This document shows, piece after piece, positions 1-39,530 of a DNA stretch of 39,530 nucleotides. Each line of letters opens with the position of its first letter. Positions within the stretch are counted from its first letter, which is position 1. The position numbers were made by a program, and so were the translations under genes. Source of the stretch: Bacteriovoracaceae bacterium (lineage in GTDB: Bacteria; Bdellovibrionota; Bacteriovoracia; Bacteriovoracales; Bacteriovoracaceae); assembly GCA_016786485.1 (NCBI GenBank), contig JAEUWD010000060.1, forward strand, positions 1 to 39,530. The letters are read 5' to 3'. The notes under the pieces are model-generated. The model saw only the letters and a list, made by a program, of their open reading frames with translations. It was not told the origin of the DNA and did not search any database.

Positions 1-201
1 TATAAAGGGTATGGACAACTAACTAAAAATGAAGCGAAGGCCATTCGTGAAGGGATTCTCACTCATCCCTTTGAGCACTTCTCGGAAAACGATCGAAATA
101 AAATACGAGTGCTCACTCAAGATTTGGGAATTCATTGTGATGATTATATAAAGTATGAAGCCCCTGAAGAAGCCAGGGGCAATCCTTGGTATTATTATTA
201 A
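1..201 (+). CDS. C-terminal fragment of an unknown protein
   Basis: Frame 1 is open from the first base of the window to a TAA at 199-201 and gives 66 residues, so the gene begins upstream of the window. The fragment is polar and charged, contains two Cys-free helical-looking stretches and ends in NPWYYY. I do not recognise the family. A 7-bp inverted repeat lies inside its last codons (160-180). Coding status is supported only by the open frame and plausible composition, with no homology I can name. Confidence 0.5.
   Translation, partial: YKGYGQLTKNEAKAIREGILTHPFEHFSENDRNKIRVLTQDLGIHCDDYIKYEAPEEARGNPWYYY
160..180. terminator. GC-rich hairpin, possible terminator of the minus-strand lipoprotein gene
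   Basis: GCCCCTG (160-166) and CAGGGGC (174-180) form a perfect 7-bp stem with a 7-nt loop. It lies 32 bases beyond the stop of the minus-strand gene 212-1198, and read on the minus strand it is followed by a T-rich but interrupted tail. It also lies inside the end of the plus-strand fragment. A terminator shared by convergent genes is likely, but the U-tract is poor. Confidence 0.4.
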
Positions 202-211
202 ACTTTATTTC

Positions 212-1198
212 TTATAAAGAATTCTGAAATGCCATCGCTTTTACAACTGAGCGAGCAAATTCTGAAGCCAATTCATCGCCTAAAATAGTTTTAGCACTAG
301 GAAAAACTTCAAGAATTTGTTGTTCTTCAACTGAGCGATTATTAGCTTTTGCATTGAGATTGGCTTTAATTTTCGCCATGGCATAATCCACGTATGAATT
401 ATCTTTAGCTTCAGCTATTAAGTATGTTTTTAATTCGCGAGCACGCTCTGTCGCTACCGCACCTAATTGTTCACGACGGTAGACTGAAGCCGTTGTGAAT
501 TCTTTTTGTTCAGCCTTCGTTAAGAGGTTTGTTGAAACAACTGAAGCATTGATTGAATCCTCTGTAGTGCCGCTGGTTCTGGCCGCATCACTTGGAGCTA
601 AACGAGCATTATAAAGAGTAACGATGTGACTCTTGTAACAATCAAGTTTTGAGCTCGAAATATAATTAAGGCCTTGAAAAACTTTTGCTTCATCACGAGT
701 CTCTGCCCAGATGTTGCTGATTTCATAATTTAAACCAGATGGAACTTGAGTTGTAAGATCGAGTAGGCCAGTGAATTCAGCTTCCACCACTTTGGTTGAA
801 CCGTAGGGAAGTACAGTTTGGTATTCTTTTTCATTTTCGGTGCTAGTACAGTCACCTTCACTATCCCAAGCCACACAAACTTTATTATAAGTCACTTTTT
901 CGACTGTGATTCGATCACTGCCTAAAATAAATTTAAAATATTCAGCTGGAGCACCTTCGCTGGCGGTAATTTGGTAACTAAAATCAAAAGAAATCATATC
1001 GACTTTACGATAAGATTTATCAGGATTGTTCACACGGTTTGTTTCGAGTTTATTCGTAAGAGTTACAAGGGCGCAAACTCCAGGACTCAGCTGAGCGTCT
1101 CTTTCTTTTTGTGTGACTAAAATTTCACTTAAATCATCGCGACAACTAAACACGGTAACAAGCGAAGTAATGGCCAAAAAGAGGTGAATTTTTCTCAT
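212..1198 (-). CDS. Putative lipoprotein of unknown function
   Basis: The start was moved to the ATG at 1196-1198, because an AGGAG Shine-Dalgarno sits about 8 bases upstream and the next residues form a lipoprotein signal: MRK, a hydrophobic core, then VFSC with Cys19. This gives 328 aa; a longer start at 1240 would add a non-signal prefix. The mature protein is followed by RDD after the Cys, has several scattered Cys in its first half, and a C-terminal half rich in Ala, Lys and Glu that looks alpha-helical. I recognise no domain. It is transcribed divergently from the CBM2/collagen-like lipoprotein gene, and the two may share the 210-bp region between them. Confidence 0.75.
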   Translation of the reverse strand: MRKIHLFLAITSLVTVFSCRDDLSEILVTQKERDAQLSPGVCALVTLTNKLETNRVNNPDKSYRKVDMISFDFSYQITASEGAPAEYFKFILGSDRITVEKVTYNKVCVAWDSEGDCTSTENEKEYQTVLPYGSTKVVEAEFTGLLDLTTQVPSGLNYEISNIWAETRDEAKVFQGLNYISSSKLDCYKSHIVTLYNARLAPSDAARTSGTTEDSINASVVSTNLLTKAEQKEFTTASVYRREQLGAVATERARELKTYLIAEAKDNSYVDYAMAKIKANLNAKANNRSVEEQQILEVFPSAKTILGDELASEFARSVVKAMAFQNSL

Positions 1199-1407
1199 GA
1201 GTAAACTCCTAGAAATGGTTTGTTGGCACTCAATTAACATGGTGCGGATTTCGCGTCATTAGCATTGTAAAGAATTCTCGAAATTTCTGATTTCATTTCG
1301 CACCTTAGAATGGCCAAAATGGCCCCTGGAAGCGCGCTAAACCATTGTTTTTATGCCCTAGTAAATGGCCTCTTTTTCGCAACGATAAAGGTAAAACGGA
1401 GGTGGTT

Positions 1408-2307
1408 ATGAAAACCCCATTTATGGCCTATATCGCGCTTGTTGTTTTAGTTGGATGTCTTAAGTCAGAAGATCCTCAATCAATCATTTTGTCTCAAACC
1501 GAGTTGGAGCAGCAGAGGATTGATATGCAGGCGGCGACGTTGGATGAATGTCCTTTTGGTGGGACTACGATTCGCACCTACGTTGATGCGAATGAAGATT
1601 TTTTATTAGATGAAGATGAGCAAATTTTGCAAACCTCGTCAGTGTGTTCTGGCGCGAACGGACAAGATGGTCAGGACGGCGAAGATGGTGCTGATGGCGT
1701 AAGCGGAGTGGATGGCGTGGACGGAACAAACGGAACTAACGGTGTCGATGGTGTGAACGGACAAGATGGATTTAGCCCATACGGAATTGTTTTCAACATT
1801 CTTACGTCGGCACCAAGTTGTCCGAGCGGAGGAATCACACTTACTTTCGCACTCGATGTAAATCGCAATAATGTTTTAGATGCTGGTGACCAACAAACAA
1901 CTTCGGCTGAAATTTGTAACGGTCAAGATGGTGAGGATGGGGAAGACGGTGAGGATAACGAACCAACTCCTCCGGCAGAAGTGAGTTGTAAGGTGGATGT
2001 TCGACAACCATCTATTTGGAAAGATGGTTATATCGTGGATGTTGAGATGATTTATCACGGGCCAAATCACGTAGGATGGATGGCGAGTTTTTCACTTCCA
2101 AAAAATCATGTGGTCGTTAACAGTTGGAATGGAGCATTCTCAGCAACGAGCGGAAGTATCGCAGTTAGCAGTTATTCTTATAACCAAAATCTGGTGGACG
2201 GAATTAGTGTGAGCTTTGGCTTTCAGGTTCAGCGTCCTGGAAACACGGAAGTCTTCTGGGATGGAGATGGCTTTAAATTAAATGGAGTGACCTGTACTTC
2301 AATATAG
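1408..2307 (+). CDS. Lipoprotein with collagen-like Gly repeats and a CBM2-like carbohydrate-binding domain
   Basis: The start is the ATG at 1408, preceded by GGAGG at 1399-1403; it yields a lipoprotein signal ending LVGC (Cys17). Domains in order in the 299-aa protein: a Cys-GG-...-D-N-...-Cys module (48-80) resembling DUF7151 repeats; a Gly-X-X tract (82-121, mostly G-x-D/N); a second module (138-170); a short GxDGED tract (172-183); and a C-terminal domain (194-296). The last domain matches the pattern of CBM2 cellulose/chitin-binding modules: flanking Cys194 and Cys296, W204, the GW core at 223-224, exposed W240 before NGAF, then a SYN...G.SVSFGF strand. I infer a surface-tethered protein with a stalk presenting a glycan-binding head. 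No catalytic domain is present. Confidence 0.75.
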   Translation: MKTPFMAYIALVVLVGCLKSEDPQSIILSQTELEQQRIDMQAATLDECPFGGTTIRTYVDANEDFLLDEDEQILQTSSVCSGANGQDGQDGEDGADGVSGVDGVDGTNGTNGVDGVNGQDGFSPYGIVFNILTSAPSCPSGGITLTFALDVNRNNVLDAGDQQTTSAEICNGQDGEDGEDGEDNEPTPPAEVSCKVDVRQPSIWKDGYIVDVEMIYHGPNHVGWMASFSLPKNHVVVNSWNGAFSATSGSIAVSSYSYNQNLVDGISVSFGFQVQRPGNTEVFWDGDGFKLNGVTCTSI

Positions 2308-2357
2308 TCGTTGCGATTTACTGAGATGTTTTAGATATTGTTTTGGAATAAAAACGA

Positions 2358-2810
2358 TTAATAGTTTTCAATTAACTCATCGAAAAATTCATTAACATGA
2401 GGAAATTCATCGTTAGCTATTTCGATGGTCTCGAAATCTTTACCATCTTTTTTATAAATATGTTTGTGATGATAAGGGCGATGTTGGTGTTCTGAACAAT
2501 AACGTAATATATTTCCGCCCATTTTTTCATCGGCATAGCGAGCATGATAAGTATAACCATGAACTTTCGCGACTGGTTTTTTTCCAATTCTTTCGACTTC
2601 AATATCCTTGTGAATTTTGATTTTGATCCAATTGCCTCTTTTCGTTTGTATTTTGACATTATCAACCGTTAATTGAAGGTATTCCTGTGTGATAAATTTT
2701 TCTTCATAAAATCTGGGAGTTTCTTGACCTTCTTGGTAAACCGCAAGGACTTTTCGATGTATATCAAGATAGTTGCTCAGGTGATTAGCACCGTGCTTTT
2801 TTCTTTTCAT
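2358..2810 (-). CDS. Possible TumE/DUF6516-like toxin of a toxin-antitoxin pair
   Basis: A 150-aa basic protein with no signal peptide. It has a beta-rich middle, a His-rich segment (HQHRPYHHKH) and a C-terminal FPHVNEFFDELIEN helix. The HxH-then-helix layout resembles the DUF6516 (TumE-type) toxin family, but the match is by eye and weak. It starts 18 bases after the stop of a small gene upstream, the usual antitoxin-first order. No Shine-Dalgarno is visible before its ATG, only A-rich sequence, so it may be translated inefficiently or by coupling. It could instead be a two-gene unit unrelated to toxins. Confidence 0.5.
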   Translation of the reverse strand: MKRKKHGANHLSNYLDIHRKVLAVYQEGQETPRFYEEKFITQEYLQLTVDNVKIQTKRGNWIKIKIHKDIEVERIGKKPVAKVHGYTYHARYADEKMGGNILRYCSEHQHRPYHHKHIYKKDGKDFETIEIANDEFPHVNEFFDELIENY

Positions 2811-2828
2811 TTTTTTTACTAAATTTTG

Positions 2829-3080
2829 TTATTTTTTAGACCAGTAAATAGCGCGAGCGTAATTGATTACAATAAAAAAATCGGGATTGTCTTCGTGCGA
2901 ACTTTCTGCTTTTTCGATAAGTTTTTCAATACTTAGAGAATATTTTTTTGCCAAAAGATTCATTTGTATTTCGGCATATTGAAAATATTCACTCTTCGTT
3001 TTAAAAAGCGGTTTTTGGGCGAGGATTTCATCCACTGATAAATAGTTTTTCTTTGAAACGTTGTGTTGCTGAAGGTCCAT
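2829..3080 (-). CDS. Small protein, possible antitoxin partner
   Basis: An 83-aa soluble protein, predicted mostly helical (an EYFQYAEIQMNLLAKKYS segment and a second helix with IEKLIEKAE). Its ATG has an AAGGA Shine-Dalgarno 6 bases upstream. It heads a two-gene unit with the His-rich 150-aa protein. I see no helix-turn-helix, so if it is the antitoxin it is not of the usual Xre type. A strong extended -10 box and a palindrome lie directly upstream, consistent with autoregulation. Function is inferred from arrangement only. Confidence 0.6.
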   Translation of the reverse strand: MDLQQHNVSKKNYLSVDEILAQKPLFKTKSEYFQYAEIQMNLLAKKYSLSIEKLIEKAESSHEDNPDFFIVINYARAIYWSKK

Positions 3081-3104
3081 GAAGCATCCTTTTCAGATAA
3101 ATGC

Positions 3105-3110
3105 AGTATA
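3105..3110 (-). promoter_or_regulatory. Extended -10 box of the toxin-antitoxin-like operon
   Basis: On the minus strand the bases read TGC-TATACT, an extended -10 element, 25 bases upstream of the ATG at 3080. A matching -35 is poor, which an extended -10 can tolerate. The adjoining palindrome at 3112-3121 overlaps the spacer and would block polymerase if bound. Confidence 0.55.
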
Positions 3111-3111
3111 G

Positions 3112-3121
3112 CAGATATCTG
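3112..3121. promoter_or_regulatory. Perfect palindrome, candidate operator
   Basis: CAGATATCTG is a perfect 10-bp palindrome immediately upstream of the -10 box of the 83-aa/150-aa gene pair. Its position in the promoter spacer suits an autorepressor site. No second copy was noticed nearby. Confidence 0.45.
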
Positions 3122-3269
3122 GATTTAAATAAAGATTGAAAGTCCTATGATATTGAACGGTTACAAGGTTTCTCACGAGACCTTATTGAAGAAATTTTTT
3201 AATATAATTTAATCAAAGAGGATATTTCTTTCAGTTAAGTTAAAAGCGATATTTCAAATATGAATTTGG

Positions 3270-3761
3270 TTATTTATATTCAACACACTTAAGAGGACAC
3301 TGGATATCACCACTGGCGCATCCTTCACCACAAGTTTGCATAACGTGACATGAGACGTGATACTTCATGAGTTCACATTTATAATTTCCTTTCTCATCCT
3401 TTGAAGGAAATTCCCAATCGTCTTTTATTTCTTTTGCCTCGAAGTCTCCCATCTGTGCATAAATGCACGAGCATGGTTTGGTCTTAAGCTTGACTGTCTT
3501 CAGTGGTTTATAATCTGAATACGAGGTCAATTCCCCACAAAGCCTGGCCAAAATCACACGCTTGGCATCTTTATTTCCAGCATCTTCTTGAGTTACCAGT
3601 CCGTCCATTTCAATTTCTGTAAAATCGTTGGGGCAATATTTTTCTTTTTCTGCAGTACCATTAGAAATCATCAGAGCCGAGATTCGCTCATCATCAGTTA
3701 GTGCTTTGGCGTGGGCCAGGAAAAAGAGGGAAGAGATTAGGAAAATGATCGTGAGTTTCAT
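3270..3761 (-). CDS. Secreted Cys-rich protein of unknown function
   Basis: A 163-aa protein with a clear Sec signal (hydrophobic core at about 4-16, cleavage likely after AHA). The mature part holds many Cys, paired as CSC, C..C in the YHVSCHVMQTC segment and two near the C-terminus, suggesting a disulfide-stabilised periplasmic or external protein. It is the last gene of the seven-gene operon. Its AAGGA ribosome site overlaps the stop of the preceding gene, so the two are probably translationally coupled. I recognise no family. Confidence 0.7.
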   Translation of the reverse strand: MKLTIIFLISSLFFLAHAKALTDDERISALMISNGTAEKEKYCPNDFTEIEMDGLVTQEDAGNKDAKRVILARLCGELTSYSDYKPLKTVKLKTKPCSCIYAQMGDFEAKEIKDDWEFPSKDEKGNYKCELMKYHVSCHVMQTCGEGCASGDIQCPLKCVEYK

Positions 3762-3770
3762 GTTTATTCC

Positions 3771-3968
3771 TTATTTCTCTGGCGTGAACTGTTGTTGGTA
3801 ATGTTGCTGATTAGTTTCGGTAGTCGGATAATCGTATGCTCCATCAAGTGGATTATCATTTTCAAGAAGGCAGCTTTTTAGTTGCAACGTAAGAAATACT
3901 GTCAGCACAAGCAATAATATATATTCAACGCTTGTGAAGTTGTAAATTATGTCTAACAATTTTTTCAT
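3771..3968 (-). CDS. Small single-pass membrane protein
   Basis: A 65-aa protein with one transmembrane segment (about residues 15-32, VEYILLLVLTVFLTLQL) and a short polar, Gln/Thr-rich tail. An AAGGG Shine-Dalgarno precedes the ATG, and only 9-14 bases separate it from its neighbours, so it belongs to the same transcript. No family recognised. The single Cys just after the membrane segment is not in lipobox context. Confidence 0.6.
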   Translation of the reverse strand: MKKLLDIIYNFTSVEYILLLVLTVFLTLQLKSCLLENDNPLDGAYDYPTTETNQQHYQQQFTPEK

Positions 3969-3982
3969 TTTAACCCTTATTC

Positions 3983-4480
3983 TTAATCCTCAATTTTCTC
4001 TGATTGGTTTGAGTTTTTCTTGGAAGTTGGTGATGTAGCCTTCTTCAAAGTTTCTAAAATGTTAAGATTCGGTTTTGCTACGCAATTATTCAACTTTTGT
4101 TCAATTAAGGCGTAAGATTTATCAGCATCAACAAGCATTATTGAACGATAATTTGTTCTTAAATAATTAAACAGCTCTTCACGATTTTGACTTGAACATC
4201 GATTGATATACGCCAACTCTTTCAAATACTCCCCATTGCCTTTTGCCGCGTCTTCTTGAATTTTATCAAAGTTAACAATGTAAAACCTCTTAGATTCCTC
4301 TGACCTACTTAAACCTAGCATAGCACAACCACCGGTAGAACTAATAAACTGACTGGCCGAAGTAGACATCGCAAATCCAAGTGAGCTGACAAGACTTTGA
4401 CTGCGACATTGTTGCCAACTGAATGAGTAGGCCTCTGAAAATATGAACATAAAAAGTGAAATGATTAGTGTGTTCATCAT
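3983..4480 (-). CDS. DUF3015-like exported protein
   Basis: A 165-aa protein with a signal peptide (hydrophobic run at about 3-18). The mature part carries the DUF3015 pattern: a GC-containing segment (STGGCAMLG), then NFDKIQEDAAKGNGEYLKELA, matching the family's block of Asn/Asp, D-A-R/K-G-x-G-E and L-A, followed by a Cys. DUF3015 proteins are exported proteins of unknown role in Gram-negative bacteria. The start ATGATG overlaps the upstream stop (ATGA), indicating coupling with the 133-aa gene. The C-terminal tail is Ser/Lys-rich and probably disordered. Confidence 0.65.
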   Translation of the reverse strand: MMNTLIISLFMFIFSEAYSFSWQQCRSQSLVSSLGFAMSTSASQFISSTGGCAMLGLSRSEESKRFYIVNFDKIQEDAAKGNGEYLKELAYINRCSSQNREELFNYLRTNYRSIMLVDADKSYALIEQKLNNCVAKPNLNILETLKKATSPTSKKNSNQSEKIED

Positions 4481-4878
4481 CTACCAGCTTCATTGCTTGT
4501 TTCACAACTATAAGCGATGGCTTCAATAAATTTGGGATTACATTGTGAACCGTGAACTTGTATGAGCACATGTTTGTATTTATTTTCGCAAACATACCTG
4601 ACAAGAGTGCGATTCAATTCCTCACATTCGTTTTTGAATAAAGGTTTCTTGTATCTTTCACCATATGCGAGGGATGTGATTTTTTGGCAGTTTGATAGGT
4701 GAGATACATCATTATAAAATTTGGCGTTACAGTCATTGGCTTTACCCATCTCTGCAATGCCTTCTAATAGATTTGCGGCTAAGGCCATGTATTCTACGCC
4801 ATAGATATCTGAGATTGGTCTTTGGGCCCGAAGAGCTTGCGTAAATAGGCATATAAAAAGAATAAGACAGATTCGCAT
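4477..4878 (-). CDS. Small exported protein of unknown function
   Basis: A 133-aa protein with a signal peptide (hydrophobic core at about 4-15, cleavage near RAQ). The mature part contains six Cys, probably disulfide-bonded in the periplasm. An AAGG site lies 6 bases before the ATG. It is followed with a 4-base overlap by the DUF3015-like gene and preceded by the frameshifted barrel gene 23 bases upstream. I do not recognise the family. The shared size and Cys content with its downstream neighbour hint that the two may work as a pair. Confidence 0.65.
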   Translation of the reverse strand: MRICLILFICLFTQALRAQRPISDIYGVEYMALAANLLEGIAEMGKANDCNAKFYNDVSHLSNCQKITSLAYGERYKKPLFKNECEELNRTLVRYVCENKYKHVLIQVHGSQCNPKFIEAIAYSCETSNEAGR

Positions 4879-4901
4879 AATTACCTTCTAACCCTACAGA
4901 T

Positions 4902-5467
4902 TTAAAAATAATACCGAACACCCCATTCAATACTTCGATTAACTCGTTCAGTAGAGAAACCACGAAAAGTTGATATTGAACTAGCATATACTTCATAATT
5001 AGGTTTTCCTAAGGAGAAATCAGGTACCACTACTCCTTCATAACAGCCAAAAATCCCACATTTAAACACTATTTCGAGTATGTATTTTAATGTTTTGTGA
5101 TTCAAAGCCACCTCAAGGCCAAATACTGGGCCTAGCTGTACATTTTGGTGTCGGTTTTGCTCAGAATATATACTTCCAAGGCTAATTTTGATTTTTCAGA
5201 CCCTTCAAATGAAATTTCGGAAAAAATAATTAAAGCTTTATATCGTCTAGAAAATGTACCATATGATATCCTGCCATAATCGCCGATATATTCTTTATCC
5301 CGCCTTTCAAGTGCTTCATTAAATTTTCCAAAAAATTCATAATTACCTATCGATGCAGATAGATATGAATTTTTAGCATATGAATTATAAGGAATGATTA
5401 ACCATGAAGTTATAATTAAAAAAAACACATTTTTATGTTTCTGACTGTTATCGATAAGAATGGTCAT
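4902..5467 (-). pseudogene. Outer-membrane beta-barrel-like gene broken by a single-base frameshift
   Basis: Two minus-strand frames together read as one exported barrel-like protein. The first frame (from the ATG at 5467) has a signal peptide and amphipathic strands and ends at a TAG at 5132-5134. The second frame is open from just after a TGA at 5196-5198 down to 4902 and ends in WGVRYYF, with the terminal Phe typical of outer-membrane barrels. Both frames are open between about 5135 and 5195, and homopolymers sit at 5186-5189 (T4) and 5192-5196 (T5). One extra base there restores a single protein of about 188 aa. The cause may be a sequencing error, a true mutation, phase variation or -1 slippage. 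The start overlaps the upstream stop (ATGA). Confidence 0.65.
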
Positions 5468-5670
5468 AAAGTCGCTCTGTAAATTCCGTAAACTATCAAA
5501 ACTAAAACGACAATACCTATTGCTCCGTCCAATGACATGATACTTTTTTCTTCTAAAAAATCTTCAAACGGAATTTTGCGACCTGAAATCACCCAACGTA
5601 TCCAGCCGCCGATTAAATGAAATATGAATTCAGCGATAATTTCAATAACAAATTGCAATTTATGACTCAC
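5464..5670 (-). CDS. Small membrane protein
   Basis: A 68-aa protein with an amphipathic or membrane N-terminal half (FVIEIIAEFIFHLIGGWIRW) and a clear C-terminal transmembrane segment (GAIGIVVLVLIVYGIY). The start is GTG, sharing bases with the TGA stop of the lipoprotein gene (GTGA), and its own stop overlaps the next start (ATGA). Both overlaps imply translational coupling within the operon. No family recognised. Confidence 0.6.
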   Translation of the reverse strand: MSHKLQFVIEIIAEFIFHLIGGWIRWVISGRKIPFEDFLEEKSIMSLDGAIGIVVLVLIVYGIYRATL

Positions 5671-6341
5671 ATCTTCTTAAGCTGCTCATTCAAGGTTTCT
5701 TCGAGTTCGATTAATGACTCTTTTTCAAGAGCTTTTACTTTATCGTCATGATTGTATGAAACTGGGCCCGAGTAATTAACTCGTTTGTCGGAGGCTGCTG
5801 ATAAATATAGAAACTCGTTTCTCGTATCAAATATTAAAGCCGAGTGGCTAAAAAACATTGTGTAATCATTTCCATTCACAAAAAATGCCGGGATTAAAGC
5901 CACGTAAGTCCAGGCCCAAGAATTTAAATTAAAAATTCGACGATGGCTTCCACTTACAATCATGACAGCTTCAGCACCATAACGAGCAGCACCTTCACGC
6001 ACTGACCAGATATCTGTGGCCCGCTCAACGAAAGTAGGGGAAATTTCAACATATTTACTGATTAACTTGCTATCAACATATCGGTCTAAAATTTTCGTAA
6101 TTTTCTCTTTACGCTCTTTGTCCCAAAACCAAATACTTTCGTCTTGCGGATGTTGAAAATTAATAGCTAGGACAAAACCACGCTTAAGCTGCTTTTGGCG
6201 ATTAAAAAGAGATTCTATTCTTTTATCATCAAACTCTGCCTTACCATAAAAATCTCCTGCAATTTCGCCTGCCGAATAATTCTTGGGATTACTAGAACAC
6301 CCAACGAAAGTTAAAAAACTTAAGACCATAAGTATTTTCAT
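5667..6341 (-). CDS. Lipoprotein, first gene of the envelope operon
   Basis: A 224-aa protein with a textbook lipoprotein signal ending FVGC (Cys15) followed by SSN. The centre has GAARYGAEAVMIVSG followed by a hydrophobic Trp/Ala stretch ending in GND, then a strand ALIFDTRNEFLYLSA. This layout recalls the rhombotarget-type lipoproteins (a GADAVLVL-like strand, then a D-x-R/E-T segment), but I rank that as only a possible relation. An AAGGA site lies 6 bases before the ATG and a TATAAT box 20 bases upstream. It leads a chain of six further genes with overlaps or gaps of at most 23 bases. Confidence 0.7.
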   Translation of the reverse strand: MKILMVLSFLTFVGCSSNPKNYSAGEIAGDFYGKAEFDDKRIESLFNRQKQLKRGFVLAINFQHPQDESIWFWDKERKEKITKILDRYVDSKLISKYVEISPTFVERATDIWSVREGAARYGAEAVMIVSGSHRRIFNLNSWAWTYVALIPAFFVNGNDYTMFFSHSALIFDTRNEFLYLSAASDKRVNYSGPVSYNHDDKVKALEKESLIELEETLNEQLKKM

Positions 6342-6361
6342 ATAAATTCCTTTGATGATTA

Positions 6362-6367
6362 ATTATA
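6362..6367 (-). promoter_or_regulatory. -10 box of the envelope operon
   Basis: A perfect TATAAT is read on the minus strand, ending 21 bases upstream of the ATG at 6341. I see no good -35 at 16-18 bases; the best upstream match is weak. It would give a short leader carrying the AAAGGA ribosome site, and it is the only promoter-like sequence I find for the seven-gene run. Confidence 0.45.
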
Positions 6368-6435
6368 GAGATCACTGGTTTGTTGTGTATAGAAATATCA
6401 AGTAGGTTAATTTTTCTTAAGCTGGACATGGGCAA

Positions 6436-6633
6436 TCAGTAAAACAAGAGAATAAAAATACCCACAAAAGAAAAAAGGCTTAAAAGTAATAAGCTTAGAC
6501 CATAGTTATAGAGTTGTCCTTTTACCGCTTCTTTTTCACTTCGTTCTTTATCCTGCTTGTCTACTGAGCAGACCCCATTCCCCAAAAATAAGAGAATATT
6601 TAAATTTGCTTGGGACAGCTGTCGATGCGCCAA
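6436..6633 (-). CDS. Doubtful small membrane protein
   Basis: An open frame of 65 codons, beginning with TTG and without a convincing Shine-Dalgarno. Its C-terminal half looks real: a charged stretch (DKQDKERSEKEAVKG) followed by one transmembrane segment (LSLLLLSLFSFVGIFILLF). The true start may lie inside the frame. It sits alone between the envelope operon and the ribosomal block. If it is not a gene, 6342-6749 is empty apart from the operon promoter. Confidence 0.3.
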   Translation of the reverse strand: MAHRQLSQANLNILLFLGNGVCSVDKQDKERSEKEAVKGQLYNYGLSLLLLSLFSFVGIFILLFY

Positions 6634-6749
6634 ATATGAGTGCTACCAAAACCTAATTTCGAATACTTAGACTAGCAGGAAAGTCACTCAATACCGCCCA
6701 TCTTTAGGTCCGCCGATCCTGTAAAAAGAATTCATCCTACAGAGCGAAA

Positions 6750-6872
6750 ATGCCTTGGCGCCGTGCGTGGCCTTATGCTAAGGTTCCACAGATTAAAAGT
6801 TATCGAAAGATCATCAAAAAACTCGCTCCTACGCGATTATGTATAGGGGCTAATATAACCAGGAGGAACTAA
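6750..6872 (+). other. Possible 40-aa basic leader peptide upstream of the S6-S18 gene
   Basis: An ATG at 6750 opens a 40-codon frame rich in Arg and Lys whose TAA (6870-6872) shares its last base with the ATG of the S6-S18 gene. No clear Shine-Dalgarno precedes it. It spans the predicted leader hairpin at 6753-6783. The one-base stop/start overlap could couple translation, but a chance frame is at least as likely. Confidence 0.25.
6753..6783 (+). promoter_or_regulatory. Leader hairpin before the S6-S18 gene, candidate autoregulatory element
   Basis: CCTTGGC (6753-6759) pairs with GCTAAGG (6777-6783) with one G-U pair. Inside it GCC (6760-6762) pairs with GGC (6769-6771), leaving loop GTGCGT and a one-sided bulge CTTAT. 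Many bacteria carry an S6:S18-binding leader with a CCG-containing bulged stem before rpsF. This element lies in the right place and contains CCG at 6761-6763, though not clearly in the canonical bulge. Assignment is tentative. Confidence 0.35.
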
Positions 6873-7477
6873 TGATTTACGAGACCGCAGTAGTTGTGCG
6901 TCCAGATGCAGGAGACGATGTCCTTGCAAAACTCAAAGCTAACATTAAAGATGCTATCACAAGCACCAACGGCGAATTGCTAGTTGAAGATGATTGGGGT
7001 GTAAAAACTTTTGCACAACCAATGGAAGGTGGAAAAACTCAGGGCCGTTACGTGTACTTCATGTACAAGTCAAATGGTCAAGGTAACACTGAGATTGAGC
7101 GTCGTTACAGAATCAGTGAAGAAGTTATGCGTTTCATCGTAGTTAACTTAGGAACTGATGCTGAAGCAGAAAAAATTAAAAAAGATTACAAGAATCCAAA
7201 CTCTCGTTCAGCTGATGCTGACCGCGGTCGTTTTGATGCTGAAAAAGAAAAGAAACTTTTCGCTAAGAGAAGTTCTTGTTGGTTCTCAGCTAAGAAAACT
7301 CAACCAGATTGGAAAGATCCAAACACTTACTCATGGTTAGTAAATGAATTTGGTAAAATCTCTCCAGCAAGAGTAACTGGCCTTCGTCCAAAATTCCAAC
7401 GTTCAGCGACTCGCGCGATTAAGCAAGCTCGCACGATGGGATTAATTAGTTTCTTATCTGGTCAAATTGCAAGATAA
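6872..7477 (+). CDS. rpsF-rpsR: Fused ribosomal proteins S6 and S18
   Basis: One uninterrupted 201-codon frame encodes both proteins. Residues 1 to about 97 are S6 (IYETAVVVRPDAG start, YRISEEVMRFIVVNL end). Residues 98-127 are a charged Asp/Lys/Arg linker. Residues 128 to about 196 are S18: KRSSCWFSA, the D-W-K-D turn, NEFGKISPARVTGLRPKFQR and AIKQARTMGLISF. There is no stop and no ATG, GTG or TTG start with a ribosome site between them. In other bacteria rpsF and rpsR are separate genes whose products form a heterodimer on the 30S platform, so a fused dimer is structurally plausible. An AGGAGG site lies at 6861-6866. It leads the operon with the DUF2232 and L9 genes. Confidence 0.9.
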   Translation: MIYETAVVVRPDAGDDVLAKLKANIKDAITSTNGELLVEDDWGVKTFAQPMEGGKTQGRYVYFMYKSNGQGNTEIERRYRISEEVMRFIVVNLGTDAEAEKIKKDYKNPNSRSADADRGRFDAEKEKKLFAKRSSCWFSAKKTQPDWKDPNTYSWLVNEFGKISPARVTGLRPKFQRSATRAIKQARTMGLISFLSGQIAR

Positions 7478-7488
7478 GGTAAAAAACG

Positions 7489-8472
7489 ATGGATAAGACA
7501 ACTCAAAATTTAGAGACAAATCCGATGAGACTCCTCATGTTGGGAATCTCGTCTATGGTTTTGACTTTTAGTGTTGTGATGGCCGTCTTCGCTCCATTTC
7601 CAATTTCATTGGCTTCAGTTTTATACGGTCGCCGATTTGGATATGTGCTGGGTGGTTTATGTCTTGTTATCTTTTTTGTTTTATCAGTATTTGTCTTTCA
7701 AAAAATGACTCCGTTCATTCTTTATTCAACGGCTTTAGTGGTCTCAATCGCTATTACGGAAATCGTAGTAAGAGGTTTAGCGCCAGTTAAGAGTATGGTG
7801 AAGTTTGGATTAGGACTTATTTTATTGATTGCCGGATGTGGATACTATGTGGTGAAGAAAGCTGACATCTCAGTTAATGACATGGTTTTAGCTGAAGTTA
7901 AAAAAGGTGCTGCTCAAATTGAAGAACAAAAAGAGCAGTTAATAGGTGATGGAAATTCTGAAGAGACGATGCAATTAATGTCTCTTTTGTCGCAACCTCA
8001 GTTGCTTACAAAAGAAATTATTAAGTCGGCCCCTGCGTATTTTTTTATCTCAATCTTTTTTATTCTTTGGTCGAATCTGTTTCTCGTTCTTAAAAGTCGA
8101 AGAATTTTATACTTGGGCCGTAAATTTCGTTATACGGAATTATCGTTACTCAACTTTAAAGTTCCGGAAAATGTAGTTTATTTATTAATTGTTTCTCTCT
8201 GTTTGGCGATTTGGGGTAACGAAATTATTCCAGATAAAACTTGGCCAGCGGATGTTGGGATGACACTTATTAAATGTATGGGGCTTTTTTATTTCTTCCA
8301 AGGCTTTGGCATTTACGTCAAGTTTTTGGATTTTACTAAAGTTTCAGGAATCTTCAGAACTTTTATTGTGATGATTACAGTTTTAATGGCTTCATGGTTA
8401 TTAGCTCTCGTTGGTCTTTTTGATCTTTGGTTTGATTTTAGAAATATGTTTAAAGTAAAAAAAGAAAAATAA
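7489..8472 (+). CDS. DUF2232 (YybS-like) membrane protein
   Basis: A 327-aa polytopic inner-membrane protein. Hydrophobic segments lie in the N-terminal 110 residues, then a soluble acidic loop (about 125-170), then further segments to the C-terminus. It matches the DUF2232/YybS type by size, topology and, above all, by position between the S18 and L9 genes, a placement conserved in several phyla. Function is unknown; links to S6/S18/L9 expression are only contextual. It begins 11 bases after the fusion gene stop and ends 15 bases before rplI, so the three are one operon. Confidence 0.8.
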   Translation: MDKTTQNLETNPMRLLMLGISSMVLTFSVVMAVFAPFPISLASVLYGRRFGYVLGGLCLVIFFVLSVFVFQKMTPFILYSTALVVSIAITEIVVRGLAPVKSMVKFGLGLILLIAGCGYYVVKKADISVNDMVLAEVKKGAAQIEEQKEQLIGDGNSEETMQLMSLLSQPQLLTKEIIKSAPAYFFISIFFILWSNLFLVLKSRRILYLGRKFRYTELSLLNFKVPENVVYLLIVSLCLAIWGNEIIPDKTWPADVGMTLIKCMGLFYFFQGFGIYVKFLDFTKVSGIFRTFIVMITVLMASWLLALVGLFDLWFDFRNMFKVKKEK

Positions 8473-8487
8473 TTTAAAGGAGATTTT

Positions 8488-9093
8488 ATGAAAGTTATAT
8501 TAACAGAAAAAGTAAAAGCTTTAGGAAACGTAGGTGAAATCGTTAACGTTTCTGTCGGCTATGCTAGAAATTTTTTAATTCCAAACAAACTTGGAACGCT
8601 AGTAGATGCAAACAGCAAAACTATTCTAGCGAATCAGCAAAAGAAATTAGCTGGTAAAGTAAACCAAGCGAAAGCTGCTGCTGAATCAATGAAAGGAAAA
8701 CTACAAGGTTTAACTTTGAGTTTCACAAAGAGAATTGCTGCTAACGGAAAACTTTTCGGTACAGTAAGTCCTTCTGAAATCGTAAAAGAACTTGAAAAAA
8801 TGGGTATCTCAGTTGAAAGAAAATTCATCAACATTCCAAGCGCGATTAAAAGTGTTGGAACATTTGATGTTGTGGCCAAAGTTTTTGATGGTATCGAAGC
8901 CGCTTTCAAAGTGAAAGTTGAATTAGACCCAAAACAAGTTGAAGAGTTAAAAGCTGCTCAAGCTGCGGGTTCTTCTAAGAAGAAACGTAAAGCTGACGCC
9001 GCTGCCGCTGCAGCCGCTGCTGAAGTTGCTGGTTCTGCCGTTATTGAAGGTGAGCCAACTGATCCAGCTGACGCTGAATCTGAAGAAGCTTAA
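8488..9093 (+). CDS. rplI: Ribosomal protein L9 with a C-terminal extension
   Basis: The N-terminal L9 signature is exact (MKVILTEKVKALGNVGEIVNVSVGYARNFLIP in two blocks), followed by the long connecting helix (about 45-72) and the C-terminal rRNA-binding domain (GKLFGTVSPSEI to about 149). L9 is normally near 150 residues. This one has 201, with an added tail: a Lys-rich patch (KKKRK), an Ala run and an acidic end (PADAESEEA). A strong Shine-Dalgarno (AAAGGAGAT) precedes it. L9 binds 23S rRNA domain V and restrains frameshifting. The tail's role is unknown. An intrinsic terminator follows the stop. Confidence 0.95.
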   Translation: MKVILTEKVKALGNVGEIVNVSVGYARNFLIPNKLGTLVDANSKTILANQQKKLAGKVNQAKAAAESMKGKLQGLTLSFTKRIAANGKLFGTVSPSEIVKELEKMGISVERKFINIPSAIKSVGTFDVVAKVFDGIEAAFKVKVELDPKQVEELKAAQAAGSSKKKRKADAAAAAAAAEVAGSAVIEGEPTDPADAESEEA

Positions 9094-9105
9094 TTAAAAT
9101 AAATG

Positions 9106-9135
9106 AAAACCCCACTGGAAGGTGGGGTTTTTTTT
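9106..9135 (+). terminator. Intrinsic terminator after rplI
   Basis: AAAACCCCAC (9106-9115) and GTGGGGTTTT (9122-9131) form a 10-bp stem with a 6-nt loop, followed by more T to 9135. It ends the S6-S18/DUF2232/L9 operon only 15 bases before the dnaB start, so dnaB depends either on readthrough or on a promoter hidden in this region. Confidence 0.9.
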
Positions 9136-9149
9136 AGTCTACGGGAACC

Positions 9150-10487
9150 ATGGAAAAAACAAGAGAAATGCCGCATGACCTTTTGGCCGAGAAATCGCTC
9201 TTAGGTTGTCTTTTAATTGATAGTAGCGCCATTGATGAAATCAGTGACGTGAGCTTGATTAAAGAAGATTTCTATCATCCGCAATACGCGCTGATTTATT
9301 CAGCGATTCGTGACCTGCATTTTCAGTCTCAGCCTATCGATCTCGTTACCGTTTGTTCAAAGTTAAATGACATCGGCAAAATCGAAGTGGTCGGTGGCCA
9401 GACAGCGATTCTCAATTTGATCGAAGACCAAGCTTCATCGGCCAACGTTTATCACTACGCTAAGGTCATTAAAGATAAATCCATTATTCGCGAAATTATT
9501 AAGACCGCTGGACGTGTGGTTGAAGGTGCGCATAATTTTTCGGGTGATATCACAGAATATATTAACGAAGTTGAATCAAGTTTTTTTAAATTAACCAGCC
9601 AAACGAAAAACGAAGGTTTAAAAGACCTGAAAAATATTTTGAAGCTTAATTTAAAATCACTTGAAAACGCTGCTCGTAATAAGGGCGAAGTTTCAGGTTT
9701 ACCAACCGGCTTTAAAGAAATTGATAAACGTTTACTTGGCTTACAGCCAGGTCAGCTAGTTGTCTTAGCTGCTCGTCCAGCGATGGGTAAAACGGCGCTC
9801 GCTTTAAACTTTGCGGTTAACGCTGCCAAGAGTTCGGCCCTTCCTGTTGCTATTTTCTCTCTCGAGATGTTGTCGCCGGAATTAGGGATGAGAATTCTCT
9901 CATCTGAAGCGGCGATCGATGCGACTCGTTTGAAAACCAAAAATTTTTTAGATTCGGATTTAAAAAATATTGCGACTGCTGTGCAAGAGTTAACCAATCT
10001 GCCACTTTTTATTAACGATGCTGCCGATATTACTCTGGTTGATATTCGCAGTCAGTGTCGTAAAATTAAAATTGAGCAAGGTTTAGCTTTAGTTGTTATC
10101 GACTACCTTCAGTTAATGCAATCACATACGAATTCTATTCAGCGTGAACAACAGATTTCTGAAATTTCACGAGGCTTAAAAAACCTCGCCAAAGAATTGG
10201 AATGTCCGGTTGTCGCACTCTCTCAGTTAAATCGTGCGGTTGAATCTCGTGTAGATAAACGTCCTATGGTTTCTGATTTGCGTGAATCAGGTTCGATTGA
10301 ACAGGATGCGGATATCGTCATGCTGGTTTATCGTGATGAAGTTTATAATAAAGAAACCAAAGATAAAGGTATCGCCGAAATCATCGTGGGTAAAAACCGT
10401 TCGGGTGAAACTGGTACCGTTAAATTAGCTTGGATTGGTTCTCAAACGAAGTTTGCTAACCTGGCCTATGAACCAAATAATTATTAA
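9150..10487 (+). CDS. dnaB: Replicative DNA helicase DnaB
   Basis: A 445-aa protein of normal length. The N-terminal primase-interacting domain (about 7-105, MPHDLLAEKSLLGCLL) is followed by the RecA-like motor: Walker A ARPAMGKT (208-215), the SLEM motif (237-240), Walker B VVIDYLQLM (315-323), SQLNRAVE and the VGKNRSGETG finger region near 413-422. No intein is present. It unwinds DNA ahead of the replication fork as a hexamer. The upstream Shine-Dalgarno is weak (GGGAAC). The TAA overlaps the next ATG by one base, coupling it to pabB. Position after rplI is the classic arrangement. Confidence 0.97.
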   Translation: MEKTREMPHDLLAEKSLLGCLLIDSSAIDEISDVSLIKEDFYHPQYALIYSAIRDLHFQSQPIDLVTVCSKLNDIGKIEVVGGQTAILNLIEDQASSANVYHYAKVIKDKSIIREIIKTAGRVVEGAHNFSGDITEYINEVESSFFKLTSQTKNEGLKDLKNILKLNLKSLENAARNKGEVSGLPTGFKEIDKRLLGLQPGQLVVLAARPAMGKTALALNFAVNAAKSSALPVAIFSLEMLSPELGMRILSSEAAIDATRLKTKNFLDSDLKNIATAVQELTNLPLFINDAADITLVDIRSQCRKIKIEQGLALVVIDYLQLMQSHTNSIQREQQISEISRGLKNLAKELECPVVALSQLNRAVESRVDKRPMVSDLRESGSIEQDADIVMLVYRDEVYNKETKDKGIAEIIVGKNRSGETGTVKLAWIGSQTKFANLAYEPNNY

Positions 10488-11644
10488 TGATTTACAGTCT
10501 TTTTTATTTCAAAAATAAAAATCAATACTTAAAATTTCAAAACGCCGAATATGCCTATCTCTACTACGCTAATTCACGTTTGAATTTATTAAGCAATACA
10601 ATTGAAGCCATTGGTGTTACCGAGTTTATTCGCGAAGTAGAAGAAATGAAAGTCTCGACAACTTTTTCCAAGCCTTGGGTTTGTCATTTGTATTACGAGT
10701 TTTCTCATTTGATAGAACTTAAAAATATCGACAAGACCGCACCTCTGGTGCTCGTTGTAAAATATCAGGACGTGAAGACTTGCGCGCCAAAAAAAGCGAA
10801 GTCGATTGCTCTTGGAAAAGCGAAGCAAGCTACCTTTGCTAGATATGAAAAGGCCTTCGCTCAAATACAAAATCACTTAAAAGCAGGGGATTGCTATCAA
10901 GTGAATCTCACGACTAACGCAACTTATGAATTCCCGAAAGAAATCCGTGCGCAAGATTTTACGAATTTATTTTTAAGTAGCTCGCCAGCGGCGTACGCAC
11001 ATTTAACATACATTCCAAGTTTAGAGCGAATGTATTTTAGTAATTCCCCTGAATGTTTATTTGGAATTAAAAATGAAACTTTATTTTCGCTTCCAATAAA
11101 AGGTAGCGCTAAATTAGAATCAGAAAAAGATTTTTCAAAAACTTGGAAAACCCTAAGCAGCAGTCAAAAAGAACAAGCTGAATTATTTATGATTTCTGAT
11201 TTGATTCGAAACGATTTAAATCGAATCGCTCTTCCCACGGCCAAAGTGGTACAGAAAAAAAGACCTTTACGTGTGCCGGATATTCTTCATCAGTATTCTA
11301 AAATCGCAGTTAAGGTCAACAAGTCCACATCGATGTGGAAAATTGTAAGTTCGCTTTTTCCAGGTGGAAGTATCACCGGCGCTCCGAAAAAAAGAGTGCT
11401 CGAGATTCTTAAAAAAGTTGAATGGTCCGCACGAGGGTTCTATTGTGGATCAACTTTATTATTCTTTGGTGAACAAAAACAAGCTTCGATCAACATCCGA
11501 AGTGCGACGATCGATTTTCAAAAAAATATTCTCACTTACGGCTCTGGTGGCGGCGTTACGCTGCTTAGTGAATGCGAAAATGAATTCGATGAAATGTTAT
11601 TAAAGCAGAAAAGTTTCACCAGTTTTTTGTCTAAAAATTCTTAA
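10487..11644 (+). CDS. pabB: Aminodeoxychorismate synthase component I (PabB)
   Basis: A 385-aa chorismate-utilising enzyme. The C-terminal two thirds carry the family motifs: PIKGSAK (203-209, with the Lys of the PIKGT motif typical of PabB rather than anthranilate synthase), DLIRNDLNRI (238-247) and FPGGSITGAPKKR (291-303), then YGSGGGVT. It makes 4-amino-4-deoxychorismate for folate synthesis, with glutamine-derived ammonia supplied by PabA; no PabA or lyase gene is seen in the window. The N-terminal domain is short compared with the usual 450 or so residues. It shares one base with the dnaB stop, so it is co-translated. Confidence 0.85.
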   Translation: MIYSLFYFKNKNQYLKFQNAEYAYLYYANSRLNLLSNTIEAIGVTEFIREVEEMKVSTTFSKPWVCHLYYEFSHLIELKNIDKTAPLVLVVKYQDVKTCAPKKAKSIALGKAKQATFARYEKAFAQIQNHLKAGDCYQVNLTTNATYEFPKEIRAQDFTNLFLSSSPAAYAHLTYIPSLERMYFSNSPECLFGIKNETLFSLPIKGSAKLESEKDFSKTWKTLSSSQKEQAELFMISDLIRNDLNRIALPTAKVVQKKRPLRVPDILHQYSKIAVKVNKSTSMWKIVSSLFPGGSITGAPKKRVLEILKKVEWSARGFYCGSTLLFFGEQKQASINIRSATIDFQKNILTYGSGGGVTLLSECENEFDEMLLKQKSFTSFLSKNS

Positions 11645-11716
11645 CCTAGTCTTAATATACAATCGTTCAACTCAAGTATAACATACTAATAAATTCTTAC
11701 AGCTGATTAGCTTTTA

Positions 11717-11746
11717 TTGACATAGGTATCATACAATTTATATGCT
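11717..11746 (+). promoter_or_regulatory. Sigma-70-type promoter of the small gene and motAB
   Basis: A perfect -35 TTGACA (11717-11722) is followed after 18 bases by TATGCT (11741-11746). The start point would be near 11753, about 48 bases before the small gene's ATG. It is probably the promoter for the 61-aa gene and perhaps motA. Confidence 0.6.
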
Positions 11747-11800
11747 TTTTTTATGCAAGATGTTACCTAGGACAGGTATGAAATCTCAAGGAGTTATGAG

Positions 11801-11986
11801 ATGAGTAATGATGGGGCGACGAGCGAGGGAGTAAAAGTGGATTTACAATCGTTCTCAAAATTAACAGGATTCCCGATCGAATTAATCAAGGAAGAGTTGA
11901 TGATTAATGGGGAAGAAGTTGAATTAGAAGAGTTGCGCAAGGCAATGATCAGTCTAATTGATTCAACTATGTTAGAAAATTCTTAG
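11801..11986 (+). CDS. Small soluble protein of unknown function
   Basis: A 61-aa acidic protein with a strong AAGGAG ribosome site and a good promoter upstream, so very likely real. It looks like three short helices: LQSFSKLTGFPIELIKEELM, then NGEEVELEELRKAMISLIDS. The first resembles a small helix-turn-helix-like or protein-binding fold. It has no signal peptide or Cys. It precedes motA by 83 bases, so it may be co-transcribed with the stator genes; a role in motility is a guess. Confidence 0.7.
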   Translation: MSNDGATSEGVKVDLQSFSKLTGFPIELIKEELMINGEEVELEELRKAMISLIDSTMLENS

Positions 11987-12042
11987 ACCAAATTTCCAAT
12001 AGATATTCCTAAAGAATGCTTATTTGTTTTCCGATAATTCAA

Positions 12043-12060
12043 TCAGATAGAAAAATCTGA
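12043..12060 (+). promoter_or_regulatory. Small hairpin before the motA ribosome site
   Basis: TCAGAT (12043-12048) and ATCTGA (12055-12060) form a 6-bp stem directly upstream of the AGAGGG site of motA. It may influence motA translation, or be chance in AT-rich sequence. Confidence 0.3.
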
Positions 12061-12069
12061 AAGAGGGAA

Positions 12070-12840
12070 ATGAGTATGGATATAGCAACCATTGTGGGGC
12101 TAATTTTAGCGACAGTAGCGGTAATTGGTTCAATCCTTTACGGAAGTCCACTTAGTATCTTCATCGATATACCTTCAGTCTTCGTCGTAATTGGGGGTTG
12201 TATCGCCACCACCATGATCAAATGGCCAATGGATAAGGTTGTCACCGTTGTCAAAGTTTACATGAAAAGCGTGTTCTATACGGCGCCTGATCCTAAAGCG
12301 ATGATTGAAGAAATTCAAAAGTTAGCAGAGACGGCACGACGTGAATCAGTTTTCGCACTCGAAAAAGTTCCCGTCGCAGATACTTTCTTAAAGAAGGCCG
12401 TTACGTTGGCAGCAGATAACCGTCCACCAGAAGTTATCACGGCGATTTTACAACTCGAAATCGATGCAATGGAAGAGCGCCATAAAAGTGGTGTCGCGAT
12501 TCTTCAAGGTATCGGAGCTGACGGTCCTGCTATGGGAATGTTAGGAACTCTTATCGGTCTGGTGCAAATGTTACAGAACTTATCTGATCCATCGTCAATC
12601 GGTCCTGCGATGGCGGTTGCACTCTTAACAACTTTTTATGGTTCGGTTATTGCTAATATTTTTGCTCTACCAATTGCTAACAAACTGCTTTATCGCTCAG
12701 GTTCTGAAAAAATGAAAATGAGTATTATTATTGCTGGCGTGCTCGGAATTGTTGCCGGTGAAAACCCACGGGTTATTCGCGAGAAACTGGATTCATTCTT
12801 ATCACCAGTTGATCGTTTAAAAGAAGAACCAAAAGAATAG
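12070..12840 (+). CDS. motA: Flagellar stator protein MotA
   Basis: A 256-aa inner-membrane protein with the MotA plan: two N-terminal transmembrane helices, a cytoplasmic loop with charged residues that contacts FliG (about 75-150), and two C-terminal helices in the conserved stretch PAMGMLGTLIGLVQML ... GPAMAVALLTTFYGS. It forms the ion-driven stator ring with MotB. AGAGGG precedes the start; a second in-frame ATG two codons later (12076) is also possible. motB follows after 22 bases. Confidence 0.93.
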   Translation: MSMDIATIVGLILATVAVIGSILYGSPLSIFIDIPSVFVVIGGCIATTMIKWPMDKVVTVVKVYMKSVFYTAPDPKAMIEEIQKLAETARRESVFALEKVPVADTFLKKAVTLAADNRPPEVITAILQLEIDAMEERHKSGVAILQGIGADGPAMGMLGTLIGLVQMLQNLSDPSSIGPAMAVALLTTFYGSVIANIFALPIANKLLYRSGSEKMKMSIIIAGVLGIVAGENPRVIREKLDSFLSPVDRLKEEPKE

Positions 12841-12852
12841 TCGTTTAAACGA
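12841..12852. repeat. 12-bp perfect palindrome between motA and motB
   Basis: TCGTTTAAACGA reads the same on both strands and runs into the GAGGA ribosome site of motB. It has no loop, so an RNA hairpin is unlikely. It may be a protein site or chance. Confidence 0.35.
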
Positions 12853-12862
12853 GGATTAAATC

Positions 12863-13726
12863 GTGGCTGAAGATGATAAAAAAAATGCAGGTGGAGGTGG
12901 TGGCGGTGGTGCAGCGGAAGCAGCTCCATGTCCTAAGTGTCCACAGTGTCCACCCGAAGGTCTACCGGGCTGGATGGCGACCTTCTCAGACATGGTTACC
13001 TTACTTTTAACCTTCTTCGTTCTCCTTCTTTCATTCGCTAAAACAGAAACAGATAAATATAAGGCCGCGGTAGGTTCGCTTCGTAAAGCTTTCGGTGGTA
13101 ACACTAAAAGTTTTGGTGAAGTTGTTATGCCAGGTAAATCGCCAGAAGATACTTTCACCATGTTTGATAGTCAGGAAGATGTAAAACCATTTCCGATAGA
13201 TTTTCAGACAGCAGAAGGCATTTTAGATAAGCATGAAATCAATCGCGAAAGTGAAGAGAATTTACGTTCAATGCGTGAGATATTAAGTAAATATGAGTTG
13301 ACCGATTCAGTGGATATTTACGAAACGTCAGAAGGTATTCGTGTGAAGTTTAAAGATAAGATTGTGTTTGAGCCGGGCACGGTCAATATTAAAAACATGA
13401 ATGTTGAAGTTTATCAAAAGTTAATCAAGCTCGTTCGCGAAAATGATTGGACCATTTTTATCGAAGGTCATGCTGCTCTTGGTGAAGTTGCTCGAGGCGG
13501 AACCGACGATGCACTCACGCTTTCTTCAAAACGCGCCATGGTTGTGGCCCGTTCACTGATGAAGCGCGGTTTAAAGCCTGAAAAAATTTCGACGGTTTTC
13601 TATGGTGATTCACGACCATTTAAAGACTTCACAGGTGATATTAATTCAGCTGAAAGTTCAAGAGTCGAATTTATCATAAGAAAAACAGACCTCGGAACAG
13701 AAGGTCATCGTGTTGACTCTAAGTGA
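12863..13726 (+). CDS. motB: Flagellar stator protein MotB
   Basis: A 287-aa protein starting at GTG with GAGGA upstream. Residues 10-16 are a seven-Gly run, followed by a C-P-K-C-P-Q-C cluster (23-29), both unusual for MotB. One transmembrane helix follows the hallmark PGWMATFSDM; Asp43 is the predicted ion-carrying residue. Then come a plug/linker region and a C-terminal OmpA-like peptidoglycan-binding domain (about 155-280: FIEGHAALGE, SSKRAMVVARSLMKRG, RVEFII). It anchors the stator to the cell wall. Its last 17 bases overlap the downstream pseudouridine synthase gene. Confidence 0.93.
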   Translation: MAEDDKKNAGGGGGGGAAEAAPCPKCPQCPPEGLPGWMATFSDMVTLLLTFFVLLLSFAKTETDKYKAAVGSLRKAFGGNTKSFGEVVMPGKSPEDTFTMFDSQEDVKPFPIDFQTAEGILDKHEINRESEENLRSMREILSKYELTDSVDIYETSEGIRVKFKDKIVFEPGTVNIKNMNVEVYQKLIKLVRENDWTIFIEGHAALGEVARGGTDDALTLSSKRAMVVARSLMKRGLKPEKISTVFYGDSRPFKDFTGDINSAESSRVEFIIRKTDLGTEGHRVDSK

Positions 13727-14600
13727 TCGAATCGAGCTTTCGTCGCTTGATACCTATGATAACCTTTTAGATTTTTTGGTTTCAATCGGCTATTCAAAAA
13801 ATCAAATCAAAAAATATTTGAGCAAAGGTGAGTTAAAAAAAAAGATCGCTCGTAAGATGCTTTTGCAAATCCCTATAAATCTCATCAATTCTTTTTCGGT
13901 AAATCCTGGCTACGACGGCCCTGCGATTGAAATCGTTTATGAAGATGAACATTTTGTGGTGATGAATAAGCCTAAACTGATTCACTCACATCCACTTAGC
14001 TACTTAGAAAAAAATAATTGTCTAAGTTTTCTTCTCTCAAAAGGTTATCATCTGAAACAAACTAATGCTTATGATTCGACCTTATTGCATCGCTTGGATT
14101 TTGAAACATCAGGCTGTTTAGTGCTCGCCAAAAAGTATGATGAATATTTAAAGATGCGTGAAAATTTTAATCAGATAACCAAAGAGAAAATCTATCTTGC
14201 GATCGTTGAGGGCGAGTTTACACACAAAGGTCATTTTATTTGTAAGCTGGCGACTAAAGGTGAAAATAATTCCAAAGTTTTTGTTTCAGATTCCGGTCAA
14301 GAGGTGAAAGCTTCTTTTGAATGTCTGGAATATTCTCGCGAGAAAAATCTGAGTCTGGTAAAAGTTTATTTGGAAACGGGACATCGCCATCAGCTTCGCG
14401 TGCAATTAGCGTTTATGGGGAATCCGATTTTAGGTGATACTTTTTATGGAGGGAAAGCGTCTTCACGATTGTTTCTTCATTCACTTTCATATCAAGTAGT
14501 GTGGGAAAATCAGACGTATCGCTTTGTTTCGAAAAATGCCGAACTATTTGATTCGTTCTTTGACCTGAACCGTTGTCTTAAGATGTTCAACGATATTTGA
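13710..14600 (+). CDS. RluA-family pseudouridine synthase
   Basis: A 296-aa protein beginning with GTG inside the end of motB, with AAGG upstream. The N-terminal 65 residues look like a small, divergent S4-type RNA-binding region. The catalytic domain starts at IVYEDEHFVVMNKP (75-88) and holds HRLDFETSG (127-135), where Asp130 is the catalytic residue, plus the later TGHRHQLRVQLAFMGNPILGD motif. It isomerises uridines in rRNA or tRNA; which position (RluA, RluC, RluD or TruC type) cannot be told. Its last 57 bases overlap the 3' end of the opposing gene. Confidence 0.9.
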   Translation: MLTLSDRIELSSLDTYDNLLDFLVSIGYSKNQIKKYLSKGELKKKIARKMLLQIPINLINSFSVNPGYDGPAIEIVYEDEHFVVMNKPKLIHSHPLSYLEKNNCLSFLLSKGYHLKQTNAYDSTLLHRLDFETSGCLVLAKKYDEYLKMRENFNQITKEKIYLAIVEGEFTHKGHFICKLATKGENNSKVFVSDSGQEVKASFECLEYSREKNLSLVKVYLETGHRHQLRVQLAFMGNPILGDTFYGGKASSRLFLHSLSYQVVWENQTYRFVSKNAELFDSFFDLNRCLKMFNDI

Positions 14601-15044
14601 TGGACTCTTGATCGTTTTCAATTTTGAAATAAACTGACCTTCAGTCATCGCACTAATATCCATGCCAGGGCTATAAGTTTGGATACGAATTAAGTAAACG
14701 CGTGAAAGACTATCTTCGGGCGAATTACGTGCGATAAAAACCATGTCGTTAGCAAGCCTCTTATAAAGAACACTTTTGAGGTCCTTGTAGTCAGCCGCTG
14801 GTTCTGTATAATGCATTTCAATCGCAAGGTTATTGCTTTCGCAACTGACTTCCCAATTGGCCGGAATCCGCTTTTCCAACATGACTAAAACCGCCTTACA
14901 AGAGCTCGGTACCCAATCCTCACGGAAAAACAATGACTTACCTTCACCCGTTCTATAAACGTTTAAAAGGAAAACAACGAACATGAGGAGTCCAATGGCG
15001 AATATAGGCTTTTTCATAAGTGCTTTCAGGAACATAGAAATCAT
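14544..15044 (-). CDS. Membrane-anchored protein of unknown function
   Basis: The start chosen is the ATG at 15042-15044, because GAGGGG lies about 10 bases upstream; this gives 166 aa. One N-terminal transmembrane helix (KKPIFAIGLLMFVVFLLNVY) is followed by a periplasmic domain with two Cys about 20 residues apart (SSCKAVL and VSCESNN), probably a disulfide. No family recognised. The 3' end overlaps the pseudouridine synthase gene tail to tail by 57 bases, and its start lies within the upstream part of the divergent WYL-type gene. Confidence 0.6.
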   Translation of the reverse strand: MISMFLKALMKKPIFAIGLLMFVVFLLNVYRTGEGKSLFFREDWVPSSCKAVLVMLEKRIPANWEVSCESNNLAIEMHYTEPAADYKDLKSVLYKRLANDMVFIARNSPEDSLSRVYLIRIQTYSPGMDISAMTEGQFISKLKTIKSPSNIVEHLKTTVQVKERIK

Positions 15045-15120
15045 TATGCCATCGCCCCTCAAAAAATGCATTAAGTCTTTGACCAAAATAGCCGACAAGT
15101 TTAGTCAAGCAGGAGTTTTT

Positions 15121-16131
15121 ATGCCAGCTGATGATGTACTGAGCGATAAGCAATTTTGGCGATGTCTTACATACCTGACCAACCTTAATGGGCCAACGAC
15201 TTTCGAGCAAGCCTGTGAGGAATCTCAGGTTACTGATGATTTTTTGTATTCAATGATTTCATTTCTCCATAGCCTTAATTTTATGGTGGTTGTGACGGAT
15301 GGTAAGAAAGGCAAATTAATTACGCCGCCACCCCAGAAGCCGTTCGTGAATTTGCAGCTCTCATTTTTGGAATGGTTACAGTTTCAAACGTACTTTCCTT
15401 CAATTGCAAGTAATCCCAATATTGAATTTCATCAGGAATTTAGAGATAAGTTAGCGCATTTTGAAAATCAAAATAAGTCGCACGATATTTTTTCTGCGAT
15501 GAAAGTTTTCCAGCGTAATCACTTGGAAGCTCACGGCCTAAAATCGCTCGCGGAAATGACGGATGAGAGTAATCAATTGTCCTTAATTCAAGATGGCGGT
15601 GAAGAAATTGTCCAAGAAATTGAGAAGGCGATTGCGCAAAATCAAATGCTAGAAATTACTTTGCGTAATAATAAACAACACGAAATTTTTCCGCACAAGT
15701 TAGTGCATCTGGATAATCAAATGTCTTTGATCTCTGAAGAGCGAAAAGACAAAACGATGATTCATCTTTATTTGAAAGATATCTTAGAAGCGAAGCCTGT
15801 CGAGTCAGTCTATAAACCGACGTATTCACTGATAGAAGTGGAAGATTTTATTTCAGGTTTGCGTGCTATTACTGATACAGAAATTCGTCTGATTCTAAAA
15901 ATAACGAATCCAGAGCATCTAGCGCAAAAAGTCGATCACCAATTTTTTGGTCGCCCTTGTCTGATAAAAAATCCGCAAGGTGATACGATATGGGCCGCCT
16001 ACGTTGAACCTAATGATTCGCTGAAGTCGTGGTTGTTAAACATGGGTGCGGAAGTTGAAATTTTGGATCCGATTAGTTTCAAGCGCGAATTCCTTGAATA
16101 TTGTGAAGACAAACTCAAGAAAACAGCATAA
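15121..16131 (+). CDS. WYL-domain regulator-like protein
   Basis: The start chosen is the ATG at 15121 because an ideal AGGAG lies 5 bases upstream. The frame is open further and an ATG at 15046 would add 25 residues. From 15121 the protein is 336 aa. The N-terminal region looks like a winged helix (KQFWRCLTYL ... LYSMISFLHSLNFM). The middle has the WYL-domain pattern (AIAQNQMLEITLR ... EIFPHKLVHLDNQ), and the end a WCX-like segment (WAAYVEPNDSLKSWLLNMGAEVEILDP). WYL proteins are usually DNA-binding regulators that sense nucleic-acid ligands. The core Trp-Tyr-Leu itself is not conserved here, so the assignment rests on overall layout. Confidence 0.65.
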   Translation: MPADDVLSDKQFWRCLTYLTNLNGPTTFEQACEESQVTDDFLYSMISFLHSLNFMVVVTDGKKGKLITPPPQKPFVNLQLSFLEWLQFQTYFPSIASNPNIEFHQEFRDKLAHFENQNKSHDIFSAMKVFQRNHLEAHGLKSLAEMTDESNQLSLIQDGGEEIVQEIEKAIAQNQMLEITLRNNKQHEIFPHKLVHLDNQMSLISEERKDKTMIHLYLKDILEAKPVESVYKPTYSLIEVEDFISGLRAITDTEIRLILKITNPEHLAQKVDHQFFGRPCLIKNPQGDTIWAAYVEPNDSLKSWLLNMGAEVEILDPISFKREFLEYCEDKLKKTA

Positions 16132-16140
16132 TTTTTAGCT

Positions 16141-16689
16141 GTGAATAACACTCCTCAATCCAAAAACTTTTTCCTGATTTCGTTTCTGCCATCACTGGTT
16201 TACTGGTACATGGAAGAGCATTACAGCCTCAGCATCGCGCTGATTGCGGGTATCATTTTAGGTGTGCTCGAAATCATTTTAGAGAAGGTTTTTACCAAGC
16301 ATGTTCACTCCATCTCAAAACTTAATTTAGGACTGATTGTGTTTCTAGGGCTTATCTCTTTCTTAGGCGAAGACGGGATTTGGTTTAAGCTTCAACCGGC
16401 GATTACCGGCGTGGTGATGGGTGTGGTCCTTCTTTGGAAAACTGCCCGCGATGGTAGTTTTATCTTTGAAATGATGCAATCTATGCCTGGCCGTCAGCTA
16501 CCGCGACCGCTGGTGATGCTATTAGAGCGTAATTCGGGCTATTTCATGCTGGCCTATGGCTGTTTTATGGCCTTTGTAGCGCTAAAACTCTCAAGTGATA
16601 TGTGGATTTTCTTCAAAACTATTGGTTTTTATTTGGCCAGTTTTGTCTTTTTTGCCATCCAGATTGTCTGGCTCCGTAAATCGGTCTAA
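16141..16689 (+). CDS. YciB-like inner-membrane septation protein (IspZ family)
   Basis: A 182-aa protein with five or six transmembrane segments. The length and layout match YciB/IspZ: an N-terminal LISFLPSLVYWYM helix, a central F-K-L-Q-P-A-I-T-G segment equivalent to the family's conserved K-P-T-I region, and a C-terminal helix ending in a basic tail. YciB is involved in envelope maintenance and division in other Gram-negatives. The start is a GTG with no clear Shine-Dalgarno, 9 bases after the WYL-type gene. Confidence 0.7.
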   Translation: MNNTPQSKNFFLISFLPSLVYWYMEEHYSLSIALIAGIILGVLEIILEKVFTKHVHSISKLNLGLIVFLGLISFLGEDGIWFKLQPAITGVVMGVVLLWKTARDGSFIFEMMQSMPGRQLPRPLVMLLERNSGYFMLAYGCFMAFVALKLSSDMWIFFKTIGFYLASFVFFAIQIVWLRKSV

Positions 16690-16731
16690 GTCGTTTACAA
16701 CCCATCTAGTCAATGTTAGCTTTTGCGCCTT

Positions 16732-18114
16732 ATGGAATTAACGACGAACCCTGAAAATAAGCAAGTTGGTGACTTAAGTTTTCCTGCACGTAAAGTGTGG
16801 TTAAAAACTTATGGCTGTCAGATGAATTATCATGACAGTGAACGAATTCTGGCGCATTTAAGTGAATTAAATTTCACTCCAACGGATGATCAAAACGACG
16901 CGGATTTATTATTGTTTAATACCTGCGCGATTCGTGATCTAGCGAACCAAAAATTTTATTCGCATTTAGGCGAAACGAAAAAATTTAAAGACGTAAAAAT
17001 TGGCGTGTCTGGTTGCATCGCTCAAACTGATAGTAAAGAATTACTTAAAAAATATAAGCATTTAAATTTCGCGTTTGGAACGGACGCGGTTGATAACGTG
17101 AAAGAAATGGTTTACCGCGCTTACGCTGGCGAAGATAAATTTGCAGTCACGTCTTGGGATAAAACCGGCGATTATTCGATTGAAACAAAAATCACACACG
17201 GTTCACCACAAGCTTTTGTAAACATCATCAAAGGTTGTGATAAATTCTGTTCATATTGTATTGTTCCATTCACTCGTGGTCGTGAGAAATCTCGTCGTTT
17301 GCAAGAAGTGGTGGATGATGTAACAAAACTAGTGCAGCATTCTGGCATTCAAGAAGTCACGCTGCTTGGTCAGAACGTAAACTCTTACGGCAAAGATAAC
17401 GGAGAGTCGTTAGCGCAGTTAATTACAGAGCTTGAGAAAATTTCGGGTCTACAATTAATTCGTTATACTACTTCACACCCATATGATGTGAGTGATGAGC
17501 TCATTGCTGTTCATGGAACTTCGAAGAAATTATCAAACCATTTACATTTACCAATTCAATCTGGTTCTAATACGGTTCTGCAAAGAATGTTACGTGAGTA
17601 CACGGTTGAACATTATCTAGGTCTGGTTGAAAAATTACGTAAATCGAATCCTAATATTGTCATCTCTTCAGATATCATTGCGGGTTTTCCGAATGAAACG
17701 CAAGAAGAGCATCAAGCAACGTTAGACCTTTTAAAACAAGCACGTTTTGATTTTATTTATTCATATGCTTTCTCTTCTCGTCCCGGCACCAAAGCTGCTC
17801 GTATGAATGACATCTTAGATGATGAAGTTCGTGGTCAGCGTTTACGTCAAATTCAAGCTCAACAGATTGAGATTCAAGCTGAAGTTCGCCAAGAAATGGT
17901 CGGTAAAACTTATCGCGTACTCGTTGAAGAAAAAACAGCATTCAAAAATGAAGAAAAGTGGAAAGCTCGTACCAACTGTAATCGTATTGTTCACTTCCAA
18001 ACTTCGGCGGGTGAAAATCTGCAGTGGAATTGGGTGGATGTAAAAGTTGTTTCGGCGACAGCTTTATCGTGCCAAGCCGAATTCATCACGAGCTACGGTC
18101 GTTTTTTAAATTAA
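16732..18114 (+). CDS. miaB: tRNA-2-methylthio-N6-dimethylallyladenosine synthase MiaB
   Basis: A radical-SAM methylthiotransferase of about 460 aa. Seen in order: the N-terminal MTTase domain with the cluster Cys in YGCQMN, NTCAIRD and SGCIAQ; the radical-SAM loop CDKFCSYCIVPFTRG; the LLGQNVNSYG motif; the PIQSGS motif; and a C-terminal TRAM domain. It adds a methylthio group to i6A37 of tRNAs reading U-initial codons. The start is taken at the ATG at 16732; a TTG three codons upstream is also in frame. Neither has a clear ribosome site. The stop overlaps the next ATG. Confidence 0.95.
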   Translation: MELTTNPENKQVGDLSFPARKVWLKTYGCQMNYHDSERILAHLSELNFTPTDDQNDADLLLFNTCAIRDLANQKFYSHLGETKKFKDVKIGVSGCIAQTDSKELLKKYKHLNFAFGTDAVDNVKEMVYRAYAGEDKFAVTSWDKTGDYSIETKITHGSPQAFVNIIKGCDKFCSYCIVPFTRGREKSRRLQEVVDDVTKLVQHSGIQEVTLLGQNVNSYGKDNGESLAQLITELEKISGLQLIRYTTSHPYDVSDELIAVHGTSKKLSNHLHLPIQSGSNTVLQRMLREYTVEHYLGLVEKLRKSNPNIVISSDIIAGFPNETQEEHQATLDLLKQARFDFIYSYAFSSRPGTKAARMNDILDDEVRGQRLRQIQAQQIEIQAEVRQEMVGKTYRVLVEEKTAFKNEEKWKARTNCNRIVHFQTSAGENLQWNWVDVKVVSATALSCQAEFITSYGRFLN

Positions 18115-18485
18115 TGAAAAAATACCTTCTTATAACTCTAGGTTTATTAAGTCTTGTTGTTGGGATCATCGGAATTGCTATTCCGGTTTTACCGACAGCG
18201 CCTTTTGTTATTTTGGCGGCTTTTTTATTTTCAAAAAGCTCTCCCGAACTTTATCAATGGATTTTGCGGACCAAATACCTGGGTGCTTTGGTCAAAGATT
18301 GGAATGAAAATGGAGTTATTAGACCGAGGGCCAAAATATTGTGTACAATATTAATTATGATATCAGTGGTTAGTAGTTTCATTTCAATCGATTTAGAGTT
18401 GTGGCAACAAGTTACGATTTTGCTTGTTGTTGGTGCAGTACTTAGTTTTGTTCTGACTCGTCCGTCTCATCCAAAGGTTCAATGA
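18114..18485 (+). CDS. DUF454 (YbaN-like) inner-membrane protein
   Basis: The ATG at 18114 shares its A with the miaB stop, so the gene is translationally coupled; this gives 123 aa. Features of DUF454/YbaN: a first helix with GIIGIAIPVLPTAPFVILAAF (a conserved G-x-x-P-V-L-P-T-T/A-P-F motif), an amphipathic segment with a polar W, and two C-terminal helices. Function is unknown in all species. It overlaps the next gene by four bases (ATGA). Confidence 0.85.
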   Translation: MKKYLLITLGLLSLVVGIIGIAIPVLPTAPFVILAAFLFSKSSPELYQWILRTKYLGALVKDWNENGVIRPRAKILCTILIMISVVSSFISIDLELWQQVTILLVVGAVLSFVLTRPSHPKVQ

Positions 18486-19546
18486 AATTTTTAATTTTCC
18501 TTCTGCTGTTGAGTCTTTCTTCTTGTGCCAAATTTGGTTATTTGTGGGAACAGGGTTGGGGGCAAATGGATTTGTTATGGGATGCGGAAGATAACGAAGA
18601 TGTCCTGAAAGATGAAAAAATTAACGAGCTTCACAAATTAAAAATTCGTCTTATTCAGGATTATAAAAAATATTTTTATGATTTTTATAATAAAACACCG
18701 AGTGAGATTTATACGGAGACAACTTTCTTAAATTCACAAGCGGTGACTTACTTAGTTATCGCATCTCCACATAATTACATCAAAGCTCATGAAACCAGTT
18801 TTCCATTTTATGGAAAATTTCCTTATTTAGGTTTTTTCAAGAAGCGTTCAGCTGAAAAATATCGCGAAAAAATGCATGAAGAAAATTATGTGACTTATAT
18901 GCGACCAGTGTATGCTTATTCCACACTGGGAGCTTTTGAAGACCCGATTCTTTCTTCATTCTTTTATTATTCGGATTTTGAATTAGCGAATCTTATCTTT
19001 CATGAATTATTCCACACCATCTTATTTGTGAAAAACGATGTCGAGTTTAATGAGAATATAGCCACTTACTTTGCCGAGGAAATGCAATTTTTGTATTTTG
19101 AAATGCAAGATGTTGAAATTCAAAAAGCCAAAATCAAAAAACAACAACAGTCTGAACTTAAAAAATTGGTTGTGAGTTTGGCCAGTGAGTTAAACCAGAA
19201 TTACAAAAAAAGTATTTTAAAATTAGAAAAGTCAGATTCGGAGATGATACTTAATCAATTTCTTGAGGCCCGTTTTTTCCCGGAAGTGAAAAACTTTTGT
19301 AAATATAAAAAAATTCTAAGTACCGATTGCTTCCCACTTCAAACGCAATGGAACAACGCAGTTTTCGCAGCGTTTATGACATATGAGAAAGAGCAAGACC
19401 TTATTGAGCAAATTCGTAAAGTAAAAGAACTAAGCTTGATTGATTTTTTTATTTATTTAGAAAAAGAGCATAAAGCTTACCAAGATGACTCAGAAAATGA
19501 TAAAATAAAGTTCAGTGAATTCTTGACCAAGAGAGCTTTAAATTGA
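18482..19546 (+). CDS. Lipoprotein metallopeptidase (PF10023-type putative aminopeptidase)
   Basis: A 354-aa protein with a lipobox LSSC (Cys15), followed by GYLWEQGWGQMDLL, a near-invariant start of the PF10023 aminopeptidase family. The zinc site is HELFH (174-178) with the third-ligand region FNENIATYFAE (Glu191). YAYSTLGAFEDPI (145-156) is also a family hallmark. It probably acts as a membrane-anchored peptidase in the periplasm, though family activity is predicted rather than well established. The C-terminal third is Lys-rich and helical. It is coupled to genes on both sides (ATGA upstream, TTGA downstream). Confidence 0.85.
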   Translation: MKFLIFLLLLSLSSCAKFGYLWEQGWGQMDLLWDAEDNEDVLKDEKINELHKLKIRLIQDYKKYFYDFYNKTPSEIYTETTFLNSQAVTYLVIASPHNYIKAHETSFPFYGKFPYLGFFKKRSAEKYREKMHEENYVTYMRPVYAYSTLGAFEDPILSSFFYYSDFELANLIFHELFHTILFVKNDVEFNENIATYFAEEMQFLYFEMQDVEIQKAKIKKQQQSELKKLVVSLASELNQNYKKSILKLEKSDSEMILNQFLEARFFPEVKNFCKYKKILSTDCFPLQTQWNNAVFAAFMTYEKEQDLIEQIRKVKELSLIDFFIYLEKEHKAYQDDSENDKIKFSEFLTKRALN

Positions 19547-20496
19547 AACATGTTTTTTTTATCGATCCACTAGAGAAACTTAATACGCGAAAAGATTCCA
19601 GCTTGCTCATGGCGCTGACTTTCAAAAATGCCGGCAAAGAAGTTTATTTCTTATTTGAAAACGATTTTTATATTCTGAATCACGGTCTACCGACACTCGA
19701 GGTTTACGAATTCGATGGGAAATTTCATGAAGGTGGCGCATATCTTTCAAGTATGAGTTTGAAAGGCAAGGTCACTACCAAGCTAGAACCAAAGGATGTT
19801 ATCCATATGCGTTTAGATCCACCGTTTAACGGTCGGTATCTGAAAAATTTATGGCTGCTGGATTTCTTGCATCATCAAGGTGTTCGCATTGTTAATAATC
19901 CGAAAGGGATTATGTATCATAATGAAAAACTTTTTGCGTTCAAACAAAAAGACATGTCAGTACATAGTTACACTGGTCAATCGGAAGAGGGTTTTCACTC
20001 TTTCATGATCAAACTTAAGGACGCGGGCTTTAAAGAGCTTGTTCTCAAACCAATGGACGGCTTCAGTGGCATCGGTGTTGAGAAACTCGATTTGAATAAT
20101 AAATACCTGATCGAAGCTTTTAATCGCAAAGTGAAAGAGACTATGGGGCCTGTCATTGCCCAACCGTTTATGGAAGAGGTTTATAAGGGCGAGGTTCGTT
20201 CCATTTTCTACGCTGGTCGTGAACTGGGCAGTATCCTTAAAACACCTCAGCAGGGCGAATTTTTAAGTAATATTGCGCAAGGGGCGACCTTTGAGAAGTA
20301 TACGCTACCATCGAATATTAGAGCGGTTTGTGAAGAGATAGCCTGGGATTTAAAAGAGTATGATGTACCTTTTATCGCCTTTGATATTCTGGGTAATAAC
20401 ATCACTGAAATCAATTTAACCTGTCCGGGATTATTAGTGGAAGTGTCTCATGCCTATAAGACAAATCTCGCAAACGAAATCGTAAAATCTTTTTGA
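19543..20496 (+). CDS. gshB: Glutathione synthetase
   Basis: A 317-aa ATP-grasp enzyme starting at a TTG that overlaps the previous TGA. Landmarks of bacterial GshB: MRLDPPFN (88-95), VNNPKGIMYHNEKLF (the family's NNP-G-x-R-x-x-NEK-L segment), VLKPMDGFSGIGVEKL, and the C-terminal EINLTCPGLLVE. It ligates glycine to gamma-glutamylcysteine. No gshA lies in the window. RimK-type ligases share the fold, but the MRLDPPF and NEKLF motifs favour GshB. It ends one base before the opposing lipoprotein gene. Confidence 0.88.
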   Translation: MKHVFFIDPLEKLNTRKDSSLLMALTFKNAGKEVYFLFENDFYILNHGLPTLEVYEFDGKFHEGGAYLSSMSLKGKVTTKLEPKDVIHMRLDPPFNGRYLKNLWLLDFLHHQGVRIVNNPKGIMYHNEKLFAFKQKDMSVHSYTGQSEEGFHSFMIKLKDAGFKELVLKPMDGFSGIGVEKLDLNNKYLIEAFNRKVKETMGPVIAQPFMEEVYKGEVRSIFYAGRELGSILKTPQQGEFLSNIAQGATFEKYTLPSNIRAVCEEIAWDLKEYDVPFIAFDILGNNITEINLTCPGLLVEVSHAYKTNLANEIVKSF

Positions 20497-21297
20497 TTAT
20501 TTAAAGTCGTCAGTCGCGTCAGTGGCCACTTGAAGAACAACTCGCCAGCATGATTGATCACGTACTTTCTTTTCCGCTGGGCAATTCACAGTATTGTTGC
20601 TGTCTCCGTGAATTTGGCATTCAAAATCCGAGCGTACATCCTCTACAGCGATGACCACTGGGTTGGCGTAAGCCGGTTGGATTGATTGTTTATAAGGGAT
20701 ATCAAAAATTTGTGAACAACTGTTAACGTTGACCGGGGCCTGAGGTGAGTACGAATGCGGAGTTGGTACCATTAAGAATTTTCCTGAGATCGAAGGGTCT
20801 GGAACGAGAGCATACATACTAATTTTAAAACGAAGTTTTGTGTAGTTTGGAACACTTTCAGCACCGCTTTTCTTAAACGGACAGCTTGAAGGTTGTGGTA
20901 AAACTTTAGCACGTACGCGAAGAGTCGCATCCACGCTGTTTACCAATAAAACGGCATCACTATAAGGTTGTTGTCCTGCCGGAACTGGTGTGTTGTGATT
21001 TGGGTTATTTGAATCGTAATAAACGGGAATCCATTCTTTATTTGTACCAGTATAGTTACCGGCCAAAGTCACATCACGAATCATGAGTGGAAAAGCGCCT
21101 GAACCATCACCATCTTGCGAAGTTCCGGCACAAGTTGTACCCGAGCCTGGAGTTCCCGCTGTTGTGGTTGTTACCCCAGCAGTGGTTGTCGTGGTGGTGG
21201 TGGTTGTATTGCTTTCTGAAGGATCGCTAACAACTTTGGTCTCCTTCACGCAGCTTGCAACGGTCAAAATGATGATAAATAAAATAACTTTTTTCAT
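20497..21297 (-). CDS. Lipoprotein with a poly-Thr linker
   Basis: A 266-aa protein with lipobox VASC (Cys16), then a low-complexity linker with nine consecutive Thr and further TTTT blocks (about residues 30-48), then a globular part with six or more Cys. The linker is encoded by a repeated ACC/ACA tract (21174-21211 on the plus strand), which could change length by slippage. The globular domain is beta-rich by eye and has no recognised family. Its stop directly abuts gshB. Only a weak AGG precedes the start. Confidence 0.7.
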   Translation of the reverse strand: MKKVILFIIILTVASCVKETKVVSDPSESNTTTTTTTTTAGVTTTTAGTPGSGTTCAGTSQDGDGSGAFPLMIRDVTLAGNYTGTNKEWIPVYYDSNNPNHNTPVPAGQQPYSDAVLLVNSVDATLRVRAKVLPQPSSCPFKKSGAESVPNYTKLRFKISMYALVPDPSISGKFLMVPTPHSYSPQAPVNVNSCSQIFDIPYKQSIQPAYANPVVIAVEDVRSDFECQIHGDSNNTVNCPAEKKVRDQSCWRVVLQVATDATDDFK

Positions 21298-21394
21298 ACC
21301 TGAATATAGTATCGGTATTTCCTGGATAAACCTTGATGGAAATAGTTAGTTGTGTAACCCATTGAAATTACATTTGAGAAACCTTACCTGGGTG

Positions 21395-21424
21395 TTGATC
21401 TTGGGTGGGGTTCGGATGTATAGT
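21395..21424 (+). promoter_or_regulatory. Promoter of the sigma-like gene, possibly leaderless
   Basis: TTGATC (21395-21400) and TATAGT (21419-21424) are separated by 18 bases. Transcription would start near 21431, about three bases before the ATG at 21434, and no Shine-Dalgarno is present, so the mRNA may be leaderless. Confidence 0.5.
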
Positions 21425-21433
21425 TAATAGCGT

Positions 21434-21883
21434 ATGGATGATTATCCCAAATGGATAAAGCAACAAATTCCCCAATGTTTTAGTTTTGCCTATACATTGA
21501 TTCCCGACGAACTTCAGTCGCAACAGCTGGTCATCGACAGTTACGAAGCCACTTTGCTTGATCGTGTTTCCTTTGAAGGAAATGAGAAAGAGCAAATACA
21601 GTTAGAGCTTCTCAAACGCATCTACGAACTAGCTGAACGTCGTTCTTATCAATTGGAAGGCCAAGTTTTCTCGGCTGAAAGTATTTCACCTAAAAATGAA
21701 ATTTATTATTCAAGCTTAGGAATTAAACAGCGAGCAGTCCTCTTTTTGTATCATAAAGCACAGAGAAGTTTGGATGATATTGCGGTCATTTTAAAACTCA
21801 AAAGATTTGAAGCGATTGAATTTCTCCATAGCTCACGCAATGGACTCCGTCTGGCCCTCGAAAAAGGAAACGTTAATCTATGA
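21434..21883 (+). CDS. ECF sigma-factor-like protein
   Basis: A 149-aa protein resembling a small, divergent ECF sigma factor. The C-terminal half (about 95-143) matches the sigma region 4 layout: LGIKQRAVLFLYHKAQRSLDDIAVILKLKRFEAIEFLHSSRNGLRLAL, shown here only as motif order, that is acid/base turn, R-A-V-L-x-L, D-D-I-A-x-I-L and a final recognition helix. Region 2 in the N-terminal half is poorly conserved. The next gene encodes an anti-sigma-like protein and overlaps by four bases, which is the usual sigma/anti-sigma arrangement. It may control envelope or stress genes nearby, but no target promoter is evident. Confidence 0.6.
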   Translation: MDDYPKWIKQQIPQCFSFAYTLIPDELQSQQLVIDSYEATLLDRVSFEGNEKEQIQLELLKRIYELAERRSYQLEGQVFSAESISPKNEIYYSSLGIKQRAVLFLYHKAQRSLDDIAVILKLKRFEAIEFLHSSRNGLRLALEKGNVNL

Positions 21884-22194
21884 TCTCGCTAGATTCTGCT
21901 TATAAGACAATTGAAGATAAAAGCTTTCTCTATTTGGACGGAGAACTTAAACACGAAGAGCGCGCTTCGTTTGAAAAAATTCTCTTCGAAAATCCGTACG
22001 CCCAAGATTATTTCTTAAAAAAGAAACGTGAACGCGCCAATTTATTGGATGCGATTATGAACAAAATGATCGACGAAGATAGCCGCATTCAAATTGAAAG
22101 CGAACTCGATATTTTTATTCAAAAAATCACTAAGAAAAAGAAGATTCAGCCACTTACCTGGTGGGCAAAATTTCTTAAATTAATTCAGGGTTAA
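21880..22194 (+). CDS. Anti-sigma-factor-like protein without zinc ligands
   Basis: A 104-aa soluble protein. Residues 14-45 follow the anti-sigma domain pattern (FLYLDGELKHEERASFEKILFENPYAQDYF: a Y-L-D-G-E-L helix, an E-E-R helix and a P-x-x-x-x-x-x pair). The His/Cys zinc ligands of the usual ZAS domain are absent. The rest is a Lys-rich helix and a short WWAKFLKLI end; no transmembrane segment is seen, so it would act in the cytoplasm. The ATG overlaps the sigma-like gene (ATGA). Its last 15 bases overlap the opposing TonB-like gene. Confidence 0.55.
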   Translation: MISLDSAYKTIEDKSFLYLDGELKHEERASFEKILFENPYAQDYFLKKKRERANLLDAIMNKMIDEDSRIQIESELDIFIQKITKKKKIQPLTWWAKFLKLIQG

Positions 22195-23073
22195 ATTCAC
22201 CGTCACTTCGAAGTTATCATCATCATTAATTAACGGTTCTGGTAAATTTTGAATGGTATGAACATCGTTTAAAACTTGCATAAAGTAATCTGTCAGCATT
22301 TGTTCGTCACTAAGTCTCAACGTTTGAATTCGCATCAAATTTCCTTCGCGATCGTAGGTGAGAAGGCCAGTGAGTTCTTGCTTGTAATTGGGAATGTGAC
22401 TCGGGAAATGCGGATTCGAGAAAATAAAACTATTCAAATTTCGATGAAACGAAGCTTGGAAATTTTGTGAAAGTCGCGCGATAAACGACGTGTAAATCAG
22501 GTCGAGTTGGTTAAGCCTATCCATGTTTATACCACGAGGAATTTTCACTTTCACATTCATGTTGGTATTAGAAAAAATCGGTGATTGACTCTGGCTAAAA
22601 AATGAACCTTGTCCTACTTCCGCTTCAAGCGATTCTTTGCCTCGTTTGATTTTCATTTTGCCAGGAGCGTTTGAAGTGGTGGTCACATCTTCGTTTTCTT
22701 CACCGTTTAATTTACCAGTTTCACCCATTGTTTTTGGGCCCTTTTTGGTGCTGCCTTTTTTGAAATATAGCGAGTCTTCTTGGTACTGAGTTTTGGAGTA
22801 GCTTAAGAGGTTGGCCATGCGATCACTTTTAACTTCTGAGTAGCGTAGATAGGCATGATTATCAAGTGAACCTTCATCAATTCCGAGCAGTTTTACATGA
22901 ACTATTTGGCGTGCCTTTTGGACCTTTTGTTCTTCGGTTGGAGGAGTGTAGCCAAGAAAATGCTCTAGCCCACTGGTGGACATCAATAGCAAATGGATAC
23001 CTAATGAAAGGATGAGGAATAGAGGATAATTTCGCTGGTTTTTCATTCGGTAGAAAACCTCCGGGAGTATCAT
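22180..23073 (-). CDS. TonB/TolA-like envelope-spanning protein
   Basis: A 297-aa protein with one N-terminal transmembrane helix (LFLILSLGIHLLLMS) containing S23 and H27, the S-x-x-x-H pair that in TonB and TolA couples to the ExbB/TolQ motor. A long polar region follows (about 45-170). The C-terminal 60 residues (GLLTYDREGNLMRIQTLR to EVTVNLTL) look like the TonB/TolA periplasmic domain. No ExbB, ExbD or receptor gene is in the window. An internal ATG (23046) with GGAGG 11 bases upstream is a second possible start. A hairpin encloses the upstream start codon. Confidence 0.65.
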   Translation of the reverse strand: MILPEVFYRMKNQRNYPLFLILSLGIHLLLMSTSGLEHFLGYTPPTEEQKVQKARQIVHVKLLGIDEGSLDNHAYLRYSEVKSDRMANLLSYSKTQYQEDSLYFKKGSTKKGPKTMGETGKLNGEENEDVTTTSNAPGKMKIKRGKESLEAEVGQGSFFSQSQSPIFSNTNMNVKVKIPRGINMDRLNQLDLIYTSFIARLSQNFQASFHRNLNSFIFSNPHFPSHIPNYKQELTGLLTYDREGNLMRIQTLRLSDEQMLTDYFMQVLNDVHTIQNLPEPLINDDDNFEVTVNLTLN

Positions 23074-23081
23074 AGTACTCC
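23064..23081 (-). promoter_or_regulatory. Inverted repeat enclosing the upstream TonB-like start codon
   Basis: GGAGTA and TACTCC form a 6-bp perfect stem with a 6-nt loop. On the minus strand the first arm contains the AGGAG ribosome site of the ATG at 23071-23073, and the ATG is in the loop. It could mask initiation and favour the downstream start at 23046. Confidence 0.4.
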
Positions 23082-23101
23082 TAGAGTTCCAGGGCCATAA
23101 C

Positions 23102-23131
23102 CACCGTGTACTGAGTAAATATTATACGGTG
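23102..23131. promoter_or_regulatory. Inverted repeat in the divergent intergenic region
   Basis: CACCGTGTA (23102-23110) and TATACGGTG (23123-23131) are complementary in 8 of 9 positions across a 12-nt gap. It lies between the divergent TonB-like and kinase-like genes and could be an operator or an RNA hairpin. No partner protein is known. Confidence 0.35.
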
Positions 23132-23261
23132 CGTCATCGCGTTAATTCCCCTCTAAAACGGTCATATATGTCCTACTTGACTCGAATGCCCCTATGCGAG
23201 GAGAATATTAAGTGGGGATTTCCTTTAAACAACCCCTAGCAATCCATGGATGGGTGGTTAT

Positions 23262-24749
23262 ATGAGTATCAAAGAATTCGCCGGTGTTTGGTTTACCCCT
23301 TCAATCAGAAAGAAAATTTCGCTACTGAGTAGTGTGGTTTTAACTGTTTCGATTGGTCTCTTCGTTAAATCAACCGACAATGTTCAACAATCAAGTCTGC
23401 TCAGCACTGGAATCAATACCTGTTTTCAGCGCCTGACTCAAACTTATACTTCGCTGGTGATTTCCAGCCAGACTTCACCCTACGTACAAGAAGCTTTCAC
23501 GAGTTTAACTGGTGAATGTTTCGCGGAACTTGCGAGTAAATTTCAAACTTCTTATCTGCAAGCCGACGAAGAGCTTGAAAAGTTCATCAACAACTTAGGT
23601 TCAGATGCACATTGGTTTAATAAGCGCGCACAATCGATTAAATCGGTGACTGTGGATGAAGAGCAAGATGAATTTTCATTGGAAGATAACACGCCAAAAC
23701 AAGATGACTTAGCGATTGGTAAATTTGAAAAACTAGAAGCGCTTAAAGATAAAACTTTAGACGTGATTGAATACAATCTTGTTCGTATGAGCCAGTACGC
23801 GAATTACTTAAGCTCACTCATTTTAACTTCAGCGTTACTAACTCTGTTCTCATTCGGCTTTTACCTGCGTTCACTTCGTTATTCATCGGGTGAGGCGAGA
23901 GTGCTAGCGGGGGAAATTGAAACGTTAAACGCGAAAAAAGAATTTCATGATGCTCAAAAAATTGAAAAACTAATGGTCGGCATTTTACGTAAAGCAAATC
24001 TCGGTTCAGTGGCAGATTTCTTCCTGAACTATCATGAGAGTCTACTGCTCAAAACAGCTAACGGTGAAATTTCGACAGATGCGACACCAGCAGCACAAAA
24101 CCTTTGGGCCGATGATGATGCTGTTGTAACGACCGATTTACAAGTGCCAGTGGCGCAAGTTGAGAGCATCAATCTGAACTCAGCTTTTGCTGAAGTCATA
24201 GCTCTACTTTCAAAGAAAGCTTTCACTCATGGAGTGATCATCGATTTTGATGTGGATGAAAATCTTAATGTCGTCGGGAAAGAAGAAGCGCTCATGCAGA
24301 TTCTTTATACGGCAATTGATAATGCGATTAACAACTCTTTAAGCCATAACCGTGGCCGCAAGATTAGTATTCGCAGTAAGCCGTTAGGTAGCACGATTTA
24401 TTTAAAGATTTTAGTTATTGGTCATTGTTTTAATACCGGGTCACTTGAGTATGTGAGCAATGGTGGGGCCAACACTGATTCTCCTGATGTAGAAGTAAGT
24501 TTAAAGCTGTGCCAAGCACTGATTAAAGATGTAAATGGAAAGATTGTTCTGCGAAATATTTTCGACGAAATGGGCAGCTTAACGGGTTCATCAACTGAGT
24601 TGCTCTTTGATCGTAGCGCCAGTGGTAAACATGTGGCAGAAGCTGAAACACGCACTGAGAGTCCAAGTCATGATGAAGCTAAACCTCGTTTAGTTTCGGT
24701 CGTGAAGGGTTCTAAACGTGAACTTCGAAAAGAACTTTTAAATAATTAG
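23262..24749 (+). CDS. Histidine-kinase-like membrane protein with degenerate ATPase domain
   Basis: From the ATG at 23262 (GGGTGG 8 bases upstream; an ATG at 23250 is also possible) the protein is 495 aa. Two transmembrane helices (about 18-36 and 181-203) flank a periplasmic sensor region. A coiled cytoplasmic linker follows, then a domain with the HATPase N-box AIDNAINNSL (about 351-360). The G1 box (D-x-G-x-G) is replaced by GHCFNTGS, the G2 region is divergent, and I see no clear H-box. It therefore resembles a sensor kinase that has lost catalysis. Its last four bases overlap the opposing dtd gene. No response regulator is adjacent. Confidence 0.6.
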   Translation: MSIKEFAGVWFTPSIRKKISLLSSVVLTVSIGLFVKSTDNVQQSSLLSTGINTCFQRLTQTYTSLVISSQTSPYVQEAFTSLTGECFAELASKFQTSYLQADEELEKFINNLGSDAHWFNKRAQSIKSVTVDEEQDEFSLEDNTPKQDDLAIGKFEKLEALKDKTLDVIEYNLVRMSQYANYLSSLILTSALLTLFSFGFYLRSLRYSSGEARVLAGEIETLNAKKEFHDAQKIEKLMVGILRKANLGSVADFFLNYHESLLLKTANGEISTDATPAAQNLWADDDAVVTTDLQVPVAQVESINLNSAFAEVIALLSKKAFTHGVIIDFDVDENLNVVGKEEALMQILYTAIDNAINNSLSHNRGRKISIRSKPLGSTIYLKILVIGHCFNTGSLEYVSNGGANTDSPDVEVSLKLCQALIKDVNGKIVLRNIFDEMGSLTGSSTELLFDRSASGKHVAEAETRTESPSHDEAKPRLVSVVKGSKRELRKELLNN

Positions 24750-25183
24750 AAATTTAATATAAAGGTGACGGGACCGTCATTCACGAGCGAAACCTGCATG
24801 TTTTCGCCAAAAATACCTTTTTCGACTTTTAATTCACGTTCCTCAAGCTTCTTATTGAAGGTATAGTACATAAGCTTTGCTTCTTGTGGTGGCATGGATT
24901 TATCAAAACTTGGGCGATGACCTTTCTTTCCATCCCAGCTGAGAGTGAACTGGCTTACCGATAAAATAGCGCCATTGATTTGTTTCACGTTAAGATTCAT
25001 CTTGCCCGCTTCATCTTCAAAAATACGCAGGTTAACCACTTTTTCGATTGATTCATCGACCGCCGCCATGGTGTCACCGGCTTCAAAACACACGAACAGG
25101 AGAAGGCCTTGTTGAATTTCGCCCGTCGTTTTTCCGTTAACTGTTACCGACGCGCTTTTGACCCTTTGTAAAACCAATTTCAT
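24746..25183 (-). CDS. dtd: D-aminoacyl-tRNA deacylase
   Basis: A 145-aa protein of exactly the family size. It starts MKLVLQRVKSASVTVNG, has the SQFTL motif (about 87-91) and ends with NDGPVTF, whose Gly-Pro forms the cross-subunit chiral filter. It removes D-amino acids and glycine mischarged on tRNAs. It is the last gene of the minus-strand operon with the ChaN-like and 944-aa genes, sharing a base with the upstream stop. Confidence 0.95.
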   Translation of the reverse strand: MKLVLQRVKSASVTVNGKTTGEIQQGLLLFVCFEAGDTMAAVDESIEKVVNLRIFEDEAGKMNLNVKQINGAILSVSQFTLSWDGKKGHRPSFDKSMPPQEAKLMYYTFNKKLEERELKVEKGIFGENMQVSLVNDGPVTFILNF

Positions 25184-26778
25184 TAAAAATACCTTTTGCT
25201 CAGTTCTTGGTAGTTCAGTTTATCGTTGGCCAAATTCTTCAGTTGGTAGAAAGCGGCTTCGTCCAGGTTGGAGTTATAGAAGTATTTCGCGAAAAAGTCT
25301 GCCCCAATTTTCAAATCTTCATTAGAAATTTTGATATGCAAATGTTCACCAATGAGCGCTCCCATTTTTTTTGCCATTTTATAAACTTGAAAGAAAGAGC
25401 GTTTTTCAAAGAAAGAGGTCTCAAACTTTTTGGAATCAATCAGCTTCAATAGATTTACTGCGTGTCTATCTTCTTCTGCAATTTTCTTGAAATCCGAATA
25501 GAGATTACACTTGCGATGAGGGTTTAAGAATTTTGAAAGCAGATAACTATGAGTGAACAAAAAAACAAAGTAGGTAAAGAACTGCGGTTTGGTTTTAAAC
25601 AGTTCTTTTGATTGATGAAGTTTGTTCACTTGTTCAGAACATAAAAAATAGATGTGTACGAGCGCGAGCGAAATCATTCTGTTGGCCGAATAGTTTGAGC
25701 AATAATAAGAATTCGTCATCGGTAAACGTAAAGATTCGTTTTTCTCAATACACTCTTTCACAAAACTCTGCATGGTCTTCAGTGGTAGTTTGGAAGTTTT
25801 ATTTTTTAATTGCTTTATCGACTTATGATCAAAGAGATTAAAATCATCCAAAGTTTGTGTCAGCTGTTGGGGCTTCAAAAGATCCAAGTAAATCTTGATC
25901 ACTTGCAGGAAGTTATCTTGGGTTTCATTATTAAAAGTTTTGAGGCCATTTTCTAGCGTGTATTCATGCAGGTCAAATTCAGGATCATCAGCATAGTTTT
26001 CGTACCAATAAACTTGACTTTCATATTTAAGCCATGGGGGAGAGTTGTTAAGGCAAAACTCATTAGCATTATATTTAAAAATTTGTTCACCAATGTGGAG
26101 TGTGGCCAGAAAAACTTCATCCAGGTTTTGGTGAATAATTGAATGACGTGTTTTAGAACAATTCATTTTCACTAATTGTGGAATTTTATTTGGCAAGATA
26201 TGGAGTTCACCAAAAAGCACAAGCAATGGCTTGGTTGGAAACTTTTTCATTTGTGTCGCTATTAGCGCTGCTGCTTTCTTATCTCGCGCGCTGAGTTTTC
26301 CTTCAGAGTTGAGAGCGACAACTGAAACTTTATTTTTTTTGCAGAAATCAAAAATTTGACGGTAATGGCTCCAAGGAAAACGCCAAGACTCGGTGTAATT
26401 AATTTCATCTAAAAATTCCATCTCGGTAATATGTCCGGCAAGAAAATGATCCAGTGTTTTTTGTTTGTTGGCTTGAATGAATTCGATGCCGATAGTAAGT
26501 CCCGCACGATTCATATTTAAAATCTGTGCGATTCTTAAAACATTTTTAATATTGTGATCAAATGTGTGGAAGTCACCGATATAGACGACGTTAGAACAAA
26601 TCAAACTCTGAATAAATTCGTCTTCAGCACAAATTTGAAAATTGCGTGAATTATAATAACTTTGATCTTTGCGATAATTTTTTAATTCTTTGCTGAGTTG
26701 GGTTTCATTATCAAGTACGCGAGTCTTTAGATATTTTAATAAATTGACCTGAATGTCGCTGATTTGATTTTCCAACAT
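25183..26778 (-). CDS. ChaN-like (haem-binding uptake superfamily) protein
   Basis: A 531-aa protein. Residues about 60-260 match the ChaN/PF04187 pattern: VVYIGDFHTFDHN, IGIEFIQANKQKTLDHFLAG, WRFPWSHYRQIFDFCKKN, VALNSEGKLSARDKKAA and LVLFGELHILP. ChaN proteins are usually iron-regulated lipoproteins that bind haem. This one has no signal peptide or lipobox, so it appears cytoplasmic. It also has an extra C-terminal region of some 270 residues, rich in aromatic and helical segments, that I cannot assign. It follows the 944-aa gene by 22 bases. Confidence 0.7.
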   Translation of the reverse strand: MLENQISDIQVNLLKYLKTRVLDNETQLSKELKNYRKDQSYYNSRNFQICAEDEFIQSLICSNVVYIGDFHTFDHNIKNVLRIAQILNMNRAGLTIGIEFIQANKQKTLDHFLAGHITEMEFLDEINYTESWRFPWSHYRQIFDFCKKNKVSVVALNSEGKLSARDKKAAALIATQMKKFPTKPLLVLFGELHILPNKIPQLVKMNCSKTRHSIIHQNLDEVFLATLHIGEQIFKYNANEFCLNNSPPWLKYESQVYWYENYADDPEFDLHEYTLENGLKTFNNETQDNFLQVIKIYLDLLKPQQLTQTLDDFNLFDHKSIKQLKNKTSKLPLKTMQSFVKECIEKNESLRLPMTNSYYCSNYSANRMISLALVHIYFLCSEQVNKLHQSKELFKTKPQFFTYFVFLFTHSYLLSKFLNPHRKCNLYSDFKKIAEEDRHAVNLLKLIDSKKFETSFFEKRSFFQVYKMAKKMGALIGEHLHIKISNEDLKIGADFFAKYFYNSNLDEAAFYQLKNLANDKLNYQELSKRYF

Positions 26779-26800
26779 TCTTTTATTTTAACAGGTAATA

Positions 26801-29635
26801 CTAATCTAGGGAGATACTTTGATTAAGAAGTTGAGAAAAAAGTTGAGAAACTTTATCATGTAATTTGATTAGTTCGTTACGAGAATTTTTCACCAGATTT
26901 AATTGCTGGCTTAAGGCGCTATGCTCCGGCACTAAAAGTGATTTAAGAATATATGAAACCGGCTTGTTCATAACAAATTGGAGAAGATAGTTTAAGAACT
27001 TCATTAACAGGTTTGGCCCAAAAATCTTGACCACACATTCTTCACCACTAAAGAATTCAAGACCATTGAGAACCTGCCCCTGAATCACATGTTCTGAAGT
27101 TTTAATCATGGTTAAGTTTCTATCCAGCATCGATTTATCTTTTTGGCAGAAATCAATAAAGATTTGTTCGTTCTGCTCCAGCAATGGTTTTAGTTTTAAC
27201 TTAGGTAGTGAATTTCTAAATTCTTGTGAAGCAAAAATATTGTGTAAGTCATTCGTGTCGAGTGAGCTCTTGCTTAAAGCTTCTTGTGTATTATGTTTTA
27301 AATAGGCAAGCACACTTAGTACGGCATTTGGATAATTTTTATAAATAGTCATCAGCAAAATTTGTGAAGCAGTTAAATGCTGGCAAATATTTTTCGCTGA
27401 ATCATTATTAATTTCGTTAGCGGGAACGGAGAAATATTTGAAAGCTTCTGTCACATGCACTGGAGCTTCTTTATGTTGCGCTAATAATTTTGGAACTAGT
27501 AGCGATGAAATTTTAGCTTTAGCTTTTTTCATCTGGCCCATGAAGGTTAATTCAATAATTTCATGACCAAGCTGTGATTGGAAAAATTCACGTAACAAAT
27601 TAATATTAAGATTTGGAATTTTTGGTCTTAAACCAAAATATTCGCATTGAGTAATTCCGCATTCTTGGATTTTTGCTTGTAGTGTTGTCGCACTTGAAAT
27701 CTCGAGCTTAATCTTATTGCTACGGCCATCAATCAAAAGTAGGTAAGGGAATTTAGGCGTATGTGGAGCAAGTTCACCTATGTCCAATGCACCATTGCCC
27801 ATGTAAGCATCCAATGTTTCAACTGGATAAATATTAAAGAAAAGATCGAGTGAGAAAGTTGAATTGAGTAAATTCTTAAAGAATGATGGATGTGTAATTT
27901 TATTCTGGTCTTTATTGCTAGAGTGAACCAGGCGTCCGTCGATAACTGCATCTTGATAAAATTCTAATGAGAAATTATTCGCGAAATCTTTGCGATAAAT
28001 AACTGGAACGTTAAAAAGGTTTTTGCGATAAAAACTTTGCAATTCATCGGTAATAGTTGAAAACTTTTGAAAAGTTGAAAGTTCGGCATTGATACGGAAA
28101 CAAAGACCGATATTGTTACTGCTTGAGTGGTTTTTCTTTGAGAAAATGAAAATATAATTGGGGACTTCGCCTTTGCCTTTCACATCTTCTAGTTCAAACA
28201 TCCCTTCAAAGTTTAATGTTTGAAGAAGTTGATCGATTTTTTCTTTTTGTGATGGAATAAAAAGATTTTTATTACTCATCACGATCATTTTCCCACCATC
28301 CTTCAACGATTCGGATTCCGTGTTGATTTGATGATAGATATGAAAGTAAGGATTGTTTTTTGGAGTATTGGAAATATTGAGCACCACGCGGTCGTAGCTT
28401 GATTGTGTGTCCTGCGTATCTTCTAAAAAACTTGGTTGAACTTGATTTTTTGTTTTGCGATTAATTAAAGAGTCTTTTGAAACATTACTTAAAAATGAAA
28501 TTAATGGATGTTGCTGAATTTTCGCGACATCGACTAAGAAGGTAATGAACTGCAATTCATTAAAGAGTTTTAAATAAAGACCTGTGCTGAAATCATTGCC
28601 TTTGAAATCCGGGCAAATGATTTGTTTCCACTTTATTTCTTTATTATTGTTCTGAGCTAACCAATGTGAATTGGCGATACACTCAAGATAATCACCAGTG
28701 TATTTGGTGCTAATGATTTCTAGACCACATTGAGCGCCATTTACTGCGGTTGGGAGTTGGTGGTGATTGGCGCAATGTAACCAAGTTGGATAATTAATAA
28801 TTAATGAATTTAAAAACAAACCAAAATTTCGATGAGAAAGAGTGTGAGAATAGTGGTTTTCGTTCTTAAATTGCTGAGACTGTTCTGATGTTTTTTTGAT
28901 GATTTCTGAGATGGTAATTTCGGTTGAGATTTCTGATAATTTCGCTAATTCATCGGCCAAGTGATGCTCTGGACGGTACCAACTGTAAATATTTGTTTCA
29001 AGCGCTTTCGAACGTAGTTCAGTCGAGCCACCTTTCTTAAAAATAGATGTGATTAAGCTGGTGGGATTAAAAAAGTTTTTTGTTTCGAGTTTCTGATTAT
29101 TTTCTAAAGCAATTTTTGAAATAAAACGTAACTTTAAAAAATAAATAATCGCCACTCTTTGAGCGTATGCATGAATGAAGTGAGCGAGAGTTTGATCGTA
29201 TTCTGATTTTTCTAATTTTACTTCGTTCCAAAATTTTTGATGGCCATCAATCGCGTGAAAATTTAACGATTGCTCAGCAAGGAAAGAAACAAATTCTTGA
29301 TAGATTTGAATCTGTAAGGTGCGATTAAACTGATTGGAAAGAAATTGATTTTTAACATCATCACAAATTTTTTCAAACAGATTTTCAAAGCGTAAATAGG
29401 TTTTAGATTTAAGCGATTCACCGGTCCAGCCAGGAGTTAAAAAGCTCGCAGGATTAAATTCAAGGCCCGAAGGAATCGAAGTTTTAAATGCTGGAGTAAA
29501 GTTAGGAAATAATTCTGAGGGACAAAAATTATTTGTCGATGTAGTCGTAAATACATCCCTGTTCACTACTGGTGTAGTAACAGTTTGCGCTTCATTTTTC
29601 AGCCAATTCTTGGCGTAGAAGGGCGAGTTATTCAA
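26801..29635 (-). CDS. Large protein with a degenerate N6-methyltransferase-like core
   Basis: A 944-aa protein starting at TTG, with AGGAG 7 bases upstream. Residues about 414-500 follow the late part of the N6-adenine methyltransferase fold: YDRVVLNISNTP in place of the D-x-x-x-x-N-P-P-F/Y strand, then HIYHQI, LKDGGKMIVMSN, LLQTLNFEGMFELED and VPNYIFIFSKK. The catalytic NPPY is absent and I find no SAM-binding G-x-G. The flanks (1-410 and 500-944) are unknown, mostly helical and Asn/Gln/Lys-rich. It heads the operon with the ChaN-like protein and Dtd. A conserved protein without methyltransferase activity is the likeliest reading. Confidence 0.5.
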   Translation of the reverse strand: MNNSPFYAKNWLKNEAQTVTTPVVNRDVFTTTSTNNFCPSELFPNFTPAFKTSIPSGLEFNPASFLTPGWTGESLKSKTYLRFENLFEKICDDVKNQFLSNQFNRTLQIQIYQEFVSFLAEQSLNFHAIDGHQKFWNEVKLEKSEYDQTLAHFIHAYAQRVAIIYFLKLRFISKIALENNQKLETKNFFNPTSLITSIFKKGGSTELRSKALETNIYSWYRPEHHLADELAKLSEISTEITISEIIKKTSEQSQQFKNENHYSHTLSHRNFGLFLNSLIINYPTWLHCANHHQLPTAVNGAQCGLEIISTKYTGDYLECIANSHWLAQNNNKEIKWKQIICPDFKGNDFSTGLYLKLFNELQFITFLVDVAKIQQHPLISFLSNVSKDSLINRKTKNQVQPSFLEDTQDTQSSYDRVVLNISNTPKNNPYFHIYHQINTESESLKDGGKMIVMSNKNLFIPSQKEKIDQLLQTLNFEGMFELEDVKGKGEVPNYIFIFSKKNHSSSNNIGLCFRINAELSTFQKFSTITDELQSFYRKNLFNVPVIYRKDFANNFSLEFYQDAVIDGRLVHSSNKDQNKITHPSFFKNLLNSTFSLDLFFNIYPVETLDAYMGNGALDIGELAPHTPKFPYLLLIDGRSNKIKLEISSATTLQAKIQECGITQCEYFGLRPKIPNLNINLLREFFQSQLGHEIIELTFMGQMKKAKAKISSLLVPKLLAQHKEAPVHVTEAFKYFSVPANEINNDSAKNICQHLTASQILLMTIYKNYPNAVLSVLAYLKHNTQEALSKSSLDTNDLHNIFASQEFRNSLPKLKLKPLLEQNEQIFIDFCQKDKSMLDRNLTMIKTSEHVIQGQVLNGLEFFSGEECVVKIFGPNLLMKFLNYLLQFVMNKPVSYILKSLLVPEHSALSQQLNLVKNSRNELIKLHDKVSQLFSQLLNQSISLD

Positions 29636-29832
29636 TCAAGAACTCCTGCGAATAAATAATTTTTATAGAATCCCACTCAAAACAGTAGATCTTTTTAAAC
29701 TAATCCGAGCATGTTTGTCATGAAAATAATTCCTCTTTTGTATGGAAAGTTTATGACGCTAAAGTTTTCACTGATTCATTCGATAGGGTTAAAGAAACGT
29801 TGTTTAAAAACATCGGAAAACAAGGAAGAGAT

Positions 29833-30225
29833 ATGAGTCAAAATGACGCACCTGAGAAAGGCTTTAATGACGAGGAACTCAAAGACATCATGGATGAAAT
29901 TGAGAATCTCGAGAAAGAGTTTGCGGAAGACGCACCTGAAACTAGCCCAGTTAGTCATACTTCTTCTTCTGATGTCGACATGGAAGTAGAGAAGGCAATG
30001 GTTGAAGAACCAGTTGCTAAGCCAAACCGTGTTCATCCTTTCAAAAAACATTCTGGTTCCGGCAGCAAATTACATTTTCGCGTAGAAGGTGAAATGCATG
30101 TCGAACTAAGTTTCGAAATCGCTGGTCGTATGGTTCAACTTTTTGTGGATCCAGTTGCTGGACTTACAATTGAGATGGAAGACGGCGCGAAATTCTGCTT
30201 GCCAGTAGATAAAAAAGCCGCGTAA
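29833..30225 (+). CDS. Conserved-looking acidic protein of unknown function
   Basis: The start is the ATG at 29833, with AAGGAAG directly upstream; this gives 130 aa. The N-terminal half is acidic and probably disordered or coiled (DEELKDIMDEIENLEKEF). The C-terminal 55 residues form a beta-rich domain (KLHFRVEGEMHVELSFEIAGR ... VDPVAGLTIEMEDGAKFCLPV, listed here as strand order). No signal peptide. It lies 9 bases before rsmD and leads the rsmD-coaD-aminotransferase run. Confidence 0.7.
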   Translation: MSQNDAPEKGFNDEELKDIMDEIENLEKEFAEDAPETSPVSHTSSSDVDMEVEKAMVEEPVAKPNRVHPFKKHSGSGSKLHFRVEGEMHVELSFEIAGRMVQLFVDPVAGLTIEMEDGAKFCLPVDKKAA

Positions 30226-30234
30226 TCTTCGGCC

Positions 30235-30825
30235 ATGTCAATTTCCATTCTTGGCGGTTACGCCAGAAATTTTAAAATCAATGTTATTGATCATGAATTG
30301 CTTCGTCCGACTTCCGTCATGCTACGACGTCGTTTGTTTGATGCTCATCAAGATTTAAGCGATTATCATTTTATCGATCTTTGCGCTGGCACAGGTGCGA
30401 TGGGTTTAGAAGCGCTTTCTCGTGGTGCAAGCCTGGCCACTTTTGTTGAAAAAAATCCAAAATTCTATCGAACTTTGAAGGAAACTCTTAAGAGTTTCGA
30501 GGAAAAATACTCTGAAGCACAGCTCGTTAGCGAGTGTGGAGACTGTTTAGGTTTTTTTAAAAAATGGCAGACACAATATCTGGCCTTGTCCGAGGCCGAA
30601 AAAGCCAAGGTCATTTTGTTTTTTGACCCACCCTATGAGCAAACCAAGCTTTACGAAGAGTTTTTTGCTTTCCTGACTGAGGACTGGTTTTGTGGCCAGC
30701 TTTGGGTGGAGGGAGACCGTCAAAAAAATTACGAAATTGCTTATTATAAAAAATGGTTTTCCAAAGAATTCAAAGAGTTTACTCAAGGCACTAGTTACAT
30801 TCTTATTTTTGACTATCGCCGCTAA
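30235..30825 (+). CDS. rsmD: 16S rRNA (guanine-N2)-methyltransferase RsmD
   Basis: A 196-aa class I methyltransferase. Motifs: RPTSVMLRRRLFD (the RsmD R-P-T-x-D-x-x-R-E-x-x-F region), DLCAGTGAMGLEALSRGA (SAM-binding loop), FVEKNPK (acidic loop residue) and FFDPPYEQ (catalytic DPPY). It methylates G966 of 16S rRNA. Size and motif order fit RsmD well. coaD follows 32 bases later, a common rsmD-coaD pair. Confidence 0.92.
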   Translation: MSISILGGYARNFKINVIDHELLRPTSVMLRRRLFDAHQDLSDYHFIDLCAGTGAMGLEALSRGASLATFVEKNPKFYRTLKETLKSFEEKYSEAQLVSECGDCLGFFKKWQTQYLALSEAEKAKVILFFDPPYEQTKLYEEFFAFLTEDWFCGQLWVEGDRQKNYEIAYYKKWFSKEFKEFTQGTSYILIFDYRR

Positions 30826-30857
30826 AGCGCATACATTAAAAACATCAAAGGAATTTT

Positions 30858-31337
30858 GTGAAGAAAGCCATTTATGCCGGAACGTTTGATCCTTTTACCA
30901 TTGGACATTTAGATATCGTGAATCGAGCACTTGGTTTGTTCGATGAACTCACGGTTTTAGTCGCGGTTCCACCGCAAAAAACGCCTTTTATTTCGGCCAA
31001 AGATCGTTTGAAACTTTTAAATGAATTATTCAGCAAAGAAAAAAAAATTAAAGTCGATTCTTGGGATGGACTTATTGTCGATTATGCACGAGAGCACAAG
31101 ATCCCTTATTTAGTGAGAGGTTTAAGACCAACCGGAGACTTCGATTCTGAGTTTCAAATGGCGTCAATGAACAGTCGCTTAAATGATAAATTAGATACTG
31201 TTTTTTTAGTGACGGGTGAAAATCTGTATTATATTTCTTCCTCGCTGGTGAAAGAAATTTATAGCCACAATGGGGACATAAAACCATTTGTACCTGCTAA
31301 CATTGCAAAATATTTAAAAGATAAAAAAGGAAAATAA
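30858..31337 (+). CDS. coaD: Phosphopantetheine adenylyltransferase
   Basis: A 159-aa protein starting at GTG with AAAGGA about 7 bases upstream. It has the nucleotidyltransferase motif GTFDPFTIGHLDI (T14-x-G-H17), the YLVRGLRPTGDFDSEFQMA segment, and the ISSSLVKEI motif. It makes dephospho-CoA from ATP and 4'-phosphopantetheine. It is followed by the aminotransferase gene after 2 bases. Confidence 0.97.
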   Translation: MKKAIYAGTFDPFTIGHLDIVNRALGLFDELTVLVAVPPQKTPFISAKDRLKLLNELFSKEKKIKVDSWDGLIVDYAREHKIPYLVRGLRPTGDFDSEFQMASMNSRLNDKLDTVFLVTGENLYYISSSLVKEIYSHNGDIKPFVPANIAKYLKDKKGK

Positions 31338-31339
31338 TT

Positions 31340-32560
31340 ATGTTTTTGAGTTCTCGCGTGATGGCCGCTAACGAAAGTATCACACTCAAAATTAATCAGA
31401 CCGTTGTGAAAATGGGTGAAGCCGGCAAACGAGTTTTCAACCTAACAGCAGGCCAACTTCCTTTCAAACCAATGACTCAATTCATTGAGAAAATTAATGC
31501 TCAAACCAATTTTTTAAAAAGTTATCAATATTCTCCAGTGGCTGGTTTTGAAGATTTGAGAAAAAAAATTCTCGACTATACGCAAACGAGCCGTGATATC
31601 AACTTCAAAAACGGTGGCGAAGAATTTGATGTCGTTTTAAGTAACGGTGCTAAACATTCGATCTATAACGTCTTAGGTGCTGTAGTTGATCCAAGTGATG
31701 AAGTGATTTTACTGGCGCCGTATTGGGTTTCTTATCCTGAAATGATCAAATTTTGGGGCGGAACTCCGATCTGTATCGAAAGTTTTTCTTATGATGGTTT
31801 CACCCCTGATTTAGATAATATTCGCAAAGCGATTTCAAGAAAAACCAAAGCTATTATTTTAAACAGTCCAAACAATCCAACGGGAATTTCGTATTCAAAA
31901 AAGTGGATGGAAGAATTTGCAAAACTAATGATTGAACATCCTGAAATTTTGATTATCAGTGACGAAATTTATTATGAAATTGCCTATTTTGATCCGAAGC
32001 CAACATATTTTTACCAAGCTCACCAAGAATTATTAGCAAGAACCATTATTGTTGATGGTATTTCAAAATCTTTGGCGTGCACGGGTTTGCGAATGGGGTG
32101 GGCGATTGGTCCGAAAAAAATTATTGCGGCCATCACTAAACTTCAAGGTCAAACAACTTCTGGTCCAAGCAGTTTAATTCAACGTGCGATGGCCGAATTT
32201 GATTTTTCAAAATTAGATGAGTTTTTAGTTCCAGTGCGAAACCATTTACGTAAAAATTCAGAAATTTTACGTGAAAAATTTCGTCAACATTCACTTTCTA
32301 ATTGTTGGTATCAGTCAACTTCTGCTTTTTATTTCATGATTGATTACAAGCGCACACCATACTTCGAAAAAATGGGTCGCCCAGACGAAGATTTGGCCAA
32401 TGAAATTTCCTTAAAGCTACTGGATGAGACAGGAATTGCCGTCGTTCCAGGTAGTGATTTTGGTGCTCCGAATACTGCTCGCATGAGTATTGTTCTCGAA
32501 GAGGGCCCATTTACTGAAGCTATGGACAAATTAACCAAATTTCTCTCTCAAAACGCGTAG
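31340..32560 (+). CDS. Class I pyridoxal-phosphate aminotransferase (aspartate aminotransferase type)
   Basis: A 406-aa fold-type I aminotransferase. It has SNGAKHSIYNVLGAVVDPGDE-type substrate region (here VVDPSDEVI), APYWVSYPEM, NSPNNPTG, DEIYYEI, and DGISKSLACTGLRMGW, whose Lys binds the cofactor. The NSPNNPTG and GLRMGW forms fit the Igamma aspartate aminotransferase group, but substrate range cannot be fixed by sequence. AAGGAAA precedes the ATG. It closes the rsmD-coaD operon. Confidence 0.9.
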   Translation: MFLSSRVMAANESITLKINQTVVKMGEAGKRVFNLTAGQLPFKPMTQFIEKINAQTNFLKSYQYSPVAGFEDLRKKILDYTQTSRDINFKNGGEEFDVVLSNGAKHSIYNVLGAVVDPSDEVILLAPYWVSYPEMIKFWGGTPICIESFSYDGFTPDLDNIRKAISRKTKAIILNSPNNPTGISYSKKWMEEFAKLMIEHPEILIISDEIYYEIAYFDPKPTYFYQAHQELLARTIIVDGISKSLACTGLRMGWAIGPKKIIAAITKLQGQTTSGPSSLIQRAMAEFDFSKLDEFLVPVRNHLRKNSEILREKFRQHSLSNCWYQSTSAFYFMIDYKRTPYFEKMGRPDEDLANEISLKLLDETGIAVVPGSDFGAPNTARMSIVLEEGPFTEAMDKLTKFLSQNA

Positions 32561-32642
32561 GTTTTTCCTCCCCTTAGGACTTTGCTTTTAGTAAGTTACA
32601 ATGTTTGTAGCAAGGTTTTGTTTAATCCTATAGGGGATAAAA

Positions 32643-33611
32643 ATGCTCAAATATTTGTATGCTTTTTTGCTACTACCGTTTTTTCTCGCCTGCACACCTG
32701 AAGGCGAAGTTCTGGTCGAGCAAGAGATCGAAAAAGCCAAATTATCTCTCACCACAAAAAACTGTGCTTCAGCGATCACCATTCTAACGAATTTAGGAAA
32801 TCAACCGGAAAACCCAAAATACTTAGCAGCTCTGGCCTCCGCTTATGCTTGTCGCGCAGGTTTTGATGAACGCGTTTTATTTTTGAATGACATTGCTTTA
32901 CTCGATGCGAGCTCCAACGATACGGTTATCGGATCAATCACACTCTTTTCTACTTCACCAGAAACGATAGCAGACAGTGCGACCTATACCGATCTCCAGC
33001 TCGGTATCAACACTTTACTTTACGCCGGTGGTGTAACGGAGCCGAGTAGTGCTGCGAGAGAATTAATTTTTGGAACAAAACATAATAATGATCTCAATCT
33101 GCAAGCCTTGTACATGTTGCTCGCACAAGTTGGAAAATATTTTTATTTGTATGGTGATGCCGATGGAACAGGACTTAAGGGTGGTGGAGCTGGTAACAAT
33201 TGTCTCTATAGCTACACTGATCCGATCGCCCAACTGGCGATAGACTCCGTTGCTGGTGATAGCTGCGATAGCTCAGAAACAGGTCATCCGGATTTGAACG
33301 CAGCTCCAGGAGACGCCGATTCACTTCGCCGAGTTTGTGAAGGTTATGTTTTATTAACCAATCTTCTCGACGTGATGGAGAATACGACTTTCCCTGCTGC
33401 GACTGACTTGGGCGATATCAATACCTCGCTCGTTGGTGTCGTTAACCAATTGAAAAATACTCCAGGGCAATATTGTCAAGATCCCGCTTTGCCTGCGGGT
33501 ATTTGTGATGAAAGAAGCCAATCTGATTGCGAAACCTTCTACGCCGTTCCTGCAAATTTTGATCTCATGCAGAGATTTTTTGCCGCCGTTTTGGAAACCA
33601 TCTTCATATGA
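32643..33611 (+). CDS. Lipoprotein with helical repeats of unknown function
   Basis: A 322-aa protein with lipobox FLAC (Cys17) and an AGGGGAT ribosome site. The mature region begins with two TPR-like helix pairs (ASAITILTNLGNQPENPKY, LAALASAYACRAGFDERVL). A segment rich in Gly, Asp and Cys then leads to a helical end. It overlaps the downstream barrel gene by four bases (ATGA), so the two are made together; an outer-membrane lipoprotein/barrel pair is a reasonable guess. No family name known to me. Confidence 0.7.
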   Translation: MLKYLYAFLLLPFFLACTPEGEVLVEQEIEKAKLSLTTKNCASAITILTNLGNQPENPKYLAALASAYACRAGFDERVLFLNDIALLDASSNDTVIGSITLFSTSPETIADSATYTDLQLGINTLLYAGGVTEPSSAARELIFGTKHNNDLNLQALYMLLAQVGKYFYLYGDADGTGLKGGGAGNNCLYSYTDPIAQLAIDSVAGDSCDSSETGHPDLNAAPGDADSLRRVCEGYVLLTNLLDVMENTTFPAATDLGDINTSLVGVVNQLKNTPGQYCQDPALPAGICDERSQSDCETFYAVPANFDLMQRFFAAVLETIFI

Positions 33612-34714
33612 AAGTTTTTTTAGCTTTCTTCATACTGATAATGAATGTTTCGCTCGCGAGCGAAATTCATTATTTGCTAAGAAGCCCACGCGGACTTTTG
33701 ATGGGTGATGCGTACACCACTGTGGCCAAAGACAGCTTTGCGATTTTTTATAATCCGGCCAGCCTAGCTCGTGCGCACGGTTTTACGATGACACCGCTTA
33801 ATCCTCAGATTCAAATGCCAAACATTCTGAGTGATACGGATAAATTTTCGAATTTGCCCGATGATCCCGTCGCTGTTAGCAATGAGTTTTTAGGTTATCC
33901 GATTCACTTGGCTTCATCAGTAGCGCCAGGTTTTCGGATGGGTCCTTTTGCTTTCAGCGCTTATGTGAATTCCAACACCAATATCATGCTGACCAATGCC
34001 GTTCAGCCGACAATGGATTTGGATTACCGACTCGATCGTGGCTTCATGACCGCTTACGCATTTCCGATTGGTAGCAACCGTGTAACAGCCGCGGGAGGAA
34101 CACAATTATCCATGGGTCTGACTCTCAGATATAATAAACGAAAAGAAATCAAAGATTCTTATCCCTTGTTTGGAACAACACTTTTGGATATTTTGGAAAC
34201 TAGTCCCGACAGCTTGAGTGATTTGATGGATCAGTTTTCTCCAGCAGAAGGACGCGCGTGGGGATTTGATCTGGGTTTTGAGTACATCATGAAAGGTGGT
34301 GGTTCGGAATTGATTTTCGGACTTTCTTTCATGGATGCACTTGGAACGAAATATACTTCGGTTGATCCCAACAATCTTGTGGCAAAACAAGAAATGCAAA
34401 CCAACATGGGGGTTTCTTTCAAGCAATCTTTGGGGGTAGGTCACCTTATTTTGTCGGCGGACATTCATCCGGTGATGGAGCAGGTGGATATGACTCGCAA
34501 ACTTCACTTTGGAGCGGCCTTGGATTTTGGCTTGATTGAAGCACTGGCGGGCTATAATGCGGGCTATATGAGTTATGGTTTTGGTCTCGATTTGTATGTT
34601 TTTGAGTTGTACGCTGGTCTTTATGAGATTGAAGTCGGTGTCGATGCTGGTCAAAAGAAAAGCAAGCGGGCCCTCGTATATTTAAATCTTGCAGAGTTTC
34701 ATTTTGATTTTTAA
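33608..34714 (+). CDS. Outer-membrane beta-barrel protein (FadL/PorV-like)
   Basis: A 368-aa protein with a signal peptide (cleavage after SLA). The N-terminus has RSPRGLLMGDAYTTVAKDSFAIFYNPASLA, listed here as the classic order of G-x-G-x-A-x-V/T-A, D-x-x-A-x-x-x-NPA-G/S-L-A seen in FadL- and PorV-like barrels. The remainder alternates polar and hydrophobic residues with frequent Gly and aromatic girdles, and ends in FHFDF. It is translated from the end of the preceding lipoprotein gene. Cargo or substrate is unknown. Confidence 0.75.
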   Translation: MKVFLAFFILIMNVSLASEIHYLLRSPRGLLMGDAYTTVAKDSFAIFYNPASLARAHGFTMTPLNPQIQMPNILSDTDKFSNLPDDPVAVSNEFLGYPIHLASSVAPGFRMGPFAFSAYVNSNTNIMLTNAVQPTMDLDYRLDRGFMTAYAFPIGSNRVTAAGGTQLSMGLTLRYNKRKEIKDSYPLFGTTLLDILETSPDSLSDLMDQFSPAEGRAWGFDLGFEYIMKGGGSELIFGLSFMDALGTKYTSVDPNNLVAKQEMQTNMGVSFKQSLGVGHLILSADIHPVMEQVDMTRKLHFGAALDFGLIEALAGYNAGYMSYGFGLDLYVFELYAGLYEIEVGVDAGQKKSKRALVYLNLAEFHFDF

Positions 34715-34723
34715 ATTTGAATA

Positions 34724-34752
34724 TTGCCCTAGTGTGATTGAAGTCTTAAACT
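34724..34752 (+). promoter_or_regulatory. Promoter of the PIN-PhoH gene
   Basis: TTGCCC (34724-34729) and TAAACT (34747-34752) are 17 bases apart. The predicted start near 34759 leaves a leader of about 24 bases with a strong GGAGGG at 34772-34777. Confidence 0.5.
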
Positions 34753-34782
34753 AAAATCTAAGTTCTTTCACGGAGGGAATAT

Positions 34783-36099
34783 CTGAGTAAAACCTTTTTA
34801 ATTGATACCAACGTCCTATTATTCGATCCTTATTCAATAATGAAATTTGGTAAAAACAAAGTTTTTATCCCACTTATCGTGGTTGAAGAGTTAGATCGTT
34901 TCAAAAAAGATCAAAGTGAAAACGGAAGAAATGCCCGCGAGTTTGCGCGTACGATTGATAAACTTCGTAAGGCAGGATCACTCACAAAAGGTGTGCAGTT
35001 AGAAAATGAAGGTATGCTTTTTATTTGTGCTGTTCCGCAACCGGACATGTCGAAAGTTAAAGGTATCGATTTAAATCTAAATGACAACGTCATTCTGGCC
35101 AACGCTCTTAGCTTGCAGCAGTCAGGTGACAAAGTTATTTTAATTACCAAAGATATCAACCTGAGAATTAAAGCTGACGCGCTTAATGTTGAATCAGAAG
35201 ATTATGAAACAACTCATGTGACTTTAGATGAACTTTATTCAGGTCATCGTGTCTATGAAACAACTGCTGAACGAGTTTCAACTTTTGAAAAAGATCGTTT
35301 TTTAAGTCTGGAAGCTTCAGAAATTCCAGGTCTAGTTTCAAACGAATATTTGATTATTAATGAAAAAGGTAACCCGGGAAGACGTGCGCTGGGACGTTAT
35401 CATCAAGGGAAAAAAGGGATTGTTCCTCTGATTAAGCCACGCGAAGGTGTTTGGGGAATTTATCCAAAAAATCTGGAGCAACAATTTGCCATGGATGCAC
35501 TTTTAAATCACGAAATCAATCTCGTCAGTATGGTTGGTAAAGCGGGTACAGGTAAGACGCTTCTCGCGATTGCCGCTGGCCTCGAAGCTACCATTGGTAA
35601 ACAACAATATTCACGTGTGCTCGTTTCAAGACCGATTATTCCCATGGGACGTGATTTAGGTTTTTTACCGGGTGACGTGAATGAAAAATTAGGTCCATGG
35701 ATGCAACCGATTTTTGATAATATTGATTTCTTATTCGGAAATCAGCGTGCAAAAAATGAAATGACCACATGGGATGAGTTGATTAATCAAGGCTTACTAC
35801 ATGTTGAACCTTTGACTTATATCAGAGGTCGTTCACTTCCATCACAATATATGATTGTCGATGAAGCACAAAACTTATCACCACACGAAATTAAAACCAT
35901 TATTACTCGTGCCGGTGAGGGGACAAAAATTGTTCTTACTGGTGACTGCGAACAGATTGATAACCCATATTTGGATTCAATCAATAACGGTCTTGCTTAT
36001 TGTATTGAACGTTTAAAAAACGAAGACATCGTTGCACATACTACGCTTAAAGTCGGAGAGAGATCTCCGTTGTCGGAAATCGCAAGCAAACTGTTATGA
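34783..36099 (+). CDS. PIN-domain PhoH-family ATPase with a CTG start
   Basis: The start is set at CTG 34783, six bases after GGAGGG (34772-34777). In frame there is no ATG, GTG or TTG between an upstream TAA (34759-34761) and the ATG at 34840. Starting at 34840 would delete LIDTNVLLFDP, which holds the first catalytic Asp (D8) of the PIN nuclease domain. From CTG the protein is 438 aa: PIN domain (1 to about 140, with EELDRF, NDNVILANA and TKDINLRIKA), a linker, then the PhoH ATPase (GKAGTGKT at 252-259, VDEAQNLSPHE, LTGDCEQID). PIN-PhoH proteins are RNA helicase/ribonucleases. The PilZ gene overlaps by four bases. Confidence 0.9.
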   Translation: MSKTFLIDTNVLLFDPYSIMKFGKNKVFIPLIVVEELDRFKKDQSENGRNAREFARTIDKLRKAGSLTKGVQLENEGMLFICAVPQPDMSKVKGIDLNLNDNVILANALSLQQSGDKVILITKDINLRIKADALNVESEDYETTHVTLDELYSGHRVYETTAERVSTFEKDRFLSLEASEIPGLVSNEYLIINEKGNPGRRALGRYHQGKKGIVPLIKPREGVWGIYPKNLEQQFAMDALLNHEINLVSMVGKAGTGKTLLAIAAGLEATIGKQQYSRVLVSRPIIPMGRDLGFLPGDVNEKLGPWMQPIFDNIDFLFGNQRAKNEMTTWDELINQGLLHVEPLTYIRGRSLPSQYMIVDEAQNLSPHEIKTIITRAGEGTKIVLTGDCEQIDNPYLDSINNGLAYCIERLKNEDIVAHTTLKVGERSPLSEIASKLL

Positions 36100-36671
36100 C
36101 TTCCGCTGGCAGCGTTAAGCATTACCGAAAACATTTGCGGGCCCCGCTGTACGATAATATTTTATTCGAAGATGATAATTACGTTTTTAAGGCGCGAACA
36201 CTTAATATTTCAGAGGGGGGAATTCTGCTGGATGCTCTCCCACATTTTCCCGCCAAAGAATCAGTGGGCATCTTAGTTCCCGTTCCACAATTTCCTCAAT
36301 TTAAAAATTTTTCATTGGAAAGATTAAAAGATTATTCACAAGAATTATTTCCGAAAAAAATTCTACCGATGAAAGTCACAATGGTTCGTCGCGAGACCGA
36401 AACAACTTCCGTTGATGATGTTTTTCGCTCTAGAATTGGTGCTGCTTTTGTTTCTGCAGACCATCAAACAAAAAAAATCATTAGTGACTATGTTGACGTT
36501 TTCGTCAGCAACATCGTTTACCTGCAGGCCATCCTTGATCAGGTCAACGTTGATAAGACCAGCCTGGAAAAGGTCAAAGTCTTAAGCCACATTCTTGGCT
36601 ACCGCAATCTTAATAAAATTGCGCTTCTTCGCAAGCTTGTCACCCACGATTACCAAAACCTTCAATGGTAA
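36096..36671 (+). CDS. PilZ-domain protein, predicted c-di-GMP binder
   Basis: A 191-aa protein with both PilZ signatures: RKHLR (R11-x-x-x-R15) and NISEGG (N37-x-S39-x-x-G42), with a beta-barrel region to about 125. The C-terminal 60 residues are an added helical region. PilZ proteins sense cyclic di-GMP and modulate motility, predation or exopolysaccharide. The ATG overlaps the phoH stop (ATGA), so it is made with the PIN-PhoH protein, an unusual partner. Its stop lies five bases from the opposing gene. Confidence 0.85.
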   Translation: MTSAGSVKHYRKHLRAPLYDNILFEDDNYVFKARTLNISEGGILLDALPHFPAKESVGILVPVPQFPQFKNFSLERLKDYSQELFPKKILPMKVTMVRRETETTSVDDVFRSRIGAAFVSADHQTKKIISDYVDVFVSNIVYLQAILDQVNVDKTSLEKVKVLSHILGYRNLNKIALLRKLVTHDYQNLQW

Positions 36672-36676
36672 GAAAC

Positions 36677-36988
36677 TCAGATCGCCTGAGTTCTTTGCGC
36701 ACTTAAAATTTTAAGTGTTTCGCTCATCCCATTAATTGAATTGGTTTTCACTGGCGAAAAATTAATTCTTGATGAAATCTCACCTAAGATTAATTTACCT
36801 CGCTGGATCATTTCACTCTCAAGATGCTCATTACTTAGTCCCTCGATAAGCGCCTTAACCTCGTACTCAAGTTCGTTGTCATTTAACAACTTTAAGTAAT
36901 TTGAGTAATACTGGCCTGCCTGCTCTTCGTGCTTCTTGCGCTTAACTTCGGCCAAGGAATAAACATTTACAAAACTCTTCTCATCCAT
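36677..36988 (-). CDS. Small helical protein of unknown function
   Basis: The start is the ATG at 36988, because GGGAG sits 6 bases upstream; a TTG two codons before is also open. This gives 103 aa, with a central long helical region rich in Glu and Lys (LAEVKRKKHEEQAGQYY ... EVKALIEGLSNEHLESEMI) and a disordered Ser/Thr end. No signal peptide or Cys. It is convergent with the PilZ gene and has no co-transcribed partner in the window. No family recognised. Confidence 0.65.
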   Translation of the reverse strand: MDEKSFVNVYSLAEVKRKKHEEQAGQYYSNYLKLLNDNELEYEVKALIEGLSNEHLESEMIQRGKLILGEISSRINFSPVKTNSINGMSETLKILSAQRTQAI

Positions 36989-37183
36989 AATCAACTCCCA
37001 CCTTGTTTAAGATTCCTTAAGAAGATTTGTCGCTCTCATTCAACAAACTTCTCATGCATAAATTATCAAAGTGAATGGAATAAATGTGAAGTCGGCGAAA
37101 TTGCAAATGTAATTTTTACTCAGTGAGGTAGCAGAGCAGTATCTAAAATCATTACAGCTAGTAAGATATTTTGAGAAGTAAGG

Positions 37184-37214
37184 AAATGCCAGAGAGATGA
37201 ACCCTCTGGCATTT
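37184..37214 (-). terminator. Terminator of the peroxiredoxin gene
   Basis: AAATGCCAGAG (37184-37194) and CTCTGGCATTT (37204-37214) form an 11-bp perfect stem with a 9-nt loop, 13 bases past the stop of the minus-strand peroxiredoxin gene. The U-tract on the minus strand is short (TTT then CC). Confidence 0.8.
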
Positions 37215-37227
37215 ATAAAAAAGGCAA

Positions 37228-37812
37228 TTATTTCTTGTTAAAGTACTCTTGAGAACCTTTTGGATCTGGCTTCATAGTAGCATCACCTTCATTCCAACCG
37301 GCCGGACATACTTCACCGTGCTTAGCTGTATATTGGTAAGCTTTAACTAAACGAAGCGTTTCATCAACACTTCTACCAACTGACAAATTGTTGATAGTTG
37401 AATGTTGAATCACGTCGTTATTATCGATGATGAAAAGACCGCGAAGTGCGATACCAGCATCTTCCATAAGAACTTGGTAGTCACGAGCAATTGTTTTATT
37501 TAAGTCAGCAAGAATAGGGTACTTAATTTCGCCTAAGCCACCTTTGTTGCGTGGAACTTGTGTCCAAGCTAAGTGAGAAAAGAATGAATCAACTGAACAA
37601 CCGATAATTTCGCAATTCACTTCTTTGAATTTGCTAACAGCATCTGAGAACGCGATGATTTCTGTTGGACATACAAAAGTAAAATCTAATGGGTAAAAGA
37701 AAAGAATTTTCCACTTACCTTTGTAATCTTCAAGTGAAAGTTGTTTTTCGGCACCGTTTACAAGTGCACCTGCCTTAAAATTTGGCGCTTTGTTTCCGAC
37801 TAATCGACTCAT
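37228..37812 (-). CDS. Typical 2-Cys peroxiredoxin (AhpC/Prx1 type)
   Basis: A 194-aa thiol peroxidase. The peroxidatic Cys48 lies in [10 protein letters not shown] and the resolving Cys169 in GEVCPAGW. It also has GGLG (91-94) and a C-terminal YF pair (190-191). In eukaryotic Prx1 the GGLG/YF combination makes the enzyme prone to overoxidation, which is uncommon in bacteria. It reduces H2O2 and organic peroxides. No AhpF or sulfiredoxin gene is seen. AAGGAG lies 7 bases before the ATG, and it has its own promoter and terminator. Confidence 0.95.
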
Positions 37813-37849
37813 GATATTCTCCTTTGGATATAACTTTTAAACTTGAGCT

Positions 37850-37878
37850 ACTTTATGACTTCTATTTCCCCATGTAAA
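37850..37878 (-). promoter_or_regulatory. Promoter of the peroxiredoxin gene
   Basis: On the minus strand TTTACA (37873-37878) and TAAAGT (37850-37855) are 17 bases apart, a good sigma-70-type promoter about 38 bases upstream of the ATG. It lies in the region shared with clpP, for which I find no strong promoter. Confidence 0.55.
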
Positions 37879-37981
37879 GCCACGAAAAAAAGTGTAGAAT
37901 AAAAAAATACTTAGGGTTGTATAAGAGATTTAAGTAACCATATTAAAGATAATAAATACTTCTCACTCGTAGGAGACACAC

Positions 37982-38602
37982 ATGACAGGGCCAAAGTTGT
38001 ACATTCCAAATCCAATCGTTATTGAACAAACTGCTCGAGGAGAGCGTCAATATGATATCTATTCAAGATTATTACTTGATCGAATTATTTTTTTAGGAAC
38101 AGAAGTTAACGATACTGTGGCAAATTTAATTGTCGCTCAAATGCTCTTTTTAGAGCAATCCGATGCTGAAGCGCCAATTCACTTTTATATTAACAGCCCA
38201 GGCGGTAGCGTTTATGCCGGACTAGGTATCTACGATATTATGCAACACGTAACATGCCCTATTCATACTTATTGCGTTGGTTTAGCTGCGTCGATGGGAT
38301 CTCTGCTGCTTCAAGCGGGGACGGAAGGATTTCGTTATAGCATGCCTCACAGCCGTATTATGATTCACCAGCCCTTAGGTGGTGCAAGAGGTCAGGCAAC
38401 AGATATTGAAATTCAGGCAAAAGAAATACTTGAACTTAAACGTCAATTGAACAATATCTATGTAAAGCATACGGGCCGAAAGTACGAAGAGGTAGAAAAG
38501 GCTTGCGACCGTGACAATTATTTAAGTCCTGATAAGGCAAAAGAATTTGGACTTATTGATAAAGTTATCGAGCCGAAAGGCAAGTTCGCAAAAGCTCTGT
38601 AG
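37982..38602 (+). CDS. clpP: ATP-dependent Clp protease proteolytic subunit
   Basis: A 206-aa serine protease of normal length. The catalytic triad is visible: Ser104 in GLAASMGS, His129 in [12 protein letters not shown], and Asp178 in CDRDNYLS. The oxyanion strand SPGGSV (72-77) is intact. It assembles a tetradecamer that degrades proteins fed by ClpX or ClpA. TAGGAG precedes the ATG. clpX follows after 25 bases, the classic operon. Confidence 0.98.
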
Positions 38603-38627
38603 TAAGCTAAGTTGACGAGGAGATGGC

Positions 38628-39530
38628 ATGGCCAAGAAAGAAGCGTACGCAACATTGAATTGTAGTTTTTGTGGGAAATCACAAAAAGAAGTGAAGAAAT
38701 TAATCGCTGGTCCAGGTGTTTACATCTGTGACGAGTGTATTGAGTTGTGTAACGATATTATCTATGAAGATTCAGTGAAAGCTTCAACGACTGCAACATT
38801 GGATAATGTTCCGAAGCCAAGTGAAATTAAGACGCATCTTGATCAATATGTTATCGGCCAAGAGCGTGCAAAAAAAATTATTTCAGTTGCTGTACATAAC
38901 CACTATAAGCGTATTGCTCACCGTCCAGGTCGTGGCAGTGATGATGTTGAATTACAAAAATCAAACATTCTTTTAGCAGGTCCAACGGGTTCTGGTAAAA
39001 CTCTTATCGCTCAATCATTAGCTAAATTTTTGAACGTTCCTTTCGCAATTGCCGATGCAACTTCATTAACTGAAGCTGGTTACGTAGGTGAGGACGTTGA
39101 AAATATTATTTTAAATCTTCTTCAAAACTGTGATTTCGATATTGAACGTGCTCAACGTGGTATCGTTTATATCGATGAGATCGATAAGATTGCTCGTAAG
39201 TCTGAAAACCCTTCTATTACTCGTGACGTTTCAGGCGAAGGTGTTCAGCAAGCTCTATTAAAGTTGATTGAAGGTACAGTGGCTTCAGTTCCTCCGAAGG
39301 GTGGACGTAAGCATCCTCAACAAGAATTTTTACAAGTAAACACGGCCAATATTTTATTTGTTTGCGGTGGTGCTTTTGTTGGTCTGGATAAAATCATCGA
39401 AAAACGTATGACTAAAAAGCCACTAGGCTTAGGCGTAGCTTCAGAGAAAAAATCAAAATCATTGGTTGAAGAGTTTGGTGGGATTGAGCCAGAGGATTTA
39501 ACACGTTTTGGATTGATTCCTGAGTTCATC
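38628..39530 (+). CDS. clpX: ATP-dependent Clp protease ATP-binding subunit ClpX, N-terminal part
   Basis: The frame is open from ATG 38628 (GAGGAG at 38617-38622) to the window edge, 301 codons, so the C-terminus is missing. The zinc-binding domain has C12, C15, C34 and C37 (CSFCGKS ... ICDECIELC). The AAA+ domain shows GPTGSGKT (118-125), the [13 protein letters not shown] pore-region motif, VYIDEIDKI (Walker B), and the sensor region up to RFGLIPEFI. It unfolds substrates for ClpP. Confidence 0.97.

Follow-up and report, generated by a model that had tools for sequence, protein, structure and literature searches.

Fusion of the genes for ribosomal proteins S6 and S18 in Bacteriovoracia

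In bacteria, ribosomal proteins rank among the best-conserved single-gene units, and the fusions of ubiquitin to ribosomal proteins that occur in eukaryotes are cleaved. In E. coli, S6 and S18 are two proteins encoded by rpsF-priB-rpsR-rplI, with priB lying between them, and the RpsF_leader of the mRNA is bound by S6:S18 with repression of translation, as demonstrated in both E. coli and B. subtilis (PMC4647458). Ribosomal proteins that form part of a longer chain are exemplified in bacteria by L9 fused to a signalling protein (NF011110, PRK14538) and in eukaryotes by UBA52 and RPS27a, in which the ribosomal protein is the C-terminal part of a fusion precursor whose partner is ubiquitin (PMC10296562). 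Loss of the cysteine ligands of S18 is known from the zinc-independent (C−) bS18 of M. smegmatis, an extra paralogue found beside the C+ form (PMC9976891).

The locus described here lies in a stretch of 39,530 nucleotides (hereafter the window) from a Bacteriovoracaceae bacterium. It shares with E. coli both domains, their gene order, rplI downstream and a leader at the Shine-Dalgarno sequence, but encodes S6 and S18 as one protein with no gene between them. Whereas the partner of the L9 fusion is non-ribosomal and that of UBA52 and RPS27a is ubiquitin, both partners here are neighbours in the 30S subunit, and unlike in M. smegmatis the C− form is the only S18 and resides within the fusion. 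The preliminary description of the locus knew of no described S6–S18 fusion; we likewise found none in the literature searched, and two genomics studies of the group mention neither S6 nor S18.

The fused gene and its surroundings

One stop-free frame of 201 codons holds S6 and S18, both complete as originally described (Table 1). Residues 3–91 of the product match PF01250 (70.4 bits, E 1.5e-19, cut-off 27) and residues 141–192 match PF01084 (60.6 bits, E 1.6e-16, cut-off 21), while the NCBIfam equivalog models TIGR00166 and TIGR00165 score 52.1 bits (cut-off 42.9) and 55 bits (residues 131–195, cut-off 38.75) respectively, giving whole-domain matches above curated cut-offs for both bS6 and bS18. 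The fused product has a calculated mass of 22.8 kDa and consists of an acidic S6 part (pI 5.1) and a strongly basic S18 part (pI 11.4) on either side of a linker that is close to neutral. Between the domains there is no stop codon and, from residue 93 to Cys136, no in-frame ATG, GTG or TTG, in agreement with the preliminary description; the linker, which had been put at 30 residues, is longer, with 37 residues by the NCBIfam borders or 49 by the Pfam borders. The proposal that the ratio of S6 to S18 is fixed at 1:1 is supported because both come from this single frame.

Table 1. Positions in the window of the fused gene, its parts, its leader and the genes that follow.
Feature	Position	Strand	Basis and remarks
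Putative autoregulatory mRNA leader	6822..6866	+	Conserved with covariation in relatives; folds alone
Fused rpsF-rpsR (S6 + linker + S18, 201 aa)	6872..7477	+	Pfam/NCBIfam; the genome's only S6 and S18
S6 domain, residues 1–93	6872..7150	+	PF01250, TIGR00166
Linker, residues 94–130, 51% D/E/K/R	7151..7261	+	S6 tail motif DYKNP, then S18 N-extension EKEKKLF
S18 domain, residues 131–201	7262..7474	+	PF01084, TIGR00165; Cys136 kept, other two metal-site Cys absent
DUF2232 membrane protein, downstream gene	7489..8472	+	PF09991, E 9e-18
rplI, ribosomal protein L9	8488..9093	+	TIGR00158
dnaB, replicative helicase	9150..10487	+	TIGR00665

S18 is an essential protein. In the genome to which the window belongs (2.98 Mb, 67 contigs, 98% complete) S18 and S6 were each matched exactly once, both times in the fused gene, and the search for a separate rpsF or rpsR suggested in the preliminary description returned neither. 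That a second copy hides in the missing 2% of the genome is conceivable but improbable, given that better-assembled relatives likewise have a single one. Since the merged gene is the only source of S6 and S18, the ribosomes of this bacterium and of its fused relatives probably carry one long protein in place of the two of other bacteria.

The L9 encoded downstream has an acidic, Ala-rich C-terminal tail of some 50 residues past the normal domain, and is not a fusion of the NF011110 type (59.7 bits, cut-off 707). Two other genes of the window are unusual in their own right. The product encoded at 1345–2307 combines collagen-like GxY repeats, DUF7151 and a C-terminal cellulose-binding CBM_2 domain, an odd combination for a predicted lipoprotein, and a 944-residue frame with no Pfam match (26801–29635, minus strand) lies just downstream of a ChaN-like gene on the same strand (25183–26778).

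Distribution and origin of the fusion

The same fusion is present in related genomes, as the preliminary description had proposed to check: an unbroken frame over both domains occurs in 98 genomes (89 + 9) of this family (Bacteriovoracia), whose members are relatives of the predator Bacteriovorax, and these genomes represent 40 genera. Separate S6 and S18 genes are found in five genomes of the family, from four genera (G193, G250, G260, G299 and G291), and direct reading of the first three showed S18 with its own Shine-Dalgarno sequence and start. In another two (G262 and G300) the gene is broken by contig ends and looks fused. One sequence of the fused type (L057, on contig C61 of G093) carries a TAA within its linker and lacks an ATG, GTG or TTG start before S18, and this codon may represent an error, a recent change or polymorphism, or a case of rare start or readthrough; G294, the neighbour of G093 in the S6 + S18 tree, is fused without a stop. 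The survey was sampled within this phylum, where the genes are separate in 13 directly read genomes from seven other families, and individual reading of seven outgroup loci whose S6 frames are long revealed no fusion. An Aminicenantes locus (L037) taken up as a possible second fusion proved to be two overlapping genes and was rejected. Second partial S6 matches in G067 and G144 were likewise rejected as extra copies, both being at contig ends; the match in G067 duplicates the first part of that genome's fused gene and is therefore an assembly overlap.

These relatives bear directly on the origin of the frame. The genome that contains the window is incomplete and divided into 67 contigs, and a lost stop or a frameshift could have been introduced by assembly or sequencing. 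However, the fusion is uninterrupted in 98 independent genomes, where its length varies in frame and purifying selection acts on it, and this refutes an artefact, to which we assign a negligible probability. How often the fusion arose is a finer question. The family is one clade in the RpoB tree (support 100) with a poorly resolved order at its base, and free RpoB searches place the unfused genera between two fused groups, an arrangement that would fit a fusion arising more than once, or arising once and being split again in the unfused genera. A constraint that keeps all fused rows in one group nevertheless raises the likelihood slightly, by 4.3 units (p-AU 0.62), so that one clade is not rejected, and in the S6 + S18 tree 43 fused rows fall on one side of one branch with support 86, a grouping that is mildly circular in that the tree includes the Cys columns. 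The metal site of S18 also argues against repeated fusion or re-splitting: the second and third zinc-ligand cysteines are absent from all 69 fused genes aligned, with only the first retained, whereas CxxC...CxxH is intact in S18 of all five unfused relatives and in most outgroups. We therefore infer a single origin of the fusion and consider several origins, or a later separation, rather unlikely.

In the window the ligand positions read CWFSA and LRPKF, and this S18 is thus not of the zinc-binding (C+) form. As one origin is probable, the loss of the two cysteines would be one event that is associated with the fusion, with no causal link implied. The fusion itself would have arisen in one of the early Bacteriovoracia, at the usual operon position, by a short in-frame deletion between rpsF and rpsR that removed the S6 stop, the intergenic region and the S18 start and so left the linker. 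The fusion provides a clear marker for Bacteriovoracia, and automated annotation that looks for two genes may list one of them as missing or misname the product.

The linker and translation as one chain

All 69 aligned fused genes are in frame, with linkers of 38–54 residues. Across 12 close pairs dN/dS is 0.07 for the linker, 0.10 for S6 and 0.04 for S18, and the linker is under purifying selection in frame. Its composition can be read from the unfused relatives, in which the S6 tail ends in NYKSP, NYKCP or NYRSP and S18 carries the N-extension DKDRRMFSRKKSCWFC, ending in DKDRRMFSRKK before the conserved Cys: the linker of the fused genes is this S6 tail joined to this S18 N-extension. An AlphaFold2 model of the fused protein built with four sequences has a mean pLDDT of 53 and is uninformative on the S6–S18 interface.

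A linker that is charged, probably disordered and variable in length could serve as the target of a protease, and cleaved fusions of ribosomal proteins do exist in the form of the eukaryotic ubiquitin fusions (PMC10296562); the gene would then encode a polyprotein from which S6 and S18 are freed, and the ribosome would be an ordinary one. Against this, inspection of the linker alignment by eye revealed no invariant cleavage motif, and conservation within the linker is highest in the S6 tail and the S18 extension, which are shared with the unfused relatives and therefore need no protease to explain them. We give such cleavage a low probability. The frame might alternatively yield two products, the full fusion and a free S18 initiated within the linker. 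An in-frame ATG, GTG or TTG is present in the linker of 44 of the 69 fused genes, often as an ATG that precedes the conserved Cys by seven codons, and in 15 of these 44 the best upstream pairing reaches −5 kcal/mol or better. But 25 of the 69, this genome among them, have no such start, and most internal sites are weak, with a median best pairing of −3.8 kcal/mol compared with −10.3 kcal/mol for the strong Shine-Dalgarno sequence of the S6 start, where 67 of 68 starts are at −5 kcal/mol or better. A conserved second start is therefore not the rule, although it may occur in some species, and the 15 relatives with the stronger pairing could make extra free S18; as a general account of the gene, two products seem very unlikely, more so than cleavage. 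The fused polypeptide is predicted to occur intact and uncleaved in the 30S subunit.

The leader hairpin and the predicted function of the fusion

Upstream of the fused gene the leader consists of CUC, a hairpin (6825–6835 paired with 6840–6850) and a CC adjoining the Shine-Dalgarno sequence AGGAGG (6861–6866). The same layout recurs in 71 of 73 family members, in which CUC or a close variant precedes the hairpin, and a short stretch rich in A and U separates the hairpin from CC(A/G), which leads into the Shine-Dalgarno sequence. The stem has a mean of 8.4 bp against 4.9 in shuffled sequences, and reaches at least 7 bp in 87% as against 14%; at stem positions 2–8 the 68 distinct leaders use several standard pair types with pairing kept. 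These counts were made by scripts on the original sequences and not on the MAFFT alignment, which shifts the 3′ arm. The element is thus a hairpin beside the Shine-Dalgarno sequence with a conserved CC and a covarying stem, resembling the E. coli RpsF_leader, in which a hairpin likewise lies between a strand that can pair with the Shine-Dalgarno site and that site, with CC in the 3′ loop. It differs from RpsF_leader (RF02893) in being shorter and of other sequence, and is not recognized by this Rfam model, which found nothing in the window with the E-value limit at 5 or 10 and nothing in 20 loci at the gathering threshold, while the E. coli control scored 110 bits. A similar element is carried by the unfused G193, and the leader therefore probably predates the fusion. 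By analogy with the S6:S18 complex of E. coli, the fused protein probably represses its own mRNA at this hairpin.

In the reading that we favour, with a probability of about 0.8, the deletion described above created the gene, which is the one source of S6 and S18; a single product from one start would supply both, the two domains would pair as S6:S18 usually does but within one chain, joined by the flexible charged linker, the protein would enter the 30S platform intact as one protein, and it would probably repress its own synthesis. A wider formulation, to which we lean with less assurance, is that the merger is permanent and lineage-wide, leaving a 30S subunit with one protein fewer, an intramolecular heterodimer without its zinc site and a self-repressor that acts through a reshaped leader. 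The fused protein would offer a covalent S6:S18 for studies of assembly and autoregulation, and a fusion throughout a lineage is a natural experiment on the need for S6:S18 dimerization, for free termini and for the modifications by RimI and RimK.

The preliminary description had proposed that RimI could not acetylate the S18 N-terminus nor RimK glutamylate the S6 C-terminus. Neither terminus is free in the fusion; the inference is only partly safe, however, because the genome still encodes matches to both enzymes, RimK at the equivalog level (332.8 bits, cut-off 331; L044, contig C8, 16642–17490) and a RimI-like protein at 89.7 (cut-off 86.4). RimK exceeds its cut-off in 34 of the 90 genomes of the family, and the four unfused genomes searched (G193, G250, G260 and G299) gave no match to it. 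Since the two enzymes persist despite the lost termini, they presumably have other substrates. Among the other small-subunit proteins of this genome, bS21 is encoded by two genes (L187, contig C54; L188, contig C11), both above the Pfam cut-off.
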